DNA from: Thiothrix sp.
Lineage (GTDB): Bacteria > Pseudomonadota > Gammaproteobacteria > Thiotrichales > Thiotrichaceae
Assembly (NCBI RefSeq): GCF_028714775.1
Contig: NZ_JAQTLS010000017.1
Coordinates: forward strand, 19,216-83,215
Direction: 5' to 3'
Length of the DNA stretch: 64,000 bases
Part shown: piece after piece, positions 1 through 64,000 of the stretch
Position numbering within the stretch: position 1 is the first letter of the stretch
How the letters are laid out: every line of letters starts with the position of its first letter
Program-made: the position numbers and the translations under genes
The notes under the pieces: model-generated
Database searches by the model: none
The model's input: the letters and a program-made list of their open reading frames with translations, nothing else
Told to the model about the DNA's origin: nothing

Positions 1-165
1 GCCTAATTTCTACCCAACTGGTTCCTAGGGAACCACCTGCCTAATTTCTACCCAACTGGTTCCTAGGGAACCACCTGCCTAATTTCTACCCAACTGGTTC
101 CTAGGGAACCACCTGCCTAATTTCTACCCAACTGGTTCCTAGGGAACCACCTGCCTAATTTCTAC
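1..165. repeat. 38-bp tandem direct repeats, four full copies plus a partial
   Basis: Four identical 38-bp units start at 1, 39, 77 and 115, and a fifth begins at 153 but breaks off after 13 bases. Each unit contains an inverted repeat with arms TGGTTCC and GGAACCA around a TAG centre. The array may continue beyond the left edge of the window. It lies just downstream of a replication-initiator-like gene of an integrated element, so iterons, a partition site or nested hairpin terminators for the minus-strand operon are all possible. The units abut with no unique spacers, which argues against a CRISPR array. Confidence 0.9.
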
Positions 166-209
166 TTCCAGTATCCTGCCATCTGGTCTTGCAAGAACAG
201 TCGGCTGCA

Positions 210-1622
210 TCAGTGCAATACCCGCCCCTGCATTTGTATCTGCACCTGCTTCAGTTCCGTGTAGCGCTGACTCAGTCCTTTCCACAGTTCCTCAGCCTCC
301 AGCGCTGCCCCAGCCAAACGGCTGTCCGCTGCTGCCAACTGCTTCATACGTTTGGCTTCTGCGCTGGCATTGGACAATTGGCACGCGAGTGCTTTCACTG
401 CGCGGTCAACCGTCTCTGGCGTTTGTGGCGGGGTATCGGGGTTATCCGGTGGGGTAGGTGCGATGGGTGCAATGGTTGGTACAGGGTTCAGCTTGCCAAC
501 CACCACCAGTTCGCAGAGCTTGCGGGTGTAGGCCAGAATGTTAGAAGTGAACGGTTGGGATTTGCCATTGGCAACGGATGACAATTTGGCTGCCAGCGCA
601 TCCAGTACGGGTTGGTGGTGTTGCTGGGGGATTGTCCCCAGTTGCAACCTGACCACTCCTTTGTCGTTGCGGGTCAGGTTGGTAGGCCATGTCAGTCCAG
701 TAACTGTACTGCCCCCTACCTCCGTAGTTACTACAGGGTAGGTAGTAGTATTTTCTTCTTTCTTTAAATACTTACTACTACGCGGTACAGTAACTGTACT
801 CACCCCCCCGGTACAGTTACTGTACCCACCCCCCTGATTTCCGCGATTTTCGGCAGGTTCACCACTGGGTACACCGGGTACAGTAACTGTACTTAGTGTT
901 TCTTGGGTGTTTCCCACTAGGATTCCCGCTTTCAAGTAACATCTATCAGCGATTTCCATGATGCTCTCAGCGCTCAAAGCAAAGAATGGGCCGACTGGAT
1001 TTTCACCGTTTGCCGTCAGGGCGGCACTCTCCATTGCTTGGATGCGGCGCGGAATTGGCATTTCCAGCCGGGTGATGTCCTCACCCGCCCGCAATTGCGC
1101 CCGTATATCTACCAACACCCGATCTGCAATGGCGATGGCACGGCGGTGGGGGGTGTGCTTGCCGTCAGCACTCCCTTCCAGCCAGTCGATATAGTGGTCA
1201 TCCAATTCCAAGGTTTCCGCCAATTGCAGCGGTTCGTCATGTAAGGCGTAAATGTTGCCCCTGACCCGCCCATTGGCATCACGTAGCCTTGCCTTGCAGA
1301 CGGTCAGCCAACGGGTGGAACGCAAGATGGATATGCTGCGGGCAATGGTGGCTTTAGAGCCGACATTGCAACGTAACATCAACTCCCTGTAACTGGGAAA
1401 GGCAGTGATGGAATCACCGCTGGCTGCTGCCAGCTTGACCGCTGCCCATACGTTGCGGTCTACAGGTTCCAGTACAGGGTCTTCAAACAGCAGGCGCGGG
1501 AACACCAATTGCGGGTTTCCCAAGAATAGCAACCCCTCAACCGATGGTTTGCCGTCCCGGTCTAGCAGGGTGGAACTGCTGCGTTCCACCATCTGTTGCA
1601 GATAAGCCTGCATCCCTTGCAT
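210..1622 (-). CDS. STY4528-family ICE replication-initiator-like protein
   Basis: A 470-residue protein and the last gene of the minus-strand parA-parB operon. The N-terminal half (about residues 30-200) looks like the conserved part of the STY4528-type pathogenicity-island replication proteins found in PFGI-1/SPI-7-like elements. The region around residues 240-310 is low complexity, with repeated STVTVP segments encoded by palindromic DNA repeats. The C-terminus (about 400-470) is predicted to be helical. The gene follows the DUF2857 gene by 6 bp, a pairing usual in this ICE family. Family assignment rests on gene order and overall sequence character; a direct role in replication is inferred. 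Confidence 0.65.
   Translation of the reverse strand: MQGMQAYLQQMVERSSSTLLDRDGKPSVEGLLFLGNPQLVFPRLLFEDPVLEPVDRNVWAAVKLAAASGDSITAFPSYRELMLRCNVGSKATIARSISILRSTRWLTVCKARLRDANGRVRGNIYALHDEPLQLAETLELDDHYIDWLEGSADGKHTPHRRAIAIADRVLVDIRAQLRAGEDITRLEMPIPRRIQAMESAALTANGENPVGPFFALSAESIMEIADRCYLKAGILVGNTQETLSTVTVPGVPSGEPAENRGNQGGGYSNCTGGVSTVTVPRSSKYLKKEENTTTYPVVTTEVGGSTVTGLTWPTNLTRNDKGVVRLQLGTIPQQHHQPVLDALAAKLSSVANGKSQPFTSNILAYTRKLCELVVVGKLNPVPTIAPIAPTPPDNPDTPPQTPETVDRAVKALACQLSNASAEAKRMKQLAAADSRLAGAALEAEELWKGLSQRYTELKQVQIQMQGRVLH
695..892. repeat. Four 15-bp palindromes plus AT-rich tract inside the initiator gene (candidate origin)
   Basis: The palindrome GTACAGTWACTGTAC occurs at 785-799, 811-825 and 878-892, and with one mismatch at 695-709. 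Between the first two copies, at about 735-780, is a tract rich in A and T, unlike the GC-rich surroundings. In the encoded protein the copies give repeated STVTVP-like segments in a low-complexity linker. Iterons plus an AT-rich tract inside an initiator gene is the arrangement of the lambda origin in gene O. The repeats are visible directly; the origin function is inference. Confidence 0.55.
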
Positions 1623-1628
1623 CGGCGG

Positions 1629-2234
1629 CTACCCCTTGGCCTTACGCTTGGCAGTGCCGCGCTGTTGGATGGCGTGCTGCCAATCCTGCACCAACCCCCA
1701 CAGTACCCGGTAGGGTTGCCCGCTGGTTTGGTGCAAATGCAGGAAACCTTCAACAGTGACTGGCTTGCCGATCATTTCCCATTCCCGGTACAGGTTGGCA
1801 GCACCAAGCTCATCCATCGGTGGGCTGGTATTGGCAGTGCCGTCCATGCCCAATGCTTTGCGGATGTCGCTAAACGTCTGGCTGCTGATGCCCAACAGTG
1901 TCTTGAGCATGGATAATGATGCACCACCTTGGATAAGCTGCCGTACCAGTGCACCCTGCCCTGTTTCAGCCTCCCATGCCTCCTGTTCTGCCAACACTAG
2001 CCGCTCAAAGGCTATTGGGTTGATGTTCACTTGGAAACAGTAGTCCAGTTGTTTGAGTGCCGAAACTTTCAGTAATTCTTTTATTTTGTTGTAGATACGG
2101 TCTTGTAGGGGGTGGGGCAAACCGCCCAGCCGTTGCCGTTGGGCAGTATCCAACCGCTTCTGGGTGACATCCAAGACAGCCGCCAACACTTGGCGGATGG
2201 CGGCGGTATCCCCAGTATCCACCTCAGTGTTCAT
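1629..2234 (-). CDS. DUF2857 family ICE protein
   Basis: A 201-residue protein. The start chosen is the ATG at 2234, which overlaps the parB stop as ATGA, a sign of translational coupling; an upstream in-frame start would run further into parB. The middle of the protein (a region with LPHPLQDRIYNKIKELL and a helix-turn-helix-like stretch near SLSMLKTLLGISSQTFSDIRK) matches the DUF2857 family, which occurs between ParB and STY4528-type genes in integrated conjugative elements. Biochemical role unknown; DNA binding in element maintenance is plausible from the helix-turn-helix-like segment. Confidence 0.7.
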   Translation of the reverse strand: MNTEVDTGDTAAIRQVLAAVLDVTQKRLDTAQRQRLGGLPHPLQDRIYNKIKELLKVSALKQLDYCFQVNINPIAFERLVLAEQEAWEAETGQGALVRQLIQGGASLSMLKTLLGISSQTFSDIRKALGMDGTANTSPPMDELGAANLYREWEMIGKPVTVEGFLHLHQTSGQPYRVLWGLVQDWQHAIQQRGTAKRKAKG

Positions 2235-3979
2235 GCGATAAGCTCCCATGTACTGGCATTACCTGTTTCTTTGCTGTGTCCCAGTACGGCAGCAATGATG
2301 CTGTTGGTGTTGCGGATCAGTTCAAATGCCCATTCGAGTTGTTTGTCGGGTAGTTTTTGCCACCAGCCCCAACCCCGGAACTTGGGATGGAGGATCGGAT
2401 GGACTTTTTGCAGTATGGCGGGATTGCGCAACACGCTATCCGCTGGGACGTGTTGCTCCAGCAGTTCAGTCGGGCAACTGCTCCTCGGTGCATGGTCATC
2501 AACGAAGGTGGCACTGACCTCAACTAGGAACCACCAGAGGTTGGCTGCGTGCATTAGCACTAAGTTGGCTTCATGCTTTTCTTCATTGCTATATTTTTCG
2601 TTGTCTGCACCATTCAGGCGTTCCCACAGTGGTGCTGTGTATTCTGGGCTGAACACGTCATGGAGAATGAAGCCGTAGCCAACGTTCAGTTGGCTAATGG
2701 ACTGGCTCCCCTGTGGCACGTAGCCATCCGCCAATTGACAGGCAAGCTGGTAGTTGCGCTCCCGCAACCTGCCAACCTTGTCCATCCAACGCCCATTCCC
2801 CTCAACCACCACTTCTTTCCGCTGCGGCGCGTGGGGCATCCATTCCTCAAGTTCATTATCATCGTCAAGGTTGCTGCCCCACGGCATATTGTCCCCACCA
2901 CCTTCGATACGGATTCCGCCATCATCGGCAGGTTCGGGGGCTTGGGTGGCGGCTGGCTTGCCTGATGTCCCACCCCTATCCAACAAACTGTACTGGTCTA
3001 ACGGCGCATAGGCGGGTTCTGGCTGCGGGGCAAAGGTATGTGCTGGTGCGGGGGCTGGTTCTGGTTCAGGGGTTGGCTCTGGCAATTTCAGTTCCTTGCC
3101 ATCCAGCGCCAGCTTGAAGCTGGCCTGCACGGCGTCACGGTCTGTACCTTGTGGCAGTGCCGCCAATACCCGCAGCCGTACCGCCGCTTCGGCAATCTCG
3201 TATGTCCACGACTCGCTGTCCCCGCCAGACAATGCTGGGGCAAATACTGTGTCGCGGAACTGCTGTTCAATGCCATGACGATTGCCATGATTGCCGTGGA
3301 AACGCCAAACCGCCAAAGCGGCTTTTTCAAGTTTCTGCAACCGCTCAATTTGGAGTTTCCCTGCCCCAGACTTCAATGCTGTTGGGATGAACGCATTTAG
3401 CTTTGCCGCATAATCCAACTTAACAATCATGCCGTGGCTAATGGGAAAACCACGTTCCTTGAGAGCGGCTTCCAACTTCCGCTGTGACAGCACTTCCCCC
3501 AACTCTGCCTCCAACCTTGTTTTGGCATCCTGTACTGCCAATGCCCTATCAATAAATGTCATCCCGCCCCTCAGGTCATTTTCCCGCAGGTGCGCAATCA
3601 GCGCGTCGGTGTCGGAAACGAAGGGATGGAACTCACAGCGGACTTTTAGGAACTGTTGGTCTTTGGTTTCCTCCCACAGTTCTTTCAATGCCCGCAAGCG
3701 GGTGTTGCCACCCTTATAGATAATGTAGTGGCCTACCGGGTCATCGGGTCTGCGGCTGATTGGCAGCGGGTTATCCAAGCCAGTGTCCCGGATGGATTCC
3801 TTGATTTCTGCGTATTTCTCATTGGGGGAACGCCGGGGGTTCCCAGTAAAAAATGAAATCCGGTCAACATCTACCACCATCGTCGTGACCTGTATCGGGT
3901 CGCCGGGTGGCGGGATGTTTCCGGGTTTGCCGAAATGCCCTGCGAACAAGCTGCTTTTCTTTTTGGCTTCCTCTGTCAT
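2231..3979 (-). CDS. parB: ParB-family partition protein of an integrated element
   Basis: A 582-residue ParB-like protein. Residues about 35-130 carry the ParB/Spo0J N-terminal fold, with NPRRSPNEKYAEIKESI, the phosphate-binding-like segment YIIYKGGNTRLRAL and a following helical DNA-binding region. The C-terminal half is long, with a proline/glutamate-rich linker (about 300-370). This length and layout fit the PFGI-1-class ICE ParB family rather than chromosomal ParB of about 300 residues. Its start overlaps the previous small gene and its stop overlaps the DUF2857 start. It probably acts with ParA in element stability. Confidence 0.8.
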   Translation of the reverse strand: MTEEAKKKSSLFAGHFGKPGNIPPPGDPIQVTTMVVDVDRISFFTGNPRRSPNEKYAEIKESIRDTGLDNPLPISRRPDDPVGHYIIYKGGNTRLRALKELWEETKDQQFLKVRCEFHPFVSDTDALIAHLRENDLRGGMTFIDRALAVQDAKTRLEAELGEVLSQRKLEAALKERGFPISHGMIVKLDYAAKLNAFIPTALKSGAGKLQIERLQKLEKAALAVWRFHGNHGNRHGIEQQFRDTVFAPALSGGDSESWTYEIAEAAVRLRVLAALPQGTDRDAVQASFKLALDGKELKLPEPTPEPEPAPAPAHTFAPQPEPAYAPLDQYSLLDRGGTSGKPAATQAPEPADDGGIRIEGGGDNMPWGSNLDDDNELEEWMPHAPQRKEVVVEGNGRWMDKVGRLRERNYQLACQLADGYVPQGSQSISQLNVGYGFILHDVFSPEYTAPLWERLNGADNEKYSNEEKHEANLVLMHAANLWWFLVEVSATFVDDHAPRSSCPTELLEQHVPADSVLRNPAILQKVHPILHPKFRGWGWWQKLPDKQLEWAFELIRNTNSIIAAVLGHSKETGNASTWELIA

Positions 3980-4179
3980 GCTTTGTGCCCCCTTGCTTTT
4001 ATAATTGCGGCATTGACCGCATAAACGGCATTACGCAACTGGTATGCCTCTTCCTCATCAAAGTTCTCAGCCAAGTCCTTGAAAGTGTCAAAATAGGAAC
4101 GGTCAACAAAGGTTTGGAACCAGCCAATTGCCCATTCCGGGATTTCAATGGTCAGTGCCACTTCTTTTGCTTCATTCAT
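3976..4179 (-). CDS. Small acidic protein of the ICE parA-parB operon
   Basis: A 67-residue protein from the ATG at 4179, which overlaps the stop of the upstream gene as ATGA; a GTG at 4188 is an alternative start. It contains many acidic residues and two probable helices (IPEWAIGWFQTFV and DEEEAYQLRNAVYAVN). It ends in an ATGA overlap with parB. I do not recognise the family. Its place in a tightly coupled operon suggests an accessory role in partition or maintenance. Confidence 0.6.
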   Translation of the reverse strand: MNEAKEVALTIEIPEWAIGWFQTFVDRSYFDTFKDLAENFDEEEAYQLRNAVYAVNAAIIKARGHKA

Positions 4180-4406
4180 GATTTCCACTCTTTCACGTCT
4201 ATCCCTAACACCCCTAATGCTTGGATGATGGCTTGCTGGCGGTCATTGATGGCCTTAAAGCGGCCTTCATCTTTTAAGGCCAAGGCCATTGCCCCAGCCA
4301 GCGTCATGCCTTTGAGTTGCCCAGCAATGTCTTGCTTTTGCTTTTTGGTCAGGCGGATGACAGGATGTGGGGTGCATGTGCGTTTGGGGGTTTTTGCTCC
4401 GTTCAT
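4176..4406 (-). CDS. Small basic protein of the ICE operon, unknown function
   Basis: A 76-residue protein. The ATG at 4406 is chosen because GGAGG lies about 7 bases upstream and the start overlaps the end of the preceding gene. The N-terminus is basic (KTPKRTCTPHPVIRLTKKQKQ) and the rest is predicted helical. There are no recognisable domains. It is translationally coupled to genes on both sides. Confidence 0.55.
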   Translation of the reverse strand: MNGAKTPKRTCTPHPVIRLTKKQKQDIAGQLKGMTLAGAMALALKDEGRFKAINDRQQAIIQALGVLGIDVKEWKS

Positions 4407-4825
4407 GCCTTGACCTCCTGCCTGTTGCCATCCAACCAAACGGTGATGTCGTCGCCATCTTCATCCGTGCCGACCGAATACAGGCTACAGGGCAGCCATT
4501 CACCCGCTGCGTCATCAGCGGGGTCGGATGGCTTCCAGTAGCGCCCATTTTCCCGCCATACCATTTTTCCAGCGGTGCGGGAGCTACCACCCAAGTCGGT
4601 GTACGTGTTCATGTCCGTTGGCATGGCAGATAGCAGCCGTTCAATATCGGCTGGCAAATCCTGTAGGCTGGTTTTGATTGCATTCAGGCGGGTGCGGGCT
4701 AGGTCATTGGAGCCATTCTCCTTGGCAAAGTGTGCCTCGGCAGCTATGCCTGCCGCACTCTCCAGCGACGAGCACAACCTGCCCAAAGATTCCAACAGGC
4801 TTGCGTCATCAGTGGCTTGTGTCAT
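4403..4825 (-). CDS. Hypothetical protein of the ICE operon
   Basis: A 140-residue protein, helical in the first 80 residues and with an aromatic, acidic C-terminal half (MVWRENGRYWKPSDP, then an acidic stretch near DEDGDDITVW). No family recognised. The start at 4825 lies inside the 3' end of the preceding gene (17-bp overlap), and its own stop overlaps the next start, so the coding assignment is well supported by gene packing even without a function. Confidence 0.55.
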   Translation of the reverse strand: MTQATDDASLLESLGRLCSSLESAAGIAAEAHFAKENGSNDLARTRLNAIKTSLQDLPADIERLLSAMPTDMNTYTDLGGSSRTAGKMVWRENGRYWKPSDPADDAAGEWLPCSLYSVGTDEDGDDITVWLDGNRQEVKA

Positions 4826-5090
4826 GGGATTCCCCTAACGATTGCTGTAACTGCTTAAGTTCCGCTAATGCCGCTTCCATTTTGGCTATTTCCCACGCCA
4901 ATGCCTTAGCTGCTGCGTTCTCTGGTGTATTCCCCCAACCAGTGCAGCAATTCTTCTTTGTATTGATTTCGGCACACCATTCGCGGGTATCTGGCTTACC
5001 ACAGAACCCACGCACATCCATCAAGAAGGCTTCAACAACAGTACCGCCCAAGTCGATTTGCTTCAGCCCATAAATAGGAATTCTGCTCAT
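4809..5090 (-). CDS. Hypothetical protein immediately downstream of parA
   Basis: A 93-residue protein whose ATG at 5090 overlaps the parA stop. It has four cysteines (one in RGFCGK, one in EWCAE and a CC pair near KKNCC) and a C-terminal helix rich in alanine, leucine and glutamine. No family recognised. A small structured protein with a possible metal site or disulfide is all that can be said; its function in the element is unknown. Confidence 0.55.
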   Translation of the reverse strand: MSRIPIYGLKQIDLGGTVVEAFLMDVRGFCGKPDTREWCAEINTKKNCCTGWGNTPENAAAKALAWEIAKMEAALAELKQLQQSLGESHDTSH

Positions 5091-5929
5091 GCTTTCCCCT
5101 CCTCTGCGCCGGGTTCATGCAGCAAACCCAGTTCAGCAATAACTGCCATCAGCGACAGCTTTGCCATAGGGTGTTTAGCTAGGGTATGGACTGGCACTTG
5201 TTGGGTCGCAGCCTCCCGCCATGCGACCAAAGAGGGGATCATTGCATCCATAATGGTGATGTCTAGGTTAGGGCAACCGTCATCCTGTTGGATGGCAGCA
5301 GCTAACTCACCCGTCATGGCTCCACGCATCTCTTTGACCACATTTGCAGCATCGCGGGTACGGTCAACCCGGTATAACACCCCATATAATGGCGGGGTTG
5401 GTAAGCCTGCATTGCAGAATGACGTGCGTAGCCGCATCAGCATACCAACCAGCCCACGCAAAAATTCGCGTGCTGACATGGTTTCAGTGGGGATGGGGGA
5501 CAGCAGCAGGTCTGCCGCGAAGATGGCTGCATCCTGCAAGGGGCCAACCGCACCTTGGGTGTCGATCAGGATGAAATCATAGGAAGGTCTGAGTTTGTTT
5601 AACCGATAACTGATGTACCTCCAGCCATCCGCCGTTTTTAATATCCAGCCCTGTAGCTGCCCTTCCGGGTCATCGGAATAGATCAGGTCACAACCAGCAG
5701 ATGTGGTGTTGATGGTGTTGACCAAATCCCCCGCAGTCAGTAACCTCACTAACCCATGACCAGTATCCTTGGTCAGTTCGTAGTAGCTGGATAAGGCGGG
5801 TTGTACATCAGCATCCACGAGAAGGACACGGTTGCCAAGGCTGGCAAGGAAACCGCCAAGATTGGCAGTCAATGTGGTTTTTCCGACCCCACCCTTGGTG
5901 GAACAGATGGTTATTATTACTTGTTTCAT
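5087..5929 (-). CDS. parA: ParA/Soj-type partition ATPase of the ICE
   Basis: A 280-residue ATPase with the deviant Walker A motif KGGVGKTT at about residues 11-18, a LLVDADVQ segment (A') near 35-43 and a Walker B-like FILIDTQG near 118-125. It is the first gene of the eight-gene minus-strand operon and the gene closest to the attachment site, the usual position of soj/parA in PFGI-1-type elements. A 20-bp near-palindrome directly upstream could be an autoregulatory operator. Confidence 0.85.
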   Translation of the reverse strand: MKQVIITICSTKGGVGKTTLTANLGGFLASLGNRVLLVDADVQPALSSYYELTKDTGHGLVRLLTAGDLVNTINTTSAGCDLIYSDDPEGQLQGWILKTADGWRYISYRLNKLRPSYDFILIDTQGAVGPLQDAAIFAADLLLSPIPTETMSAREFLRGLVGMLMRLRTSFCNAGLPTPPLYGVLYRVDRTRDAANVVKEMRGAMTGELAAAIQQDDGCPNLDITIMDAMIPSLVAWREAATQQVPVHTLAKHPMAKLSLMAVIAELGLLHEPGAEEGKA

Positions 5930-5937
5930 CTTGACAA

Positions 5938-5957
5938 CTACCTCATATATAAGGTAG
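5938..5957. promoter_or_regulatory. Near-perfect palindrome upstream of parA, candidate operator
   Basis: Arms CTACCT and AGGTAG flank an ATATAT centre with a single mismatched pair, 8 bp upstream of the parA start. ParA or ParB autoregulation through such operators is common in partition systems; binding here is inferred. Confidence 0.45.
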
Positions 5958-5985
5958 GCAATAACGAGTATTACATATCAGATTC

Positions 5986-6041
5986 AGAGCAACTGACTTG
6001 TAATCAGTAGGTCCCGAGTTCGACTCTTGGTGCCGGCACCA
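5986..6041 (+). other. Attachment site: 3' half of tRNA-Thr(TGT), ICE/chromosome junction
   Basis: The stretch reads as the 3' part of a threonine tRNA. It has the anticodon arm ACTGA / CTTGTAA / TCAGT with anticodon TGT, a T-arm CCGAG / CTTGG around TTCGACT, and the acceptor strand TGCCGGC followed by A and CCA. The matching 5' acceptor strand, D-arm and promoter are absent upstream, where the parA control region lies instead. This is the repeat left when an element integrates into the 3' end of a tRNA gene; the intact tRNA should be at the other end of the ICE. Confidence 0.85.
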
Positions 6042-6048
6042 AATCTAA

Positions 6049-6079
6049 AAGCCTAAACATTCGTGTTTGGGCTTTTTTT
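6049..6079 (+). terminator. Rho-independent terminator of the original tRNA-Thr locus
   Basis: An 11-bp stem (AAGCCTAAACA with TGTTTGGGCTT, one G-T pair) around a TTCG tetraloop is followed by seven Ts. It lies 8 bases after the tRNA CCA end, as expected for the chromosomal tRNA gene that the element interrupted. Confidence 0.85.
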
Positions 6080-6282
6080 ATGCCTAAATCTGCCTCACCT
6101 TAGCCAATCCCCAACGCAACCCATGCCTGCCCTATTCTACACGAACACGCCTATGTAAAACGTCAGCACCAAAACGAGAGCCGCGTTAGCGCAAAGCGAT
6201 ATTCCCCATAACTTGTGCCTAAATCAAACAAGGTTATTTCCATAGCGCCTTATTATTTTAATCATCAGGAATGTAAAAACAG
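6080..6282. other. Intergenic region without recognised features
   Basis: Between the tRNA terminator and the promoter of the H-NS-like gene I see no gene, repeat or clear structure. Base composition turns AT-rich towards the right end. Confidence 0.5.
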
Positions 6283-6312
6283 TTGACAGACCTCTTTAAA
6301 TATTGAGATATT
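6283..6312 (+). promoter_or_regulatory. Candidate sigma-70 promoter of the H-NS-like gene
   Basis: A perfect TTGACA (-35) at 6283-6288 is followed after 18 bases by GATATT (-10, 4 of 6 matches), about 42 bases before the start codon. Confidence 0.5.
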
Positions 6313-6353
6313 AAGCCGTTAGTTGGTTCTTTTGAAGATTAGGGAGTCTCTCT

Positions 6354-6671
6354 ATGAGCAATATTGATATTTCAAGTTTAAGCGTTGCCGAACTTGCCGC
6401 CCTGAAAGGTAGCATTGAAAGCATTATCGAAGGTCGCCGTGAATCCGAGTTATTGGATCTGCGCCAAACGTTTGAAGACATGGCTGAAAAAGCAGGCTTC
6501 ACCCTTGAAGAAGTTATGCAAGCAGCCCCTACCAAAAAACGTGCTGCTGTCCTGCCAAAATACCGCAACCCAGATAACCATGAACAAACATGGAGTGGTC
6601 GTGGTAGAAAGCCGGGTTGGGTTGAAGCGCTGATTGCTGCTGGCGGCGACTTACAGGACTGCCTGATTTAA
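6354..6671 (+). CDS. H-NS histone-like nucleoid protein
   Basis: A 105-residue protein of the H-NS/HvrA type. The N-terminal half (about 1-50) is a helical oligomerisation region. The C-terminal half has the DNA-binding motif YRNPDNHEQTWSGRGRKPGWV with the conserved GRGRKP loop. Such proteins bind the minor groove of AT-rich DNA and silence foreign genes; the Rhodobacter relative HvrA also affects nitrogen-fixation genes. It is the first chromosomal gene after the ICE junction, so control of the ICE or of nif is possible but unproven. Its stop lies in a short palindrome (CCTGATT/AATCAGG). Confidence 0.85.
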   Translation: MSNIDISSLSVAELAALKGSIESIIEGRRESELLDLRQTFEDMAEKAGFTLEEVMQAAPTKKRAAVLPKYRNPDNHEQTWSGRGRKPGWVEALIAAGGDLQDCLI

Positions 6672-6691
6672 TCAGGATATGGCCTTACGCA

Positions 6692-6718
6692 GAGCAACTG
6701 ATTACCCGTCAGTTGCTC
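6692..6718 (+). terminator. Hairpin downstream of the H-NS-like gene
   Basis: Arms GAGCAACTGA and TCAGTTGCTC (10 bp) enclose a 7-base loop 21 bases after the H-NS stop. There is no T run, so it may be a processing or stability structure rather than an intrinsic terminator. AGAGCAACTGA also matches the D/anticodon arm of the tRNA-Thr fragment at 5986, perhaps by chance. The remaining bases to 6953 hold a further small hairpin (GATGCG/CGCATC near 6760) and nothing else recognisable. Confidence 0.35.
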
Positions 6719-6953
6719 CGGCAAATAATTAGCAAATACCCTCTGTAATATATCCAGCCTGATGCGCACTCCGCATCAAATAATAAAGTGCGCCCGCGCT
6801 AATTCATCCCTTTCTAAAAAACACACCATCGAAACCTTCACCGCACCCAAGCACCGTTCGTCGCAGCATCCTACTGAGCAACTTTTATTCAGTGGCAATT
6901 CAGGCACATAGCCTGATGATAGGCACAGGGACTAGTTAGTAAGAGGGGCTACC

Positions 6954-7187
6954 ATGAAAATCTCTGATGTAAACCAAATGGTGAACGAAATTGCGGGGAT
7001 GTTCCGTCAACAGCGGGAATCCATGCCGAGGCATACTGCGGTACAAATAACCGATTCCATGAGAGGGGGCAAGCACATGACCAGCGCAGTATTGCGTGAC
7101 CGTAGCGGTTATCCGCTGTTTGCGGTCAATGTCGACTTGCGGGGTATGCCGGTTGCATCCGCTGCGTTGCGTAACGCCTTACGCTAA
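6954..7187 (+). CDS. Small hypothetical protein upstream of nifQ
   Basis: A 77-residue basic protein with a GAGGGG ribosome-binding site about 6 bases before the ATG. No family recognised; an N-terminal helix is followed by two probable beta strands (SAVLRDRSGYPLFAVNVDL). It lies upstream of the nifQ promoter and is transcribed in the same direction, but I see no sigma-54 promoter of its own. Confidence 0.55.
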   Translation: MKISDVNQMVNEIAGMFRQQRESMPRHTAVQITDSMRGGKHMTSAVLRDRSGYPLFAVNVDLRGMPVASAALRNALR

Positions 7188-7213
7188 ACTGCGCACCACC
7201 AGACAGGCTGTTT

Positions 7214-7229
7214 TGTGCGGCTTCTGACA
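7214..7229. promoter_or_regulatory. NifA upstream activator site for nifQ
   Basis: An exact TGT-N10-ACA, 94 bp upstream of the -24 element of the nifQ promoter. It overlaps a hairpin with arms TGCGGCTT (7216-7223) and AAGCCGCA (7232-7239). Confidence 0.7.
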
Positions 7230-7323
7230 TAAAGCCGCAAAACTGTCCGCACCGCCCACAATTCAATCTAATAGAAACCTTTACAAAACAATAAACTAGA
7301 ACAACATCCATTCCTCGAATACG

Positions 7324-7338
7324 TGGCATATTTATTGC
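7324..7338 (+). promoter_or_regulatory. Sigma-54 promoter of nifQ-draG-rrf2
   Basis: TGGCAT-N5-TTGC with the exact 10-bp spacing between GG and GC, 37 bases upstream of the nifQ start. Confidence 0.8.
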
Positions 7339-7375
7339 ATATTTCATGATTGCACCAATACCGGACGTGTAACTC

Positions 7376-7969
7376 ATGACTACCATGCCAACATTGCATA
7401 CTTACCAACAAAATCATTACGACTACCTGATGCAACACCGTCGGGGCAACACTAACGAGCACCTGCTAGCGCAGATGTACGCCACTGCCCTCTGCGGGCA
7501 AGGCACAATGCCGCTCTACCTCGGCCTGCCGTTGGACATTTTCCGCAGCATGATGGACTACCACTTCCCTACCCTGCCGCAACTTCCCCTGCCTACTGTC
7601 ACCCAACACCTAGAAGCGGCACGAATGCCGGAACTCGACGACCTGCGCACCTTATTGCAGCAAAACGTCAGCCAAGTTCCCCCCGATTCCGGCTGGATGA
7701 CCGAAATCCTCTGTGCGGGCTGCACGGGCAACGATCATTTGTGGCAAGACCTTGGCCTGTGGTCGCGCAAGGAACTTTCCGCGCTGATGCACGACAATTT
7801 CCGCCCACTGGCAGAACGCAATACTAAAGACATGAAGTGGAAAAAATTCCTCTACAAACAGATGTGCGAAGGCGAAGGTGTTTACGTTTGCCGCGCCCCT
7901 TCCTGCAAAGTGTGCGTGGATTACGCTGCCTGTTTCGCCCCGGAGGATGACACTTGCAACGCGCCATAG
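7376..7969 (+). CDS. nifQ: NifQ, molybdenum donor for FeMo-cofactor synthesis
   Basis: A 197-residue protein ending in the NifQ signature C-X4-C-X2-C-X5-C (YVCRAPSCKVCVDYAACF). In other diazotrophs these cysteines bind a Mo-Fe-S cluster that supplies molybdenum to the NifEN/NifH cofactor machinery. It has its own sigma-54 promoter and NifA site and is the first gene of an operon with draG and an Rrf2-type regulator; its end overlaps the draG start. There is no strong ribosome-binding site before the ATG. Confidence 0.92.
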   Translation: MTTMPTLHTYQQNHYDYLMQHRRGNTNEHLLAQMYATALCGQGTMPLYLGLPLDIFRSMMDYHFPTLPQLPLPTVTQHLEAARMPELDDLRTLLQQNVSQVPPDSGWMTEILCAGCTGNDHLWQDLGLWSRKELSALMHDNFRPLAERNTKDMKWKKFLYKQMCEGEGVYVCRAPSCKVCVDYAACFAPEDDTCNAP

Positions 7970-8835
7970 CCGCCTACCTCGGTCTCGCTGTCGGCGATGC
8001 TTTGGGCGCAACCGTCGAGTTCATGACCCCGGCAGAAATCCGTCACGAGTACGACACGCACAAAAACATGATCGGCGGCGGCTGGCTGAAACTCAAAGCG
8101 GGCGAAATTACCGACGACACCGAAATGAGCCTTGCTTTGGGCAACGCCATCCTTGCTGCGGGCAAAGTCGAACCCACCAGCGTGGCGGAAGCTTTCAGCC
8201 AATGGATGCGCGGTAAACCCAAAGACATCGGCAACACCGTGCGGCGCGGCATCGTGCAATTCCGCCGCACCCGGCAAACGGCAATGCCAGAAAGTGAACA
8301 CGACGCAGGCAATGGCGCGTGTATGCGCTGCCTGCCCGTTGCCCTTTCCACCCTGCATTCGTCATGGACAGACGTGCAAAGCGCCTCGCGCCTACAAGCC
8401 CACACCACGCACAACAACCTCGTGTCGGATGCGGGCACGGAATGCATCCTGCAAATGGTGCAAGCCGCAATCTTGGGCGAGCCGCTGGCAGAACTGGAAT
8501 TACTGGCGCACGAACTGGTCGCGCGTTACCCCGTGTTTGAATACCGCCAACGCCGCCGCGACAACCCCAGCGGCTACATCGTCGATACCCTGCAAGCGGT
8601 GTTTCAGGCACTGTTTTCCACTAACAGTTTTGAAACGGCACTGGTGGAAGTGGTCAATCGGGGCGGCGATGCTGATACCACGGGCGCAATCCTCGGCATG
8701 GTTGCCGGAGCACTGTACGGTCTGGAAAACATCCCCACCCGCTGGCTGGATCGGCTCGACGACAACATCCGCACCCAATGCACCCAACAGGCACGCGCCC
8801 TTTACCAATTGGCACAACAAGGACACCTCCAATGA
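7954..8835 (+). CDS. draG: DraG, ADP-ribosyl-[dinitrogenase reductase] hydrolase
   Basis: A 293-residue ADP-ribosylglycohydrolase. The N-terminus AAYLGLAVGDALGATVEF and the TDDTEM segment near residue 50, with GGDADTTGAI near 230, carry the acidic residues that bind the two Mn ions. DraG removes ADP-ribose from NifH and reactivates it when nitrogen fixation can resume. The start is a TTG inside the end of nifQ, supported by GGAGG 7 bases upstream. It lies about 12 kb from draT, whereas the two usually form one operon. Confidence 0.9.
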   Translation: MQRAIAAYLGLAVGDALGATVEFMTPAEIRHEYDTHKNMIGGGWLKLKAGEITDDTEMSLALGNAILAAGKVEPTSVAEAFSQWMRGKPKDIGNTVRRGIVQFRRTRQTAMPESEHDAGNGACMRCLPVALSTLHSSWTDVQSASRLQAHTTHNNLVSDAGTECILQMVQAAILGEPLAELELLAHELVARYPVFEYRQRRRDNPSGYIVDTLQAVFQALFSTNSFETALVEVVNRGGDADTTGAILGMVAGALYGLENIPTRWLDRLDDNIRTQCTQQARALYQLAQQGHLQ

Positions 8836-9326
8836 GACTTTCCCGCAAAGACGAACATTCAATCACCGCGATGCTGTCGCTGGCGGCACACGACCGTTAC
8901 ACCGCCCCCATCAGCCTCAGCGAATTGTCGGAGGATTTGGGCATTTCCACCTCTTACCTCGAACACCTGTTCAGCGGGCTGCGCAAACACGGTTTGGTGG
9001 AGGGCTTGCGCGGCGTCGGCGGCGGCTATCGGCTGACACGTCCGGCAGCGCAGATCAGCATTGCCGACATCCTTTACGCCACCGATGCGCTGAGCGATGA
9101 GAGCGGAAATATCGCGCCAGATGCCCCGGATACACGCGGACTGGAAGCGGCACAAGCATGGGCGGAATTGAGCCGCCGTATCCGCGACTTCCTCGGCGGG
9201 CTGACGCTGGCAGATTTCACTACCCGCAAACCCGATAACCGCTGGAAACACCGTGGCGATTCGGTCAGTGGCTACATTGCCAGCATGTTCCCGCCACACG
9301 CCATCCGCAGCGGAATGTCGGCTTGA
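8832..9326 (+). CDS. Rrf2/IscR-like transcriptional regulator lacking Fe-S ligand cysteines
   Basis: A 164-residue regulator with an IscR-type winged helix: MRLSRKDEHSITAML at the start, a recognition region DLGISTSYLEHLFSGLRK and the wing LRGVGGGYRL. In IscR three cysteines at about 90-105 bind a 2Fe-2S cluster; here the corresponding stretch (ATDALSDESGNIAPDAPD) has none. The gene overlaps draG as ATGA and precedes iscA-nifU-nifS, so a role in Fe-S or nif control is likely, but the signal it senses is unclear. The C-terminus extends about 30 residues past the usual end. Confidence 0.85.
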   Translation: MRLSRKDEHSITAMLSLAAHDRYTAPISLSELSEDLGISTSYLEHLFSGLRKHGLVEGLRGVGGGYRLTRPAAQISIADILYATDALSDESGNIAPDAPDTRGLEAAQAWAELSRRIRDFLGGLTLADFTTRKPDNRWKHRGDSVSGYIASMFPPHAIRSGMSA

Positions 9327-9364
9327 TGACAACATCGCCGGGATAGCCTGTGCCAAATCCGACA
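9316..9364. promoter_or_regulatory. Two NifA upstream activator sites for iscA-nifU-nifS
   Basis: Exact TGT-N10-ACA motifs at 9316-9331 (overlapping the rrf2 stop codon) and 9349-9364; the second ends 51 bp before the -24 element. Confidence 0.75.
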
Positions 9365-9415
9365 TACGCGCACAACTTTTCAATAAAACCTTTAACAATC
9401 AATAACAAATAAACT

Positions 9416-9430
9416 TGGCACAGGGTTTGC
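9416..9430 (+). promoter_or_regulatory. Sigma-54 promoter of iscA-nifU-nifS
   Basis: TGGCAC-N5-TTGC, a perfect consensus with correct GG/GC spacing, 38 bases upstream of the iscA start. Confidence 0.9.
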
Positions 9431-9468
9431 AATATTTCCCTTAACACGCATACAACGGGAGATAACGC

Positions 9469-9792
9469 ATGATCACACTGACAGAAAAAGCCCAGAAAGC
9501 CTTGGGGCGTTTCATCAAAAATTCTGAAACCCCAGTCGCTGGGTTGCGCATTGGCGTATCTGGCGGTGGCTGTTCGGGCCTGCAATATTCCATGAACCTC
9601 GTGGAAGCCAAAGCCGCCGACGACCTTGAAGTCAACATCGGCAACCTGTCGCTGTTCATCGACCCAGCGAGCGCCCCCAAACTCGACGGCCTGACCGTGG
9701 ACTTCATCGACACCATGACCGAAAGCGGTTTCCGCTTCGACAACCCTAATGCCACTAACAGTTGCGGCTGCGGCAAATCATTCTCAGCCTAA
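9469..9792 (+). CDS. iscA: Nif-specific IscA/HesB Fe-S carrier
   Basis: A 107-residue A-type Fe-S carrier. It has the family cysteines: one in GGGCSGLQY near residue 36 and the pair in NSCGCGKSF near the C-terminus. It probably receives or delivers Fe-S clusters for nitrogenase maturation. First gene of the sigma-54-driven operon iscA-nifU-nifS, 30 bp upstream of nifU, matching the nif-iscA position in Azotobacter. Confidence 0.92.
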   Translation: MITLTEKAQKALGRFIKNSETPVAGLRIGVSGGGCSGLQYSMNLVEAKAADDLEVNIGNLSLFIDPASAPKLDGLTVDFIDTMTESGFRFDNPNATNSCGCGKSFSA

Positions 9793-9822
9793 GCGCATAA
9801 CCCGGAACAGGAGAGCCAAGCC

Positions 9823-10710
9823 ATGTGGGATTATTCCGAAAAGGTGCAAGACCATTTCTTCAACCCGCGCAATGCCGGGGCAGCGGCAGGCGCAAATGCC
9901 GTGGGTGACGTAGGTTCACTCAGTTGCGGCGACGCGCTGCGCCTGACCCTCAAGGTCAACCCCGAAACGGAAGTGATTGAGGCGGCGGGTTTCCAGACTT
10001 TCGGTTGCGGTTCAGCGGTTGCTTCCAGTTCCGCACTGACCGAAATGATCAAAGGCATGACGGTTGATCAGGCGTTGAAAATTTCCAACCAAGACATTGC
10101 CGATTACTTGGATGGCTTGCCACCCGAAAAGATGCACTGCTCGGTAATGGGTCGTGAAGCCTTGCAAGCCGCCGTTGCCAACTTCCGGGGCGTGGAATGG
10201 AAAGACGACCACGAAGAAGGTGCATTAATCTGCAAATGTTTCGCGGTCGATGCGGTGTTGATCGAAGAAACCATTCGCGCCAACAACCTCAGCAGCGTGC
10301 AGGAAGTCACTTTCTACACAAAAGCTGGTGGTGGCTGTTCCGCCTGTTTTGAAGGCATTGAAAACATCCTCAACAAAGTGTTGGCAGAACGCGCCGAAAC
10401 TGAAGCGGCAGCACCTCCGCCACCGCCCGAACCCGTCAAGCCTGCCAAAGCACCGCTGACCAACCTGCAACGGATGCGCCGCATCGAACACACCTTGGAA
10501 GCGATCCGCCCGCAACTGCAAGCCGACCGGGGCGACATCGAACTGGTAGAAGTCGATTTCGACAAGAAAATCGCCTTCGTTAACCTGAGTGGCGCGTGTT
10601 CTGGTTGCCAAATGGCTGCGGCTACTTTGGGTGGCGTGCAACAGCGTGTCATGGAAGATTTGGGTGAATTCATCCGTGTGCTGCCTGCCACTGAAATGGG
10701 CAAGTTTTAA
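9823..10710 (+). CDS. nifU: NifU, Fe-S cluster assembly scaffold
   Basis: A 295-residue three-domain NifU. The IscU-like N-domain (1-125) has ligand cysteines in SLSCGD, FGCGSA and MHCSVM. The central BFD-type 2Fe-2S domain has CKCF and GGCSACF. A proline-rich linker (about 195-212) leads to the C-terminal Nfu domain with CSGC near 265. It builds clusters with sulfur from NifS for NifH and for NifB/NifEN substrates. A GGAG site precedes the ATG, and nifS follows after 11 bp. Confidence 0.95.
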
Positions 10711-10721
10711 GGAGTGGTGTT

Positions 10722-11939
10722 ATGAGTGAAGGTATTTATCTCGATAACAATGCGACTACGATGGTGTCGCCGGAAGTCGTGCAAGCCATGCTGCCGTATT
10801 TCACCGAGCAGTTCGGCAACCCGTCTTCCATCCATCAGTTCGGCAACAAGGTCGGGCTGGCGATTAAAGCCGCCCGCAAGCAAGTGCAAAAGCTGCTGGG
10901 TGCGGAACACGATTCCGAGATCGTTTTCACCTCGTGCGGCACTGAATCCGATTCCACCGCGATCCTCTCCGCCCTCAAGGCGCAGCCAGAACGCAAGGAA
11001 ATCATCACCACTGTGGTTGAGCATCCTGCCATCCTGACCCTGTGCGAAAATCTGGAAAAAGACGGCTACACCGTGCATTACCTCAAGGTAGACGGCAAAG
11101 GGCGGCTGGATCTGGATGAATACGCCAAATTGCTCACCGACAACGTGGCGATTGTGTCCGCGATGTGGGCGAACAACGAAAGCGGCACGTATTTCCCGGT
11201 GGTGGAAATGGCTGCAATGGCGAACGCGGCGGGCATTATGTTCCACACCGATGCGGTACAAGCCGTCGGCAAAATTCCGATGAGTTTGAAAGACACCAAA
11301 ATCGACATGCTGTCGGTGTCTGGGCATAAATTGCACGCGCCTAAGGGAATTGGTGTGCTGTATTTGCGCCGGGGTACGCGTTTCCGTCCGCTGTTGCGCG
11401 GTGGGCATCAGGAACGTGGTCGGCGTGCGGGTACGGAAAATGCGGCTTCCATCGTTGCGCTGGGTAAGGCGGCGGAAATGGCGCTGGAGCATATGGAGCA
11501 TGAAAACATTTGCGTGCGTGCCATGCGTGACCGCCTCAAGGAAGGCTTGCTGGCTGCGATCCCCAACTGTTTCGTGACTGGCGACCCGGACAATTGTTTG
11601 CCGAATACGCTCAATATCGCGTTTGAATACATCGAAGGTGAAGCGATTTTGCTGATGCTCAACAAGCAAGGCATTGCGGCTTCGAGCGGTTCGGCGTGTA
11701 CGTCTGGTTCACTGGAACCGTCGCACGTGATGCGGGCAATGGGCATTCCTTATACGGCTGCGCATGGCACGATCCGCTTCTCGCTGTCGCGTTATAACAA
11801 TATGCCCGAAATCGAAAAAGTCATCGTCGCTGTTCCGCCGATTATTGCGCAACTGCGCAAGCTGTCGCCGTATTGGGATGCTGCCAATAACGTGCCAGTG
11901 GAAGAACCGGAAAAGGCGTTTGCTCCGGCGTATGCCTGA
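10722..11939 (+). CDS. nifS: NifS, cysteine desulfurase
   Basis: A 405-residue PLP-dependent cysteine desulfurase. The PLP lysine sits in SGHKLHAPKG (about residue 200) and the persulfide-forming catalytic cysteine in SSGSACTSGS (about 327). It takes sulfur from L-cysteine and passes it to NifU. Encoded 11 bp after nifU with ribosome-binding site AAGGAG. The length is typical of NifS; no anomalies seen. Confidence 0.95.
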   Translation: MSEGIYLDNNATTMVSPEVVQAMLPYFTEQFGNPSSIHQFGNKVGLAIKAARKQVQKLLGAEHDSEIVFTSCGTESDSTAILSALKAQPERKEIITTVVEHPAILTLCENLEKDGYTVHYLKVDGKGRLDLDEYAKLLTDNVAIVSAMWANNESGTYFPVVEMAAMANAAGIMFHTDAVQAVGKIPMSLKDTKIDMLSVSGHKLHAPKGIGVLYLRRGTRFRPLLRGGHQERGRRAGTENAASIVALGKAAEMALEHMEHENICVRAMRDRLKEGLLAAIPNCFVTGDPDNCLPNTLNIAFEYIEGEAILLMLNKQGIAASSGSACTSGSLEPSHVMRAMGIPYTAAHGTIRFSLSRYNNMPEIEKVIVAVPPIIAQLRKLSPYWDAANNVPVEEPEKAFAPAYA

Positions 11940-11942
11940 AGA

Positions 11943-11987
11943 CCCTCACCCCCTAGCCCCCTCTCCCGCCAAGCGGTAGAGGGGGAG
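11943..11987. repeat. Half-size copy of the CCCTCACCCC palindromic element
   Basis: A single arm of the element described at 24057-24155: CCCTCACCCC, then CCCCCTCTCCCGCC pairing with GCGGTAGAGGGGG. It lies 3 bp after the nifS stop and before the NifZ-like gene, where it would form a stable hairpin in the transcript. Confidence 0.8.
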
Positions 11988-12016
11988 TAAGAGTTTGTTT
12001 TTGTATCGGAGATGAC

Positions 12017-12274
12017 ATGGATATTGCTCAAATTCAACCCGGTGACATGGTGTTTGCTGCTGCTGACTTGTTCAGTGACGGCGAAATTCCGGGCTACGCC
12101 GAAGGTGCGCTGGTCGTCAAAGCGGGTACTCGCGGCGTACTGATCAATACCGGGCATTATGAGGAATACCCGGATGTGGAGTTTTATCTGGTGCAGTTTG
12201 AGGATGAGAGCGGGACGTTGGGACTTTCGTTGGGGTGTTGGGCGGAGGAGTTGAGCGTTTCCATAGATTCATAA
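12017..12274 (+). CDS. NifZ-like small protein
   Basis: An 85-residue protein with a CGGAG ribosome-binding site. Its pattern of DG, G, GALVVKAGTRG, a shift through EEYPDVEFYLVQFED and a final GCWAEEL matches the NifZ domain of the classical NifZ at 50095, though identity is low. NifZ helps form the second P-cluster of the NifDK protein; this copy sits at the end of the iscA-nifU-nifS operon, separated from nifS by a repeat hairpin. I call it a NifZ-family paralogue of unknown specific role. Confidence 0.65.
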   Translation: MDIAQIQPGDMVFAAADLFSDGEIPGYAEGALVVKAGTRGVLINTGHYEEYPDVEFYLVQFEDESGTLGLSLGCWAEELSVSIDS

Positions 12275-12319
12275 CAAAAATCTGGCATGATTGCCATGCC
12301 AATTCACCTGCTGTAGGCT

Positions 12320-12338
12320 TCCTGACATACAGTCAGGA
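12320..12338 (+). promoter_or_regulatory. Hairpin overlapping the ribosome-binding site of the ABC-F gene
   Basis: TCCTGAC and GTCAGGA pair around ATACA. The AGGAG ribosome-binding site of the downstream ABC-F gene is part of the second arm, so the hairpin could reduce translation initiation. Confidence 0.4.
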
Positions 12339-12345
12339 GTTCCTT

Positions 12346-13917
12346 ATGACCCAAGTGGTCTGCCAATTTTCCCAGCTAACCCAACAGTTTGATACCAAAA
12401 CGGTATTTTCCGCGCTTTCCTCAACCCTGACCGACGGCTTGACTGGATTGGTCGGACGCAACGGGCAAGGCAAATCAGTCTTACTTGCCCTACTCGCGCA
12501 AGATTTCCCACCCACCAGCGGCAGCATCCGCTGGCTTGTGCCGTTCTATTGGGTGCGGCAACTGCAACGCCTGCAAGGTTTGAATCTGGCGGATGCCCTC
12601 GGTGTTGGCGTGTTGTATGACAGTTTCGAGCGCATCCAGTCCGGCGAAGCCAGCCCGGAAGATTTTGCACAGGTCGAAGACCGTTGGCATCTGCCCGCCT
12701 TGTGGGAGCAGGAACTACATGAAGCAGGTCTGGATTTACCCCTGTCGACACCCGTCCAACATCTCAGCGGCGGTGAACAAACCCGGCTGGCACTGTGCCG
12801 AGCGTTCCTGCAACCTGATCACTACCTGCTACTGGATGAACCCAGCAACCATCTGGATACCGCAGGTCGCCAGTGGCTATTGGCGAAGCTAACCCAACAC
12901 CCGGCAGGCGCATTGGTCGCCACCCATGACCGCGAATTGCTGCAACAAGTGGAACGGATTCTGGAGCTGGATCAGCATGGCTTGAACGAATACGGCGGCA
13001 ATTACGCCATCTACCACACCATCCGCGATGCCCAAGTTGCCGCCACGGAGCAGCAAGTGGCAACGCTCAAACGCAACCGCCAGCAACAGAAACTGGAACA
13101 ACAGGCTGCGTTGGAAAAATCCGCCCATCGCCGCAAACAGGGTGAACGCCAACGCCATTCCGGTTCGCAAAGCAAACTGCTGATGGATGCGCAACAAGAT
13201 CGCTCAGAAAACACGCTTTCCAAACTCAAGCAACAACACCAGCAACGTGCTGAACAGTTGGCAACCGAATTAGGCACAACCCAAACCCGGCTGGAAATCA
13301 TTAAACCGCAAACCTTACGCTCTGCCCCCGAAGCGGCACATCACAGCCTGTGCCTGCATCTGTCCGAACTGGTGTTGCCTTACGTACACCATGCGCCGCT
13401 GACCCTCACCGTACAGCAGGGCGAACGCTGGCACATCCAAGGCAGGAATGGTTCTGGCAAATCTACCCTGCTGCGCGTCATTGCCGGACTGGAGCAGCCC
13501 ATTTCAGGTGTTTGCGAAGTGCATGGACGCTGTGTGTATCTGGATCAGCACTTCAGCCTGCTGGATGAACACGAATCCGCGCTGGCTAACCTGCAACGCC
13601 TGCACCCTGACATCAGTGAAACCCTACTACGTACCGAACTGGCAGGCTTGCGCCTGCGCGGCGACAAGGCATTGCAACCGCTGAAGGAACTGAGCGGTGG
13701 CGAACGTTTAAAAGTAGCCTTGCTGGCAGTGCTGGTGGGTGAGAATGCTCCGACCTTGCTATTGCTGGATGAACCCGATAACCATCTCGATTTGGATTCC
13801 CGACTCTTGCTGGAGCAAACACTGGCAGATTACCCCGGTGCATTGCTGGTGGTTTCACACGATCCGGCGTTTATTGCTGCCCTGCATGTCTCGGCAAGCC
13901 TCACATTAACCGCTTGA
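12346..13917 (+). CDS. ABC-F family ATPase
   Basis: A 523-residue soluble protein with two ABC ATPase domains and no membrane segments. The first has GRNGQGKS (Walker A), LSGGEQTRLAL (signature) and LLLDEPSNHLD (Walker B); the second has GRNGSGKS, LSGGERLKVAL and LLLDEPDNHLD. A long, charged, glutamine-rich helical linker (about 225-320) joins them. ABC-F proteins act on ribosomes or are Uup-like; substrate unknown here. The start at 12346 is chosen for its AGGAG site; its 3' end overlaps the convergent hrpB by 17 bp. Confidence 0.88.
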   Translation: MTQVVCQFSQLTQQFDTKTVFSALSSTLTDGLTGLVGRNGQGKSVLLALLAQDFPPTSGSIRWLVPFYWVRQLQRLQGLNLADALGVGVLYDSFERIQSGEASPEDFAQVEDRWHLPALWEQELHEAGLDLPLSTPVQHLSGGEQTRLALCRAFLQPDHYLLLDEPSNHLDTAGRQWLLAKLTQHPAGALVATHDRELLQQVERILELDQHGLNEYGGNYAIYHTIRDAQVAATEQQVATLKRNRQQQKLEQQAALEKSAHRRKQGERQRHSGSQSKLLMDAQQDRSENTLSKLKQQHQQRAEQLATELGTTQTRLEIIKPQTLRSAPEAAHHSLCLHLSELVLPYVHHAPLTLTVQQGERWHIQGRNGSGKSTLLRVIAGLEQPISGVCEVHGRCVYLDQHFSLLDEHESALANLQRLHPDISETLLRTELAGLRLRGDKALQPLKELSGGERLKVALLAVLVGENAPTLLLLDEPDNHLDLDSRLLLEQTLADYPGALLVVSHDPAFIAALHVSASLTLTA

Positions 13918-16474
13918 CCTTGCGCGTCGCCATCGCCTGCAAGGGATCATCCGGCCACGGATGCTTGGGATACCGCCCCTTCATATCCTTTTTCACCTCA
14001 TGGTAGGACGTGCGCCAAAACCCCGCCAAATCCTGCGTAATCTGCAACGGCCTGCCCGCCGGAGACAGCAAATGCACCAGCAACGCAACCCTGCCATTGG
14101 CAATGGTCGGGGTTTGTTGGCAACCAAACATTTCCTGCAATTTCACCGCGAGTACCGGCGGCGACTGGCTGTAGTCGATAGCGATGTCATGACCGGAAGG
14201 CACTTCCAAGCGTTTGGGGGCAAGCTGTTCGAGGCGTTGTTGCATGTCCCACGGCAATAGACCGCTGAGAATGGTGGTCAAATCGAGCTTTTTGAAATCA
14301 CCCAGCACATTAACTGCATTCAGATACGGGGCAAGCCAATCTTCCAGTGTTGCCAGCAAGTTGGCGCGGCTGACATCAGGCCATGCTCGTTCCGCTTCGA
14401 CACCATGCAAAAGATTGATTCTTGCGCACCATTGTTCCTGCTCCGCCTGCCAAGGCAATACATCCAGCCCTTGCTTGCGGATGAAACCAATCAGCGCGGT
14501 GCTTTTGGCTTCACCCGGCACGGCTTGCAGGGCTTTGCGCTGTAACACCAACGCGCCGATTTTGTGCTGTTGTTCGGCGATGAAACGCCCCGCTTTGTTA
14601 TCCCATTCCACCACGGTTTGCTCGCGCACCTGATCCGCCAATGCACTCGCAAACAGCTTGTCATCCAGCGCGGCGGCGGAGCGGATGGTGTCGCTGCTTT
14701 TGCCCACCATGCTGCTGACTTCCGCAATCGCCAGCCATGCCTGATTGCCGAGCGCATGTTTGTCGGGCAAATCCGCACTGCGACCGTTGGCAAGCTGGTA
14801 GCCGCCGGAATGCCGCCGCCGTGCAATACGATCGGGGTAGGCGCAGGCCAGCAAATAGCCATTGATTTGCGTGGCGGGGAGCAAAAAGCTCACGCCACTT
14901 TCCGGCAATTTCTGGTTGCGGATTTGTTCCACGAACTGATTTGCCAGTTGGCGGGTGCGTTGTAACCAACCCTGCTGCTGGTACGGACATTTGGTTTTGC
15001 CTGCCAGTATTTCCAGCGGCTGGCTAATGTCGGGATTATCCTGACTGAGCGGATTACGCTCGGAAAGCAGGCTGGCAAGGTTAGCAGCAGCTTGTAGGTG
15101 TCCGGCCTGTGCGCCGCAAATCAGCAGGTGGGCGAGGCGCGGATGTACCGGCAGATTGCACATGACCTGCCCGTGTGCAGTCAGCACCGTGGCTTTGCCC
15201 TTGCGTTGAATCGCGCCGAGTGTTTCCAGCAAGTCCAACGCTTGTTGCCATAAGCCGGAGGGTGGCACATCCAGCCAGCGCAGTTCCGTCGGATCATCCA
15301 CGCCCCATTGCAGCAGTTGTAGGGCAAGCGGGGCGAGGTCGGCGCGTAAGATTTCGGGCGTATTGTGCGCAGCGAGTTGTTCTTGCTGGCTTTCCGTCCA
15401 TAGCCGGTAACACACACCGGGAGCAAGCCGCCCTGCTCGTCCGGCACGTTGGGTGCTGGAGGCGCGGGAAATGCGCGTGGTGTGCAAGCCAGTCATGCCG
15501 GTTCCGGGGTCGAAACGGGCTTCGCGTACCAGCCCCGAATCGACCACTACATCCACGCCTTCGATGGTCAGGCTGGTTTCGGCGATATTGGTTGCCAGTA
15601 CGACTTTACGTTCACCCGCATGGGCAGCGGTTAACGGGGCAATGGCTTGTTGCTGTTCGTCCAGCGTGAGGTTGCCGTACATCGGGCGCAAATGCACACC
15701 ACTGATGCGGCGTTCCACCAACCATTCGCCGAGGGCTTCGGTGGTGCGGTGAATTTCGCCTTGACCGGGCAGGAAAGCGAGGATGCTGCTGTCAGGATTT
15801 TCGTTCAACGCTTGGCGCAAAGTAGCAACCATGCGCTCGACAATGCGTTCGCCGGGTTTGGCGGCTTGCCCGTAGCGGATGTTGACCGGGTAAGTGCGGC
15901 CTTCGCTGCGTACTACTGGCGCATCATCCAACAGGCTGGCAATCGCAATGCTATCCAAAGTGGCGGACATAACCAGCAGTTTCAGCGGATTGCTGTCGTC
16001 GCGGAAGAGTTCGCGCCCTTTCAAACACAAGCTGAGGGCGAGGTCGGAATCCAGATTGCGTTCGTGGAATTCGTCGAAAATGACCAGACCAACGCCGTCC
16101 AGTGAGGGGTCTTGCTGCAACTGGCGGGTGAGGATGCCTTCGGTAATGACTTCAATGCGGGTCTGGCGGCTGATTTTGTTGTCGAGGCGCATCCGATAGC
16201 CAACGGTTTGCCCAACACTTTCCCCCAACAGACTCGCCATACGATGCGCGGACGAACGGGCGGCAATACGACGCGGTTCCAGCATGAGGATTTTTTTGCC
16301 CAAAAGCCACGACTCATCGAGTAAGGCCAAGGGAACGCGGGTGGTTTTGCCCGCGCCCGGCGGGGCTTCCAGCACGACTTCGTGGCGTTCGCGCAAGGCT
16401 TGTTTGAGGTCGTCGAGGACGGCATCAATGGGGAGAGTTAGTTTAGGCTGGCTTGAATGTTGCATAATGCGCAT
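13901..16474 (-). CDS. hrpB: HrpB, DEAH-box ATP-dependent helicase
   Basis: An 857-residue superfamily 2 helicase. Motifs visible in order: APPGAGKTT (I, about 40), DEFH (II), SATLD (III), and the C-terminal QRAGRAGR (VI), followed by the HrpB-specific C-terminal domain with a YPKHPWPDDP ending. The length agrees with HrpB proteins of roughly 810-860 residues. Start at 16474 or 16465; no strong ribosome-binding site decides. Substrate and cellular role of HrpB remain poorly known. It is transcribed away from the ParA-like gene. Confidence 0.92.
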   Translation of the reverse strand: MRIMQHSSQPKLTLPIDAVLDDLKQALRERHEVVLEAPPGAGKTTRVPLALLDESWLLGKKILMLEPRRIAARSSAHRMASLLGESVGQTVGYRMRLDNKISRQTRIEVITEGILTRQLQQDPSLDGVGLVIFDEFHERNLDSDLALSLCLKGRELFRDDSNPLKLLVMSATLDSIAIASLLDDAPVVRSEGRTYPVNIRYGQAAKPGERIVERMVATLRQALNENPDSSILAFLPGQGEIHRTTEALGEWLVERRISGVHLRPMYGNLTLDEQQQAIAPLTAAHAGERKVVLATNIAETSLTIEGVDVVVDSGLVREARFDPGTGMTGLHTTRISRASSTQRAGRAGRLAPGVCYRLWTESQQEQLAAHNTPEILRADLAPLALQLLQWGVDDPTELRWLDVPPSGLWQQALDLLETLGAIQRKGKATVLTAHGQVMCNLPVHPRLAHLLICGAQAGHLQAAANLASLLSERNPLSQDNPDISQPLEILAGKTKCPYQQQGWLQRTRQLANQFVEQIRNQKLPESGVSFLLPATQINGYLLACAYPDRIARRRHSGGYQLANGRSADLPDKHALGNQAWLAIAEVSSMVGKSSDTIRSAAALDDKLFASALADQVREQTVVEWDNKAGRFIAEQQHKIGALVLQRKALQAVPGEAKSTALIGFIRKQGLDVLPWQAEQEQWCARINLLHGVEAERAWPDVSRANLLATLEDWLAPYLNAVNVLGDFKKLDLTTILSGLLPWDMQQRLEQLAPKRLEVPSGHDIAIDYSQSPPVLAVKLQEMFGCQQTPTIANGRVALLVHLLSPAGRPLQITQDLAGFWRTSYHEVKKDMKGRYPKHPWPDDPLQAMATRKVKRLM

Positions 16475-16505
16475 CTTAAACTACTAAGCAATCATGGAGA
16501 AAATA

Positions 16506-17216
16506 ATGGGTAGGGTACATTTCATCGGCGGCGAAAAAGGCGGCGTCGGCAAGTCGCTGACCGCACGCCTGCTGGCACAGTATTTCATCGACAGCGCGAC
16601 ACCATTTACGGGTTTCGACTCTGACCAGTCACATGGCACATTTTCCCGATTTTACAATGAGTTCGCGTCACCGTTGCGGGTGGATGATTACGACAGTCTG
16701 GACAATATCATCGCCATCGCGGAAACCCAGCCAGAACACGACCTCATCATCGACCTCGCTGCACAAACCTCTGCACGCTTGGGGCAATGGATTGAGGAAA
16801 GCGACGTATTCGGCATTTTCACCGAAATGGGGCATAAAGTTTTCATCTGGCACGTGATGGATGACGGCGCAGACGCCATGAGCTTGCTGGACAAAACGCT
16901 GGATAACTATCCACAGCAAGACATCCAGTTCATTGTGGTGCAAAACATGGGGCGCGGCGAAGACTTCGAGACCTTCGAGCAATCACCCGTTTTCCAAAAA
17001 GCGCAACAACGTAATGCATATTGCATGACGCTGGGCAAACTGCACGCCAAATTGGTGCAAAAAGTCGATTTCAACAACTTGAGTTTCTGGGCGGCGGCAA
17101 ACAACCGCGAGCTGATGAGCACGCCAGAACGCCAGCGGACGCGCGTGTGGTTGGAAAATGCCTACACGCAATTCGACCACTTCCTCAAGCACGACGAGGA
17201 AGCTTACGCCGCCTAA
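16506..17216 (+). CDS. ParA/MinD-like P-loop ATPase of nif regions
   Basis: A 236-residue ATPase with the deviant Walker A motif GGEKGGVGKS at about 7-16, FDSDQSHGT (A' region) and LIIDLAAQ (Walker B). Relatives are often annotated as mobilisation proteins and recur beside nif genes. The ATG at 16506 is preferred over 16494 because GGAGA (16496-16500) is then the ribosome-binding site. The stop overlaps the convergent CxxC-protein gene. Possible roles include positioning or assembling protein complexes; none is shown by the sequence. Confidence 0.7.
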   Translation: MGRVHFIGGEKGGVGKSLTARLLAQYFIDSATPFTGFDSDQSHGTFSRFYNEFASPLRVDDYDSLDNIIAIAETQPEHDLIIDLAAQTSARLGQWIEESDVFGIFTEMGHKVFIWHVMDDGADAMSLLDKTLDNYPQQDIQFIVVQNMGRGEDFETFEQSPVFQKAQQRNAYCMTLGKLHAKLVQKVDFNNLSFWAAANNRELMSTPERQRTRVWLENAYTQFDHFLKHDEEAYAA

Positions 17217-17434
17217 GTTTCGCTGCGGTGTTTGACCTTTTTCACCAACTTGCGGGCAATGTAGGCGGCAAATTCGTCTACATTGCTGTATTCCTGCTCC
17301 ACGACGAAATCACTTAACTCGTTCATCAGGAACACCAGCCGCGCCACTTCCGTCAGCTTGCGCCCGCAAGTCAGGCAATGCTCACCGTCATCGCGGCAAG
17401 CGTCTTTGCCTTTGCAAGGGTTGAACTCGCGCAT
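17213..17434 (-). CDS. Small cysteine-rich nif-associated protein
   Basis: A 73-residue protein with four cysteines in the first 25 residues (FNPCKGKDACRDDGEHCLTCGR), a likely metal or Fe-S/zinc site. A helical C-terminal part ends in a basic tail. It starts 2 bp after the SIR2-like gene, so the two are one transcriptional unit under a sigma-54 promoter. I know similar small proteins only from nif neighbourhoods; no function is established to my knowledge. Confidence 0.65.
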   Translation of the reverse strand: MREFNPCKGKDACRDDGEHCLTCGRKLTEVARLVFLMNELSDFVVEQEYSNVDEFAAYIARKLVKKVKHRSET

Positions 17435-17436
17435 GG

Positions 17437-18297
17437 CTACGCGGCCTTTGCTGCTGCGAAGCCAGCCGCTGCCAACAAATTCTCAACATCCGCCGTGATA
17501 ATTTCTATCCCCTGACGCGCACAGAAACGCACTTCCTTGTCGGTCGGTTGCGGAATCAATGCCCAGCCTTTCGGTTCACTTGCTGCGTAGGTAATGTCCG
17601 ACATCACCATGCGGTCGGTGTCGCGTTGCAAACGCATCCCGATGAACAAATATTGCTTGCCCTTGCGGTATTCCTTGAGGAAATCAGGAATCGCAAACCC
17701 ACCCATCAACTCGGTGATGTAATCCACATAATCCGCATCGGAGGCAATGTAATTGGCATCCGGGCGCGGGCTACCCATTGGTTTGAACAGGATCGGCAGT
17801 GCGGGATTCACCTCTTCCTGCGTAATTTCACGGTAGCCGCCGCTGCCCACGTATTCGTTCAGCACGAAACGGTAATTGGTTCCCGAAATCCGCGCTGTTC
17901 CCCGAATCAGCGTATGCGGCTGGTCAGCGTAAGTATCCTGCAACTGGGTGTCGCGGTTGCTGTCGATCACGTAATGCGGCTCGATGCTGGCAAGCCAATC
18001 GTGCAATGGGGCGCGTGTCCACTGGCGTTTGCCGTAAGTTTCTTCGAGGAAATTGTGTACGGCTTTGCGCCCGCGTTTCAGTTCCACATCCATCGCCGCA
18101 CGCGGAAATTCCCACATCAAGCGTTTCGACATCGGTTTGCCGCCATTCATTGCCAGAATCAGGCTGTCGCTGTCAGCAGGAATGGCAACGCCGCTCAGTT
18201 TATCCACCGAACCCGCGAGCGCACCTGCGCCGAGGTAAGGGACAATCGTGTTGTTGGCGACCCCGGCAAGCAGGGTTTTAAGTGTCGTGTCTGACAT
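17437..18297 (-). CDS. SIR2-like NAD-binding protein under nif control
   Basis: A 286-residue protein. The N-terminal NTIVPYLGAGAL resembles the glycine-rich NAD-binding loop of SIR2-like domains, and the C-terminal EVRFCARQGIEIITADVENLL resembles the closing strand-helix of that fold. The zinc-binding CxxC pairs of classical sirtuins are absent, so deacetylase activity should not be assumed. The start at 18297 is chosen for AAGGAA 6 bases upstream. A sigma-54 promoter and NifA site lie upstream. NAD hydrolysis, ADP-ribose sensing or a stress function are all possible. Confidence 0.65.
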   Translation of the reverse strand: MSDTTLKTLLAGVANNTIVPYLGAGALAGSVDKLSGVAIPADSDSLILAMNGGKPMSKRLMWEFPRAAMDVELKRGRKAVHNFLEETYGKRQWTRAPLHDWLASIEPHYVIDSNRDTQLQDTYADQPHTLIRGTARISGTNYRFVLNEYVGSGGYREITQEEVNPALPILFKPMGSPRPDANYIASDADYVDYITELMGGFAIPDFLKEYRKGKQYLFIGMRLQRDTDRMVMSDITYAASEPKGWALIPQPTDKEVRFCARQGIEIITADVENLLAAAGFAAAKAA

Positions 18298-18336
18298 GGC
18301 TATTCCTTTGGTATTGCAATACATTAAGGTAACGGT

Positions 18337-18351
18337 GCAATTTTGAGGCCA
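18337..18351 (-). promoter_or_regulatory. Candidate sigma-54 promoter of the SIR2-like gene
   Basis: On the minus strand TGGCCT-N5-TTGC with the exact GG/GC spacing; the -24 box deviates from TGGCAC at two positions. It lies 40 bases upstream of the chosen start. Confidence 0.6.
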
Positions 18352-18402
18352 AGATAATTTCAGCTTGTTAATCAGTCGGATAAGAATGCCATAAGGCGGG
18401 AT

Positions 18403-18418
18403 TGTGGGAAAGCCGACA
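18403..18418. promoter_or_regulatory. NifA upstream activator site for the SIR2-like gene
   Basis: Exact TGT-N10-ACA, 51 bp upstream of the minus-strand -24 box, supporting the weaker promoter call. Confidence 0.65.
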
Positions 18419-18427
18419 CCTTCAGCC

Positions 18428-18433
18428 TATAAT
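18428..18433 (+). promoter_or_regulatory. Candidate -10 box of the glutamate dehydrogenase gene
   Basis: A perfect TATAAT 45 bases before the start codon; the best -35 (TTGTGG at 18402) has a 20-bp spacer, longer than usual. The divergent NifA site overlaps this region. Confidence 0.4.
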
Positions 18434-18478
18434 GAGTGCAACAATCACGCTACGTAAAAACCTCAAGGGGTAAACGCG

Positions 18479-19810
18479 ATGCCAACAACAAATAATGCTG
18501 ATAACGGTCACGCTTTCCGTCACAACGTCGAACAAATGGTTAACCGCGCGATGGCGGTACTGGACATCGAGCCGCTGCTTGCAGAAGCCATCAAAGCCTG
18601 CCACGCGGTTTTGCAAGTCAAATTTCCGGTCAGGATTCAAGGACAGATACAAGTCTTCACGGGCTGGCGGGCAACCCACAGCGAACATTTATTACCCGCA
18701 AAAGGTGGCATCCGTTTTGCCCCGCACGTTTGCCAAGATGAGGTTGAAGCGCTTGCCGCCCTGATGACTTACAAATGTGCGCTGGTCGATGTGCCGTTTG
18801 GTGGGGCGAAAGGCGCGTTGGTAATTGACCCGCAACAATACGCGGAAGACGACTTGCGCAAAATCGTTACGCGCTTTACCCGCAGCCTCGCGTCCAAAGG
18901 TTTCATCCACCCTGCAACCAATGTGCCCGCACCGGATATGGGTTGCGGGGCGCGGGAAATGGCGTGGATTGCCGATGCTTACCGCCAGCTTTACCCCGAA
19001 GACCTCAATGCCAGCGCTTGCGTGACCGGCAAACCGCTAGATTACGGCGGCATCGCCGGGCGTACCGAAGCGACTGGGCGCGGCATCCAATACGCTTTGC
19101 GGGAATTTTTCCGTCACCCGGAAGACCTTGCTGCTGCCGGGTTGCAAGGCGATCTGGCGGGGCAACGGATTGTGGTGCAAGGTTTGGGCAATGTCGGTTT
19201 CCACGCCGCACGTTTTCTGGCAGAAGAAGATGGTGCGAAAATCATTGCCATCGCCGAAAAAGATGGGGCGTTGCTGAACCCGGATGGCTTACCCGTTGCC
19301 AAAGTGCGCGAATACATGGATCAGCACGGCACGGTACGCGGTTTCCCGGATGCGGATTTCGTCGAAAACCCCGCGCTGGCGTTGGAAAGTGATTGCGACA
19401 TCCTGATCCTTGCCGCGATGGAACGCCAAATCCACGCCGCTAATGCCGCCCACGTCCGCGCCCGCTTAATCGTGGAAGGCGCAAACGGCCCAATCACTTG
19501 CGAGGGCGAAAGCATCCTACAACAAAACGACATCACCATCCTGCCGGACATTTTTGCCAATGCTGGGGGCGTGGTGGTTTCCTATTTCGAGTGGACGAAA
19601 AACCTGTCACACATGCGTTTCGGACGCATGAACGGGGTCAATGAACTGGCGCTGGTACGTTCCGGGCTGGATGACACCATGCGGCAGGCTTACAACGACA
19701 TGAAAACAGCGATGGCAAACGAAAGTAGGATCAAGGACTTGCGCACCGCCGCTTACGTCATCGCGGTGAACAAGATTGCCCGCTGGTACAAAAACCTGGG
19801 GATTATCTGA
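18479..19810 (+). CDS. gdhA: Glutamate dehydrogenase (Glu/Leu/Phe/Val family)
   Basis: A 443-residue dehydrogenase. The substrate region has LPAKGGIRFAP and YKCALVDVPFGGAKGAL with the catalytic lysines, and the PAPDMGCG loop follows. The nucleotide-binding domain has VQGLGNVGFHAARF with the GxGxxG fingerprint. It interconverts glutamate and 2-oxoglutarate plus ammonium, and so could assimilate or recycle fixed nitrogen. The coenzyme cannot be settled by eye. It lies between two nif-associated genes, and its 3' end overlaps the convergent lipase gene by 8 bp. Confidence 0.92.
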   Translation: MPTTNNADNGHAFRHNVEQMVNRAMAVLDIEPLLAEAIKACHAVLQVKFPVRIQGQIQVFTGWRATHSEHLLPAKGGIRFAPHVCQDEVEALAALMTYKCALVDVPFGGAKGALVIDPQQYAEDDLRKIVTRFTRSLASKGFIHPATNVPAPDMGCGAREMAWIADAYRQLYPEDLNASACVTGKPLDYGGIAGRTEATGRGIQYALREFFRHPEDLAAAGLQGDLAGQRIVVQGLGNVGFHAARFLAEEDGAKIIAIAEKDGALLNPDGLPVAKVREYMDQHGTVRGFPDADFVENPALALESDCDILILAAMERQIHAANAAHVRARLIVEGANGPITCEGESILQQNDITILPDIFANAGGVVVSYFEWTKNLSHMRFGRMNGVNELALVRSGLDDTMRQAYNDMKTAMANESRIKDLRTAAYVIAVNKIARWYKNLGII

Positions 19811-20642
19811 GCGCCGTCACGTAATTGATCGGGGCATGGTCTGCCAAACGCCGCACCCAAACATTGTGCGGCAGCAGCGCGTAATGCAGCCAATATGCTA
19901 GCGTTGCCTGCCGCCGGTCGTGGGCAATGAGCGCCGCATCCGGGGAATCCAGCACTTGCCCATTGCGGGCGATGTAATGCAATTCGCCCACATGCACATA
20001 ACCCAGCCATTCGGGCGGAACATCCGTCACCAGATCACAGCAATCCACGTAACGTTGATGCCTGACACTGCGCAGCGCTTCCGCAAACACCTTGTCACCC
20101 ACACGCGGACAACCAAAGGTGTACAAATACGCGGGATGGATAATGCTCGCTGCCAGCGTCGCCAATGCCGCCCCCAAACTGTGCCCCGTCAGCAGAACGC
20201 GGGCTGCGGGTTTGCTCGCCACATAATCGCGGACAACATCCAGCACCCCGTTGTCCTGTAATGCAGCGGCGAAACCTGCATGAACCTTGCCCATCCCCGC
20301 CTGCCACGCCACCATCCGGCAATTCGCATCGGTCTGCAAATCATCCCAATCATCGCCTTCGGTTCCGCGAAACGCGACCAACAGCGTTTCCTGCCCACTG
20401 GCATCGGTCGCGGTCGCCATAAACACCTGTGTCCCGCCAGTACCGTAACCCAGCGTTTGCTGCAAAGCAAAACCTGCCCGCGCAAGGTAGGTTTCCAAGC
20501 GTGCGGGTTCTTTGACATAGGCCAGACGCGACATTTCCGCACATAAGGCAACTTCGGTTGGGGGGATGCCGTGCTCAAAGAAATCGGTTGCCGCACCGGG
20601 CTGGTAAAGGGATTGGCGGCTGGCGTCGTAGTTACGTACCAT
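19803..20642 (-). CDS. Class 3 lipase-like serine hydrolase downstream of draT
   Basis: A 279-residue protein with the lipase-3 features VAFRGTEGDDWDDLQTD (oxyanion region) and the nucleophile elbow GHSLGAALATL near residue 150. A histidine for the catalytic triad is available in the C-terminal part (YVHVGELHYIA). No signal peptide, so probably cytoplasmic. The ATG overlaps the end of draT by 11 bp, implying co-translation. Substrate and link to nitrogenase control are unknown. Confidence 0.8.
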   Translation of the reverse strand: MVRNYDASRQSLYQPGAATDFFEHGIPPTEVALCAEMSRLAYVKEPARLETYLARAGFALQQTLGYGTGGTQVFMATATDASGQETLLVAFRGTEGDDWDDLQTDANCRMVAWQAGMGKVHAGFAAALQDNGVLDVVRDYVASKPAARVLLTGHSLGAALATLAASIIHPAYLYTFGCPRVGDKVFAEALRSVRHQRYVDCCDLVTDVPPEWLGYVHVGELHYIARNGQVLDSPDAALIAHDRRQATLAYWLHYALLPHNVWVRRLADHAPINYVTALR

Positions 20643-21456
20643 ACTTCACCTCATACACTCCCCCCACCACCAAATACTCCCCCTCCCCCCGCAGCAGCTT
20701 CGGCAGCAGCACATCATACGCCAGCACCTTACTCAGCGGAACCTGCACTTCCATGATGTAATCGCCGAACTCATCCGCCCGCTCGCGGCTGGTGGAAAAG
20801 GAACTGACATTATTCAGCAGCACCACCGCTTGCTTGCCATTGCGTTGCAAGATGCGGTATTCATCCAGTGCATTCACGCCCCGGTACAAGGTGATGTGCG
20901 ATTGTCGGGAATGCGACAAGGCCAGTTCGTACTGACAATACGTATAAACAAGGTCGAGCTGGCTTTCCAGCGCATTCGTGCCGTACAGCCCGCTGCTACG
21001 GTCGGAAAGGTATGCGCCCTGATGGTATTGCACCGCCAAGCCGAAACGCGACTCCACCCAGCCTTTCAGCACCGCGCCTTCGCGCCCGCTGGAATCAAAC
21101 GCCCAGCCGCGTAACACCCGCAGGTAATTGGCATTGGCGCGTTTTTTCTTGCGCCCGACTTCCAAGCCCGCTTCTTCCAGCGTTTCCAAGCAGAAATGCA
21201 CGGTCATGTAATCCATGAAGCGTTGCGCCCGCGCCGCAGCATCCGGCAAGCCGTTTAAGTGGGTAAATAAGGAACGGTGCAGGGTTTCCACCCCATCCAA
21301 CAGCAGCGGCACGGGATGTTGCTGGAAACTCAAGCTGCCAATGATGCGGGCAGGCAGGTTGCAACGGTTAAACGGCAGGAATGCACTGTCTTTACCCGTA
21401 CAAAACAGCCCTGAATTGTCGGGAACACGACTTGAACCAGCCTCTGCCGTTTTCAT
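20632..21456 (-). CDS. draT: DraT, NAD+-dinitrogenase-reductase ADP-ribosyltransferase
   Basis: A 274-residue mono-ADP-ribosyltransferase. Family landmarks are ARIIGSLSFQQHPVPL near the N-terminus, HITLYRGVN (NAD-binding region), NNVSSFSTSRERADEFGDYI and the end EGEYLVVGGVYEVKY. It attaches ADP-ribose to an arginine of NifH in response to ammonium or energy loss. The reading frame is open further upstream, but the ATG at 21456 gives the usual length and avoids running through the nifH promoter. Divergent from nifH, with a NifA site inside its 5' end. Confidence 0.9.
   Translation of the reverse strand: MKTAEAGSSRVPDNSGLFCTGKDSAFLPFNRCNLPARIIGSLSFQQHPVPLLLDGVETLHRSLFTHLNGLPDAAARAQRFMDYMTVHFCLETLEEAGLEVGRKKKRANANYLRVLRGWAFDSSGREGAVLKGWVESRFGLAVQYHQGAYLSDRSSGLYGTNALESQLDLVYTYCQYELALSHSRQSHITLYRGVNALDEYRILQRNGKQAVVLLNNVSSFSTSRERADEFGDYIMEVQVPLSKVLAYDVLLPKLLRGEGEYLVVGGVYEVKYGT
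21387..21402. promoter_or_regulatory. NifA upstream activator site for nifH
   Basis: Exact TGT-N10-ACA located within the 5' coding region of divergent draT, 109 bp upstream of the nifH -24 box. Confidence 0.7.
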
Positions 21457-21469
21457 GGGTAAAGAATAA

Positions 21470-22462
<993 letters not shown>

Positions 22463-22481
22463 GCAAAAACCGGGTATGTGG

Positions 22482-22509
22482 GGTGGGTTAGGCAAAGCCG
22501 TGACCCACC
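22482..22509 (+). repeat. GGTGGGT-type hairpin between nifH and nifD
   Basis: GGTGGGT and ACCCACC enclose a second stem GGC-AAA-GCC. It belongs to the same GTGGGT-type palindromes as the element at 52741-52822. In the transcript it could protect nifH mRNA or partly terminate before nifD. Confidence 0.65.
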
Positions 22510-22570
22510 ATCTTCCCCATCCTTCCCTCACCCGTCCACAGATTAGTGGCAGTGAATCAGGAGACTAGAC

Positions 22571-24049
22571 ATGACGAATCTGACCCGCGAAGAAACGGAA
22601 GCCCTCATTGCCGAGGTGCTTGAGATTTACCCCGAAAAGGCGAAAAAAGACCGCGCCAAGCATTTGACCGTTAACGACCAAAGCGTCGAACAGTCCAAGA
22701 AATGCATTACTTCCAACCGTAAATCCCTGCCCGGTGTCATGACCGTGCGTGGTTGCGCTTACGCCGGTTCCAAGGGCGTAGTTTGGGGGCCGATCAAGGA
22801 CATGATCCACATTTCCCACGGCCCGGTCGGTTGCGGACAATATTCCCGCGCTGGTCGCCGTAACTATTACGTGGGTACGACCGGCATTAACACCTTCGGC
22901 ACGATGAACTTCACCTCTGACTTCCAAGAAAAAGACATCGTATTCGGCGGCGACAAAAAGCTCTCCAAGATCATGACCGAAATCGAAAGCCTGTTCCCAC
23001 TGGCGAAAGGCATTTCCGTGCAGTCTGAATGCCCAATTGGTCTGATCGGTGACGACATCGAAGCGGTTTCCAAGAAAGCTTCCAAGGAACTCAACAAGCC
23101 GGTTGTGCCGGTACGTTGCGAAGGTTTCCGGGGTGTTTCCCAGTCCTTAGGCCACCACATCGCCAATGACGCGATCCGTGACTGGGTGCTGGACAAGCGC
23201 GACGGCGATAACAGCTTTGTTACCACCCCGTATGACGTTTCCATCATCGGCGACTACAACATCGGTGGTGACGCTTGGTCTTCCCGGACATTGTTGGAAG
23301 AAATGGGTCTGCGCGTGGTTTCCCAATGGTCTGGTGACGGCACACTGGCTGAAATGGAACTGACCCCGAAAGTGAAGCTGAACCTGCTGCACTGCTACCG
23401 TTCCATGAACTACATCTCCCGCCACATGGAAGAGAAGTACGGTATTCCTTGGGTTGAATACAACTTCTTTGGCCCGACCAAAATCGCCGAAAGCTTACGC
23501 AAAATCGCGGGCTACTTCGACGACACCATCAAGGCCGGTGCTGAGCGTGTAATTGAACGTTACAAAGCGCAATACGATGCAGTCATTGCCAAATACCGTC
23601 CACGTCTGGAAGGCAAGCGCGTCATGCTGTACGTCGGTGGCTTGCGCCCACGTCACGTTATCGGCGCATACGAAGACCTCGGCATGGAAGTGGTCGGTAC
23701 GGGTTACGAGTTCGCCCATAACGACGACTACGATCGTACTATCAAAGACATGGGCAACGCGACCCTGATCTATGACGACGTGACTGGCTACGAATTTGAA
23801 GAATTCGTCAAGAAGATCAAGCCAGACCTGATCGGCTCCGGGATCAAGGAAAAGTACATCTTCCAGAAAATGGGTATCCCATTCCGCCAGATGCACTCTT
23901 GGGACTACTCCGGCCCTTATCACGGCTATGACGGCTTTGCCATCTTCGCCCGTGACATGGACATGACGCTGAACAACCCTTGCTGGGGCAAGATGAAAGC
24001 GCCGTGGATCAAGGACGAAGCTGCACCGGCGGTAGCTGCTGCTGCGTAA
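22571..24049 (+). CDS. nifD: NifD, dinitrogenase MoFe protein alpha subunit
   Basis: A 492-residue alpha subunit. The P-cluster ligands Cys62, Cys88 and Cys154, the FeMo-cofactor ligands Cys275 (LLHCYRS) and His442 (RQMHSW), and His195 all fall at the same numbers as in Azotobacter vinelandii. It forms the catalytic heterotetramer with NifK. AGGAG lies before the ATG. A roughly 100-bp palindromic element separates it from nifK. Confidence 0.98.
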
Positions 24050-24056
24050 CCCAAGA

Positions 24057-24155
24057 ACCCCTCACCCCCTAACCCCCTCTCCCTCAAGGGGCGAGGGGGA
24101 ACAAGAAACCTCTTAGCCCCTCTCCCCTTGAGGGAGAGGGGTTGGGGTGAGGGGT
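24057..24155. repeat. Full-size palindromic element between nifD and nifK
   Basis: Two inverted arms: CCCCTCACCCC...CCTCAAGGGG on the left and CCCCTTGAGGGAG...GGGTGAGGGG on the right, each with its own internal hairpin. The same design recurs at 25792-25903, 26368-26474 and 47362-47466, with half copies at 11943 and 37280. It begins 8 bp after the nifD stop. Confidence 0.9.
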
Positions 24156-24219
24156 ACGACCCAGATTGTAAATTTACTACCCGTTGTCCGCAGATTAGCG
24201 GCGCGGGAGGAGAAATGAC

Positions 24220-25791
24220 ATGAGCCAAGCTGTTGAAAACATCCTACCCAGCTACCCCTTGTTCCGTAATGACGAGTACAAGGCCAACCTGAAAAACAAG
24301 CAGGATAACTACGAAGAGCGTCACTCGGATGACAAGATTCAGGAAACTTTCCTGTGGTCTACCAGCGAAGAGTACAAAAAGCTGAACTTCGCCCGTGAAG
24401 CCCTGACCATCAACCCGGCGAAAGCCTGCCAGCCATTGGGCGCGGTACTGTGCGCACTGGGCTTTGAGAAAACCCTGCCGTATGTGCACGGTTCACAAGG
24501 TTGCGTGGCGTACTTCCGCAGCTATTTCAACCGCCATTTCAAAGAGCCAGTGTCTTGCGTTTCTGACTCCATGACTGAAGATGCAGCGGTTTTCGGTGGT
24601 CAGAAAAACATGTACGACGGTTTGGAAAATGCCAAAGCGATGTACAAACCGGCAATGATCGCGGTTTCTACCACCTGTATGGCGGAAGTTATCGGTGACG
24701 ACTTGAATGCGTTCATCAATAACTCCAAGAAGGAAGGGCATATCCCGCAGGATTACCCCGTGCCATTCGCGCATACCCCTAGCTTCGTTGGTTCACACAC
24801 CACGGGTTGGGACAATATGTTTGAAGGCATTGCCCGCTATTTCACCCTGAACCACATGGAAGGCAAGGAAATCGGCAGCAACGGCAAGATCAACCTTGTT
24901 CCCGGCTTCGAGACTTACTTGGGCAACTTCCGCGTCATCAAGCGCATGATGGCGGATATGGGTGTCGACGCAACGCTGATGTCTGACCCGACTGAAGTGC
25001 TGGATACCCCGGCTGATGGCACGTTCCGCATGTACGCTGGCGGCACAACGATGGACGAAGTGAAAGACGCACCGAATGCGTATGACACCCTGTTGCTGCA
25101 ACCGTGGCAGTTGGAAAAGACCAAGAAGTTTGTGCAAGGCACGTGGAAACACACCGCGCCTAAAATCAACATCCCGATGGGTCTGGACTGGACTGACGAT
25201 TTCCTGATGAAAGTCTCTGAAATCACCGGCAAGCCAATTTCTAACACACTGCTGACTGAGCGCGGTCGTCTGGTCGACATGATGACTGACTCCCACGCTT
25301 GGTTGCATGGCAAGAAATTCGGTGTCTATGGCGATGCGGATTTCGTACTGGGCATGGTCAAGTTCCTGCTGGAAGTCGGTGCAGAACCAACCCAAATCCT
25401 CTGCAACCACGCTAACAAGCGCTGGAAGAAAGAAGTGGAAGCCCTGCTGGCCTCTTCCCCTTACGGCGCGAACAGCGAAGTCCACATCAGCAAGGACTTG
25501 TGGCACTTCCGTTCACTGATGTTCACCAACAAGCCTGATTTCATGATTGGTAACAGCTACGGCAAGTTCATCCAACGTGACACGCTGCACAAAGGCAAAG
25601 AGTTCGAGGTTCCGCTGATCCGTATCGGCTTCCCGATCTTCGACCGCCACCACATGCACCGTGACACGACGCTGGGTTATGAGGGTGCAATGTATATGTT
25701 GCGCACCTTGACTAACGCAGTGCTGGAGCGTCTGGACGAGGAAACTCGTGGGATGGGGACTACGGATTATAACTACGATTTGATTCGTTAA
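24220..25791 (+). CDS. nifK: NifK, dinitrogenase MoFe protein beta subunit
   Basis: A 523-residue beta subunit. P-cluster ligands are Cys70 (PAKACQP), Cys95 (SQGCVAY) and Cys153 (STTCMAE), the same numbering as in Azotobacter vinelandii. A GGAGG site precedes the ATG. It is followed at once by another palindromic element and then nifT. Confidence 0.98.
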   Translation: MSQAVENILPSYPLFRNDEYKANLKNKQDNYEERHSDDKIQETFLWSTSEEYKKLNFAREALTINPAKACQPLGAVLCALGFEKTLPYVHGSQGCVAYFRSYFNRHFKEPVSCVSDSMTEDAAVFGGQKNMYDGLENAKAMYKPAMIAVSTTCMAEVIGDDLNAFINNSKKEGHIPQDYPVPFAHTPSFVGSHTTGWDNMFEGIARYFTLNHMEGKEIGSNGKINLVPGFETYLGNFRVIKRMMADMGVDATLMSDPTEVLDTPADGTFRMYAGGTTMDEVKDAPNAYDTLLLQPWQLEKTKKFVQGTWKHTAPKINIPMGLDWTDDFLMKVSEITGKPISNTLLTERGRLVDMMTDSHAWLHGKKFGVYGDADFVLGMVKFLLEVGAEPTQILCNHANKRWKKEVEALLASSPYGANSEVHISKDLWHFRSLMFTNKPDFMIGNSYGKFIQRDTLHKGKEFEVPLIRIGFPIFDRHHMHRDTTLGYEGAMYMLRTLTNAVLERLDEETRGMGTTDYNYDLIR

Positions 25792-25903
25792 GACCCCCTC
25801 ACCCCCCCAGCCCCCTCTCCCGCCAAGCGGGCGAGGGGGAGAAAGACGCTCTTCCCTCTTAGCCCTTCGCCCGCTTGGCGGGAGAGGGGTTGGGGTGAGG
25901 GTC
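25792..25903. repeat. Full-size palindromic element between nifK and nifT
   Basis: Left arm CCCCCTCACCCC with CTCCCGCCAAGCGGGCGAGG, right arm CGCCCGCTTGGCGGGAG with GGGGTGAGGGTC. It starts directly after the nifK stop codon and ends 19 bp before nifT. Confidence 0.9.
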
Positions 25904-25922
25904 TTTAACCAAGGAGATTCCT

Positions 25923-26135
25923 ATGCCCAACGTGATGATCCGACGTAAGCCCGATGGCAACTTGCAATTTTATGTCGCCAAGCAAGACATGGAAGAGACG
26001 GTTGCCACCGTCGAGAAGGATACGGCGGAAGAATGGGGTGGCACGGTCGAGTTGACCGATGGTTCCAAGTGGTACATCGACCCGATCAGCCCGCCGCCCG
26101 TGTTCCCGACTACCCTGCGTTTCAAACGCGGCTGA
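25923..26135 (+). CDS. nifT: NifT/FixU family protein
   Basis: A 70-residue protein of the NifT family: PNVMIRRKPDGNLQFYVAKQDMEE at the start, then EWGGTVELTDGSKWYIDP and a closing LRFKRG. NifT follows nifK in many diazotrophs; deletion has little effect in the species tested, and its function is unknown. AAGGAG precedes the ATG; 35 bp before the ferredoxin gene. Confidence 0.93.
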   Translation: MPNVMIRRKPDGNLQFYVAKQDMEETVATVEKDTAEEWGGTVELTDGSKWYIDPISPPPVFPTTLRFKRG

Positions 26136-26170
26136 TTTGCTGAACAAAGTGAAGTGAAAGGAGAATACTC

Positions 26171-26365
26171 ATGGCTTTGAAAATTGACAGAAACGTCTGC
26201 ACCTCATGTGGCGACTGCGAGCCAGTTTGCCCTACCAAATCCATCAAGCCGTTCAAAGGCGCTTACAAAATTGTCGAAGAAACCTGCACCGAGTGTGAAG
26301 GCCAGTTCGACGAGCCACAGTGCATGAAAAAATGCATGGAAGATGGCTGTATTGATTACGTTTAA
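26171..26365 (+). CDS. 2[4Fe-4S] ferredoxin
   Basis: A 64-residue ferredoxin with a first cluster motif C-X2-C-X2-C-X3-C (VCTSCGDCEPVCPTKS) and a second set with a longer insertion (CTEC, then C-X3-C in PQCMKKCMEDGC). This insertion places it among the Alvin/FdxN-like ferredoxins that often accompany nif. It probably supplies low-potential electrons to NifH or the cofactor assembly enzymes. Another palindromic element follows directly. Confidence 0.9.
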   Translation: MALKIDRNVCTSCGDCEPVCPTKSIKPFKGAYKIVEETCTECEGQFDEPQCMKKCMEDGCIDYV

Positions 26366-26367
26366 AC

Positions 26368-26474
26368 CACCCTCACCCCCCAGCCCCCTCTCCCGCCAAG
26401 CGGTAGAGGGGGAGAAATATCCTTCTCTCTTAGCCCCTCGCCCGCTTCGCGGGAGAGGGGTTGGGGTGAGGGTG
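26368..26474. repeat. Full-size palindromic element after the ferredoxin gene
   Basis: Same design as the copies at 24057 and 25792, with arms CACCCTCACCCC and GGGGTGAGGGTG. It begins 2 bp after the ferredoxin stop codon and ends shortly before the ribosome-binding site of the next gene. Confidence 0.9.
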
Positions 26475-26493
26475 CAACTATAGGAGGCCGCAC

Positions 26494-26967
26494 ATGAGCA
26501 CTATCCCGACTCCCCTGCCTTATACCGATGGCGAGATGCCTGATTCCATCCGCATCGCTTGCGCTTCCAACAGCGGCGACTTGCTGAACGGGCATTTCGG
26601 TTCATGCGAACGCTTTCTGGTTTATCAGGTGTCGCAAACCGCACAGCGCCTGATTGATGTGCGCGAAATCGGCGATGACGAAGCCGCCGAAGACAAAAAT
26701 GCTTACCGCGCCGACCTGATCAAAGATTGCCAAGTGCTGTTCATTGCTTCGGTGGGTGGCCCTGCGGCTGCCAAGATCATCAAGAAAGGCATCCACCCGA
26801 TCAAGCAACCGACGGTTGTGCCGTGCAGCGAATTGCTGGACAAGTTGCAACTGGCGCTGGCGAACCCTTCGCCGTGGCTGGGCAAAGTCATGGGTAAAGA
26901 CGCACAAGCACGCGCCCGTTTCACCGGCGATGACGAAGACGACGAACTGCTTGAGGCCGAAGGATGA
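26494..26967 (+). CDS. NifX/NifY-family FeMo-cofactor-binding protein
   Basis: A 157-residue protein of the dinitrogenase iron-molybdenum cofactor family. RIACASNSGDLLNGHFGSCERFLVY is the typical first strand and cofactor-binding region, VLFIASVGGPAAAKIIKKGI the second half. The position after nifT is that of nifY in Azotobacter, but the extra N-terminal domain of longer NifY/NafY is missing. It ends in an acidic tail. It probably carries cofactor or stabilises apo-NifDK. GGAGG before the ATG. Confidence 0.85.
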   Translation: MSTIPTPLPYTDGEMPDSIRIACASNSGDLLNGHFGSCERFLVYQVSQTAQRLIDVREIGDDEAAEDKNAYRADLIKDCQVLFIASVGGPAAAKIIKKGIHPIKQPTVVPCSELLDKLQLALANPSPWLGKVMGKDAQARARFTGDDEDDELLEAEG

Positions 26968-27236
26968 TGACCCCGGAACAACTTGCCAGCGTGGTAACGG
27001 CAGTCGAACGCCAAGGCTTGGCAGACAGCAACTTAACCGACCTGCGGGCGAACTTCCCGGAACTGCACTTTACTTGGTGCATGGACGATGACGTGTGCGG
27101 CCCGCAACCTGCCGCGCAGGGCAAAGGTTTCAACGTCTATCTGGTGGATAGCAGCAACCATTGCCTGTGTTTCACCCCCAGTTTGGAAGCCGCCAGCGGT
27201 GTGGTCATCGCTGAACTCGGTGCGGATGATGAGTGA
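26964..27236 (+). CDS. DUF6129 family nif-associated protein
   Basis: A 90-residue protein that overlaps the preceding gene as ATGA. The core FPELHFTWCMDDDVCGPQPA and the segment GFNVYLVDSSNHCLCF match what I know as DUF6129, seen after nifY/nifX-like genes in proteobacterial nif operons. It has four cysteines (WC, VC, and CLC) that could bind metal. Function unknown. Confidence 0.65.
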   Translation: MMTPEQLASVVTAVERQGLADSNLTDLRANFPELHFTWCMDDDVCGPQPAAQGKGFNVYLVDSSNHCLCFTPSLEAASGVVIAELGADDE

Positions 27237-27948
27237 TTGCGCCACCTGCCCGCACCATGCGGATAGGCTGGAAAAAGGCCGCTGTAAACCGGGTGATACC
27301 TGCGTGCAGGCGATGAGCGGGCGGCAAATCGAGCGTTTTTTTCGTGAAAACCCTGATCTGGCGCAAGGCTACACCGGGGATGATTTCTGGGAACGGCGGG
27401 CGATTGCGGCACGTTACATTTCCCAGCAACGCCTGCTGGAACTGATTGATGACCCGGATGAAGTGGTGCGCCGCGTACTGGCTTACCGCTTGCCTGTGGA
27501 TGAATTGTACCGCCTGATTGGCGACATTGACCGCGAAGTGCGTATTACCGTGGCTGACCGCTTGCCTGCGGAACAACTCGAAGCCTTGGCTAACGATAAC
27601 GACTATTTGGTGCGCAAATACGTAGCGCGGCGGATGCCTGCGGGGCGCTTGTTCCGCATGATTTGCGACAGCGACCGCGAAGTGCGCATGACGGTTGCCC
27701 GCCGTTTGCCGGAAGAAAGCCTTGGGCTGATGTTGCACGATGTGGAAGTGGAAATCCGCCGCACGGTTGCCGAACGCATCCAGCCCGACGCACTTGCCGC
27801 ACTGTTAGATGACCCCGATTGGGGCGTGCGCCTGAAAATTGCTGAACGCGCCGCACCGGATATACTGAACGTGCTGGTGCATGACCCTGACCCCGACGTA
27901 AAAGAAGCCGCCCGCCAGCGGCTTCGGGAGACGCAAACCCATGATTGA
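27229..27948 (+). CDS. 4Fe-4S leucine-rich repeat variant (LRV) protein
   Basis: A 239-residue protein from the ATG at 27229 (27226 is an equal alternative), overlapping the previous gene. The N-terminus has four cysteines (CATCPHH, GRCKPGDTC) as in the LRV Fe-S proteins of Azotobacter. The rest is a series of 24-residue LRV-type helical repeats with the pattern RVLAYRLPVDEL, ITVADRLPAEQL, KYVARRMPAGRL, MTVARRLPEESL. The repeats form a right-handed solenoid in the known structure. Likely a scaffold near nitrogenase maturation; function unproven. Confidence 0.85.
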   Translation: MSDCATCPHHADRLEKGRCKPGDTCVQAMSGRQIERFFRENPDLAQGYTGDDFWERRAIAARYISQQRLLELIDDPDEVVRRVLAYRLPVDELYRLIGDIDREVRITVADRLPAEQLEALANDNDYLVRKYVARRMPAGRLFRMICDSDREVRMTVARRLPEESLGLMLHDVEVEIRRTVAERIQPDALAALLDDPDWGVRLKIAERAAPDILNVLVHDPDPDVKEAARQRLRETQTHD

Positions 27949-28897
27949 ATTCAATTGGCAAGAACAACAACTCAGCGCCCAATGCCCCGAACTTGAGGTC
28001 ACGGCAGACCGCGAAAGTTTGCTGGAAAGCATCAACGCGCTGTTCGCCGCACAAGACATCCACTTCAATTTAGTGCTGGAACGCGGCGGCTGGCATCATC
28101 TCGGCGGTGTAGTGGACGGCGACTTGCAACCGATTGCCAGCGACTTGCGGACATGGGCGGAAGCGGAATCCGGCGGCGATGTCGAAACCTTGCTGGACAA
28201 ATACAACGGCAGCCAGCTATTCGCCACCAAACGGGCAGGCAGCACGTTGTATTTCACCGCTTCATTGGGCGAATACCCGCAAGATTTCCTCCAGCTTGAG
28301 GTGGAAGTCATGCAGGAAGTGCTGCACCGCCCGCTGTTTGACCCGGATGTCTTCCCCGACAATCTGGAAGAATTCCTCGACCCCCTTGACTGCCCGACGT
28401 TGGAACCGCAACCCGTCGGCTTGCCGCATTACCGTTTCCGCCGCTTGCACCGCATGGCAGACGTTTTCGCCGCGCAAAACCCGCACAGCCGCCATGTCCA
28501 AAACCTGTGGCGCTTCCTGCAAGACTGGCAAAACAGCAGCGCCGGGAATCAGGGCGAAATTTTCTGCGAGCATTGGGTGATGGTGTTGCAGGCGTATCAG
28601 GGCAGCGACAAGGAAACCCATTACAACATCAAACCGATGGCGGCTTTCAGCGGCAAGTTGGAAGGCTTTGCCGGAGCGAACCAATTGCACGGTGCGGAAT
28701 TGGCAAAGGCGATCCACGGGTTTGACCGGCGCGTGGGGTATCCGTTTGCGTGGTTCTTCTTCATGCTCAACCGCAAAGACGTGCCGACCGAGGTGGCGGA
28801 AGCGGTGCTGCGCGACCAGATGGAGGCGTATGACTACCTGCCGGTGCGGGATTTGAAAATTTTGCGCGAGTGGGAAAAACGGGCTTACAGCGTATGA
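27941..28897 (+). CDS. Conserved nif-operon protein of unknown function
   Basis: A 318-residue protein whose start overlaps the LRV gene. No domain recognised. It is acidic, with many aromatic residues, and has a tryptophan/histidine-rich middle (HYRFRRLHRMADVFAAQNPHS) and a C-terminal segment FAWFFFMLNRKDVPTEVAEAV. No signal peptide or clear membrane segment. Tight coupling on both sides shows it is a true gene of the operon. Confidence 0.65.
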   Translation: MIEFNWQEQQLSAQCPELEVTADRESLLESINALFAAQDIHFNLVLERGGWHHLGGVVDGDLQPIASDLRTWAEAESGGDVETLLDKYNGSQLFATKRAGSTLYFTASLGEYPQDFLQLEVEVMQEVLHRPLFDPDVFPDNLEEFLDPLDCPTLEPQPVGLPHYRFRRLHRMADVFAAQNPHSRHVQNLWRFLQDWQNSSAGNQGEIFCEHWVMVLQAYQGSDKETHYNIKPMAAFSGKLEGFAGANQLHGAELAKAIHGFDRRVGYPFAWFFFMLNRKDVPTEVAEAVLRDQMEAYDYLPVRDLKILREWEKRAYSV

Positions 28898-29364
28898 ACG
28901 CCCTCACCCTGCAACCCATCGGCATCATCCGCACGCCGTTTGCGGATAAGCCGGATGCGCCCGTGCAGGGGCAATATGCCAAGGGGGCGGAAGGCTCGGT
29001 AGTGGTGGATGCCGAATTCGCGGCGGGTTTGCAGGATGTCGCAGGGTTTTCGCACCTGATTTTGCTGTACCAGTTTCATCGGGCGGGTGAGGTGCAATTG
29101 GTGCGCACGCCATTTCTGGATGATGTGCCGCGTGGCTTGTTTGCGATCCGCCATCCGGCGCGGCCTAATCCGCTGGGGTTGACGGTGGTGGAATTGCTGA
29201 CAGTCGAAGGCAATGTGCTGACGGTGCGCGGGGTGGATATGCTGGATGGCACGCCGCTGCTCGACATCAAGCCGTATGTGAAACGCTTCGACTGTTTTCC
29301 GCAGGCAAGCGAAGGCTGGTTGGCGGACAAGGGCGAGCGCAGCAAACCGGAAGGATTGGAATAA
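28894..29364 (+). CDS. TrmO/TsaA-like SAM-dependent methyltransferase
   Basis: A 156-residue beta-barrel methyltransferase of the UPF0066/TrmO family. Landmarks are LQPIGIIRTPFADKPDAPVQ at the N-terminus, GFSHLILLYQFHRA, FAIRHPARPNPLGLTVVELL and LDGTPLLDIKPYV. TrmO methylates the threonylcarbamoyl group at A37 of some tRNAs. This is the short form without the C-terminal domain of E. coli TrmO. The start at 28894 overlaps the preceding stop as ATGA. Its link to nitrogen fixation is unknown. Confidence 0.85.
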   Translation: MNALTLQPIGIIRTPFADKPDAPVQGQYAKGAEGSVVVDAEFAAGLQDVAGFSHLILLYQFHRAGEVQLVRTPFLDDVPRGLFAIRHPARPNPLGLTVVELLTVEGNVLTVRGVDMLDGTPLLDIKPYVKRFDCFPQASEGWLADKGERSKPEGLE

Positions 29365-29377
29365 CAGGAGATTGACG

Positions 29378-29632
29378 ATGCAAGAGTTGGATTTTCACGA
29401 GGTCGCCGATGAATTCGTCAATCTGGCGAACAAGTTGAGCGACGAATGGGCACCGAATTTCCTCAGTGCGGCGATCCTGTACGCGGCGGCGCGTTACAAC
29501 GCTTTCCACTTCATGGAAACCTTGGGTGACGCGGACAAGGAATCGGCGGCAATCGAGTATTACACCGAGCAATACCGCAAGATGTTGAAGGAAAACCTGC
29601 ACGAGCTGCGGCATGGCGTTCCACATGAATAA
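29378..29632 (+). CDS. DUF3144 family protein
   Basis: An 84-residue helical protein. The pattern FHEVADEFVNLANKL followed by SAAILYAAARYNAFHF fits DUF3144. An AGGAG site 7 bases upstream supports the ATG at 29378 over the TTG at 29372. Its 3' end overlaps the flavodoxin start. Function unknown. Confidence 0.75.
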   Translation: MQELDFHEVADEFVNLANKLSDEWAPNFLSAAILYAAARYNAFHFMETLGDADKESAAIEYYTEQYRKMLKENLHELRHGVPHE

Positions 29633-30167
29633 GATCGGGATTTTCTTCGGCACGGATTCGGGCACGACGCGCTTGATGGCGAAAAAGATGGCGAAGCTGC
29701 TGGGTGATGTCGCCGCCAAACCGCTCAACGTCAACCGCACCACAGCGGATGAAATGCTGCAATACGACGCGCTGATTTTGGGTACACCGAGTTACGGGGT
29801 CGACCAACTTCCCGGCAAAAGCACCAAGATCGAAGATGGCAGTTGGGAAGAATTCATGCCGCAACTGGCGGGCAAGGATTTGTCCGGCAAGGTCATTGCG
29901 CTGTACGGGCTGGGCGATCAGGAAAAATACCCCGACCGCTTTGCGCATTCGCTGATTCATTTGTACCGCTGGTGCGTGGCGGGCGGCGCGACCGTGATTG
30001 GGCAGTGGCCTACCGATGGCTATGTCTTTGACCAATCGCCAGCAGTGGTGGATGGGCAATTCTGCGGGCTGGTGTTGGATCAGCGTTCGCAAAGCCTGCT
30101 GACGGATGCGCGGCTGAGTGCTTGGGTGGCTGCGGTTAAACCTGCATTGCTGGCGAAATTGACGTGA
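29625..30167 (+). CDS. nifF: Flavodoxin, probable electron donor to nitrogenase
   Basis: A 180-residue long-chain flavodoxin. The FMN phosphate loop is FFGTDSGTTRLMA, with FMN-contacting segments LGTPSYGVDQLP and the YGLGDQEKYPDRFAHS loop. In Azotobacter and Klebsiella NifF carries electrons to NifH. It sits near the end of the nifHDK operon, supporting that role. The ATG at 29625 places the flavodoxin fold at once; 29613 is an alternative. Confidence 0.88.
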   Translation: MNKIGIFFGTDSGTTRLMAKKMAKLLGDVAAKPLNVNRTTADEMLQYDALILGTPSYGVDQLPGKSTKIEDGSWEEFMPQLAGKDLSGKVIALYGLGDQEKYPDRFAHSLIHLYRWCVAGGATVIGQWPTDGYVFDQSPAVVDGQFCGLVLDQRSQSLLTDARLSAWVAAVKPALLAKLT

Positions 30168-30439
30168 CTGATACGAATACCGTTTGCCGTTATTTCACCA
30201 CTTACAGCGGCGTGAAATTGCCGTTTAAGTTGGTGGGCGAATTGGGAGAACATGAAATCCATAATCGGAATACTTTTTTCCGGGGGTATTTCGATGCGGA
30301 TGGCGTGTTACTGGGATTCCAGAAAATTGTTTATGGGGATGTGGAGTTGGAGCATCAATACTCCTATGATGCTGAGGGTAATCTCCGACAGGCGAAGATT
30401 ACGGATGCAGATGGAAAATCTGTTTTATTGAATAGATAA
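30164..30439 (+). CDS. DUF6156 family nif-associated protein
   Basis: A 91-residue protein starting with a GTG that overlaps the flavodoxin stop. The sequence VCRYFTTYSGVKLPFKLV, NRNTFFRGYFDADG and a closing YSYDAEGNLRQAKITDADG fits DUF6156, a small beta-rich family found in nif operons. Last gene of the long nifH operon. I see no clear intrinsic terminator after it. Function unknown. Confidence 0.65.
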   Translation: MTDTNTVCRYFTTYSGVKLPFKLVGELGEHEIHNRNTFFRGYFDADGVLLGFQKIVYGDVELEHQYSYDAEGNLRQAKITDADGKSVLLNR

Positions 30440-30480
30440 AGACATTAGTGTTTATCTGAAATTTAGTATTTCTCGTTTTA

Positions 30481-31260
30481 CTACGAATACCATTTTGGCA
30501 ATACAACCAATGACTGAACTTCTTGCTGCAGGATCATAAACAAAGAATATACACTAAACATTGTTAATAAAAAAATAAACACCCAAGATAAAAAACTACC
30601 AGTCGCCCTATCTCTAAAAGCATAAAACAAAGCCCATAATGAAAAACCGAGAACAAATAATGAAATCAAAAAAAACAAAGAATTTAGCACTACCTGCGCT
30701 AGGTTTACCTTTATTGAGCTTGCAGACTTAAAACCCTCAGGGACGCCTTTTATTCTACCCTTTACGTCAAAACTTGGTTCTGCTGACCCAGTATAGAAAA
30801 CAGATATACTTCCACCATCTTCTTTTTCCAATGCATCATCTCCTTCAAAATCAATCAAAATATTATTATTTTCTTCATCAATGATTGTTTTTAATTTAAG
30901 AGAACCTCTTGAAACCGCATTGACTTTCGCAGAAATAACCTGAATGTCTTTTGAAAAAGTTATCCTGATAGGATCAGTTTTTGACATTCTTCCCTTATCT
31001 ATAAATTCACTCCCTCCATTCCATATTGAAATATCGGAAAAATATACATTATCAACTCTAACACCCTTCCAAATCAATTCAAGACCAAGATCATTATCCT
31101 TAACACTTGCAATAAGTTTAGGTGTCTTTACTGCATATAGAGGCTGAACGATTTTTGGTTCATCAACAATAAAAAAAGCAACACTAAGAACAAGTCCAAT
31201 TATCGCAAGAATCCCCTGTATAACAGGACTCTTTATAAAATTTATCAAATAATCAACCAT
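30481..31260 (-). CDS. AT-rich hypothetical membrane protein
   Basis: A 259-residue protein with one N-terminal membrane segment (about 14-31) and two near the C-terminus (about 185-210 and 222-243), separated by a soluble region rich in beta-prone and charged residues (about 40-180). The gene is markedly more AT-rich than its neighbours and uses AT-ending codons, a sign of separate origin. No family recognised. It lies between the nif operon and a toxin-antitoxin pair. Confidence 0.6.
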   Translation of the reverse strand: MVDYLINFIKSPVIQGILAIIGLVLSVAFFIVDEPKIVQPLYAVKTPKLIASVKDNDLGLELIWKGVRVDNVYFSDISIWNGGSEFIDKGRMSKTDPIRITFSKDIQVISAKVNAVSRGSLKLKTIIDEENNNILIDFEGDDALEKEDGGSISVFYTGSAEPSFDVKGRIKGVPEGFKSASSIKVNLAQVVLNSLFFLISLFVLGFSLWALFYAFRDRATGSFLSWVFIFLLTMFSVYSLFMILQQEVQSLVVLPKWYS

Positions 31261-31292
31261 GCAAAAACCTTATATAATCAATGTCAGCCTAA

Positions 31293-31706
31293 TCATTTTT
31301 CAAATACCTGCATCATATTTCTGGCGCTGATAATGCGCGTACCACCATGCCGTTCCAGTGCTAGCAAATCGCTTTTGTCACCTGTCACCAGATAATCCGC
31401 CGCTACAACCTGCGCCGTTGCCAATAGGTAATCATCATCAGGATCAGGTGAAAGCTCGACAGTAGGCAAAGGATCGCACATGATGGCAAGACGACGAATA
31501 TCATTCACCATGCGCCCGATTTCACTAGGTTTCAGGCGTTCCTGAAAAAATGGACGGCGCGATACTCGGTTCAGTTCATCCAGTTGCACTTCAGTGGATG
31601 CCAACTCGAAACGCCCTTGCCGCCATGCGTTATACAAGTAATCGGGCGGTGTTCCGCGCACCATCAAGGCGGAAAGTAAAATATTGGTGTCGAGTACCAA
31701 GCGCAT
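31293..31706 (-). CDS. PIN-domain toxin (COG1569-like)
   Basis: A 137-residue PIN domain. The acidic metal-binding residues are visible in VLDTNILLSAL (N-terminal Asp), LDELNRV and in SPDPDDDYLLATAQ with LVTGDKSDLL. Such proteins are ribonucleases that cleave RNA when free of antitoxin. The ATG overlaps the antitoxin stop (TGATG), the usual antitoxin-first arrangement. Confidence 0.85.
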   Translation of the reverse strand: MRLVLDTNILLSALMVRGTPPDYLYNAWRQGRFELASTEVQLDELNRVSRRPFFQERLKPSEIGRMVNDIRRLAIMCDPLPTVELSPDPDDDYLLATAQVVAADYLVTGDKSDLLALERHGGTRIISARNMMQVFEK

Positions 31707-31969
31707 CAGGCAGCACGCGCATGTTTACGGCGTTCAGCACGTACTTCACGCACCGCATCATCAATCATGGCTTCCAGCATTTCGGGTGAAATATCCTGAT
31801 TGCGCTCTTTGACAACTTGCACGGTACGGTCAAGCATTCGCCAACGTACTGCATCTTCAACGAATTTTGATAGGTCGCCTTTTTTCATACCTTGCGCACC
31901 CAGAAAGCCGCGAAGGGAAAGGTCGGTTTCAGGGGTAACTGTAATAGTCCAACGGATTGCCTCAGCCAT
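31706..31969 (-). CDS. Antitoxin partner of the PIN toxin
   Basis: An 87-residue protein starting at the ATG at 31969, with GGAGG upstream. The N-terminal half (RWTITVTPETDLSLRGFLGAQGMKKGDLSKFVEDAV) resembles a ribbon-helix-helix DNA-binding domain; the C-terminal basic helical tail would bind the toxin. The longer open frame upstream has no ribosome-binding site. Confidence 0.75.
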   Translation of the reverse strand: MAEAIRWTITVTPETDLSLRGFLGAQGMKKGDLSKFVEDAVRWRMLDRTVQVVKERNQDISPEMLEAMIDDAVREVRAERRKHARAA

Positions 31970-32166
31970 GTGTAGCCTCCTGCACGGATAAGCAGATAAA
32001 CGTCTATCCTTCAACACTAGCACCAACAGCAAAGCAGATTCAAGATACACATCTACCTATTTTTAAGCAGTTTATCCGTGATGATTTTCTATCAACATCC
32101 CATCAGAAAAACTAGCCGATTGCCCGCACCTCGCCCACAATCCGAGAAAACGTGAGGAATCACCCT

Positions 32167-32580
32167 ATGTTCGCCAACTTCTTCAAAAAACGCCGGATCA
32201 AGCAATACGCCCGCAAGCTGCCCGCCGAATTGACCGCGCTATACGGGCAACAGCCGTACTATTCCAAAGGGCAGGTAGACCGCGCCCTCACCCGCCAACG
32301 CCTGAACCGGAACGATAATGGGATCAGTGACAACGGCTATGCCTACGCGATGTATTGTTCGCCGCAAGAGTTCCAGCGCATCCACGACGAAACCGGGGAG
32401 AGCGGCAATTACGACACAATGCGGGCGGAAATCGCGCAAACCTGTTTTAGCAGCACCGATAGCTTTTCATTTACGGATGTGGACACCTACGCCACCGAAT
32501 CCAGTTGTGACAGCGGGAACAGCAGCGACAGCGGTTCCTGTGATTCCGGTGGCGGAGATGGCGGCGGCGGTGGAGATTAA
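32167..32580 (+). CDS. DUF6559 family protein with Ser/Asp/Gly-rich tail
   Basis: A 137-residue protein. MFANFFKKRRIKQYARKLP, a YYSKGQVDRAL segment and YAYAMYCSPQEFQRIHDETGESGNYDTMRAEI fit DUF6559. The last 35 residues are low complexity (repeated SCDSG, then GGGDGGGGGD). The ATG at 32167 is preferred to an earlier one, as the family normally begins at MF. Function unknown; not part of the nif programme as far as promoters show. Confidence 0.65.
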   Translation: MFANFFKKRRIKQYARKLPAELTALYGQQPYYSKGQVDRALTRQRLNRNDNGISDNGYAYAMYCSPQEFQRIHDETGESGNYDTMRAEIAQTCFSSTDSFSFTDVDTYATESSCDSGNSSDSGSCDSGGGDGGGGGD

Positions 32581-32599
32581 TCAGCCCGTTGTGGGCTAT

Positions 32600-33052
32600 T
32601 CACGCCAACAATAAACGCAGCGGAACCATCGGCGAAGCCACAAACCCTTGCCGCTGGTAAAACCGCTGCGCGGCCTCGTTTACCCCATCGGTTAACAGGG
32701 TAATGCGCAAGCAACCGCTGGCTTTGGCGACTTCAATCGCACGGGTTAGCAGTTGCGCCCCGACACCACTACCGCGAGCTTCCGGCGCAACCACCATATC
32801 TTCCAGCAGCGCAACCCGCCCGCCCAGCGCGGTAGAAACCGTATACAGCAAATTCACCATGCCCACCTCTGCGCCACCCATCCGTGCAACAAGAATTTGC
32901 CCAACGTGCGGCTGACTAATGATGCTTTCCAGCCCACGCTGTTGCGTCGCCGGATCGGGCTTGAATTCCGCTTCTTGCGTGAACAGTATATCCAGCAAAC
33001 GGCGCAGTGCCGGAATGTCAGCCAATGTCGCAGGTGTAACCGTAAGACTCAT
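32600..33052 (-). CDS. GNAT family N-acetyltransferase
   Basis: A 150-residue acetyltransferase. ALLEDMVVAPEARGSGVGAQLLTRAI contains the acetyl-CoA pyrophosphate loop (RGSGVG), and RFYQRQGF is the typical C-terminal motif. The start at 33052 is chosen because AGGGG lies about 7 bases upstream. Substrate unknown. Encoded 12 bp downstream of the EamA transporter gene, probably in one operon. Confidence 0.85.
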   Translation of the reverse strand: MSLTVTPATLADIPALRRLLDILFTQEAEFKPDPATQQRGLESIISQPHVGQILVARMGGAEVGMVNLLYTVSTALGGRVALLEDMVVAPEARGSGVGAQLLTRAIEVAKASGCLRITLLTDGVNEAAQRFYQRQGFVASPMVPLRLLLA

Positions 33053-33063
33053 GGATTTCCCCT

Positions 33064-33963
33064 TCAGCACGCCACCGCCGGTTTCAAATGCGGTTGCCCC
33101 AACATCACCAGCAAACCCGCTGCGATGATGATGACCATCCCCGACACCGCCAGCAGGGTTAAGGCTTCACCCCACAACAGCCAGCCCAGCAATGCCGCGA
33201 AAATTACCGACGCATAGGTAAACGCGCCCAATTGCCCCGCCGGTGCATGACCATAAGCCACGGTCAGCAGCAGTTGTGCCAAGGTCGCAAACACCCCCAA
33301 CACGCTCAACCACGCCAACGAAACCCACGTCAGCGGTTGCCAAGCCAAGCCCGCCGGAAGCGCCGACAACACGCTGGCGAATAGCGCAAAGTAAAACACC
33401 ACCCGGTGCGCTGGTTCATCGCTGGAACGCATCCGCCGGATACTCACCTTGGTCGAGCCACCCATCACCGCCCCCAGCAAACCCGCCAACACTGCCAGAT
33501 TGAGGGTCGCGGCTTCCTGCATCGGGTTCAGCACCAGCACAATACCGACAAAACCCAGCCCCAAGGCCAGCAAGTTATGCCAAGACAAGCGTTCGCTCAT
33601 CCAGAAAAACGCCACAATCGGCACAAACAGCGGCATGGTTTGTTTGAGTAAGGCGGCTTCCGCCAGCGGTAAATTCGCCCACGCATAAAACATGCACGTC
33701 ATCGCGCTCACGCCCATCAGCGCCCGTAAAAAGTGCAGGTGCAAGCAATCGGTTTTCACCGCCTGCACGCCATTGCGCCACAACCACGGCAATAACAGCA
33801 CCAGCCCAAACAGGTTGCGGAAAAATACCGTTTGCTCGGTCGAGACTGCGCCGTTCAAGTGTTTGATCACCATTCCCGCACAAACCAGAAAAAACTCGGA
33901 AGCTAAAATCAGCCACGCCCCGTAAGCAAGGCCAGCCCTTGGTAGATAATCTTTAATGTTCAT
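33064..33963 (-). CDS. EamA/DMT-family transporter
   Basis: A 299-residue inner-membrane protein with about ten hydrophobic segments in two repeated halves, typical of EamA drug/metabolite transporters. The start at 33963 (MNIKDYLPRAGLAYG) is preferred to one 29 codons upstream, whose extension is not hydrophobic. Substrate cannot be read from the sequence. Confidence 0.85.
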   Translation of the reverse strand: MNIKDYLPRAGLAYGAWLILASEFFLVCAGMVIKHLNGAVSTEQTVFFRNLFGLVLLLPWLWRNGVQAVKTDCLHLHFLRALMGVSAMTCMFYAWANLPLAEAALLKQTMPLFVPIVAFFWMSERLSWHNLLALGLGFVGIVLVLNPMQEAATLNLAVLAGLLGAVMGGSTKVSIRRMRSSDEPAHRVVFYFALFASVLSALPAGLAWQPLTWVSLAWLSVLGVFATLAQLLLTVAYGHAPAGQLGAFTYASVIFAALLGWLLWGEALTLLAVSGMVIIIAAGLLVMLGQPHLKPAVAC

Positions 33964-34111
33964 GCGTGGATTGTAAAAGCATTGCAATTCCCAAGGAACA
34001 CCTGATAATGCCTGATAGACCCCAATAAACCTGCCAACCAATGTTAACAACCATCGCCCTACGCGGGCTGGCAGCGTCTTTCAGCCCTCAGCAGTTTTTC
34101 GGAGACATTCC

Positions 34112-34888
34112 ATGCAAACTTTCACCGATTACGGACAAAACGCGATCAATAACCTCGCGCAACGCTATGGCGTGTCCAACGATGCCGTCATTACCCTGCT
34201 CTACGCCGTGATAAATGGCAACGGCACGATGGCGCAGTTCAGTCACCCCGAACTCGGCGGCGGTGGGCAATGGATGCAAGGTGGCATGACAATGGTCGGC
34301 GATATGTTCAACTACAACCTGAAAGCCAAAGTTGACGGACTGTGTGCGGAATTGTCCAACCTCTGGGCGGGGCAGCAAGCGGTGTTCATGCCGGTCAATA
34401 ACCCGCCGCAATTCCACGGCAACCGTAACTGGTGGCCTGACGAGTTGGGCATTGCCTCGACCACGGGCGGACAAAACAACACCCATTACGCTTATTTTCC
34501 GGCAAGCTGCCGTTTGGCGGTCGATATTAATGGGCAAGTCACTGTCTATAACACGCTGGATCACCACATCGGCGGGGTATCGCAACAGCAAGGTGGCAAT
34601 AACTCCATGACCTTCAGCAGCCAATACGGCACGGTGCAAGTCGACCAACTGCCGATCGTGTCGGTGAATGGCGTTGCCCCACCACCGCCCGCGCCCATGC
34701 AGAATACGATGCAGCCTGCACCAGCGCCTTACTACCCGAATAACAATAATGTCAGTAACGCCGCCGCGCCCGCAGACAACGGCGACATTTTCGCCCTGAT
34801 CGAACGGCTGGCAGACCTGAAGCAAAAAGGCATCCTCAGCGACGAAGAATTTGCCAGCAAAAAGGCCGAGTTACTGCAACGCTTGTAA
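34112..34888 (+). CDS. SHOCT-domain protein
   Basis: A 258-residue protein. The C-terminal 30 residues (IFALIERLADLKQKGILSDEEFASKKAELLQRL region) are a SHOCT domain, a short helical module for oligomerisation. Upstream is a proline- and asparagine-rich linker (about 185-220). The first 180 residues are of unknown fold with many Gly, Asn and Trp. No signal peptide. The 3' end of the gene doubles as the terminator of the convergent antiporter gene. Confidence 0.75.
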   Translation: MQTFTDYGQNAINNLAQRYGVSNDAVITLLYAVINGNGTMAQFSHPELGGGGQWMQGGMTMVGDMFNYNLKAKVDGLCAELSNLWAGQQAVFMPVNNPPQFHGNRNWWPDELGIASTTGGQNNTHYAYFPASCRLAVDINGQVTVYNTLDHHIGGVSQQQGGNNSMTFSSQYGTVQVDQLPIVSVNGVAPPPPAPMQNTMQPAPAPYYPNNNNVSNAAAPADNGDIFALIERLADLKQKGILSDEEFASKKAELLQRL

Positions 34889-34896
34889 ACTCGGCC
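34859..34896 (-). terminator. Terminator of the antiporter gene, inside the end of the SHOCT gene
   Basis: On the minus strand GGCCGAGTT and AACTCGGCC pair and are followed by five Ts, 18 bases after the antiporter stop. The stem overlaps the last codons and the stop of the convergent SHOCT gene. Confidence 0.65.
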
Positions 34897-34913
34897 CGTC
34901 GTGCTTCAAGCTG

Positions 34914-36152
34914 TTAGGCGTTTTCCAGCAGCCCCAGTTTCCCGGCAAGCCACTTGGTGGTGGTGGCTTGGATCAGGATGGTCATGAGGATGGCGATGAA
35001 AGTGACGGAAGCAATGATTTCCGCCCCCGGTGCTTTCATCCCCACCAACATGCCTGCCAATGCGCCCGGAATGACCCCGGTTTCACGTGTCCAGCACATG
35101 AACAGCAGTTCTTTCATGTCCCATTTCGCCCGACGGTCAGGCAAGGCGCAGAGGAAAACGGTTACAGGGCGGGCAATGAACATGAAAATCACCACCACCA
35201 GTGCGCCACCAACCAGATACTGGTTCATCAGCGCGAAATCCACTTGCGCCCCCAGCAGGATGAAAATGAACATGCGCATGATCAGCGCCGTGGTCAGGAT
35301 GTAATCTTCCAGCTTTTCAGCTTCACGCTCTTCCATCTTGAAGCCGAAAATTTCCTTATTGCCCAGCATAATGCCGAACACGAACACCGCCATGAAGCCG
35401 GAGGCATGTGCGCCATCCGCCCCCATGTACGCTCCAATCACTGCCATTAGGCTGACAATCGGTGCATATTCAGTCAGGAAGTTCATTTTTTCATGCGCAA
35501 TCAGCAGCGCCGCCAGATAGCCCAGCGCCCCGCCAACCATAATGCCCAAGACTGATTCCCAAGCCAGCTCCATCAGCACGTGGCTGAGTGAAAACTCGCT
35601 TTGCCCTGTCGCCAACCCCAAAATCACGAAGACGATGATCGCCCCCATCGCATCGTTGAAAGCCGATTCGCTCATGACCGTCTGCGCCACCCGATCTTTA
35701 ATTTTGACCTGACGGAACACCGGAACCAGTGTGGCAGGGTCGGTGGAAGCAATGGTTGCCCCCAGCAGCAAGGCCACCATCGGCGCAAGCCCCAGAATGT
35801 AATAGGCCGCTACGCCGGTAATCGCCGCCGTGATCAGCACCCCGACCGTGGCAATCACCACCAGCGTAATCCACACCTCTTTCAACACTTTAAGGCGGAT
35901 CGACGCGCCCCCATCGAAGAGGATGTAGCACGAACCAAAAATCAGGATAAGTTGGTTCATGGTCGAATCGGCCTTGATGTCCACCAAGCCCAGCATCGCA
36001 GGCCCCAAGCACATCCCAACCAACAAAAACACCACCACATCGGGCACTTTCAGCTTGTTAGCGACGATACTGAAAAACGTGCCAACCCCCAGTATCAGAC
36101 CAAACGACAACAGGATGTGCTTGGCTAACTCAATCGCAGGCGAAGATTCCAT
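34914..36152 (-). CDS. CPA1/CPA2-type cation:proton antiporter
   Basis: A 412-residue membrane protein with about 12 hydrophobic segments. IASTDPATLVPVF and SESAFNDAMGAIIVFVILG are the ion-binding segments of the Na+/H+ exchanger family, with the key aspartates (STDPA, FNDA). It probably exchanges Na+ or K+ for protons. Unrelated in function to nif as far as visible, although ion gradients power electron transfer to nitrogenase in some species. Confidence 0.85.
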   Translation of the reverse strand: MESSPAIELAKHILLSFGLILGVGTFFSIVANKLKVPDVVVFLLVGMCLGPAMLGLVDIKADSTMNQLILIFGSCYILFDGGASIRLKVLKEVWITLVVIATVGVLITAAITGVAAYYILGLAPMVALLLGATIASTDPATLVPVFRQVKIKDRVAQTVMSESAFNDAMGAIIVFVILGLATGQSEFSLSHVLMELAWESVLGIMVGGALGYLAALLIAHEKMNFLTEYAPIVSLMAVIGAYMGADGAHASGFMAVFVFGIMLGNKEIFGFKMEEREAEKLEDYILTTALIMRMFIFILLGAQVDFALMNQYLVGGALVVVIFMFIARPVTVFLCALPDRRAKWDMKELLFMCWTRETGVIPGALAGMLVGMKAPGAEIIASVTFIAILMTILIQATTTKWLAGKLGLLENA

Positions 36153-36232
36153 AACATTTTCTACCGAAGTTTTAATTAATGCGGGTACGCTAACCGACCA
36201 ACACAGAAATATCCACTACATTCGGCTACGTA

Positions 36233-36544
36233 TCAGGCTTCCAGCGTCTGCGGCGCGTGGCTCATGCACTTCTTCGGGCAGACTTTTGAACAGGCTTGGC
36301 AGCCGATGCAATCCAACACGTTTTTCAAATTCATCACCATCGTGTTGTCGTCATCGTCGTAACTGTCGTCGCTGTCATCGTCTTCTTCCAGCTCCAGTTC
36401 GTCGCGTTCCACCAGTTCAAATACGTCACGCGGGCAAACTTTATAGCAGCGTCCGCAGCCGATGCATTTGCCTTGGTTCAAGGTGGTGATGAAGGCGGGT
36501 GTCCAAGCGATGCCGCCACGGGTAAGGCCAGTGATGGGTTCCAT
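36233..36544 (-). CDS. fdxB: FdxB, nif-specific ferredoxin III
   Basis: A 103-residue ferredoxin with two C-X2-C-X2-C-X3-C motifs (KCIGCGRCYKVCP and DCIGCQACSKVCPKKC). Between them is a 25-residue acidic loop rich in Asp and Glu, which is typical of FdxB though strongly developed here. It is last in the minus-strand operon nifX-DUF269-CCE_0567-fdxB. Likely an electron carrier for cofactor biosynthesis. Confidence 0.9.
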   Translation of the reverse strand: MEPITGLTRGGIAWTPAFITTLNQGKCIGCGRCYKVCPRDVFELVERDELELEEDDDSDDSYDDDDNTMVMNLKNVLDCIGCQACSKVCPKKCMSHAPQTLEA

Positions 36545-36553
36545 GTGTGTTCC

Positions 36554-36766
36554 TCAATTGGCAGCTTCAGCGGCCTGTAATTTGGCGTTGGCTTCTGCCC
36601 ACACGAGGCAGGCGTCGTAGGTAGCTTGCGCGATGGCAGGCAATTCTTGATACCCAGCGGGCAGCTTGTCTTCCACCAGATCGTGCAAGGCGCTGGCGTG
36701 TTCGGTAGCAATCCGCTTGGCTTTGCTGACCGCTTTTTGCAGGGCTTTGAGTTCTTCCGGGGTCAT
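36554..36766 (-). CDS. CCE_0567 family (DUF683) helical protein
   Basis: A 70-residue helical protein: EELKALQKAVSKAKRIATEHASALHDLVED at the start and a second helix AIAQATYDACLVWAEANAKL. It matches the CCE_0567 family, small four-helix-bundle-forming proteins that follow the DUF269 gene in nifEN-nifX operons and have been reported to bind metal. GGAGG precedes the ATG. Confidence 0.85.
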   Translation of the reverse strand: MTPEELKALQKAVSKAKRIATEHASALHDLVEDKLPAGYQELPAIAQATYDACLVWAEANAKLQAAEAAN

Positions 36767-36778
36767 GTTCCGGCCTCC

Positions 36779-37252
36779 TTACAAGCCTGCAACGTCGGAA
36801 TATTTCCCGACCAGATTCAAGGCAACAGACAGCAGCTTGTCAGCCTCATCCTTCATTTTGGACAGCGACTCGAAACCAAAGCGGTGAATGTCACGCAAAG
36901 TGCGGTCAACCACCACCAGCTTACCGACCGTGATCAGCACCCGCCCGAAACCTTCGTGCGAAATATTCATCATCGGCACTGCCATCAGCCCGCATTCTTT
37001 TTCGATCAGCGCAGCAATCGCGTTGTAAAACACTTTGACGCGGGCAACGATGATTTCATCCGGGTCGCCAATGATCGGGATTTCGCGTTTCATCGCCTTG
37101 GTCACAACGAAAGGCTCCAGAATTTTAGCCGGGGTGTAATTGTCATACGCGCCGTAGCTGTCGAGCGCCCGCATCTGGCGCAACATTTCGGTGGCGAAAT
37201 CGGTGTTAAGGACGGGATCGTCGCTGGCAATTAACGTGCTTGCTTCACTCAT
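36779..37252 (-). CDS. NifX-associated protein (DUF269)
   Basis: A 157-residue protein of the DUF269 family. TEMLRQMRALDSYGAYDNYTPAKILEPFVVTKAMKREIPIIGDPD is the characteristic core; the end is helical. It follows nifX in nearly all diazotroph clusters; role in FeMo-cofactor trafficking is assumed, not proven. AAAGGAG lies upstream. A half-size palindromic element separates it from nifX. Confidence 0.92.
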   Translation of the reverse strand: MSEASTLIASDDPVLNTDFATEMLRQMRALDSYGAYDNYTPAKILEPFVVTKAMKREIPIIGDPDEIIVARVKVFYNAIAALIEKECGLMAVPMMNISHEGFGRVLITVGKLVVVDRTLRDIHRFGFESLSKMKDEADKLLSVALNLVGKYSDVAGL

Positions 37253-37279
37253 GGGGTATCTCCTTTAATAAATTCTTGC

Positions 37280-37322
37280 TCCCCTCGCCCCTTGAGGGAG
37301 AGGGGCTGGGGGTGAGGGGGTT
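37280..37322. repeat. Half-size palindromic element between nifX and DUF269 genes
   Basis: A single arm of the repeat family: CCCCTCGCCCCTTGAGGGAGAGG with GGGGGTGAGGGGG. It lies 2 bp from the nifX stop. Confidence 0.8.
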
Positions 37323-37324
37323 CT

Positions 37325-37756
37325 TCATTCGTCCCAGCCTTCGGCTTCCATACTGTCGAAGCGTTGGGCACTGGGGCCTTGCAGGCGTTTGATCGCTTGT
37401 GCCAGCCATGCGCTAGGGCCTTGGCGCAACTCTTCCTGCAAGGCTTCGATCAGGCCGCTGATTTCCGCCCCCGCACTGACTTTCACTGGCTGGATATTGG
37501 CAGCTTTGAGCTTGGCGACAGCAGATGCACCGACCGCTTGCGAATACACCGCCACGCAACCTTCCAGCGCGGCAATCTTGGTATCGAGCTTGTCTTCATT
37601 GCCGTCCATTGCCAGCTTGCCGAACTGGGTCGCTTCCACCAGTTGCACGGCTTCCGGGGTCAGGGCGTAAATGGCAAACGATTCCGCCGCGCCGAAATGC
37701 TGGTCGATGTGTTTCATGTCGGTGGACGCAAACGCGACCTTGATGGCTGTTTCCAT
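37325..37756 (-). CDS. nifX: NifX, FeMo-cofactor precursor carrier
   Basis: A 143-residue NifX. IKVAFASTDMKHIDQHFGAAESFAIYAL is the conserved first part with the cofactor-binding histidines, and GCVAVYSQAVGASAVAKLKAANIQPVKV the second. It carries NifB-co/VK-cluster between NifB and NifEN. The start at 37756 has GAGG 8 bases upstream; the longer open frame lacks support. It has its own sigma-54 promoter, apart from nifEN. Confidence 0.9.
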   Translation of the reverse strand: METAIKVAFASTDMKHIDQHFGAAESFAIYALTPEAVQLVEATQFGKLAMDGNEDKLDTKIAALEGCVAVYSQAVGASAVAKLKAANIQPVKVSAGAEISGLIEALQEELRQGPSAWLAQAIKRLQGPSAQRFDSMEAEGWDE

Positions 37757-37878
37757 GCAATGTTCCTCAGTGTCTTGTCCGAGTACTGTAAGCCGCCGTG
37801 TCAGAACCGCCATATCTGCCTGCCTCGTTATCCTGACTTTATCGGGGGCGGGAATCCCCGCCAGTTTTTAAGAGTATT

Positions 37879-37893
37879 GCAATGCCTGTGCCA
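37879..37893 (-). promoter_or_regulatory. Sigma-54 promoter of nifX-DUF269-CCE_0567-fdxB
   Basis: On the minus strand TGGCAC-N5-TTGC, a perfect consensus, 122 bases upstream of the nifX start. Confidence 0.88.
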
Positions 37894-37938
37894 GTTTGCT
37901 AAGTCGTTGTTAATGTTGATTTGTTATGCTGGTGTGAT

Positions 37939-37954
37939 TGTCGGCAATGCGACA
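37939..37954. promoter_or_regulatory. NifA upstream activator site for nifX
   Basis: Exact TGT-N10-ACA, 45 bp upstream of the -24 box; the same gap as at nifE. Confidence 0.75.
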
Positions 37955-38024
37955 AAGCCCAAAAGGTATGGGCGATCTGCGACATGAACTGCTAATTTTT
38001 ATAACTACAATAAGGAGATAAAGG

Positions 38025-38171
38025 ATGAACCTGAAAAAAAACCGTTGGTCACTGCCCGCTTTTGGCTTGCTGCTATCTGCCATCTTGGTGATGACATTAA
38101 GTGCCATTGACCACAACAAAGCGGCGGTGGTTGCCGGAAACAACCCACCGCCGTGTTCTGTTAATTGCTAA
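38025..38171 (+). CDS. 48-residue secreted or membrane peptide between nifN and nifX
   Basis: The frame encodes MNLKKNRWSLPAFGLLLSAI, then VMTLSAIDHNKAAVV and a tail NNPPPCSVNC. It has a basic start, one hydrophobic segment (about 10-28) and two cysteines at the end. A strong AAGGAG lies about 7 bases upstream. It runs opposite to the flanking nifN and nifX, ending 12 bp from the nifN stop. Signal peptide or single membrane anchor. No homologue recognised, but the ribosome-binding site and composition favour a real gene. Confidence 0.5.
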   Translation: MNLKKNRWSLPAFGLLLSAILVMTLSAIDHNKAAVVAGNNPPPCSVNC

Positions 38172-38182
38172 ATGAAAAGCAG

Positions 38183-39571
38183 TTAATGCCGCGTATGGGT
38201 CACTTCCCCATCCCGCTTCTGCGCATAAATCGACTGATACGGATGAATCTCGCCCTTCTCCAGCGACAGTAAAATATTCGCCAGATCAAACAAGGTCTGG
38301 CGCGTTCCCGTATACCCAATCCACTGGCGTTGGTAGCCGCCCAGCAAGTCGTATTGTGGGAAGCCAGCACGTAACAGCGGAATACCCAGCCGCAACGCCG
38401 TTTCCTGCCCGTGCGAATTGCAAATCAGCACTTCGGCTTCGTTGGCATCTGCGGCTTTTTCCAAATCTTCCAGGTCGCCGATATGCACCTTGTCGGTAGC
38501 TACCCGCGCCAGCACCGCAGCGTTAGAAGGGGCAACTGCCGCGACGGTATACGCGCCGTTTTCCGCCAGCAATTGCGAAAAGGCATTGAGCAAATCCGGG
38601 TCAGCCGCAATCGCAAAGCGCGACAGGCCGAGCATGAAGTGCGTATCCAGCATCGCATCCTGCAATTGCGCCCGCTGGCGTTGCAGCTTGGCTGGCACAG
38701 GTTCAGCGGAAATCGTGTGCAGGGTATGGACGAACTGGTCGTTGGCTTCCAAGCCCATCAGGTGCTCGAAGCGGTAATCCGGCACGCCGGTTTTCTTGTG
38801 CAAAGCGTCAGCAGCGGCGTGTAACGATGCACCGATAACCAGCGTTGCCAGTGAATCCCCCAGCGTTGCCATTTCAGACACCAGCGTGCCGCCGATGGTC
38901 AGCGGGCTGAAATCTTCATCCGGCAAATGCCCGTCAAGCGAGTCCGACAAATCGGGGATCACCACTGGGCGCAGGCCGAACAGTTCAATAGTGTCTTTCA
39001 GGGCTTCCAAATCGCCGGGGGTCAGCGAAGCATTGACCAGCACATTGACCTGACGCGGGCGTTTGCCGGGTTGCGTGCCAGCGCTTTCCGCATCGGGCAC
39101 GAGCGTGGTAATGATCGCTTCCACCGCTTTGGCGAAACCGCTTTCCAAACAACCGCTGAAGTCAGGCGTGGAAAGCGGCACGACCGGAATGGCGTTGTAT
39201 TCGGGGTATTTCTGGCGGAATTCTTTCACTGCCATGACCACATCGCTGCCCTGTGTTTCAGCAAGCCCGGTAGTGGGCACGCCGACCAGCGATGGGGTGT
39301 TTTTGCTGCAAATGGCTTTCAGCCCTTCCACCACATTTTCGTCGGAACCCATCACTGCCGCGATTTGATCCATCGCGCTGGTTTGCAGCGGGATCGGTTC
39401 GCGGAAGTGGCGCACGAAAAATACTTTGCCGAAAGCGGTGCAACCCTGCGCCCCGTGCAACATCGGGATGGCGCGGTGGAAGCCGAGAAATGCGAGTGCT
39501 GCACCCAAAGTTTGGCTAGCTTTCAGCGGGCTGACCGAAAGGGCTTTGTTGCGTTTGGTGATCTCAGCCAT
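38183..39571 (-). CDS. nifN: NifN, FeMo-cofactor assembly scaffold beta subunit
   Basis: A 462-residue NifK-like protein. [39 protein letters not shown] holds the conserved cysteine of the NifN cluster site. The end (about 440-462) is variable. With NifE it forms the scaffold on which NifB-co matures to FeMo-co. The ATG at 39571 overlaps the end of nifE by 8 bp; the open frame continues upstream inside nifE but is not the start. Confidence 0.94.
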
Positions 39572-40964
39572 GAGCGGCCTCCTTGGATATTGCCCACGGT
39601 GCGGGTTTACGCACGGCTTGCCAGATCGGGCTTTCGACCGTGAGGGCGAGTTGTTTGGCAAGTTCCAACATGCCTTCGTAGCCCGCGTAACCGAATTCGC
39701 GCTCCTGATTGATGTCGAGGAAGGGGATGCGGGCTTTGAGCGCGGTGTACATATTGCGCCCACCTGCGATCAGGATGTCGGCCTTATAATCACGCACGAT
39801 GTTCAGCAAGGAACGCGGGCTGCCGTCTTCAACCATCTTGGTGTTTTCACCCATCAGTTCGCGGATGCGGGCTTTGTCTTCCTCGGTGGATTTTTTCGTG
39901 CCGGTAGCGACCACGGTCATGCCCAAATCTTGCAAGGCGGAAACGATTGACCACGACTTCACCCCACCGGTATACAGCAGCACGCGCTTGCCTTGCAGAC
40001 GTTTGCGCCACGGCTCCAAGGCTTTATTGATGCGGGTTTCTTCGCTGGCAATCAAGGCTTCGGTACGGGCGGTGAGGTAAGGGTCTTCAATCAGGCGGGC
40101 GAAATCGCGTAAGGCTTTGCTCACATCCGCCACGCCGTAGAAGCTGCCTTCAAACCACTTGCTGCCGAAACTGTCTTCGAGCTTGCGGGCAACATTGAGC
40201 ATGGCTTTGGAACACACCATCATGTTCACTTTGGCGCGGTGCATGGTCTGCACTTCGTGGAAACGCGCATCGCCGGACAAGGTGCAAAGGACACGGATGC
40301 CGAGGTGGTCGAGCAGCGGCAATACGTGCCAGAGTTCGCCCGCAATATTGTATTCGCCGACCAGATTTACGTCGTGGACTTTGAAAGTGTCACTTTCAGC
40401 ACCGTATGGCAGCGGGTCGGGTTCGCGGGTTCCACACACGTGTTTCACCATCGCGTCACCAGCAATGCGGTTGCCCAAGTTTTTCGTGCCGTAAAATCCG
40501 GCGCAATCAATCGGCACGACCGGGGTTCCCCAGCGTTCTTGCGCGGATTTGCAGACCGCTTCGATGTCGTCACCGATCAGCGCGGGGATACAAGTGTTGT
40601 AAACGAATACGGCTGACGGGGAATAGTTGTCGATGGCCTGTTTGATGGAGTGGAACAGGCGTTTTTCGCCACGCCCCATGATCACGTCTTGCTCAGTCAG
40701 GTCGGTAGTCATGCCGATCTTGAACAGGCGCGAACCGCTGGAACGGGTTCCCCGGTTATCCCACGAACTGCCTGCGCAAGCGATGCTGCCGTGGACAATG
40801 TGCGCCACATCCGCAATCGGTAACAGCGCGATTTGTGCACCATCAAACGCGCAACCACCCGCTGATGCGCCGGGTTTGGGGCGGGCGCAGCCGGACTTTT
40901 CCTTTTTGTTGTGGGAACAGGCTGGTTCATCCAGCAGCGCGGCGATGTCTTTGGACTTCATCAT
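39564..40964 (-). CDS. nifE: NifE, FeMo-cofactor assembly scaffold alpha subunit
   Basis: A 466-residue NifD-like protein. Conserved cysteines appear in [30 protein letters not shown] and in [36 protein letters not shown] near the end is typical of NifE. The start is 40964 or the next codon. It is driven by its own sigma-54 promoter and followed by overlapping nifN. Confidence 0.95.
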
Positions 40965-41000
40965 GGGGCAGTACCTCGGTCAGTCTATAAGGGAGGTAGT

Positions 41001-41015
41001 GCAAAGGCTGTGCCA
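41001..41015 (-). promoter_or_regulatory. Sigma-54 promoter of nifEN
   Basis: On the minus strand TGGCAC-N5-TTGC, perfect consensus, 36 bases upstream of the nifE start. Confidence 0.9.
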
Positions 41016-41060
41016 GACACTTAAGTATTTGTTATTTATTGGTTATCAGCATGACTGGAT

Positions 41061-41076
41061 TGTAAGGAACATGACA
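41061..41076. promoter_or_regulatory. NifA upstream activator site for nifEN
   Basis: Exact TGT-N10-ACA, 45 bp upstream of the -24 box. Confidence 0.75.
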
Positions 41077-41106
41077 ATGGGTAAAGCAGGATGGGGGATG
41101 TAACAC

Positions 41107-41150
41107 AAAAAAAAAAGCAGGCTAACCCGGTTTTACCCGAATTAGCCTGC
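41107..41150 (-). terminator. Rho-independent terminator of the LysM gene
   Basis: On the minus strand a 9-bp stem (GCAGGCTAA with TTAGCCTGC), with a further inner stem CGGGT/ACCCG, followed by about ten Ts. It sits 25 bases after the LysM stop and insulates nifE from this upstream gene. Confidence 0.9.
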
Positions 41151-41174
41151 CTCTCCCTATGCTTTAAGTGTAGC

Positions 41175-41582
41175 TCAACGGACGCGCAAACGTTGGCCTA
41201 CAAAAATTTTGTCACCGCGCAGGTGGTTCAGCCGTTTCAACTGAATAACCCGCACGTGGTATCTGATAGCAATGCGGCTGAGCGTGTCACCCCGGTGTAC
41301 GCGGATATAACGTGCTTTCTGATGATGCCGTGGCTGCCGCTGCATCTGATCCGGTTTGTGCTGCGCAGATGGCATCCCCATCCCCGGCTTATCCGGCATT
41401 TGCTGCCCCATACCCGGCATCCCCGGAGGCGGTGGAGCCATTTTGACAGGCACTTGCTGTTGCATTTGCTGCTGTTGCTGTTGCTGCATGGGGTCAGGGT
41501 CTTTCGCAAAAGCGGCATTCCCCATTGTTGCGACCACAAATACAGACGCTACTGCGGCTACCATGAAATTACGTATTTTCAT
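41175..41582 (-). CDS. Secreted LysM-domain protein
   Basis: A 135-residue protein. Residues 1-26 are a signal peptide (hydrophobic, ending GNAAFA). A glutamine-rich run, then a Pro/Met/Gly-rich linker, leads to a LysM domain (about 92-135: YIRVHRGDTLSRIAIRYHV, then LKRLNHLRGDKIFVGQRLRV). LysM domains bind peptidoglycan, so a cell-wall-associated periplasmic protein is likely. AAAGGAG precedes the ATG. Not obviously linked to nif. Confidence 0.85.
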   Translation of the reverse strand: MKIRNFMVAAVASVFVVATMGNAAFAKDPDPMQQQQQQQMQQQVPVKMAPPPPGMPGMGQQMPDKPGMGMPSAQHKPDQMQRQPRHHQKARYIRVHRGDTLSRIAIRYHVRVIQLKRLNHLRGDKIFVGQRLRVR

Positions 41583-41800
41583 GATTATTCTCCTTTAACT
41601 GATTATTAAATATTTAGCCTCTCTTCAAGCTTAGTTCATTAAGCGTATAAAGTTAGGGTTAAAATGTAAAATTGTGTAAAACGCATGATTTGGGCGAGAT
41701 AGTGCTAACGGGGTGTGTCATAATTATCCCAAGCTAGTTAAAAAGCTTATGAGCAGAAAATAAATGCATTTTATTTTTAAATAATATTGACTGTAGGTTT

Positions 41801-42274
41801 ATGAAAATGACAGCAAAATGGCTTTTTTTAGTAGTGGCATCAATACTTTCACAGGGTGCTATTGCGGATGACTACACCTGCCCAGCATCGCTGGAGATTA
41901 AGGAAAAATTGGTTTCTGAATCAACTGAGTGGCTTGGCATGTATGAGAAAGCATCGGGGGAAATTGCCTATACCAATGGCACTGAAATCAGTGACGCCGT
42001 TAAATTGATAGACGTTTCGCTCTATTCCGGCGAACCCAAAGACCAAGCAGCCCTCGTGCCGGACAATGCCGATACCCTGAGCGAAGAGGAAGGCGATGCA
42101 TTGTGGTCTTTTAGCAACGCGGATGCGCAAAAGACACAACCGATCTACATTGTCTGCCACTATGAAGCTTCCAACATGGGCGTATTCAAGAAAACAGCAG
42201 CGCCCGTTAAATCTTGCACTTGGCATTTCAAACCCGAAGCGGAAAACAATGTCGTGAGCTGCGTCCCCTACTAA
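41801..42274 (+). CDS. STY0301-like secreted protein
   Basis: A 157-residue protein with a signal peptide (about 1-22, ending QGAIA). The mature part has CPASLEIKEKL near the start, a W-rich middle and a final set of cysteines (YIVCHYEAS, KSCTWHF, VSCVPY) that fits two disulfides. The pattern resembles the STY0301/DUF3757 group of periplasmic proteins of unknown function. Ends before a strong hairpin. Confidence 0.6.
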   Translation: MKMTAKWLFLVVASILSQGAIADDYTCPASLEIKEKLVSESTEWLGMYEKASGEIAYTNGTEISDAVKLIDVSLYSGEPKDQAALVPDNADTLSEEEGDALWSFSNADAQKTQPIYIVCHYEASNMGVFKKTAAPVKSCTWHFKPEAENNVVSCVPY

Positions 42275-42294
42275 TTCGTAGCACGCAAATCCAA

Positions 42295-42310
42295 TGTCAC
42301 AAAGCCGACA
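42295..42310. promoter_or_regulatory. NifA upstream activator site for the 42440 operon, within a terminator stem
   Basis: Exact TGT-N10-ACA, 76 bp upstream of the -24 box. It overlaps the first arm of the terminator of the preceding gene. Confidence 0.65.
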
Positions 42311-42343
42311 AACTGTGTTGCATTTGTCGCTTTGTGATTTTTT
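42298..42343 (+). terminator. Terminator of the STY0301-like gene
   Basis: CACAAAGCCGACAAA pairs with TTTGTCGCTTTGTG (one bulged base), with a 10-base loop, then A and six Ts. Confidence 0.8.
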
Positions 42344-42386
42344 GGGAAATCCCGCAAGCGCTTGATAATAAATTGGTTTACGGTAA

Positions 42387-42401
42387 TGGCACGTTTCCTG
42401 C
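42387..42401 (+). promoter_or_regulatory. Sigma-54 promoter of the unknown gene/SagB/Fe-S operon
   Basis: TGGCAC-N5-CTGC with correct GG/GC spacing; one deviation in the -12 box. It lies 38 bases upstream of the first gene. Confidence 0.75.
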
Positions 42402-42439
42402 TGTAACGTAGGCATTTGCTTACCTGACAAGGAGACACC

Positions 42440-43000
42440 ATGCTGCTCGATACCTACAAAGCCCAAGAACTCATCTGGCTCACCACTATCAATGGCAAAA
42501 CCAAGAATGGCATGAATGCGTTTCGCGGCGACCTGATCGTCAAACTCGGCGAATTCAACGAAGTCGCCAACAAACGTAATCCGCCGGAAGCCGTGATCAA
42601 GGAAGCGGTAATCCTCGCCGATGACACCAGCCTGTTGATGGTGGTCGGCAACTTCAGCGACATCCTCGAATTGCCGGAATTCATCAGCCGTTTCACCGCC
42701 GACCTCGCTGCCGAGTGCAAACCGATTTTCTTCATCGACAACCTCAAAGAAAGCGTGGTGGTAGATGTGGATGGACGCCAATACACCCTGATTCCGCTGC
42801 CTTCCGGCATGGTTTGGAACGAGTTGCTGGATTTGTGCTACCTCGACAAGCACGACCTCAAGGGGCAATCCACCGAAGACAAAGTGGTGACAACTTACAA
42901 TTCGCTGAAAAGCTACAAGCCGAAATTCAAGGCCGCCACGCTGGATGAGGCGATTTCCAACCGTACCGAAGTCAAACGTGAAGTTTGGGGTGCTGTCTGA
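42440..43000 (+). CDS. Unknown protein heading a sigma-54-driven operon
   Basis: A 186-residue acidic protein, CAAGGAG before the ATG. Predicted alternation of strands and helices (EAVILADDTSLLMVVGNF, then KPIFFIDNLKESVVVDVDGRQYTLIPLP) suggests a compact globular domain. No cofactor motif, signal peptide or membrane segment. I do not recognise it. It shares a promoter with a SagB-like oxidoreductase and an Fe-S protein, and the NifA site upstream makes it a nitrogen-fixation gene by regulation. Confidence 0.6.
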   Translation: MLLDTYKAQELIWLTTINGKTKNGMNAFRGDLIVKLGEFNEVANKRNPPEAVIKEAVILADDTSLLMVVGNFSDILELPEFISRFTADLAAECKPIFFIDNLKESVVVDVDGRQYTLIPLPSGMVWNELLDLCYLDKHDLKGQSTEDKVVTTYNSLKSYKPKFKAATLDEAISNRTEVKREVWGAV

Positions 43001-44496
43001 CAGTCCGCGCCTACCACGAGCGCACCAAACACCGTCTGGATGCCTACGCCCAAGGGCCGCAGTATTTGGATTGGGATCAGCAGCCGAACCCGTTTCGGCG
43101 GTTTGCGGGGGCGGAAGTGGTAGAGCTGCCGTTGCAGGGGGAGGGAGGCATTGCCGCCCTGCTCGAACTCTCGCTCGGCCTATCCGCGTGGAAACAATAC
43201 GGCCCTGACCGCTGGGCATTGCGTTGCAACCCGTCCAGCGGCAACCTGCATCCCACCGAAGGCTACGTTATCGCCAACGGTATCAACGGGCTGGGCGATG
43301 GTGTTTACCACTACGCCCCGCACGAACACGCACTGGAATTACGCGGCAAACTGGCAGCCACCGCTTCCCCGCCGCAACTCCTGCTTGGCCTGAGTAGCAT
43401 CGCGTGGCGCGAAGCCTGGAAATACGGCGAACGCGCTTTCCGCTACGTGCAACTCGATGCCGGTCACGCGCTTGGCGCAATCCGTTACACAGCCGCCGCA
43501 CTAGGCTTGCAGGTAGAGTTGCTACCTGTCACCGATGCTGAAATCGCCGCTTTGCTAGGGCTGGACAGAATCGCCGATTTCACGGGCGCAGAAGCTGAAG
43601 ACCCCGACATGCTGCTACGCATCCACACGGGTTCAACCGCTCCCTTCCGCCTCCCCGCAGTCACGCAATGGTATGGCACAGCCAACGCCCTCGGCGGCCT
43701 CCCCAAACACACATGGCCTGTCATCGACGAAGTAACCGAAGCCACAATTTGCCATTCCCGTAGGGGCGTATCGCATACGCCCTCTTCAGGCGTTCCTGAA
43801 CCCCAACCCGACCTCATCCCGCTGATTCGCCAACGCCGCAGTGCCCAAGCCTTCAGCGGTAAAACCAGCAATCTGCCCCGCGACACGTTCTACGCGATCT
43901 TGTCCGCCTTATTGCCTGCAAGCAATCCCGTGCCGTGGGATGTGTGGACGCTGCCCATTCGCTTGCATCCGATATTATTCGTGCATCGCGTCGAAGGTTT
44001 GCCCACTGGCCTGTATGCCCTGCCCCGCCATTCCGCAGCCGAAATAGCTTTGCGCACGGCGATGAACCCTGATTTCCTCTGGCAAACACCAGAAGATTGC
44101 CCCGCTGAATTGCCGCTGTTCCACCTGCTGGAAGCCGATGCCCGCAAAGCTGCCCGCACGCTTTCCTGCCATCAGGACATTGCCTCCACCAGCAGTTTCA
44201 GCCTCGGTATGTTGGCGGAATTCGACGCAGGCTTGGCGGAAGGCGCACACGTTTACCGCCACCTCTACTGGGAAGCCGGTTTAATCGGGCAAGTGCTGTA
44301 CCTTGAAGCCGAAGCCGCCGGAGTACGCGGCACGGGCATCGGCTGCTTCTTCGACGACAGCGTACACGAGGTATTGGGTTTGCAGGATACGCAATTCCAA
44401 AGCCTCTACCATTTCACTGTGGGCAGCCCCGCCATCGACACCCGGCTGGAAATGCTGCCCCCTTATTCCCACCTACCCGAAGAACGCCAACCATGA
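42985..44496 (+). CDS. SagB/ThcOx-type nitroreductase with two tandem domains
   Basis: About 500 residues with two nitroreductase-fold halves. The first (about 30-230) has LRCNPSSGNLHPTEGYV and HALGAIRYTAAALGLQ; the second (about 280-490) has LIRQRRSAQAFSG, LYWEAGLIGQVLYLEAEAAGVRGTGIG. Such proteins bind FMN and oxidise or reduce small substrates; SagB members act on azoline peptides. The start is uncertain: TTG at 42985 or CTG at 42997, both overlapping the previous gene. The linker contains a palindromic repeat (43764-43782). Confidence 0.78.
   Translation: MGCCLTVRAYHERTKHRLDAYAQGPQYLDWDQQPNPFRRFAGAEVVELPLQGEGGIAALLELSLGLSAWKQYGPDRWALRCNPSSGNLHPTEGYVIANGINGLGDGVYHYAPHEHALELRGKLAATASPPQLLLGLSSIAWREAWKYGERAFRYVQLDAGHALGAIRYTAAALGLQVELLPVTDAEIAALLGLDRIADFTGAEAEDPDMLLRIHTGSTAPFRLPAVTQWYGTANALGGLPKHTWPVIDEVTEATICHSRRGVSHTPSSGVPEPQPDLIPLIRQRRSAQAFSGKTSNLPRDTFYAILSALLPASNPVPWDVWTLPIRLHPILFVHRVEGLPTGLYALPRHSAAEIALRTAMNPDFLWQTPEDCPAELPLFHLLEADARKAARTLSCHQDIASTSSFSLGMLAEFDAGLAEGAHVYRHLYWEAGLIGQVLYLEAEAAGVRGTGIGCFFDDSVHEVLGLQDTQFQSLYHFTVGSPAIDTRLEMLPPYSHLPEERQP
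43764..43782. repeat. Palindromic repeat inside the SagB-like coding sequence
   Basis: GGGCGTAT and ATACGCCC around CGC, preceded by GTAGG. It falls in the linker between the two nitroreductase domains and is read through in frame as part of a Ser/Arg/Gly stretch. Confidence 0.6.
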
Positions 44497-44690
44497 CCGC
44501 AGCCGAAGAACTTGCCGACCTGAAAGCCCGCATCGCAACGGTATTTGCCCAACGCGAACAACTGAAACAAGCCATGAATGCAGGCAATATCGCGCCTCGC
44601 CAAGGCTTCCGCGAACTGGAAAGCGTGGATGAGGAACTCTCCGCGCTGGATTTGCGTTTCAAACAATTGTGGGATGCGCAGCAAACATGA
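44493..44690 (+). CDS. Small coiled-coil protein
   Basis: A 65-residue, mostly helical protein with heptad-like spacing (LADLKARIATVFAQREQLKQAM, then LESVDEELSALDLRFKQLW). It overlaps the genes on both sides as ATGA, so it is translated with the SagB-like and Fe-S proteins. Possibly a subunit or adaptor. No family recognised. Confidence 0.6.
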   Translation: MTAAEELADLKARIATVFAQREQLKQAMNAGNIAPRQGFRELESVDEELSALDLRFKQLWDAQQT

Positions 44691-46045
44691 AAACCTTCCT
44701 CGACTGGTCAGCCTACAAGGATGCAGGCATGGGCGATGCCTACGCCGACATCCCCAAAACCGGCGGCGATTTCGCCAAAGCCGTGGCAGTGTGCATCAAT
44801 AGCCGCCAATGCGAAGCTGACGGCAAGCAAGTGATGTGCCCCAGCTACCGTGTTAGTGGCAATACCCACTTTTCCACGGGCGGGCGGGTGCGTTTGCTCA
44901 AAACCGCGCTGAACAGCGAACTGGTCGATGCCGCGCTGGCTGACCCGACGCTGGCAGAAGCGATGGACTTGTGCGTAGGTTGCAAAGGCTGCAAGCGCGA
45001 ATGCGAGGCCAGCGTGGACATGCCGCTGATCAAAGCCGAATACCTCGCCCAACGCGCCGCCCGTAACGGTTTGAGCCTGCGTAGCCGCTTGTTTGCGCAT
45101 ACGCCGCGTTGGTTACACCGTGCGCCCTGGCTCAAAACGCTGGTGACATGGCGCAACGCCAGTCCTTTGCTGGCAGGTTTATCGCAACGCTTCCTCGGCT
45201 TAAGTGCGGCACATGCCTTGCCCCAACCTGCCGCCACAGCCTTCCAAACACCGACAACCGAAGCAACAGCAATGGCTGGCTTGCCGGAAGTGGTGTTGCT
45301 GGTTGATACCTTCAGCCGCTATTTCGAGCCGGAAATCCCTGCCGCCGCTATCGACGTATTGCACGCAGCGGGCTATCGCGTCCACATTGCTGCACCTGCC
45401 GCCGATGTGCCGGATGCGGAACGTCCCTTGTGTTGCGGGCGCACCTACCTTGCGCAAGGCATGATCGAACAAGCACGCGCCGAAGCCCAACGGCTAGTCG
45501 ACAGCCTGTTGCCGCACGTACAAGCAGGGCGCGTCATCGTCGGGCTGGAAGCCTCGTGCGTACTGGGTTTACGTGATGATGCGCAAGCACTGGGCTTGGG
45601 GGAAGCCGCTGCCACCGTGGGCAAAAGCATCTTGCTGCTGGAAGAATTCCTCGCCAAAGAAAGCACCGCCAAACGCCTGAACCTGCCCCTGCACGCCCTG
45701 CCACGAGGCGAAACCCTGATCCACGGGCATTGCCACCAAAAAGCGGTCGGGGCGTTGAAAGCCATGCGCCGTGTGCTGAAACTGATTCCTGCCCACGAGT
45801 TTTCCATTATCGAAGCCGGGTGTTGCGGCATGGCAGGTACGTTTGGGCTGGAAACCGAACACGCGGCAATGGCGGGCGAAATGGCAGAACAGGGCTTACT
45901 CCCTGCCTTGCGCGAGAAACCGCAGGCGCGGGTGGTAGCGAATGGCTTTTCCTGCCGTCACCAAATGCGGGTGCATGGCGATGAACGGGCGCAACACTTG
46001 GCACTCCTGTTGAAAGCGGCCTTGACGCCATCACAGCAGGTGTAA
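44687..46045 (+). CDS. Fe-S oxidoreductase with CCG domains (GlpC/HdrD-like)
   Basis: A 452-residue protein. Residues about 35-110 form a ferredoxin-like domain with incomplete first motif (CINSRQCEADGKQVMCPSY) and a second CVGCKGCKRECE. The C-terminal half has two cysteine-rich CCG-type motifs (RPLCCGRTYLAQGM and EAGCCGMAGTFGLE) and GHCHQKA, which bind catalytic Fe-S clusters in GlpC and HdrB/D. It likely transfers electrons between a partner flavoprotein and a quinone or ferredoxin. ATGA overlap with the coiled-coil gene. Confidence 0.85.
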   Translation: MKTFLDWSAYKDAGMGDAYADIPKTGGDFAKAVAVCINSRQCEADGKQVMCPSYRVSGNTHFSTGGRVRLLKTALNSELVDAALADPTLAEAMDLCVGCKGCKRECEASVDMPLIKAEYLAQRAARNGLSLRSRLFAHTPRWLHRAPWLKTLVTWRNASPLLAGLSQRFLGLSAAHALPQPAATAFQTPTTEATAMAGLPEVVLLVDTFSRYFEPEIPAAAIDVLHAAGYRVHIAAPAADVPDAERPLCCGRTYLAQGMIEQARAEAQRLVDSLLPHVQAGRVIVGLEASCVLGLRDDAQALGLGEAAATVGKSILLLEEFLAKESTAKRLNLPLHALPRGETLIHGHCHQKAVGALKAMRRVLKLIPAHEFSIIEAGCCGMAGTFGLETEHAAMAGEMAEQGLLPALREKPQARVVANGFSCRHQMRVHGDERAQHLALLLKAALTPSQQV

Positions 46046-46049
46046 AGCC

Positions 46050-46101
46050 TGTCGGTTTCCACACAAGCCACCACCCGCTTGCGCGTGTCGCAAACTCGAC
46101 A
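46050..46101. promoter_or_regulatory. Two NifA upstream activator sites for nifV
   Basis: Exact TGT-N10-ACA at 46050-46065 and 46086-46101; the nearer one ends 54 bp before the -24 box. Confidence 0.75.
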
Positions 46102-46155
46102 AAACTAACGCATAAACCCGCACATAGCCAAATAAAAACAATGGCTTAACAACTA

Positions 46156-46170
46156 TGGCACAAGTCTTGC
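46156..46170 (+). promoter_or_regulatory. Sigma-54 promoter of nifV-cysE
   Basis: TGGCAC-N5-TTGC, perfect consensus, 36 bases upstream of the nifV start. Confidence 0.9.
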
Positions 46171-46206
46171 TGAGATCAAGCAAAGATCATCAGCAAGGCG
46201 AACACC

Positions 46207-47358
46207 ATGCACCACAGCAAGCGTTTCATCACCATCAACGACACCACCCTGCGCGACGGCGAACAGTCCGCCGGGGTGGCTTTTTCCCGCGCGGAAAAGC
46301 TGGCGATTGCACGCGGGCTGGATGCGTTGGGCGTACCCGAACTCGAAGTCGGCATCCCCGCGATGGGCGAGGAAGAGCGTGATTCCATCCGCGCCGTTGC
46401 CAGCCTCGGTCTGAATGCGCGGCTGATGGTGTGGAGCAGGATGCGCCGCGACGACATCCTGCTGTGCCGCGATTTGGGGGTGGATATGATCGACATTTCC
46501 ATCTCGGTTTCCGACCAGCAAATCACCCACAAGCTCAAGCGTGACCGCGCTTGGGTATTGCAGCAAATCTGGGCGCACGTACAAATCGCCAAAGACTTGG
46601 GCGTTGGCGTGTGTGTTGGCGGGGAAGACGCTTCCCGCGCTGACCGCGATTTCCTGCTACAAGTGCTGGCAACGGCAGAGGCGGCGGGCGCACAACGCTT
46701 CCGCTTCGCCGACACGGTGGGAATTCTTGAACCGTTTGCCACCCACGACTGGATGACCTCATTGCGGGCGCATACCGACATGGAAATCGAAATGCACGCG
46801 CACGACGACCTCGGTCTTGCCACTGCCAACTCGCTTGCCGCCGCCCGCGCAGGCGCTACCCACGTCAATACCACCGTCCACGGCCTTGGCGAACGTGCTG
46901 GCAATGCCCCGCTGGAAGAAGTGGCGATGGGATTGAGCCGCTTCTACGGGCTGCAATGCGGCATCAACCTGAAACGCTTCCCCAAGCTCTCGTTGCTGGT
47001 TGAGAAAGCCTCGGGGCATTCGGTCGGCTGGCAGAAAAGTCTGGTCGGCGAAGGCGTGTTCACCCACGAATCCGGCATTCACGTCGACGGTTTGCTGAAA
47101 GATTCACGCAATTACCAAGGTGTTGATCCGGCGGAGATGGGGCGGCATCACCAACTGGTGCTGGGCAAACATTCGGGCAGCCACGGGGTACAACGGGCTT
47201 ATTCCCTGCTCGGCGTACAGCTTGACCATGAACAGGCGGAAGCGATTCTCGCGCTGGTACGGCGCTTTTCCACCCAACACAAACGCCCACCGACGGCGGA
47301 CGATTTGCAGCAGTTTTTGCAACAAACTTGTGTGACGGAGGTGGGGATATGTCATTAA
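46207..47358 (+). CDS. nifV: NifV, homocitrate synthase
   Basis: A 383-residue member of the isopropylmalate synthase family. [18 protein letters not shown] holds the catalytic RD pair, [17 protein letters not shown] the metal-binding HxH-type region, and [13 protein letters not shown] a further conserved segment. It condenses acetyl-CoA and 2-oxoglutarate into homocitrate, the organic ligand of FeMo-cofactor. AAGGC-type ribosome-binding site; the stop lies inside the cysE start region. Confidence 0.95.
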
Positions 47359-48233
47359 GAGTACCCCTCACCCCAACCCCTCTCCCTCAAGGGGAGAGGG
47401 GCGAAGAAATCTCTTCTCTTGCTCCCCCTCGCCCCTTGAGGGAGAGGGGGCTGGGGGGTGAGGGGTCTCTTTGGCAATTAATTGGCGAAGACATCACCTG
47501 TGTGTTCCAACGCGACCCCGCCGCGCGTTCGCGCTTGGAAGTCGCCACGCTCTACCCCGGCATCCATGCAGTGATGTTGCAACGCATCGCCCATAGCCTG
47601 TGGAAGCGCAACTGGCGCTATTTCCCGCGTTTCATTTCGTACTTTGCCCGCTTTTGGACGAATATCGACATCCACCCCGGTGCGAAAATCGGCAGGCGCT
47701 TTTTCATCGACCACGGGGCTTGCGTAGTGATAGGCGAAACCGCCGAGATCGGTGACGATGTAACGCTCTACCACGGCGTGACCCTCGGCGGCGTATCCTG
47801 GAACAAGGGCAAACGCCACCCTACCTTAGGCAATCGCGTAGTCGTCGGGGCAGGCGCAAAAATCCTTGGCCCGATTGAGCTGGGCAATGACGTGCGGGTT
47901 GGCTCCAATTCCGTGGTGGTCAAAAACATTCCGGCAGGCAAAACCGTGGTGGGCATTCCCGGCAAAATCGTGCAAAACAAAGTCGCCCGCAACGACAACC
48001 CCGAAGGCATCGACCTCAACCACCACCTGATTCCCGACCCCGTAGCAGGCGCAATCCAGTGCTTGCTTGACCGCATCCGTTTACTCGAAGAAGCCACGGG
48101 CACGAGCGGCTGCTTACCCGAACAAGACGACGATAGCGCGGAATGCAATCACTGCGATGCCCGCGACCTGTGCGACGACGAACCAGAATTGAACATAAAA
48201 CCAATCACATTCTACAAAACAGGAGGAGTTTAA
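47349..48233 (+). CDS. cysE: Serine O-acetyltransferase with repeat-derived N-terminus
   Basis: A 294-residue serine acetyltransferase. The catalytic part has left-handed beta-helix hexapeptides and [35 protein letters not shown] with the catalytic histidine and aspartate. It makes O-acetylserine for cysteine, the sulfur source of NifS. GGAGG lies 6 bases before the ATG at 47349, which overlaps nifV. Residues about 5-40 are encoded by a palindromic repeat element; the usual N-terminus ([12 protein letters not shown]) begins only after it. No other start codon lies between. Confidence 0.9.
47362..47466. repeat. Full-size palindromic element inside the cysE reading frame
   Basis: Arms ACCCCTCACCCCAACCCC and CTGGGGGGTGAGGGGT with internal hairpins, as in the intergenic copies. 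It spans 105 bp, a multiple of three, and is translated without a stop. Confidence 0.9.
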
Positions 48234-48237
48234 CCCG

Positions 48238-48771
48238 ATGGATTTACAAGATTTTGAAGCCGAAGACCTTTACTTCAATGCCGTAATCGACCCCGAAGTT
48301 GCCGCACTGTTAGAAGAAGCCTCTAGCCTCTACCCAGAGCCGGAGGCCGAAACCCTGCTACTCCGCGCCTATTTCCTCGCCCCCGAAGATTTGAACGTAC
48401 TGGTCGCGCTGTACCGCTATTTCTACTACCAACATCGCCTGCCGGATGCGCTGAACGTGGCACACAAAGCCATTGCCGTCAGCGGCAAACGTTTGCATCT
48501 GCCGGAAGATTGGCGGCATCTGACCCGCTTGCATCTGGGGCAAGGTGTGCTGGTTTCCATGACCCTGACGCGCTTCTACCTGATGGCGCACAAAGGCGCG
48601 GGCTATCTGGAAATGCGGCTGGGTGAATTGGCGGATGCAGTTGGGCGACTGCAAACGCTGGTGGACATTGATAGCAATGATCGGCTGGGCGCGAAGGCGT
48701 TGTTGACACTGGCGCAGGAGCATTTGTATGAGCAGCAAGGGGTAGCGGTATTGCGCAAGGCGGCGGGTTAA
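48238..48771 (+). CDS. TPR-like helical nif-associated protein
   Basis: A 177-residue all-helical protein with repeat-like helices (PEAETLLLRAYFLAPEDLNVLVALYRYFY, then LPDALNVAHKAIAV and a final RLGAKALLTLAQEHLYEQQ). It follows cysE by 4 bp with GGAGGAG upstream, a position held by similar proteins in Azotobacter-type clusters. Probably a protein-interaction module. Exact role unknown. Confidence 0.7.
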   Translation: MDLQDFEAEDLYFNAVIDPEVAALLEEASSLYPEPEAETLLLRAYFLAPEDLNVLVALYRYFYYQHRLPDALNVAHKAIAVSGKRLHLPEDWRHLTRLHLGQGVLVSMTLTRFYLMAHKGAGYLEMRLGELADAVGRLQTLVDIDSNDRLGAKALLTLAQEHLYEQQGVAVLRKAAG

Positions 48772-48778
48772 TCAGCAC

Positions 48779-49228
48779 TCACGCGGCGGCTTTCCAACCC
48801 TGTCCGGTACTCTCCAGCTCTAGCCGTTGGATATGCCGTGCATGATCCAGTTTTGCCAAACGATCAACCATCGCCCTAACATAAGCATTGCCATCTACAT
48901 GCTCCCGGTACAACAGACGAATGAACCTATCCGCAGGCGCGGTGACAGGTTGCCGCCCTGTTTCCCAATTGCGGATCGTAGGTTCACTGACACCGACCAC
49001 TTCCGCCAGCATGGTTTGGGAAAGGTCGAGTTCCTTTCGCAAAAAACGGATTTCTACTCCGCTTAACAGTGGTTCATTGTCGGTGATGAACAGGCCAATG
49101 GTTTTGTGCAGCCCCTTTACATCGGCAATAGCAGTCGCTTCACCGTAGGGTGTTTGCTGGCTTTCAAAGCCGTTACGCAGCCAAACATTATCCAACCCGC
49201 AGCTTTGGTAATGGAAAAAATCAGACAT
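48779..49228 (-). CDS. Helix-turn-helix antitoxin
   Basis: A 149-residue protein. The XRE-type helix-turn-helix is at about 58-105 (IRFLRKELDLSQTMLAEVVGVSEPTIRNWETGRQPV). The N-terminal half may bind the toxin. The start at 49228 has GAGG 6 bases upstream. It overlaps or abuts the DUF4258 gene upstream, an order (toxin first) typical for HigBA- or MqsRA-like modules. Its 3' end faces the TPR gene. Confidence 0.78.
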   Translation of the reverse strand: MSDFFHYQSCGLDNVWLRNGFESQQTPYGEATAIADVKGLHKTIGLFITDNEPLLSGVEIRFLRKELDLSQTMLAEVVGVSEPTIRNWETGRQPVTAPADRFIRLLYREHVDGNAYVRAMVDRLAKLDHARHIQRLELESTGQGWKAAA

Positions 49229-49239
49229 GAAACACCTCA

Positions 49240-49527
49240 CTAAATAACGGTAATAATCACGGCAAGGTTTCCGTCCTTGTCTTGGTCAATGGCAAGAGCT
49301 ACGCGGATATACTCGCCTGCTGTAAACAGTTTCAAGCGCATTGCCCAACTGCCCCGCACATCCCGCGCCGGATTCTCCTCAAAACTGCCACGTTCTAAGC
49401 AGCGCAACACTTGTGTCCGTGTAATCTCCCGTTCTACCATGCGCTCCTCGGCATGACGGGTAAAAAACACCCTGCTTCCATCGCTGGCAAGGTCTTTCAA
49501 GATGGCTTTTGCCTGCTGTGGAGTCAT
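49240..49527 (-). CDS. DUF4258 family probable toxin
   Basis: A 95-residue protein with the pattern RVFFTRHAEERMVEREITRTQVLRCLERG and a C-terminal set of beta strands (RLKLFTAGEYIRVALAID, LAVIITVI), which fits DUF4258, related to RelE/HigB-type ribonuclease folds. It is 11 bp upstream of its antitoxin. The module stands between cysE-TPR and nifW without a nif promoter. Confidence 0.75.
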   Translation of the reverse strand: MTPQQAKAILKDLASDGSRVFFTRHAEERMVEREITRTQVLRCLERGSFEENPARDVRGSWAMRLKLFTAGEYIRVALAIDQDKDGNLAVIITVI

Positions 49528-49650
49528 GCTTTTCCCTATTCTTACTGACCGTTAGATATTAACGCTTTTGCTCGGTAATGTATAGGTGAGTGTAAAAAGC
49601 GAGACGGTTTCATTATGTCCCGTTCCACACAATTCATCATTAGTCTTTCC

Positions 49651-49666
49651 TGTATCAAATCCTACA
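49651..49666. promoter_or_regulatory. NifA upstream activator site for nifW
   Basis: Exact TGT-N10-ACA, 52 bp upstream of the -24 box. Confidence 0.72.
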
Positions 49667-49718
49667 ACCCCCACACAACAAGCACCCAATATATTGAATA
49701 ATATGCAATTATAAAACA

Positions 49719-49733
49719 TGGCACGCCCTTTGC
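49719..49733 (+). promoter_or_regulatory. Sigma-54 promoter of nifW-nifZ-nifM-clpX
   Basis: TGGCAC-N5-TTGC, perfect consensus, 33 bases upstream of the nifW start. Confidence 0.9.
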
Positions 49734-49766
49734 TTGATCTTCCTCATTTGGCACAAGGAGCACGAC

Positions 49767-50090
49767 ATGACCGATACCGACCTCACCCTCGACCTCGAAG
49801 AACTGGTCAGCGCGGAAGACTTCCTCAACTACTTCGACATCGCGTTTGACCAGACCGTGGTGCATGTCAACCGCCTGCACATCCTGCAACGCTTCCACAA
49901 CTACCTGACGAAAGAGCCAGTCGCCAGCGACGACGATGCCTTGCGCGAGCAATACACCCGCCTGCTGAGCAAAGCGTATACCGACTTCGTGGGTTCCGAT
50001 GCCAAGACCGAAAAAGTGCTGAAAGTCTACCGTATGAACGAACCGCAAACCGCTTTCGTCACGCTGGAAAGCCTGTTCGGGAAGGGGTAA
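49767..50090 (+). CDS. nifW: NifW, nitrogenase-protective/maturation protein
   Basis: A 107-residue NifW: LVSAEDFLNYFDIAFDQTVVHVNRLHILQRFHNYL is the conserved core. NifW helps accumulate or protect active MoFe protein. The start at 49767 is set by AAGGAG 6 bases upstream; the open frame further left runs through the promoter. nifZ follows after 4 bp. Confidence 0.93.
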   Translation: MTDTDLTLDLEELVSAEDFLNYFDIAFDQTVVHVNRLHILQRFHNYLTKEPVASDDDALREQYTRLLSKAYTDFVGSDAKTEKVLKVYRMNEPQTAFVTLESLFGKG

Positions 50091-50094
50091 CGCT

Positions 50095-50595
50095 ATGCCC
50101 CAATACGAATACGGCGCGAAAGTGCGCGTGATCCGCAACGTGCGTGACGACGGCACATTTTACGGCGCTGCCATCGGCAATATGCTGGTGCGGCGCGGCA
50201 GTGTTGGCTACGTGCGCGATGTCGGCACCTTCCTGCAAGACCAGATCATCTACTCAGTGCATTTCCTCGACGAACAAAAAACCGTCGGTTGCCGCGAAGA
50301 AGAACTGATCGGCGGTGACGACCCGTGGGAACCCAGCCTCTACGAATTCCGCGACAAAGTGACCACCAAAGTCACCCTCGCCATTGAGGGCGAAGTCATC
50401 GCCAACCCCGGCGATGTCGGCGAAATCCTCAAAGTGATCAGTGGCTTGCCGAATGGCTTCGCCTACCATGTGCGCTTCCCCGGTAGAACGCTACAAGTCC
50501 CCGAAAAGCTGTTAGATGAATACCTCTCCTCTTCGCCCCTAGGGCTGGGGATGGGGGGGAGTTTCTCTCCATGCGAGGACGACCCCGATGCCTAA
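50095..50595 (+). CDS. nifZ: NifZ, P-cluster maturation protein
   Basis: A 166-residue protein with two NifZ-type units: VRVIRNVRDDGTFYGAAIGNMLVRRGSVGYVRDVGTFLQDQIIYSVHF with GCREEELI, and a second TTKVTLAIEGEVIANPGDVGEILKVISGL. It assists formation of the second P-cluster in NifDK. The last 25 residues are encoded by a GC-rich stretch resembling the palindromic elements and may be a recent addition. Overlaps nifM by 8 bp. Confidence 0.93.
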   Translation: MPQYEYGAKVRVIRNVRDDGTFYGAAIGNMLVRRGSVGYVRDVGTFLQDQIIYSVHFLDEQKTVGCREEELIGGDDPWEPSLYEFRDKVTTKVTLAIEGEVIANPGDVGEILKVISGLPNGFAYHVRFPGRTLQVPEKLLDEYLSSSPLGLGMGGSFSPCEDDPDA

Positions 50596-51469
50596 CCTAA
50601 GTTTCGCCATCATGGGCAAACCGCCCGCCTACCGCTACCACCTGCTGCGCAACGCGCTGGAAGCCTTCCAGAAAAACCTGCCGCATCTGGACGAAAAGGA
50701 ATTCAACCGTGTCTGCCAACGTGCCGACCGCAGTTTCCAACTCGAATCACTCGCCTTACAAAGCCCCGAAGCCAGCCAAATCATCATCCAACCCGAACGG
50801 GTCGACATGGCACTGCAAGAAATCGCCGACCGCTACCCCAACGACGAAGACTTCACCATCGACCTCAGCCAGAACGGGTTAACGCCTGACACCCTGCGCC
50901 AAGCCTTGCAACGTGAATTACTGTTCGACGGCATCCTGCAAAAAGTCGCTGCTCGCAGCATCACCATCGGCGACATCGACGTACAGCTTTACTACGAGAT
51001 GAACCGCGAACGTTTCATGCAGCCCGAAACGCGGCTGGTGCGGCAAATACTCATCACCGTCAACAACGATTACGCCGAAAACCAGTACGATACCGTGCTG
51101 CAACGCATCCGCAGCATTGCCGCACAGGCCACCGGCAATGCCAAACAATTCGGCAAGCTGGCACGCCAATATTCCGAATGCCCCACCGCAATGGAAGGCG
51201 GCAAACTCGGCAACCTGCCCTACGGCAAACTCTACCCACAACTCGACGCGGCACTCTTTGCTTTGAACATGGGGCAAGTCAGCGCCCCCATTGAAACCGA
51301 ACTCGGTTTCCACCTATTGCTGTGCGAACACATCTACCCCGCGCAACAAGTTTCCCTGACCAAAGCCAAAGCGCAAATCCGTACCCAGTTGCAAGAACGC
51401 GCCCAACGCAACTGCCAGAAAGAATGGTTAAAGCAATTGCAAGCCACTACCCCGGAGGTATCCTCATGA
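50588..51469 (+). CDS. nifM: NifM, peptidyl-prolyl isomerase for NifH
   Basis: A 293-residue protein with a helical N-terminal chaperone-like region and a C-terminal parvulin domain (about 155-260: TRLVRQILITVNNDY, FGKLARQYSECPTAMEGGKLGNLPYGKLYPQLDAALFAL, TELGFHLLLCEHI). In Azotobacter and Klebsiella NifM is needed for folding of NifH. Its stop overlaps the clpX start as ATGA. Confidence 0.92.
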   Translation: MPNLSFAIMGKPPAYRYHLLRNALEAFQKNLPHLDEKEFNRVCQRADRSFQLESLALQSPEASQIIIQPERVDMALQEIADRYPNDEDFTIDLSQNGLTPDTLRQALQRELLFDGILQKVAARSITIGDIDVQLYYEMNRERFMQPETRLVRQILITVNNDYAENQYDTVLQRIRSIAAQATGNAKQFGKLARQYSECPTAMEGGKLGNLPYGKLYPQLDAALFALNMGQVSAPIETELGFHLLLCEHIYPAQQVSLTKAKAQIRTQLQERAQRNCQKEWLKQLQATTPEVSS

Positions 51470-52743
51470 GCGATAAAACAGCCGCCTGTTCCTTCTGCGG
51501 ACAAGAGCAAACCGCGCACATTCCACTGATTGCCGGGATGAACGGACACATTTGCGAAGCCTGCGTGCGCCTTGCCCACCAAGTCATCAGCACCTGGAGC
51601 CGCAAGCGCAGCATGAGCGAACCGCTCAAAACCCCGCCGAAACCGCTGCAAATCAAAGCCATCCTCGACGGCTACGTAATCGGGCAAGACACCGCCAAAG
51701 AAACCCTCGCCGTCGCGGTTTACAACCATTTCAAACGCCTCAATCTGGAAACCGACAAGCCGCGCATCTGCACTCGTGCTGACAAATCGGTAGTGGAACT
51801 CGACAAATCCAATATCCTGCTACTGGGGCCTTCTGGCACGGGCAAAACCCTGCTGGCCAGCACCTTGGCGCGGATCGTCGGCGTACCGTTCGTCATCGCC
51901 GATGCCACCACCCTGACGCAAGCGGGTTACGTCGGTGAAGATGTGGAAAGTATTATTGCCCGCCTGCTCGACAGTGCTGATGGCAATAAGGAACTGGCGG
52001 AATGGGGCATCGTCTACATCGACGAAATCGACAAACTTGCTCGCAGCGGTGAAAACTCGCACGGAACCCGCGACGTGGGCGGCGAAGGCGTACAACAAGC
52101 CCTGCTCAAACTGGTGGAAGGCACGACCGTCAAAGTCCCCGCCAAAGGCCGCAAAGACCAAGCTCCGGTAATGCTCGACACACGCAATATCCTGTTCATC
52201 GTCGGCGGCGCATTCTCCGGTTTGGAAAAGCTGCTGGAAAAACGCCTGAAACCCGGCGCAAAAGGCATCGGTTTCCACTCCACGCACACCCCGGATGACC
52301 CCAAAGCCGACAAGCTGCGCCTGTTCAGCGAAGTGCAACCGGAAGACTTGCGCCATTTCGGGCTGATCCCCGAATTCATCGGACGTTTTCCGGTCATCAC
52401 CGCACTGCACGAACTCGATGAAGACGCGCTGGTACGCATCCTAACCGAACCGCAAAACGCCCTGACCAAGCAATACCAGCAACTGTTCGCGCTGGATAAT
52501 GCCGAGCTGGAATTCACCAACGATGCACTGCGGGCAATTGCACAGAAAGCGATTGCACATGGCACGGGGGCACGCGGTTTGCGCGGGGTGCTGGAAACCT
52601 TGTTGCGCAAGCTGATGTTTACCTTGCCATCGGAAGAGAATGTGGCGCGGTGTGTGGTAACAGAGGAAGTGGTGAAGGGCGAAATCGAGGTTGTGCTGGA
52701 ATATCGGGGGGAAGAAACCCCTCAACTCGAAGCCACCGCGTAG
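51466..52743 (+). CDS. clpX: ClpX paralogue of the nif cluster
   Basis: A 425-residue AAA+ unfoldase. The N-terminal C4 zinc domain (CSFCGQ, ICEACVRL), Walker A GPSGTGKTLLA (about 125), Walker B VYIDEIDK and the GVLETLLRKLMF sensor region agree with ClpX. A GIGFH loop (about 265) resembles the IGF loop that docks ClpP. The position after nifM equals clpX2 of Azotobacter, thought to turn over nif assembly factors. The start at 51466 overlaps nifM. Confidence 0.92.
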   Translation: MSDKTAACSFCGQEQTAHIPLIAGMNGHICEACVRLAHQVISTWSRKRSMSEPLKTPPKPLQIKAILDGYVIGQDTAKETLAVAVYNHFKRLNLETDKPRICTRADKSVVELDKSNILLLGPSGTGKTLLASTLARIVGVPFVIADATTLTQAGYVGEDVESIIARLLDSADGNKELAEWGIVYIDEIDKLARSGENSHGTRDVGGEGVQQALLKLVEGTTVKVPAKGRKDQAPVMLDTRNILFIVGGAFSGLEKLLEKRLKPGAKGIGFHSTHTPDDPKADKLRLFSEVQPEDLRHFGLIPEFIGRFPVITALHELDEDALVRILTEPQNALTKQYQQLFALDNAELEFTNDALRAIAQKAIAHGTGARGLRGVLETLLRKLMFTLPSEENVARCVVTEEVVKGEIEVVLEYRGEETPQLEATA

Positions 52744-52822
52744 GGTGGGTGGAGCGGAACGTGATACCCACCATCTTCATTGTGTCCTTCCGGTGGGTAT
52801 CGCTTACGCTCCACCCACCCTA
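52741..52822. repeat. Palindromic element supplying the stop codons of two convergent genes
   Basis: TAGGGTGGGTGGAGCG (52741-52756) is perfectly matched by its complement at 52807-52822, and inside GATACCCACC (52773-52782) pairs with GGTGGGTATC (52792-52801). The TAG at its left end is the clpX stop, and the TAG at its right end on the other strand is the stop of the next gene. It could also work as a bidirectional terminator. Confidence 0.85.
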
Positions 52823-53242
52823 CATACCTAGCTTGTCGGTATTGGGCGTGAAGCGGGCGAAAGGGCTATAAGCCCTCACCTTCCCCGGTGCATGGGCAAC
52901 CAGCCCGGAAATCACGATCATCAGCACGAACAATTGCGCCCGCCACTCCGGCAACAAGCTGGCGAGCAATAGCAGGCACAGTTTGAAAATGATGGTCATG
53001 CCTTTCACTTGCAGCAGCCAACGTCCGTTTGTCCACACATACAGCAATACCAGCAAGCCGCCCGCGCTTAACGCCAAATGCCAGAAAGGCAGGTATTGCG
53101 CCTTGGGCACGGCAAACAGAAAGCCGCCGCTGATTCCGGCGATACCCACCAGATGAAGGCTGCGCAAAACGATGTCTACCCAGCGGTCGCCGGGGAACGT
53201 GCGTGGTTTGGGTGGGAAAAAGATGTGTTGCCAGTGTGTCAT
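52820..53242 (-). CDS. Hypothetical membrane protein near modABC
   Basis: A 140-residue protein with about four hydrophobic segments (near 27-45, 52-70, 83-97 and 102-117) and a basic tryptophan-rich N-terminus (HIFFPPKPRTFPGDRWVD). No family recognised. It lies 21 bp downstream of modC in the same direction, so it may be co-transcribed with the molybdate transporter. Its stop codon lies in a palindromic element. Confidence 0.6.
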   Translation of the reverse strand: MTHWQHIFFPPKPRTFPGDRWVDIVLRSLHLVGIAGISGGFLFAVPKAQYLPFWHLALSAGGLLVLLYVWTNGRWLLQVKGMTIIFKLCLLLLASLLPEWRAQLFVLMIVISGLVAHAPGKVRAYSPFARFTPNTDKLGM

Positions 53243-53263
53243 GCGGGAGTTATAGCGTAATTG

Positions 53264-54340
53264 TCACAAAATCGCGGTCGCCTTGATCTGTGCGAACACC
53301 TGCATCCCCTTCTCCAGCCCCAGCACACTCGCAGATTTACGGGTGATGTGCGACAGCAGCGGCTCGCCGCCCATGTTCAGCCGCAGCATGGTGCGCCCTT
53401 CGGGGTCGTGCGCCATGCCCGTGATGGTGGCGGGCAGCACGTTGAGGATGCTGGTTTGCGCCGCTTGCTGGAGGGTAATGCTGACATCGCGGGCATAGAC
53501 GCGCAGCCGCAACGTCGTGCCGATAGCGGTTTGTTGCTGGTAAGGCAAGCTCAGTATCCCGCCCGCAAACTGCACATGACTGAGGTGAAATTCCGGCTCA
53601 TGCCCGCACACCGTCACCTGCAACACCGTCGATGCTTCTTTGCCCTGCGCCAGCGGTGAATCCAGCCGCGTCAGGGTTTCCGCCAGCGCACCGGAAACCA
53701 CCACTTTACCCGCTTGCAGCACCACCAAATGATCAGCGAGTTGCGTCACTTCTTCCGGCGAATGCGTGACGTACAAAATCGGCATTGCCAATTCATTGTG
53801 CAAGCGGGTGAGGAATGGCAGGATTTCCTGTTTGCGCTGGAGGTCGAGTGCCGCCAGCGGTTCATCCATCAGCAGCACTTGCGGGCTGACTGCCAAGGCG
53901 CGGGCAATCGCTACCCGTTGCTTTTCACCGCCGGAAAGTTTGTCTGGCATCCGTTCCAGCAAATGCCCGATGCCGAGCAATTCCACCGCCTGTTCCAGCC
54001 CTTGCGGGTTGTGGATGAAGCGCGAACGCTTGCGCCCGTATTCCAGATTTTTACGCACGTTCAAATGCGGAAACAAGCTGGCTTCCTGAAACACATACCC
54101 TAGCAGGCGCTGGTGGGTGGGCAGGAAAAAATCCTGTTCGCTATCCTGCCAGAGTTTGCCGCGTATTTGCAGGAAACCGTGCGGGGCGCGTTCCAGCCCT
54201 GCGATGCAACGTAACAGCGTGGTCTTGCCCGAGCCAGAATGCCCAAACAGCGCCGTCACGCCTTTACCCGGCAAGTCCAGCGCGGTTTCCAGCGTAAAAT
54301 CGGGGAACGGCAGGAGGAAGTTGGCGCGGATACCCTCCAT
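53264..54340 (-). CDS. modC: ModC, molybdate ABC transporter ATP-binding protein
   Basis: A 358-residue ATPase: GHSGSGKTTLL (Walker A, about 33-43), LSGGEKQRVAIARAL (signature), VLLMDEPLAAL (Walker B). The C-terminal part (about 280-355) is a MOP-type molybdate-binding domain with ASVLGLEKGMQVFAQIKATAI. The start at 54340 overlaps the modB stop as TGATG; the frame continues upstream inside modB. It powers molybdate import for nitrogenase cofactor. Confidence 0.94.
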   Translation of the reverse strand: MEGIRANFLLPFPDFTLETALDLPGKGVTALFGHSGSGKTTLLRCIAGLERAPHGFLQIRGKLWQDSEQDFFLPTHQRLLGYVFQEASLFPHLNVRKNLEYGRKRSRFIHNPQGLEQAVELLGIGHLLERMPDKLSGGEKQRVAIARALAVSPQVLLMDEPLAALDLQRKQEILPFLTRLHNELAMPILYVTHSPEEVTQLADHLVVLQAGKVVVSGALAETLTRLDSPLAQGKEASTVLQVTVCGHEPEFHLSHVQFAGGILSLPYQQQTAIGTTLRLRVYARDVSITLQQAAQTSILNVLPATITGMAHDPEGRTMLRLNMGGEPLLSHITRKSASVLGLEKGMQVFAQIKATAIL

Positions 54341-55020
54341 CAGCGTTTCCTCCACGGGTTCGGGGTCAGCGTGTACAGCAGCAACAGCACCGCGAACGAA
54401 AACACCAGCATTCCCGCCGACAGCCAATGCGCCTGCGCGTATTCGCCGGTTTCGACATGGTTGAAAATCTGCATGGAAATCACCCGCGTCTTGTCGGGGA
54501 TGTTACCGCCGACCATCAGCACCACACCAAATTCGCCGATAGTATGCGCAAAACCTAAAATGGAGGCAGTAAGGAATCCGGGGCGAGCCAGCGGCATAAC
54601 CACCGTGAAAAAGGTATCTAGCGGGCTGGCACGCAAGGTTGCCGCCACTTCCAGCGGGCGTGTGCCAATCGCTTCAAATGCATTCTGCAACGGCTGCACC
54701 ACGAACGGCAGCGAATAAATCACCGAAGCCACCACCAACCCGCCGAAGGTGAACGGCAGCGTCCCCAACCCCAGTGCCTTGGTGATTTGACCGACCGCAC
54801 CGTGCGGCCCCATCAATACCAGCAGGTAAAAACCCAGCACCGCTGGCGGTAAAACCAGCGGCAGGGCGACCAATGCGCCGACAATCCCTTTCCAGCGTGA
54901 ACCGCTGTGCGCCAGCCACCACGCAATGGGTGTACCGACCAACAGCAGGATCGCGGTGACAAGGCTTGCCAACTTCAGGGTCAGCAGGATAGCGCCGAGG
55001 TCTTCGTCATTTAACATCAT
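54340..55020 (-). CDS. modB: ModB, molybdate ABC transporter permease
   Basis: A 226-residue permease with about five membrane segments. The EAA loop is [33 protein letters not shown] (about 135-167), the contact to ModC. Overlaps modA upstream and modC downstream. Confidence 0.94.
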
Positions 55021-55799
55021 TCTTTCGCATCAGTTGTTGCCCACTTTGGCAGTTCGTAGCCATAAGACTTGATGATAGCTTGGGCAGGTTCAGTTCTGAG
55101 GTACTCTACCAGCGCTCTGGCAGCTTCGCTATTTTCACCCGTTTTGAGCAATACGACATCTTGGTAAAGCGGGGAATACAGGTCTGGCGACACGATCCAG
55201 CCGGAACCTTCGCCGATTTTGCCATCTTTGATCACTTGTGACAGGGCAACGAAACCCAGTTCGGCATTGCCGCTACCCACGAACGCTTTCGCTTGGGCGA
55301 TGCTGTCACCTTGCACGATCTTGGGGGTCAGCGCGTCGATCACACCCATTTTGGTCATCACTTTCATCGCTGCTTTGCCGTAAGGGGCAACTTTAGGGTC
55401 AGCGATGGAAATGTGCTGGAAGTCGCTGGTTTTCAGCACCGCGCCTTTGTCATCCACAAAACCGGGGGTGGCAGACCACAACACCAGCTTGCCGATAGCG
55501 TAAGTGTAACGAGTGCCGACCACGGCTAGCTCTTCCTTTTCCAGCTTGATCGGGCTTTTTTGGTCAGCCGAAATGAGGACTTGGAACGGTGCGCCGTTTT
55601 TGATTTGTTCGACAAACTTGCCCGTCGCGCCGAAGGAAGCCACTACTTTATTGCCCGTGGCTTTTTCAAAATCAGCCGCAATCTTTTCCATCGGCTTGGT
55701 GAAGTTGGCAGCAACAGCAACTTGTACATCTTCCGCCACGCTCACTTTTGTCATCAATACGACACTGATCGCGCATAACAGGGGTAGAAATGTCTTCAT
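55017..55799 (-). CDS. modA: ModA, periplasmic molybdate-binding protein
   Basis: A 260-residue binding protein with a signal peptide (about 1-22, ending KVSVA). The mature protein begins [24 protein letters not shown] and has [25 protein letters not shown] with oxyanion-binding serines, then KLVLWSATP. The close of the fold, [22 protein letters not shown], is typical of ModA. Transcribed from a sigma-54 promoter upstream. Confidence 0.94.
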
Positions 55800-55840
55800 G
55801 GTAATGTCCTTAACAACTGACGAATGATGTTAGGGGAAAG

Positions 55841-55855
55841 GCAAAATCTGTGCCA
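55841..55855 (-). promoter_or_regulatory. Sigma-54 promoter of modABC
   Basis: On the minus strand TGGCAC-N5-TTGC, perfect consensus, 41 bases upstream of modA. No TGT-N10-ACA was found within about 150 bp upstream. Confidence 0.82.
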
Positions 55856-55930
55856 TTTCCTTTTTAGGTGAGTTGGTGGGCAAGATTGCCGTACAATGGC
55901 TCTCCTAACACTGGAATGCGAAAAAAAACC

Positions 55931-57247
55931 ATGAGTGTCGTAGACGAAAAATCCATCTTTATCGCCATGAAACAGGATGGGCCTTTCGCCATCCACCGAC
56001 AGCCCTCGATTTCACACCCGTTTTCCCGCCAGAACCGCATCTGGGTGAAAGCCTTCCGGCAAGATCGGCAAATGGCAACGAAGTACCGGGCGGTGCGCGA
56101 CCAGTTGTTTGACCTGTTACAGATTGAGCGTTTTGACCAGATTCCTGCCCTGCTCCAGAACCCGGTGCTGCACGAACAACGCAGCGAATGCGCTTACCGG
56201 CTATTGGGCAACCTGTTCGGGATCAGCGGGGAACTGCCCGCGATCCGCAGTAAAATCCACGAATACATGAACACCGCCGACGCCGTTATCGGGCATTTGC
56301 GCGGCAAAGTGCTGGCGGCTTACAGCTCGCACATCGAGATCAGCAATGAAATCGAAACCGCGAAAAACCCGGTTGACCTGCTGCTGATGATTTTCGACGA
56401 CCGTTACCACCAGAAAATCCGTTTCGAGGCCAAGCGCAAACTGGTGTTGATGGGGCTGGCGGGTTCTATCGACCAGCGCGAACGCGAAACCGACATCGAG
56501 AACAAGTTTTCCGCGTTCCTGAATTTCCTCAACCAATACGTGTGGAGTCCGCAGCTCAAGATTGGCGAATTGGAAATTGCCTACCTGCACAGCCACCATG
56601 CGGATAGCGATTTCAGTTGCACCGACGTAGAAGTGATCGACGCGGAAAGCGCCCATTACCTGCCGGAATTTGCTGAAAACGAAAAGCTGACACTGGTCAA
56701 ACGCCGCCTATTCCACGTGAATGGGCAGGAGATTCCGGTGTACGTGACGGTGCGCAAAAAAGATTCCGCCGCCAAAGTGCTGAAATTGTTACGTAAAAAC
56801 GAGAAGAACCCAGCAGTGGCGGTGGATGACGAACTGGGGCTGATGGCGGTGTTGGATAATGTCAGCCACGTCAAACGCTTCGTGCGGCATTTGACCCGCT
56901 CCGCCGTCAAAGCCGGATCGATCATGATGCTGGAAGACATTTCTGACACACTCGCAGGTAGCCAATACACCGCCACCTCGGTCGGCAGTAGCAGCAATAC
57001 CCAGATGCTGAAATTCTTTGCCCGGATGGGTGGAATGCGCGTGGAATTCATCATCCACACCAACCAAAGCTACCTCAACTACCGTTACCAGCGCGGCACA
57101 TCGCACGACGAATACGAAGTGCGGCGGCTGTTCGACTCCGGCGTGACGGAATTCCTGTTCCCTTACGACATCTATCGACTGGATATGGCGCAAGTGCGGG
57201 AAAAGCAATTGCAGCGTTTCAGGAAAATTATTGAGCAGCAGGGGTGA
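55931..57247 (+). CDS. Large hypothetical cytoplasmic protein
   Basis: A 438-residue protein, mostly helical in the first half (about 40-200) and mixed afterwards, with TLVKRRLFHVNGQEIPVYVTVRKK and a conserved-looking end (MRVEFIIHTNQSYLNYRYQ, EVRRLFDSGVTEFLFPYDIYRLD). No signal peptide, membrane segment or nucleotide-binding motif seen. The start at 55931 is the first ATG that leaves the modA control region free. It is divergent from modA. Family not recognised. Confidence 0.65.
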   Translation: MSVVDEKSIFIAMKQDGPFAIHRQPSISHPFSRQNRIWVKAFRQDRQMATKYRAVRDQLFDLLQIERFDQIPALLQNPVLHEQRSECAYRLLGNLFGISGELPAIRSKIHEYMNTADAVIGHLRGKVLAAYSSHIEISNEIETAKNPVDLLLMIFDDRYHQKIRFEAKRKLVLMGLAGSIDQRERETDIENKFSAFLNFLNQYVWSPQLKIGELEIAYLHSHHADSDFSCTDVEVIDAESAHYLPEFAENEKLTLVKRRLFHVNGQEIPVYVTVRKKDSAAKVLKLLRKNEKNPAVAVDDELGLMAVLDNVSHVKRFVRHLTRSAVKAGSIMMLEDISDTLAGSQYTATSVGSSSNTQMLKFFARMGGMRVEFIIHTNQSYLNYRYQRGTSHDEYEVRRLFDSGVTEFLFPYDIYRLDMAQVREKQLQRFRKIIEQQG

Positions 57248-57275
57248 TGGGTAAGCACCACCCCGCTTGCGTCAG

Positions 57276-58064
57276 TTAGCGGTCGCCGAACACATTGCCC
57301 AAGCCGCCCAGCACTGAGCCTTCGCCTTTGGAAGCGCCGCCGCCATATGACGAGGCTTGCAACACCCGGTTAGCCAGCCGCGAGAATGGCAGGCTTTGCA
57401 GGTAAACCGTGCCGTGCCCACGCAGGGTCGCCAAAAACAGCCCTTCGCCGCCGAATACCATCGACTTCAAGCTGCCAGCGCGTTCGATGTCGTAAGTAAT
57501 GCCGCTGGTGAATGCCGCCAGACAGCCGGTATCCACCCGCAGCGTTTCACCTTTGAGTTCCTTTTTGATCACCGTGCCACCGATATGGACGAAGGCTTTG
57601 CCATCGCCGCGCAAGCGTTGCAGGATAAAGCCTTCACCACCGAAAAAGCCCACGCCCAATTTACGCTGGAACGCGATTTCAATGGATGTCCCCAGCGCGG
57701 CGCACAAAAAGGCATCCTTCTGGCAGACCAATTCCCCGCCGAGTTCCGCCATATTCATCGGAATGATTTTGCCGGGGTAAGGCGCGGCAAACGCCACCCG
57801 TTTTTTGCTGCTGCCTTGGTTGGTGAAATGGGTCATGAAAATCGACTCGCCCGTGAGCACACGCTTACCGACGTTGAGTAAGGAATCAAACAAGCCGCCG
57901 GATGGTTTGGAGCCGTCACCCATTTTGCTTTCAAAACTGATGCCGTCTTCCATGTAATTCATCGCGCCTGCTTCGGCGATCACGGTTTCGCCGGGGTCTA
58001 GTTCAATCTCGATGATCTGCATGTCATCGCCGAACAATTCGTAATCTACTTCGTGGCATTTCAT
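57276..58064 (-). CDS. AIM24/TIGR00266 family protein
   Basis: A 262-residue beta-rich protein with repeated glycine-centred turns: [70 protein letters not shown] and [19 protein letters not shown]. This matches the AIM24/TIGR00266 family (trimer of beta-prism type in known structures). Function in bacteria unknown. Acidic start; GGGAGG before the ATG. Confidence 0.88.
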
Positions 58065-58208
58065 GGCGTATAGCCTCCCCTCACACGTTAACGTTTATTT
58101 GAATGATTGCGCTGCGTACAGCACCCCAAGTGTAAATCAGTATTCCTGCAAATTGCAGAGGTTCTGCATACACTACTGGCAGTAGCGTTTCAAAAAAGGA
58201 GTAAGGGT

Positions 58209-59399
58209 ATGGCGTTTCAAGATGTGGCATTGCGCAAGGCGTTCCCGAACGGTTTGCAGGGCGAGCTTGCCCGTGGTGCAAGTGGTACGGGCGTGGTAGC
58301 GGTGCAGTATGCGTTGGGGCGTTTGGGTCATCTGCATGACCTGTGCGATGGCAAATTTGGCGGCAATACCGAAAATGCGGTCAAGGCTTACCAAAGTGCC
58401 ATCGGTTTGCCTGTCACTGGCAAGATGGATGCGGCGCTGCTCACAAGGTTAGATGCCGTAGTTGCCCGACTGGATTTGCGCACACCTGCGATGAAAGCCG
58501 CTGACCCGCTGCTGTACCTGTCTGATTTCCGCAGTTTACGGATGCCGGAAATCCGCATTGTCGGTACACGCGAAATCTACAACTGGGCAAGCCCCGAAAT
58601 CCACGTGGCTTACGGCAACTGGGTCGGTCATTACTGGGAAGTGATCAAGCAAAACCGCGTCGAAGCCGATTGCAAGGGCATGGCGCTGTTCCTGATGGAT
58701 CAATTCCGCAAGCAAATCAAGCAAGACCGTTTCATTACCCTGCCGCATCCTGTGTTGCGCAGTGCGCCAGAAAAGAACTGGATTGTGGCGACCCGCGACA
58801 AAACACGCGGATTTTTCAGCCGTTCCGATACTGGGGCTTCAGCCGCCCGTGCGGGCTATGAGACGGTGAAAGCAGTGGAAAAACTCGACCCGCAACAGTC
58901 CATGCTATCCGGCGTCGCGGTGCATTACCCAGAAGTCAGCGCCCATCAAGTAGCACGAGCCTGTGCGCGGGTGTGGGATTGGAACCCCGCATTCAGTAAT
59001 GGCGGCGACACCAGCAAGCCAGAAGTGCCCGTCAACCAGTTGCAACCGGGTCATTTGATTTTCATTGACCACAGTGGCAACGGCAGCTTTGACCATACCG
59101 TCAATGTCATCAAGGTCGAACGCGATAGCACCAACCGTACCCGCAAGATCGTGATGGCGGTCGGCTCGTTTGACGACGTGCGCGACAATTCCTCCGACAC
59201 TGAGCCTACCCTGCTCTCGCTAATCAATAACTATGCGGAAGAAGTCACGGTGGAATTGGATACCAATGGGCACATCAGCAACTCGGTGGTGAGCTGGTCA
59301 TCCGAGCCGGATTACATCGTCAAAACCCGCTACAGCGCACGCACCACGCTGATGGAGCAAAAGGCGGGGGGGAAGCTGATTATTGGGCGGTGGGCTTAG
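58209..59399 (+). CDS. Peptidoglycan-binding-domain protein
   Basis: A 396-residue protein. Residues about 22-82 form a peptidoglycan-binding domain (GVVAVQYALGRLGHL, KFGGNTENAVKAYQSAIGLPVTGKMDAALLTRLD). The rest (about 110-390) may be a cell-wall hydrolase or toxin-like domain, with NRVEADCKGMALFLMDQF containing a possible catalytic cysteine and LIFIDHSGNGSFDHTVNVIKV a possible histidine. No signal peptide. GGAG 8 bases before the ATG. It may be exported by a non-Sec route. Confidence 0.65.
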   Translation: MAFQDVALRKAFPNGLQGELARGASGTGVVAVQYALGRLGHLHDLCDGKFGGNTENAVKAYQSAIGLPVTGKMDAALLTRLDAVVARLDLRTPAMKAADPLLYLSDFRSLRMPEIRIVGTREIYNWASPEIHVAYGNWVGHYWEVIKQNRVEADCKGMALFLMDQFRKQIKQDRFITLPHPVLRSAPEKNWIVATRDKTRGFFSRSDTGASAARAGYETVKAVEKLDPQQSMLSGVAVHYPEVSAHQVARACARVWDWNPAFSNGGDTSKPEVPVNQLQPGHLIFIDHSGNGSFDHTVNVIKVERDSTNRTRKIVMAVGSFDDVRDNSSDTEPTLLSLINNYAEEVTVELDTNGHISNSVVSWSSEPDYIVKTRYSARTTLMEQKAGGKLIIGRWA

Positions 59400-59519
59400 G
59401 TATAGCTCGACTATCGTAAGAGGTGGATGCAATTCCGGCAGGGTATTTGTAACGCCCGACATTCCCGATCTAACCGTTTATTGCTACACTGAAACCATCT
59501 CGTATTACGGTATGACACC

Positions 59520-59777
59520 ATGACAATTTCTGTACGTCTTCCACCGGAAGAACAACATATGCTTGAAGTGCTGGCGCGGCGTGTGGGGCGCAACAAAAGT
59601 GACCTGATGCGGCAGGCAGTACGGGAGCTTTGCCAACGTTTAGCTGCGGATAACCGCACACCTTACAGCTTAGGGCAAGATTTGTTTGGGACAGGTAGCC
59701 TCGCCCCTGCGCCCATTGACCCTATGAAACGCCAGATTTGGGAGAAGCTGCGTGCCAAACACCGCCGCATGGGTTGA
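59520..59777 (+). CDS. Ribbon-helix-helix antitoxin
   Basis: An 85-residue protein starting MTISVRLPPEEQHMLEVLARRVGRNKSDLMRQAV, a ribbon-helix-helix DNA-binding fold. The C-terminal tail (PYSLGQDLFGTGS, KLRAKHRRMG) resembles that of the antitoxin at 61263. It overlaps the PIN toxin start by 26 bp. Confidence 0.85.
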   Translation: MTISVRLPPEEQHMLEVLARRVGRNKSDLMRQAVRELCQRLAADNRTPYSLGQDLFGTGSLAPAPIDPMKRQIWEKLRAKHRRMG

Positions 59778-60168
59778 TACGGGCTTTCTGGTTGCCCTGT
59801 TTGCCAAGGAAGACCCGCATCATCAATCAGCGAATGCGTTTTTGAAGCAGTTGGGAAGAATTGAGTTGCACTCCATTTGGCCTGTGGTGGTGGAAGCGTG
59901 CTTCTTCCTCGACATTCGGGGCAAGCTCGCCCTGCTCCAGTGGATTGAGCGCGGCGCAATGACACTCCACGATCTCAGCACGCAAGACCTGCCAATGGTG
60001 CGAAACACCTTGGAGAAATACCAAAACCTTGAGCCGGATTTTACCGACGCAGTACTGGTAACGCTGGCGGGCATACTCAAAGTCCGGCACATACTGACCG
60101 TGGACGAACGGGATTTCTCGGTGTACCGCCTTGCTGATGGCAGTTGCTTTGAACGGTTGTGGGTTTAG
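59752..60168 (+). CDS. PIN-domain toxin
   Basis: A 138-residue PIN domain from a GTG start. Acidic residues: AWVDTGFLVALF, VVVEACFFLDI (Glu), FTDAVLVTLAGI and ILTVDERDFSVYRL. A VapC-like ribonuclease neutralised by the preceding antitoxin. Paralogous to the toxin at 60851. Confidence 0.88.
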   Translation: MPNTAAWVDTGFLVALFAKEDPHHQSANAFLKQLGRIELHSIWPVVVEACFFLDIRGKLALLQWIERGAMTLHDLSTQDLPMVRNTLEKYQNLEPDFTDAVLVTLAGILKVRHILTVDERDFSVYRLADGSCFERLWV

Positions 60169-60178
60169 TTACCAAACC

Positions 60179-60499
60179 ATGCGCCCAAATAAAGATACCG
60201 TCATTTCATGGGGCTGCGTTTTCAAAATCACGTTTCCCAATGGAAAAATTTATGTCGGTAGCGACACTGCCAGCACTGCACGTCTCGATTTTTTCAAATA
60301 TTTTGGCTCGCCTCGTAAGGCTAAAGCTGACATGCTTCATGAATTAGGCGCATACCTGACGACGGATGATGCCTATGTTCTTCAGAAGGAAATTCTTTAT
60401 GCCCAAGAAAATGTAAAAGTTGGCGACATCCTTCGGGTAGAACAGCAATACATAAAAGCCCTCAATGCTAAAGACCCAAGTATCGGATACAACAGGTAA
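60179..60499 (+). CDS. GIY-YIG nuclease-like protein
   Basis: A 106-residue protein. CVFKITFPNGKIYVGSDTA resembles the KIYVG motif of GIY-YIG nucleases; an AELGAYLTTDD-like middle and EILYAQENV helix follow. The start at 60179 begins the domain directly. It lies between two mirrored toxin-antitoxin modules. Activity not assured, as I cannot place all catalytic residues. Confidence 0.6.
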   Translation: MRPNKDTVISWGCVFKITFPNGKIYVGSDTASTARLDFFKYFGSPRKAKADMLHELGAYLTTDDAYVLQKEILYAQENVKVGDILRVEQQYIKALNAKDPSIGYNR

Positions 60500-60516
60500 A
60501 GAGCAAGAAACTTACA

Positions 60517-60861
60517 TCAACCAAACAACCCCTCCGCCCGAATCATCCCCTTAAACCCCTTCATCACCGGGCGGGAAATCATCGTTTCTGCCAACACACG
60601 CTTTTCATACACAAACACCCGAACCTCGTCATCCTCATGGGAATGTCGGGCAGTTTCGATCAGCGCATGAATATCCTCGCCCAAGATCACGCTGGGGCAG
60701 CCTTTCACCTCATCGTACAGCAATGCCATAACGATCTTTTCCTCCACATCCATCTTGCACTTGCCGTCGAGAATTTTGAGCATCACGGCAGTGGCGCAAT
60801 CAATATGGGCGGGCGAGAACGGATGTTCCAGCACCCACTGGCGCACATGTTCAGCATTCAT
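60517..60861 (-). CDS. Hypothetical protein next to a PIN toxin
   Basis: A 114-residue protein, predicted mixed helix and strand (CATAVMLKILDGKCKMDVEEKIVMALLYDEVKG, then EDDEVRVFVYEKRVLAETMI). Its start overlaps the end of the PIN toxin gene at 60851, so it is likely co-expressed with that module. No family recognised. Confidence 0.55.
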   Translation of the reverse strand: MNAEHVRQWVLEHPFSPAHIDCATAVMLKILDGKCKMDVEEKIVMALLYDEVKGCPSVILGEDIHALIETARHSHEDDEVRVFVYEKRVLAETMISRPVMKGFKGMIRAEGLFG

Positions 60862-61282
60862 GTGTCAGCTCCAAACCCCAAAACACGTTAGTAAAGTGGT
60901 TACGTGCATAGTCACGATAAACCGTAAAATCGCTGTCGACACTCGCCACCGTGCGGGTGTCCAAACGCTCACACAAGCCAATGAGGGATGCATCCGCAAA
61001 GTCGGCAGGCAAGTCCGAATATTTCTTCAGCAAAGTAAGAATGCGTTCCCAATCTCCCACGGTACTCTCGTCGATCCGTACCGACTGATTGACCCATAGC
61101 AGAAAATCCTGCTGCGCTTGCTGGGAAAAATCCAGCATGTGGACAACTTCGGTAATGACAGGCAGATTGGTATGCAACCTGCCCCGGACATTCTTCATGA
61201 AGCTCTTTGCTTGGGCATGGTAACGGTCGCTGCCATCAAACAAAGCAATGAATACACCGCTATCAACGACGATATTTTGCAT
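60851..61282 (-). CDS. PIN-domain toxin
   Basis: A 143-residue PIN domain: IVVDSGVFIALFDG, VITEVVHMLDF, FADASLIGLCERL and VASVDSDFTVYRDYA carry the acidic residues. Similar in layout to the toxin at 59752. It overlaps the antitoxin gene upstream by 20 bp. Confidence 0.88.
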   Translation of the reverse strand: MQNIVVDSGVFIALFDGSDRYHAQAKSFMKNVRGRLHTNLPVITEVVHMLDFSQQAQQDFLLWVNQSVRIDESTVGDWERILTLLKKYSDLPADFADASLIGLCERLDTRTVASVDSDFTVYRDYARNHFTNVFWGLELTHEC

Positions 61283-61514
61283 TCAGCTTCTCCCGCAAGA
61301 TGGCTTTCCGGTTGGTGCTCAGATCATCACGCCCACTGCTGTAACGACCAAACAGATGCTCACCCAGTGCGTAAGGCGTTGGCTTGGCGTCATAACTGGA
61401 AAGCTTCTCACGGATGGCATCGCGGATAAAATCCGACAAAGACCCCCCATCGGCCTGCAAACGCCGCCGTAGGCTTTCCTCAACAGATTTGTCCAGACGG
61501 ATGGAAATACTCAT
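61263..61514 (-). CDS. Ribbon-helix-helix antitoxin
   Basis: An 83-residue protein: MSISIRLDKSVEESLRRRLQADGGSLSDFIRDAIREKL is a ribbon-helix-helix domain, and the tail (PYALGEHLFGRYSSG, REKLNAKYRR) is homologous to that of the antitoxin at 59520. AGGAG-like site upstream. Confidence 0.85.
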   Translation of the reverse strand: MSISIRLDKSVEESLRRRLQADGGSLSDFIRDAIREKLSSYDAKPTPYALGEHLFGRYSSGRDDLSTNRKAILREKLNAKYRR

Positions 61515-61590
61515 GGTGACAACTCCTGTAATACAGATGTACTACAAGTATAGTAGAATGGTTAGCACGACACCAACAGGAGGTTTCAAC

Positions 61591-62460
61591 ATGGCAGTCA
61601 AATCCTTACACGGCATTTTGCGTTCGCGGGGTAGCCACTGGGTAGGCGATGGTTTTCCGGTGCGCTCGATGCTGTCTTATGACAGCGGGTTGGAGGCGTT
61701 GCAAAGCCCGTTCCTGCTGCTGGATTATGCCGGGCCGCATGATTTCCCGCCGACAGAACGGCGTTTGGGCGTGGGTGCACACCCGCACCGGGGCTTCGAG
61801 ACCGTGACGATTGTTTACGATGGCGAGGTGGAACACCGCGATTCTTCAGGTGCTGGCGGCAAAATCGGCAAAGGCGATGTGCAATGGATGACCGCTGCGG
61901 GTGGCGTGGTGCATGAGGAATTTCACGGGCGCGAGTTTGCTAAACAAGGCGGACGTTTTGAAATGATCCAACTGTGGGTCAATTTGCCTGCCAAAGACAA
62001 AATGAACCCGCCCTCTTACCAAGGCATTCTGGATAGCCAAATTCCGCACGCCGCCCTGCCCGCGCAGCAAGGTTATGTGCGCGTGATTGCCGGAACATTT
62101 GCCGGACAACAAGGGCCAGCGCGTACCCATACGCCGATCAATGTGTGGGATATGCGCCTGAATGCCGGGGCATCATTGGACGTGGATGTGCCTGAGGGAC
62201 ATTCCTGCGTATTGCTGGTGTTGCAAGGCAGCGTGACGGTGAATGGGCAAACGCCCGTGCAGGCGGCGGAAATCGGCTTGTTTGAATGGGCGGGCGACCG
62301 TATCCATCTGGCTAGCAACGAGGCCGCCACCGTGCTGTTGCTGACGGGCGAGCCGCTGAATGAACCTGTGGTTGGCTATGGGCCTTTCGTGATGAATACC
62401 CAACAGGAAATCCGCCAAGCGATAGAGGATTACCGCAACGGCAAAATGGGGCGGCTTTAA
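61591..62460 (+). CDS. Pirin family protein
   Basis: A 289-residue bicupin. The N-terminal cupin has the metal-binding histidines in VGAHPHRGFETVTIVYDGEVEHRDSSG with a later VVHEEFH; GGRFEMIQLWVNLPAKDKM is the pirin signature. Members show quercetinase or regulatory activity; specific role unknown. AGGAGG before the ATG. Its end overlaps the convergent hydrolase by 4 bp. Confidence 0.93.
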   Translation: MAVKSLHGILRSRGSHWVGDGFPVRSMLSYDSGLEALQSPFLLLDYAGPHDFPPTERRLGVGAHPHRGFETVTIVYDGEVEHRDSSGAGGKIGKGDVQWMTAAGGVVHEEFHGREFAKQGGRFEMIQLWVNLPAKDKMNPPSYQGILDSQIPHAALPAQQGYVRVIAGTFAGQQGPARTHTPINVWDMRLNAGASLDVDVPEGHSCVLLVLQGSVTVNGQTPVQAAEIGLFEWAGDRIHLASNEAATVLLLTGEPLNEPVVGYGPFVMNTQQEIRQAIEDYRNGKMGRL

Positions 62461-63227
62461 GGCGTTACCGCTTGCTGCTGCAAAAAGGCGCTAACGACGC
62501 GGCACGCTTCCTGCAAGTATTCATCGACGTAACCGTGCCGCCCACCCACGATCCAATGCAGGTGCGCGTGCGGAATACGTGCGGCTAACAAGCGGGCATT
62601 TTCCGGCGGATTAATCCGATCCGCATCGCCATGCACGATTAAGGTTGGGGCGCTGATTTGCGGCAATAATTCCCACGTATCGTGTGCTTCACTCGCCAAA
62701 TAATGCAAACGCCGCGCAAATGCAGGGGTCGGCGCTGGCGCTAACAATTCCGGGTGAGCGGCGGCAAATGCAGCGGAATACAAGAGCGGGGTGATGCGGG
62801 CAATGTCGCCCGTTTGCAGCCAAGCGTTGGCTTCGGCATCGCGGGGAATACCGTGTTTGCCCGGTGTGGTCGCACCCAATACCAAGGCGGTAATGCGTTC
62901 CGGGTAATCAATGCCCAACCATTGGCACACCCGCCCGCCCATCGAAATACCGTACACCGACGCTTTGGCGATGCCTAACGCATCCAACACCGCTATCGCA
63001 TCAGCGGCAAACCCACGGGTCGAATACGCCGGTTCACGCGGCTTATCGCTTGCTCCCGTACCGCGATAATCCATGCAAATCACTTGAAAGTGCTGCGCCA
63101 ACACGGGTGCTGCCAAACACCACATCTGGCGGTCTTGCCCTTGACCGCTCAATAACAACAAGGGTTCGCCCGCACCGGAAACCTCAAAGGCAAGGCGCGT
63201 ACCATCCAAAGCCACTGCAAAAGCCAT
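62457..63227 (-). CDS. Alpha/beta hydrolase
   Basis: A 256-residue hydrolase. The nucleophile elbow is YGISMGGRVCQWLG (Ser near 95); the acid is in LIVHGDADRINPP and the histidine in GGRHGYVDEYL. Resembles RutD/BioH/3-oxoadipate lactonase-type enzymes; the substrate cannot be read. The start at 63227 has GGGGAG about 8 bases upstream; a start at 63248 is possible. Confidence 0.85.
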   Translation of the reverse strand: MAFAVALDGTRLAFEVSGAGEPLLLLSGQGQDRQMWCLAAPVLAQHFQVICMDYRGTGASDKPREPAYSTRGFAADAIAVLDALGIAKASVYGISMGGRVCQWLGIDYPERITALVLGATTPGKHGIPRDAEANAWLQTGDIARITPLLYSAAFAAAHPELLAPAPTPAFARRLHYLASEAHDTWELLPQISAPTLIVHGDADRINPPENARLLAARIPHAHLHWIVGGRHGYVDEYLQEACRVVSAFLQQQAVTP

Positions 63228-63244
63228 CACTGATCTCCCCCCTT

Positions 63245-63884
63245 TCATAACGCCTGCCGGAACGTCAAATTGAAGCGTTCCCCCGGCAACAACGGATGTT
63301 GCGCTGCCTTGAGTGGCGCAATGCCGTGGAACACCAACCGCGCTTCCCCGCCCCACACCACCACATCGCCGTGCAGCAACGGTACTTTCACCGCCTTGTC
63401 ACTGCGCTGCAATCCGCCCCACAAAAACGTCGCAGGCAAACCCAACGACACCGACACAATCGGCGCAGTCAGGTCGCGTTCGTCCCGATCCTGATGCAGT
63501 GCCATTTTCGCGCCCACCTGATAGCGGTTGATCAGGCAAGCATCCGGCTGGAACGCGGGGAAACCCGCCACCAATGCTGCGGCTTGCGCCAAGCTGCGGA
63601 AATTCGCTGGCAGCGCAGGCCACGCTTGCCCACTCAACGGGTCGGTGGTGCTGTAGCGGTAGCCTTTGCGGTCGGTGATCCAGCCCGCAGTGCCGCAATT
63701 GGTCATCGCCACCGACATCGTATAGCCGCCGGGCGTTTGCATGTGCCGGAACGGGGCTTGCGCAGCAATCGCGTGGATGCCTGCCAGCAAGCTGTCGGTA
63801 TGGGCGGCGGCGTATTGGCGCAATACCAGCGCACCGGGGCTTAAGGGTTCAGTTGGGCGGGGTATTGAAGAGGTTGAGGTTCAT
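63245..63884 (-). pseudogene. alkB: AlkB DNA/RNA demethylase with apparent frameshift near its start
   Basis: From about 63848 down to 63245 the frame encodes nearly all of an AlkB dioxygenase: MQTPGGYTMSVAMTNCGTAGW, QPDACLINRYQVGAKMALHQDRDERDL (HxD iron ligands), VWGGEARLVFHGI (distal His) and ERFNLTFRQ. The natural beginning (MNLNLFNTPPN) sits at the ATG at 63884 in another frame, which stops at 63849-63851. One extra base there would explain it. A sequencing error, a true inactivating frameshift or a downstream non-ATG start are all possible. Confidence 0.7.
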
Positions 63885-64000
63885 GGGGGATTCTAACGGT
63901 TTCAAAGCGAATGAGATGTGACGATGCGATCAAGAAAAATACTGTGTAGCGTAGATTATTAACAGTATACTTTTGAACGATTGATTCCCAAATAGGAGAA
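63885..64000. other. Right-end intergenic region
   Basis: No gene is visible. The last bases (AATAGGAGAA) look like a ribosome-binding site, so a plus-strand gene probably starts just beyond the window. Confidence 0.4.

Follow-up and report, generated by a model that had tools for sequence, protein, structure and literature searches.

ICEs of the PFGI-1, pKLC102 and SPI-7 class carry virulence, resistance and catabolic genes, and the locus described here raises the question of where in such an element replication starts. Members of the pKLC102 group, PAPI-1 and ICEHin1056 included, are reported to replicate (PMC4489591). For the present locus, in a 64,000-nucleotide stretch of a Thiothrix sp. 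genome (contig NZ_JAQTLS010000017.1, positions 19,216 to 83,215; hereafter the window), an earlier sequence-only reading had suggested a lambda-like origin embedded in the initiator gene of the element.

The Replication Module and Its Genomic Context

The start of the window is an integrated element of the PFGI-1/pKLC102/SPI-7 class. Its minus strand carries, from the element end inwards, parA, small ORFs, parB, a DUF2857 gene, a gene of the STY4528 family and a 38-bp tandem array, beyond which lie a PFL_4669-family gene, an SSB gene and topB (SSB at C17:17201-17578; topB at 8517-10625). This ordered module of parA, TIGR03764 parB, DUF2857, STY4528, PFL_4669, ssb and topB is that of the PFGI-1 class, as are the tRNA gene as integration site and the position of parA at the element end. 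The ParA-type ATPase, the last gene of the module before that end (5087-5929, minus strand), matches AAA_31 at 81.6 bits, the ParB of PFGI-1-type ICEs (2231-3979, minus strand) matches TIGR03764 at 232 bits, and the DUF2857 gene (1629-2249, minus strand) matches Pfam PF11198 at 45.3 bits. A dnaB helicase gene was absent from the four small ORFs between parB and parA, to which that scan was confined. The element ends in a 68-bp copy of the tRNA-Thr(TGT) 3' end and flank (5986-6053, plus strand). The complete tRNA-Thr(TGT) gene is located on contig C20 (L112), and directly past its 3' end lies a gene for a tyrosine recombinase (PF00589, 77.9 bits); the contigs are unjoined, and the C20 locus is probably the other end of the element.

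The putative replication initiator gene of the STY4528 family occupies positions 210-1622 on the minus strand and encodes 470 amino acids. Its product scores 148.4 bits against the NCBIfam model STY4528_fam (NF040582), above the curated cut-off of 130 bits, and the palindromes and A+T-rich tract discussed below do lie inside this ORF, as originally noticed.

The same genome holds a second replication module, running from parB to topB, on contig C36 (L008, L012). Its STY4528 gene is 84% identical to that of the window and has three palindromic sites only, one with an arm mismatch and one with a different centre, as well as a degenerate downstream array; this module may represent a decaying or competing element. 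An imperfect 143-bp tandem repeat of 3.8 copies was also observed elsewhere on the contig of locus L009 (11634-12180).

Palindromic Sites Inside the STY4528-Family Gene

Three perfect copies and one single-mismatch copy of the 15-bp palindrome GTACAGTWACTGTAC lie inside the ORF, at the positions first given for them. The first putative iteron in gene order (GTACAGTAACTGTAC, 878-892) is followed by the second (811-825) and the third (785-799), all of them perfect palindromes, and the fourth (GTCCAGTAACTGTAC, one mismatch, 695-709) is situated across the A+T-rich tract from the other three. When up to three mismatches are allowed, GTACAGTWACTGTAC has five matches in the window, the fifth with 3 mismatches at 63371, against 0.33 expected, and none of 100 shuffles reached five. 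In the whole 4.3-Mb host genome, the 15-mer with at most one mismatch occurs at seven places, four in the window gene and three in the STY4528 gene of C36. This distribution bears on the idea that the sites act as an operator or transcriptional roadblock by which the operon, or the STY4528 gene itself, is tuned. Many initiators also autoregulate their genes, but all seven places lie more than 700 bp past the STY4528 start codon and none is found at a promoter of the module, and we consider a regulatory role of this kind improbable.

The sequence-only reading had described the palindromes as encoding a repeated STVTVP, which is correct for two of them; the others encode YSNCTG, in a different frame (second iteron), and STVTGL. 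It had also asked whether the palindromes are conserved in related ICEs beyond codon needs. In the window gene itself they are in excess of what synonymous codon use would supply: the palindrome family scores 3.75, and the highest of 100 synonymous-codon shuffles scored 2.00. Judging from the sequence, the constraint lies on the DNA and not on the peptide, for the palindromes fall in more than one frame and surpass these shuffles.

Close relatives point the same way. Six of 16 sampled genomes of the genus carry the STY4528 gene, and GTACAGNNNCTGTAC has 28 forward matches in the 16, 25 inside STY4528 genes and 3 elsewhere, as compared with 2 matches for its reversed control pattern. At the DNA level, each of the seven genes of the genus lineage has kept three to five palindromes, which are spread over two or three frames.

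Distribution of the Sites Among Relatives

Homologues of the STY4528 gene were gathered from a wider range of genomes. A scan with the single protein found no relatives, an alignment-based scan found 44 loci, and a further scan found one locus on a viral contig. The final set began with 100 loci with an ORF match, from which 10 duplicates were removed and 3 low-scoring genes were dropped before clustering, and the remaining 87 genes gave 62 representatives of clusters at 85% identity. Of these, 41 form clade A, that of the window (profile score over 240), and 21 form clade B. One genome (L049/L058) apparently has a second STY4528-like ORF in tandem after the first.

A palindrome family exceeded 100 synonymous shuffles at p<=0.02 (the floor of p being 0.01) in 36 of the 62 representatives, and in three of these (L020, L079, and L080) the family is the downstream array, translated as part of the C terminus. 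The test was not significant in the other 26, which comprise 20 of the 41 clade-A and 6 of the 21 clade-B genes. Ten of these 26, from Thiogranum/Sedimenticola-like members of clade A, have degenerate half-sites by eye, and a relaxed scan of these ten was significant in one.

Across lineages, the sites can be written as a 17-bp palindrome in which T3, C5, G13, and A15 are fixed, six or more of the eight pairs match, and other positions vary, with AGTNC(N7)GNACT as the commonest form. This palindrome has 148 sites in the 62 genes, as compared with 29.2 expected from synonymous shuffles, and 138 of the 148 fall at 40-75% of gene length; the excess is significant in 34 genes (p<=0.05), and 37 genes contain at least two sites. 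The form was framed on 22 genes after inspection of the data, and the remaining 40 served as a non-blind split, with 78 sites against 15.8 expected and 17 of 40 genes at p<=0.05, figures to be read with the caveat that all 62 genes had been seen beforehand and that the 40 include many relatives of the 22. The reference elements follow the same arrangement, since all four GTTCGGNNNCCGAAC sites of pKLC102 (103.5 kb) and all four AGTTCCNNNNNGGAACT sites of ICEHin1056 (59.4 kb) lie in the respective STY4528 gene. These two genes are among many homologues of other lineages with mid-gene palindromes of their own, although 22 of the 62 representatives pass neither the palindrome-family nor the 17-bp test.

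The frames in which the sites are read also address whether selection on the peptide, a low-complexity linker with STVTVP repeats, could have produced the palindromes by accident of codon use. In L018, L019, and L085 the sites share one frame, and a single frame is used by 9 of the 37 genes with at least two mid-gene sites, which such an accident would allow. However, 28 of the 37 use more than one frame and 10 of these use three; in L013-L016 and pKLC102 the site is found in each of the three frames, and in pKLC102 it is read as EFGIRT, SSDAEL, and VRMPNS. In both the window lineage and pKLC102, the same DNA word yields unrelated peptides in two or three frames, and synonymous shuffles fail to yield such families. 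Peptide selection is already contradicted for the window gene, and as a general account we find it scarcely credible. Taken together, the genomic comparisons establish the location of the sites, their recurrence in many relatives, their selection as DNA and, in the genomes searched, their near-exclusive placement in the STY4528 gene.

The A+T-Rich Tract and Its Flanking Triplets

The A+T-rich tract, placed near 735-780 by the sequence-only reading, was located at 741-779 (minus strand) and reads, on the gene strand, (AGT)2, a 24-nt core and (ACN)3. We propose it as the unwinding region, and its triplet arrangement is found clade-wide: in clade A the tract takes the form (NGT)2-10, an A+T core (median 15 nt, 94% A+T) and (ACN)3-6. 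With a strict pattern, this triplet block is present in 35 of 41 clade-A genes against 1.4-1.5 expected from synonymous shuffles, and with a relaxed pattern in 39 of 41 against 6.8 expected, both patterns having been defined post hoc, after inspection of the data; neither pattern found it in any of the 21 clade-B genes.

The block encodes stretches such as SSSS-YINK-TTTT, and its codons are unusual. Among 38 clade-A genes (L037, L082, and L097 failed the rule of this test), serine is written AGT at 171 of 220 positions near the tract and at 145 of 1102 elsewhere, and threonine is written ACT or ACA at 146 of 167 positions near the tract and at 305 of 998 elsewhere. When any NGT is allowed in the left block, it comprises 151 AGT, 23 TGT, 19 GGT, and 9 CGT triplets; in the non-AGT triplets the residue differs and GT is kept, which is partly due to how the pattern was written. 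The triplet block looks to be kept as DNA. It lies in one and the same frame wherever it was found, and frame changes are therefore unusable as a test here.

A hairpin or cruciform as the pure role of the tract was considered and is not favoured. The window tract barely beats shuffles (z -1.9). Folding was strong in L020 (z -5.3) and in L104 (z -4.9, for a stretch that includes an iteron); in L021 the folded stretch was without its left arm, and in L025 there is no pairing between the AGT triplets on the left and the ACA triplets on the right. In clade B, eight genes were inspected by eye for other inverted repeats round an A+T core. L104 and L045 had clear examples, L033, L107, and L108 had suggestive ones, and none was evident in L105, L049, and L052. 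L104, which is ICEHin1056, and L045 have the inverted repeat CAGTACAGTAC...GTACTGTACTG round the A+T core in place of the triplet block.

The DnaA-trio offers a parallel, in which trinucleotide repeats with the consensus 3'-GAT-5' adjoin initiator sites in a region that melts (PMC8287927). The window likewise has trinucleotide repeats beside putative initiator sites at a putative melting region. Unlike the DnaA-trio as characterized in that account, its NGT and ACN triplets form two inverted arrays that enclose an A+T core, the trio varies at its middle base, and the DnaA box pattern TTWTNCACA, the one pattern searched, is absent from the gene. This pattern occurs mid-gene in 9 of the 62 representatives, a count for which no background was computed, and a perfect DnaA box, TTATCCACA, is found mid-gene in three (L037, L053, and L110), that of L037 lying just before the tract.

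The triplet block is the strangest part of the proposed origin, and how it might act is a matter of proposal. Tentatively, and with more doubt than confidence, we suggest that (NGT)n, an A+T core and (ACN)n could constitute a new origin-opening element, an ICE counterpart of the DnaA-trio inside the gene of the initiator, on which an ICE-encoded O-like initiator or DnaA might form filaments or from which helicase might be loaded outward on both strands.

The STY4528 Protein as Candidate Initiator

The window protein consists of an N-terminal HTH domain, a variable linker and a C-terminal part. Its own profile matches are weak, with HTH_36 at 17.2 bits, below the cut-off of 25, and a PHROG "replication initiation O-like" profile at E 0.011. 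Across 32 aligned members of the family, HTH_36 matches the N-terminal domain in 22 (best 4e-11), the initiation family phrog_8102 in 16 (best 2.8e-9), and the O-like families phrog_8540, phrog_678, and phrog_391 in 14, 10, and 7, respectively (best 3.9e-6, for phrog_391); a DnaD-like loader PHROG was matched in five. No solved structure matched the window protein by sequence (best E 0.73). RepA_N (PF06970) was not among the two Pfam families found for it at E<=1, nor among the best 25 of 31 Pfam families listed for the 32 members. The matches of the N-terminal domain support an initiator role for the STY4528 protein, and the lambda-like reading thus gains some ground from the O-like families across the STY4528 family and little from the window protein itself.

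In lambda gene O, iterons and an A+T-rich region lie inside the initiator gene, between the DNA-binding and helicase-loader parts. The window gene shares the placement of its putative iterons inside the linker and, by sequence, an A+T-rich region adjoining them; in lambda this region is on one side of the iterons, whereas the window sites flank the tract on both sides.

The origin could also lie where we propose it and be bound by another protein of the element, such as the DUF2857 or the STY4534-family "ICE replication protein", both of which are also encoded in the module of related elements. In pKLC102, ICEHin1056, and this genome, however, the sites lie inside the STY4528 gene and not in theirs, and the O-like and HTH matches were found in STY4528, the PHROG scan having covered STY4528 proteins alone; we think a different binder unlikely. 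The STY4528 protein is the likely initiator and, we infer, binds the palindromes itself.

Covariation between the recognition helix and the iteron type, apparent by eye, was examined in 37 genes and set aside. Site type tracks whole-domain ancestry (r 0.57), and the chosen helix columns add nothing over ancestry in a partial Mantel test (partial r 0.02, p 0.35); among 122 windows, theirs came 68th. The highest values (about 0.30), noticed post hoc, came from 8-column windows in the HTH just before the chosen columns.

The Downstream Array

Just after the gene, at 1-165, lies a tandem array of 4.3 copies of a 38-bp unit, 100% alike and containing the palindrome GGTTCCCTAGGAACC. A further copy is found at about 19080-19115 of C17, past a 100-N assembly gap that falls within the array; identical 38-bp copies thus occupy C17:19080-19380 and window positions 1-165, split by the gap, and the copy count is a minimum. 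Among 57 genes with enough flank, a palindrome family just past the stop codon exceeded 20 simple shuffles in 32, some of which are scattered pairs and not arrays, and did not exceed them in 25. Regular arrays have units of 36-57 bp (57 bp in pKLC102, 47 bp in L015, and 38 bp in the window), and the array sequence differs from that of the intragenic sites where both are clear. In L017, L020, L079, and L080 the palindromic array extends into the 3' end of the gene, giving C-terminal repeats like GVSAGNT and DGSAI.

Such downstream arrays resemble sopC-type centromeres, and the 38-bp array would be a second element. It might complete the proposed oriV as its second half, or it might be a centromere; it is more likely centromere-like than a melting site. 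The intragenic palindromes could themselves be the centromere, bound by the TIGR03764 ParB of the element for partition, with replication starting elsewhere, for example at the downstream array: ParB sites are typically palindromic repeats, and the parB gene lies two genes upstream of the STY4528 gene. Against this, the regular palindromic array of 36-57 bp found in several elements is the better sopC-like fit, and partition would need no melting-type A+T core between its sites. We therefore hold a centromere inside the gene to be unlikely.

GC skew was tried as a locator of the origin and set aside. In pKLC102 the cumulative GC skew does not turn at the STY4528 gene, which counts against an origin there. 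In pROTS050421_D it has its maximum at 51 kb, near the STY4528 gene at 56-57 kb, which says little because a separate replication protein is annotated on that plasmid, at 77.5 kb.

A Proposed Origin Within the Putative Initiator Gene

Comparative evidence supports the interpretation given in the sequence-only reading, and we conclude that the palindromes are probably initiator-binding iterons, and the tract the unwinding region, of an origin of the element lying within the linker-coding part of the STY4528 gene, with the STY4528 protein as its likely initiator. The best reading of the locus is that the intragenic palindromes and tract make up one half of an oriV that would be bound by the product of the gene itself, in the manner of lambda O or pSK41 RepA. 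After excision, in the circular form, the N-terminal HTH domain of the STY4528 protein would bind the 17-bp palindromes, of which three lie to one side of the tract and one to the other. The resulting complex would melt the A+T-rich tract, and the C-terminal part of the protein would help to load the replicative helicase. Several results count against this reading: 22 of the 62 representatives fail both site tests, pKLC102 gives no skew signal at the gene, site type and the chosen helix columns do not covary once ancestry is taken into account, and the window protein has weak profile matches and no structural match by sequence.

An origin at this place has been proposed before. For PFGI-1, a two-part oriV was put forward in silico, one half being A+T-rich and bearing four palindromes and the other consisting of four 46-bp repeats that overlap the gap between PFL_4668 and PFL_4669, and the element was stated to encode no Rep protein (Mavrodi et al., 2009, PMC2647930). 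The view of the sequence-only reading that no origin of such form had been described in these ICEs must be amended in light of this proposal, which does not, in its available text, place the oriV in an initiator gene. PFGI-1 is like the window in having palindromes in an A+T-rich half beside a repeat array, at the same place; it differs in that the proposal concerns a single element, with no statement in that text that the first half lies inside an initiator gene (PMC2647930), and in that its palindrome is of the TTCGGAATCCGAA type, as compared with GTACAGTWACTGTAC. For Haemophilus islands, mention has been made of a putative oriV whose A+T-rich region contains repeats, some of them iteron-like (Juhas et al., 2007). 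No publication placing an ICE origin in the STY4528 gene was found in a literature search of titles and abstract openings. The place of the origin had thus been seen before; what seems to be new is its link to an initiator, together with the shared iteron and the triplet element.

Plasmids provide further comparisons. In the RepA_N plasmid pSK41, four Rep boxes lie centrally in the rep gene, in the part coding for the linker that joins the N-terminal winged-helix domain of RepA to its C-terminal domain, and the Gram-positive plasmid pPR9, with a working replicon, has an initiator with the N-terminal domain pfam13730 (HTH_36) (PMC5703833). As in pSK41, the intragenic sites of the window are in the linker-coding part between N-terminal and C-terminal domains; pSK41, however, is a Gram-positive plasmid, its RepA_N domain was not found in the window protein, and the account in its accessible sections reports no triplet element (PMC5703833). 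In repABC plasmids, the oriV lies inside repC and needs an A+T-rich stretch, where silent mutations abolish replication (PMC3155836). The window would share with them an oriV within the initiator gene and an A+T-rich stretch, whereas the portions of that source at hand report no iterons in repC (PMC3155836), and their initiator is presumably unrelated.

If this reading is true, replication of these elements would be initiated by the STY4528 protein, at a core origin that takes up a few hundred bases within its gene; the minimal replicon would become clonable, and elements might be grouped by iteron type into possible incompatibility groups. The locus would also provide a clean case of double constraint on one sequence, which would serve both as peptide and as origin. 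With many related elements of similar layout, the question of where replication starts in this class would then have a directly testable answer.
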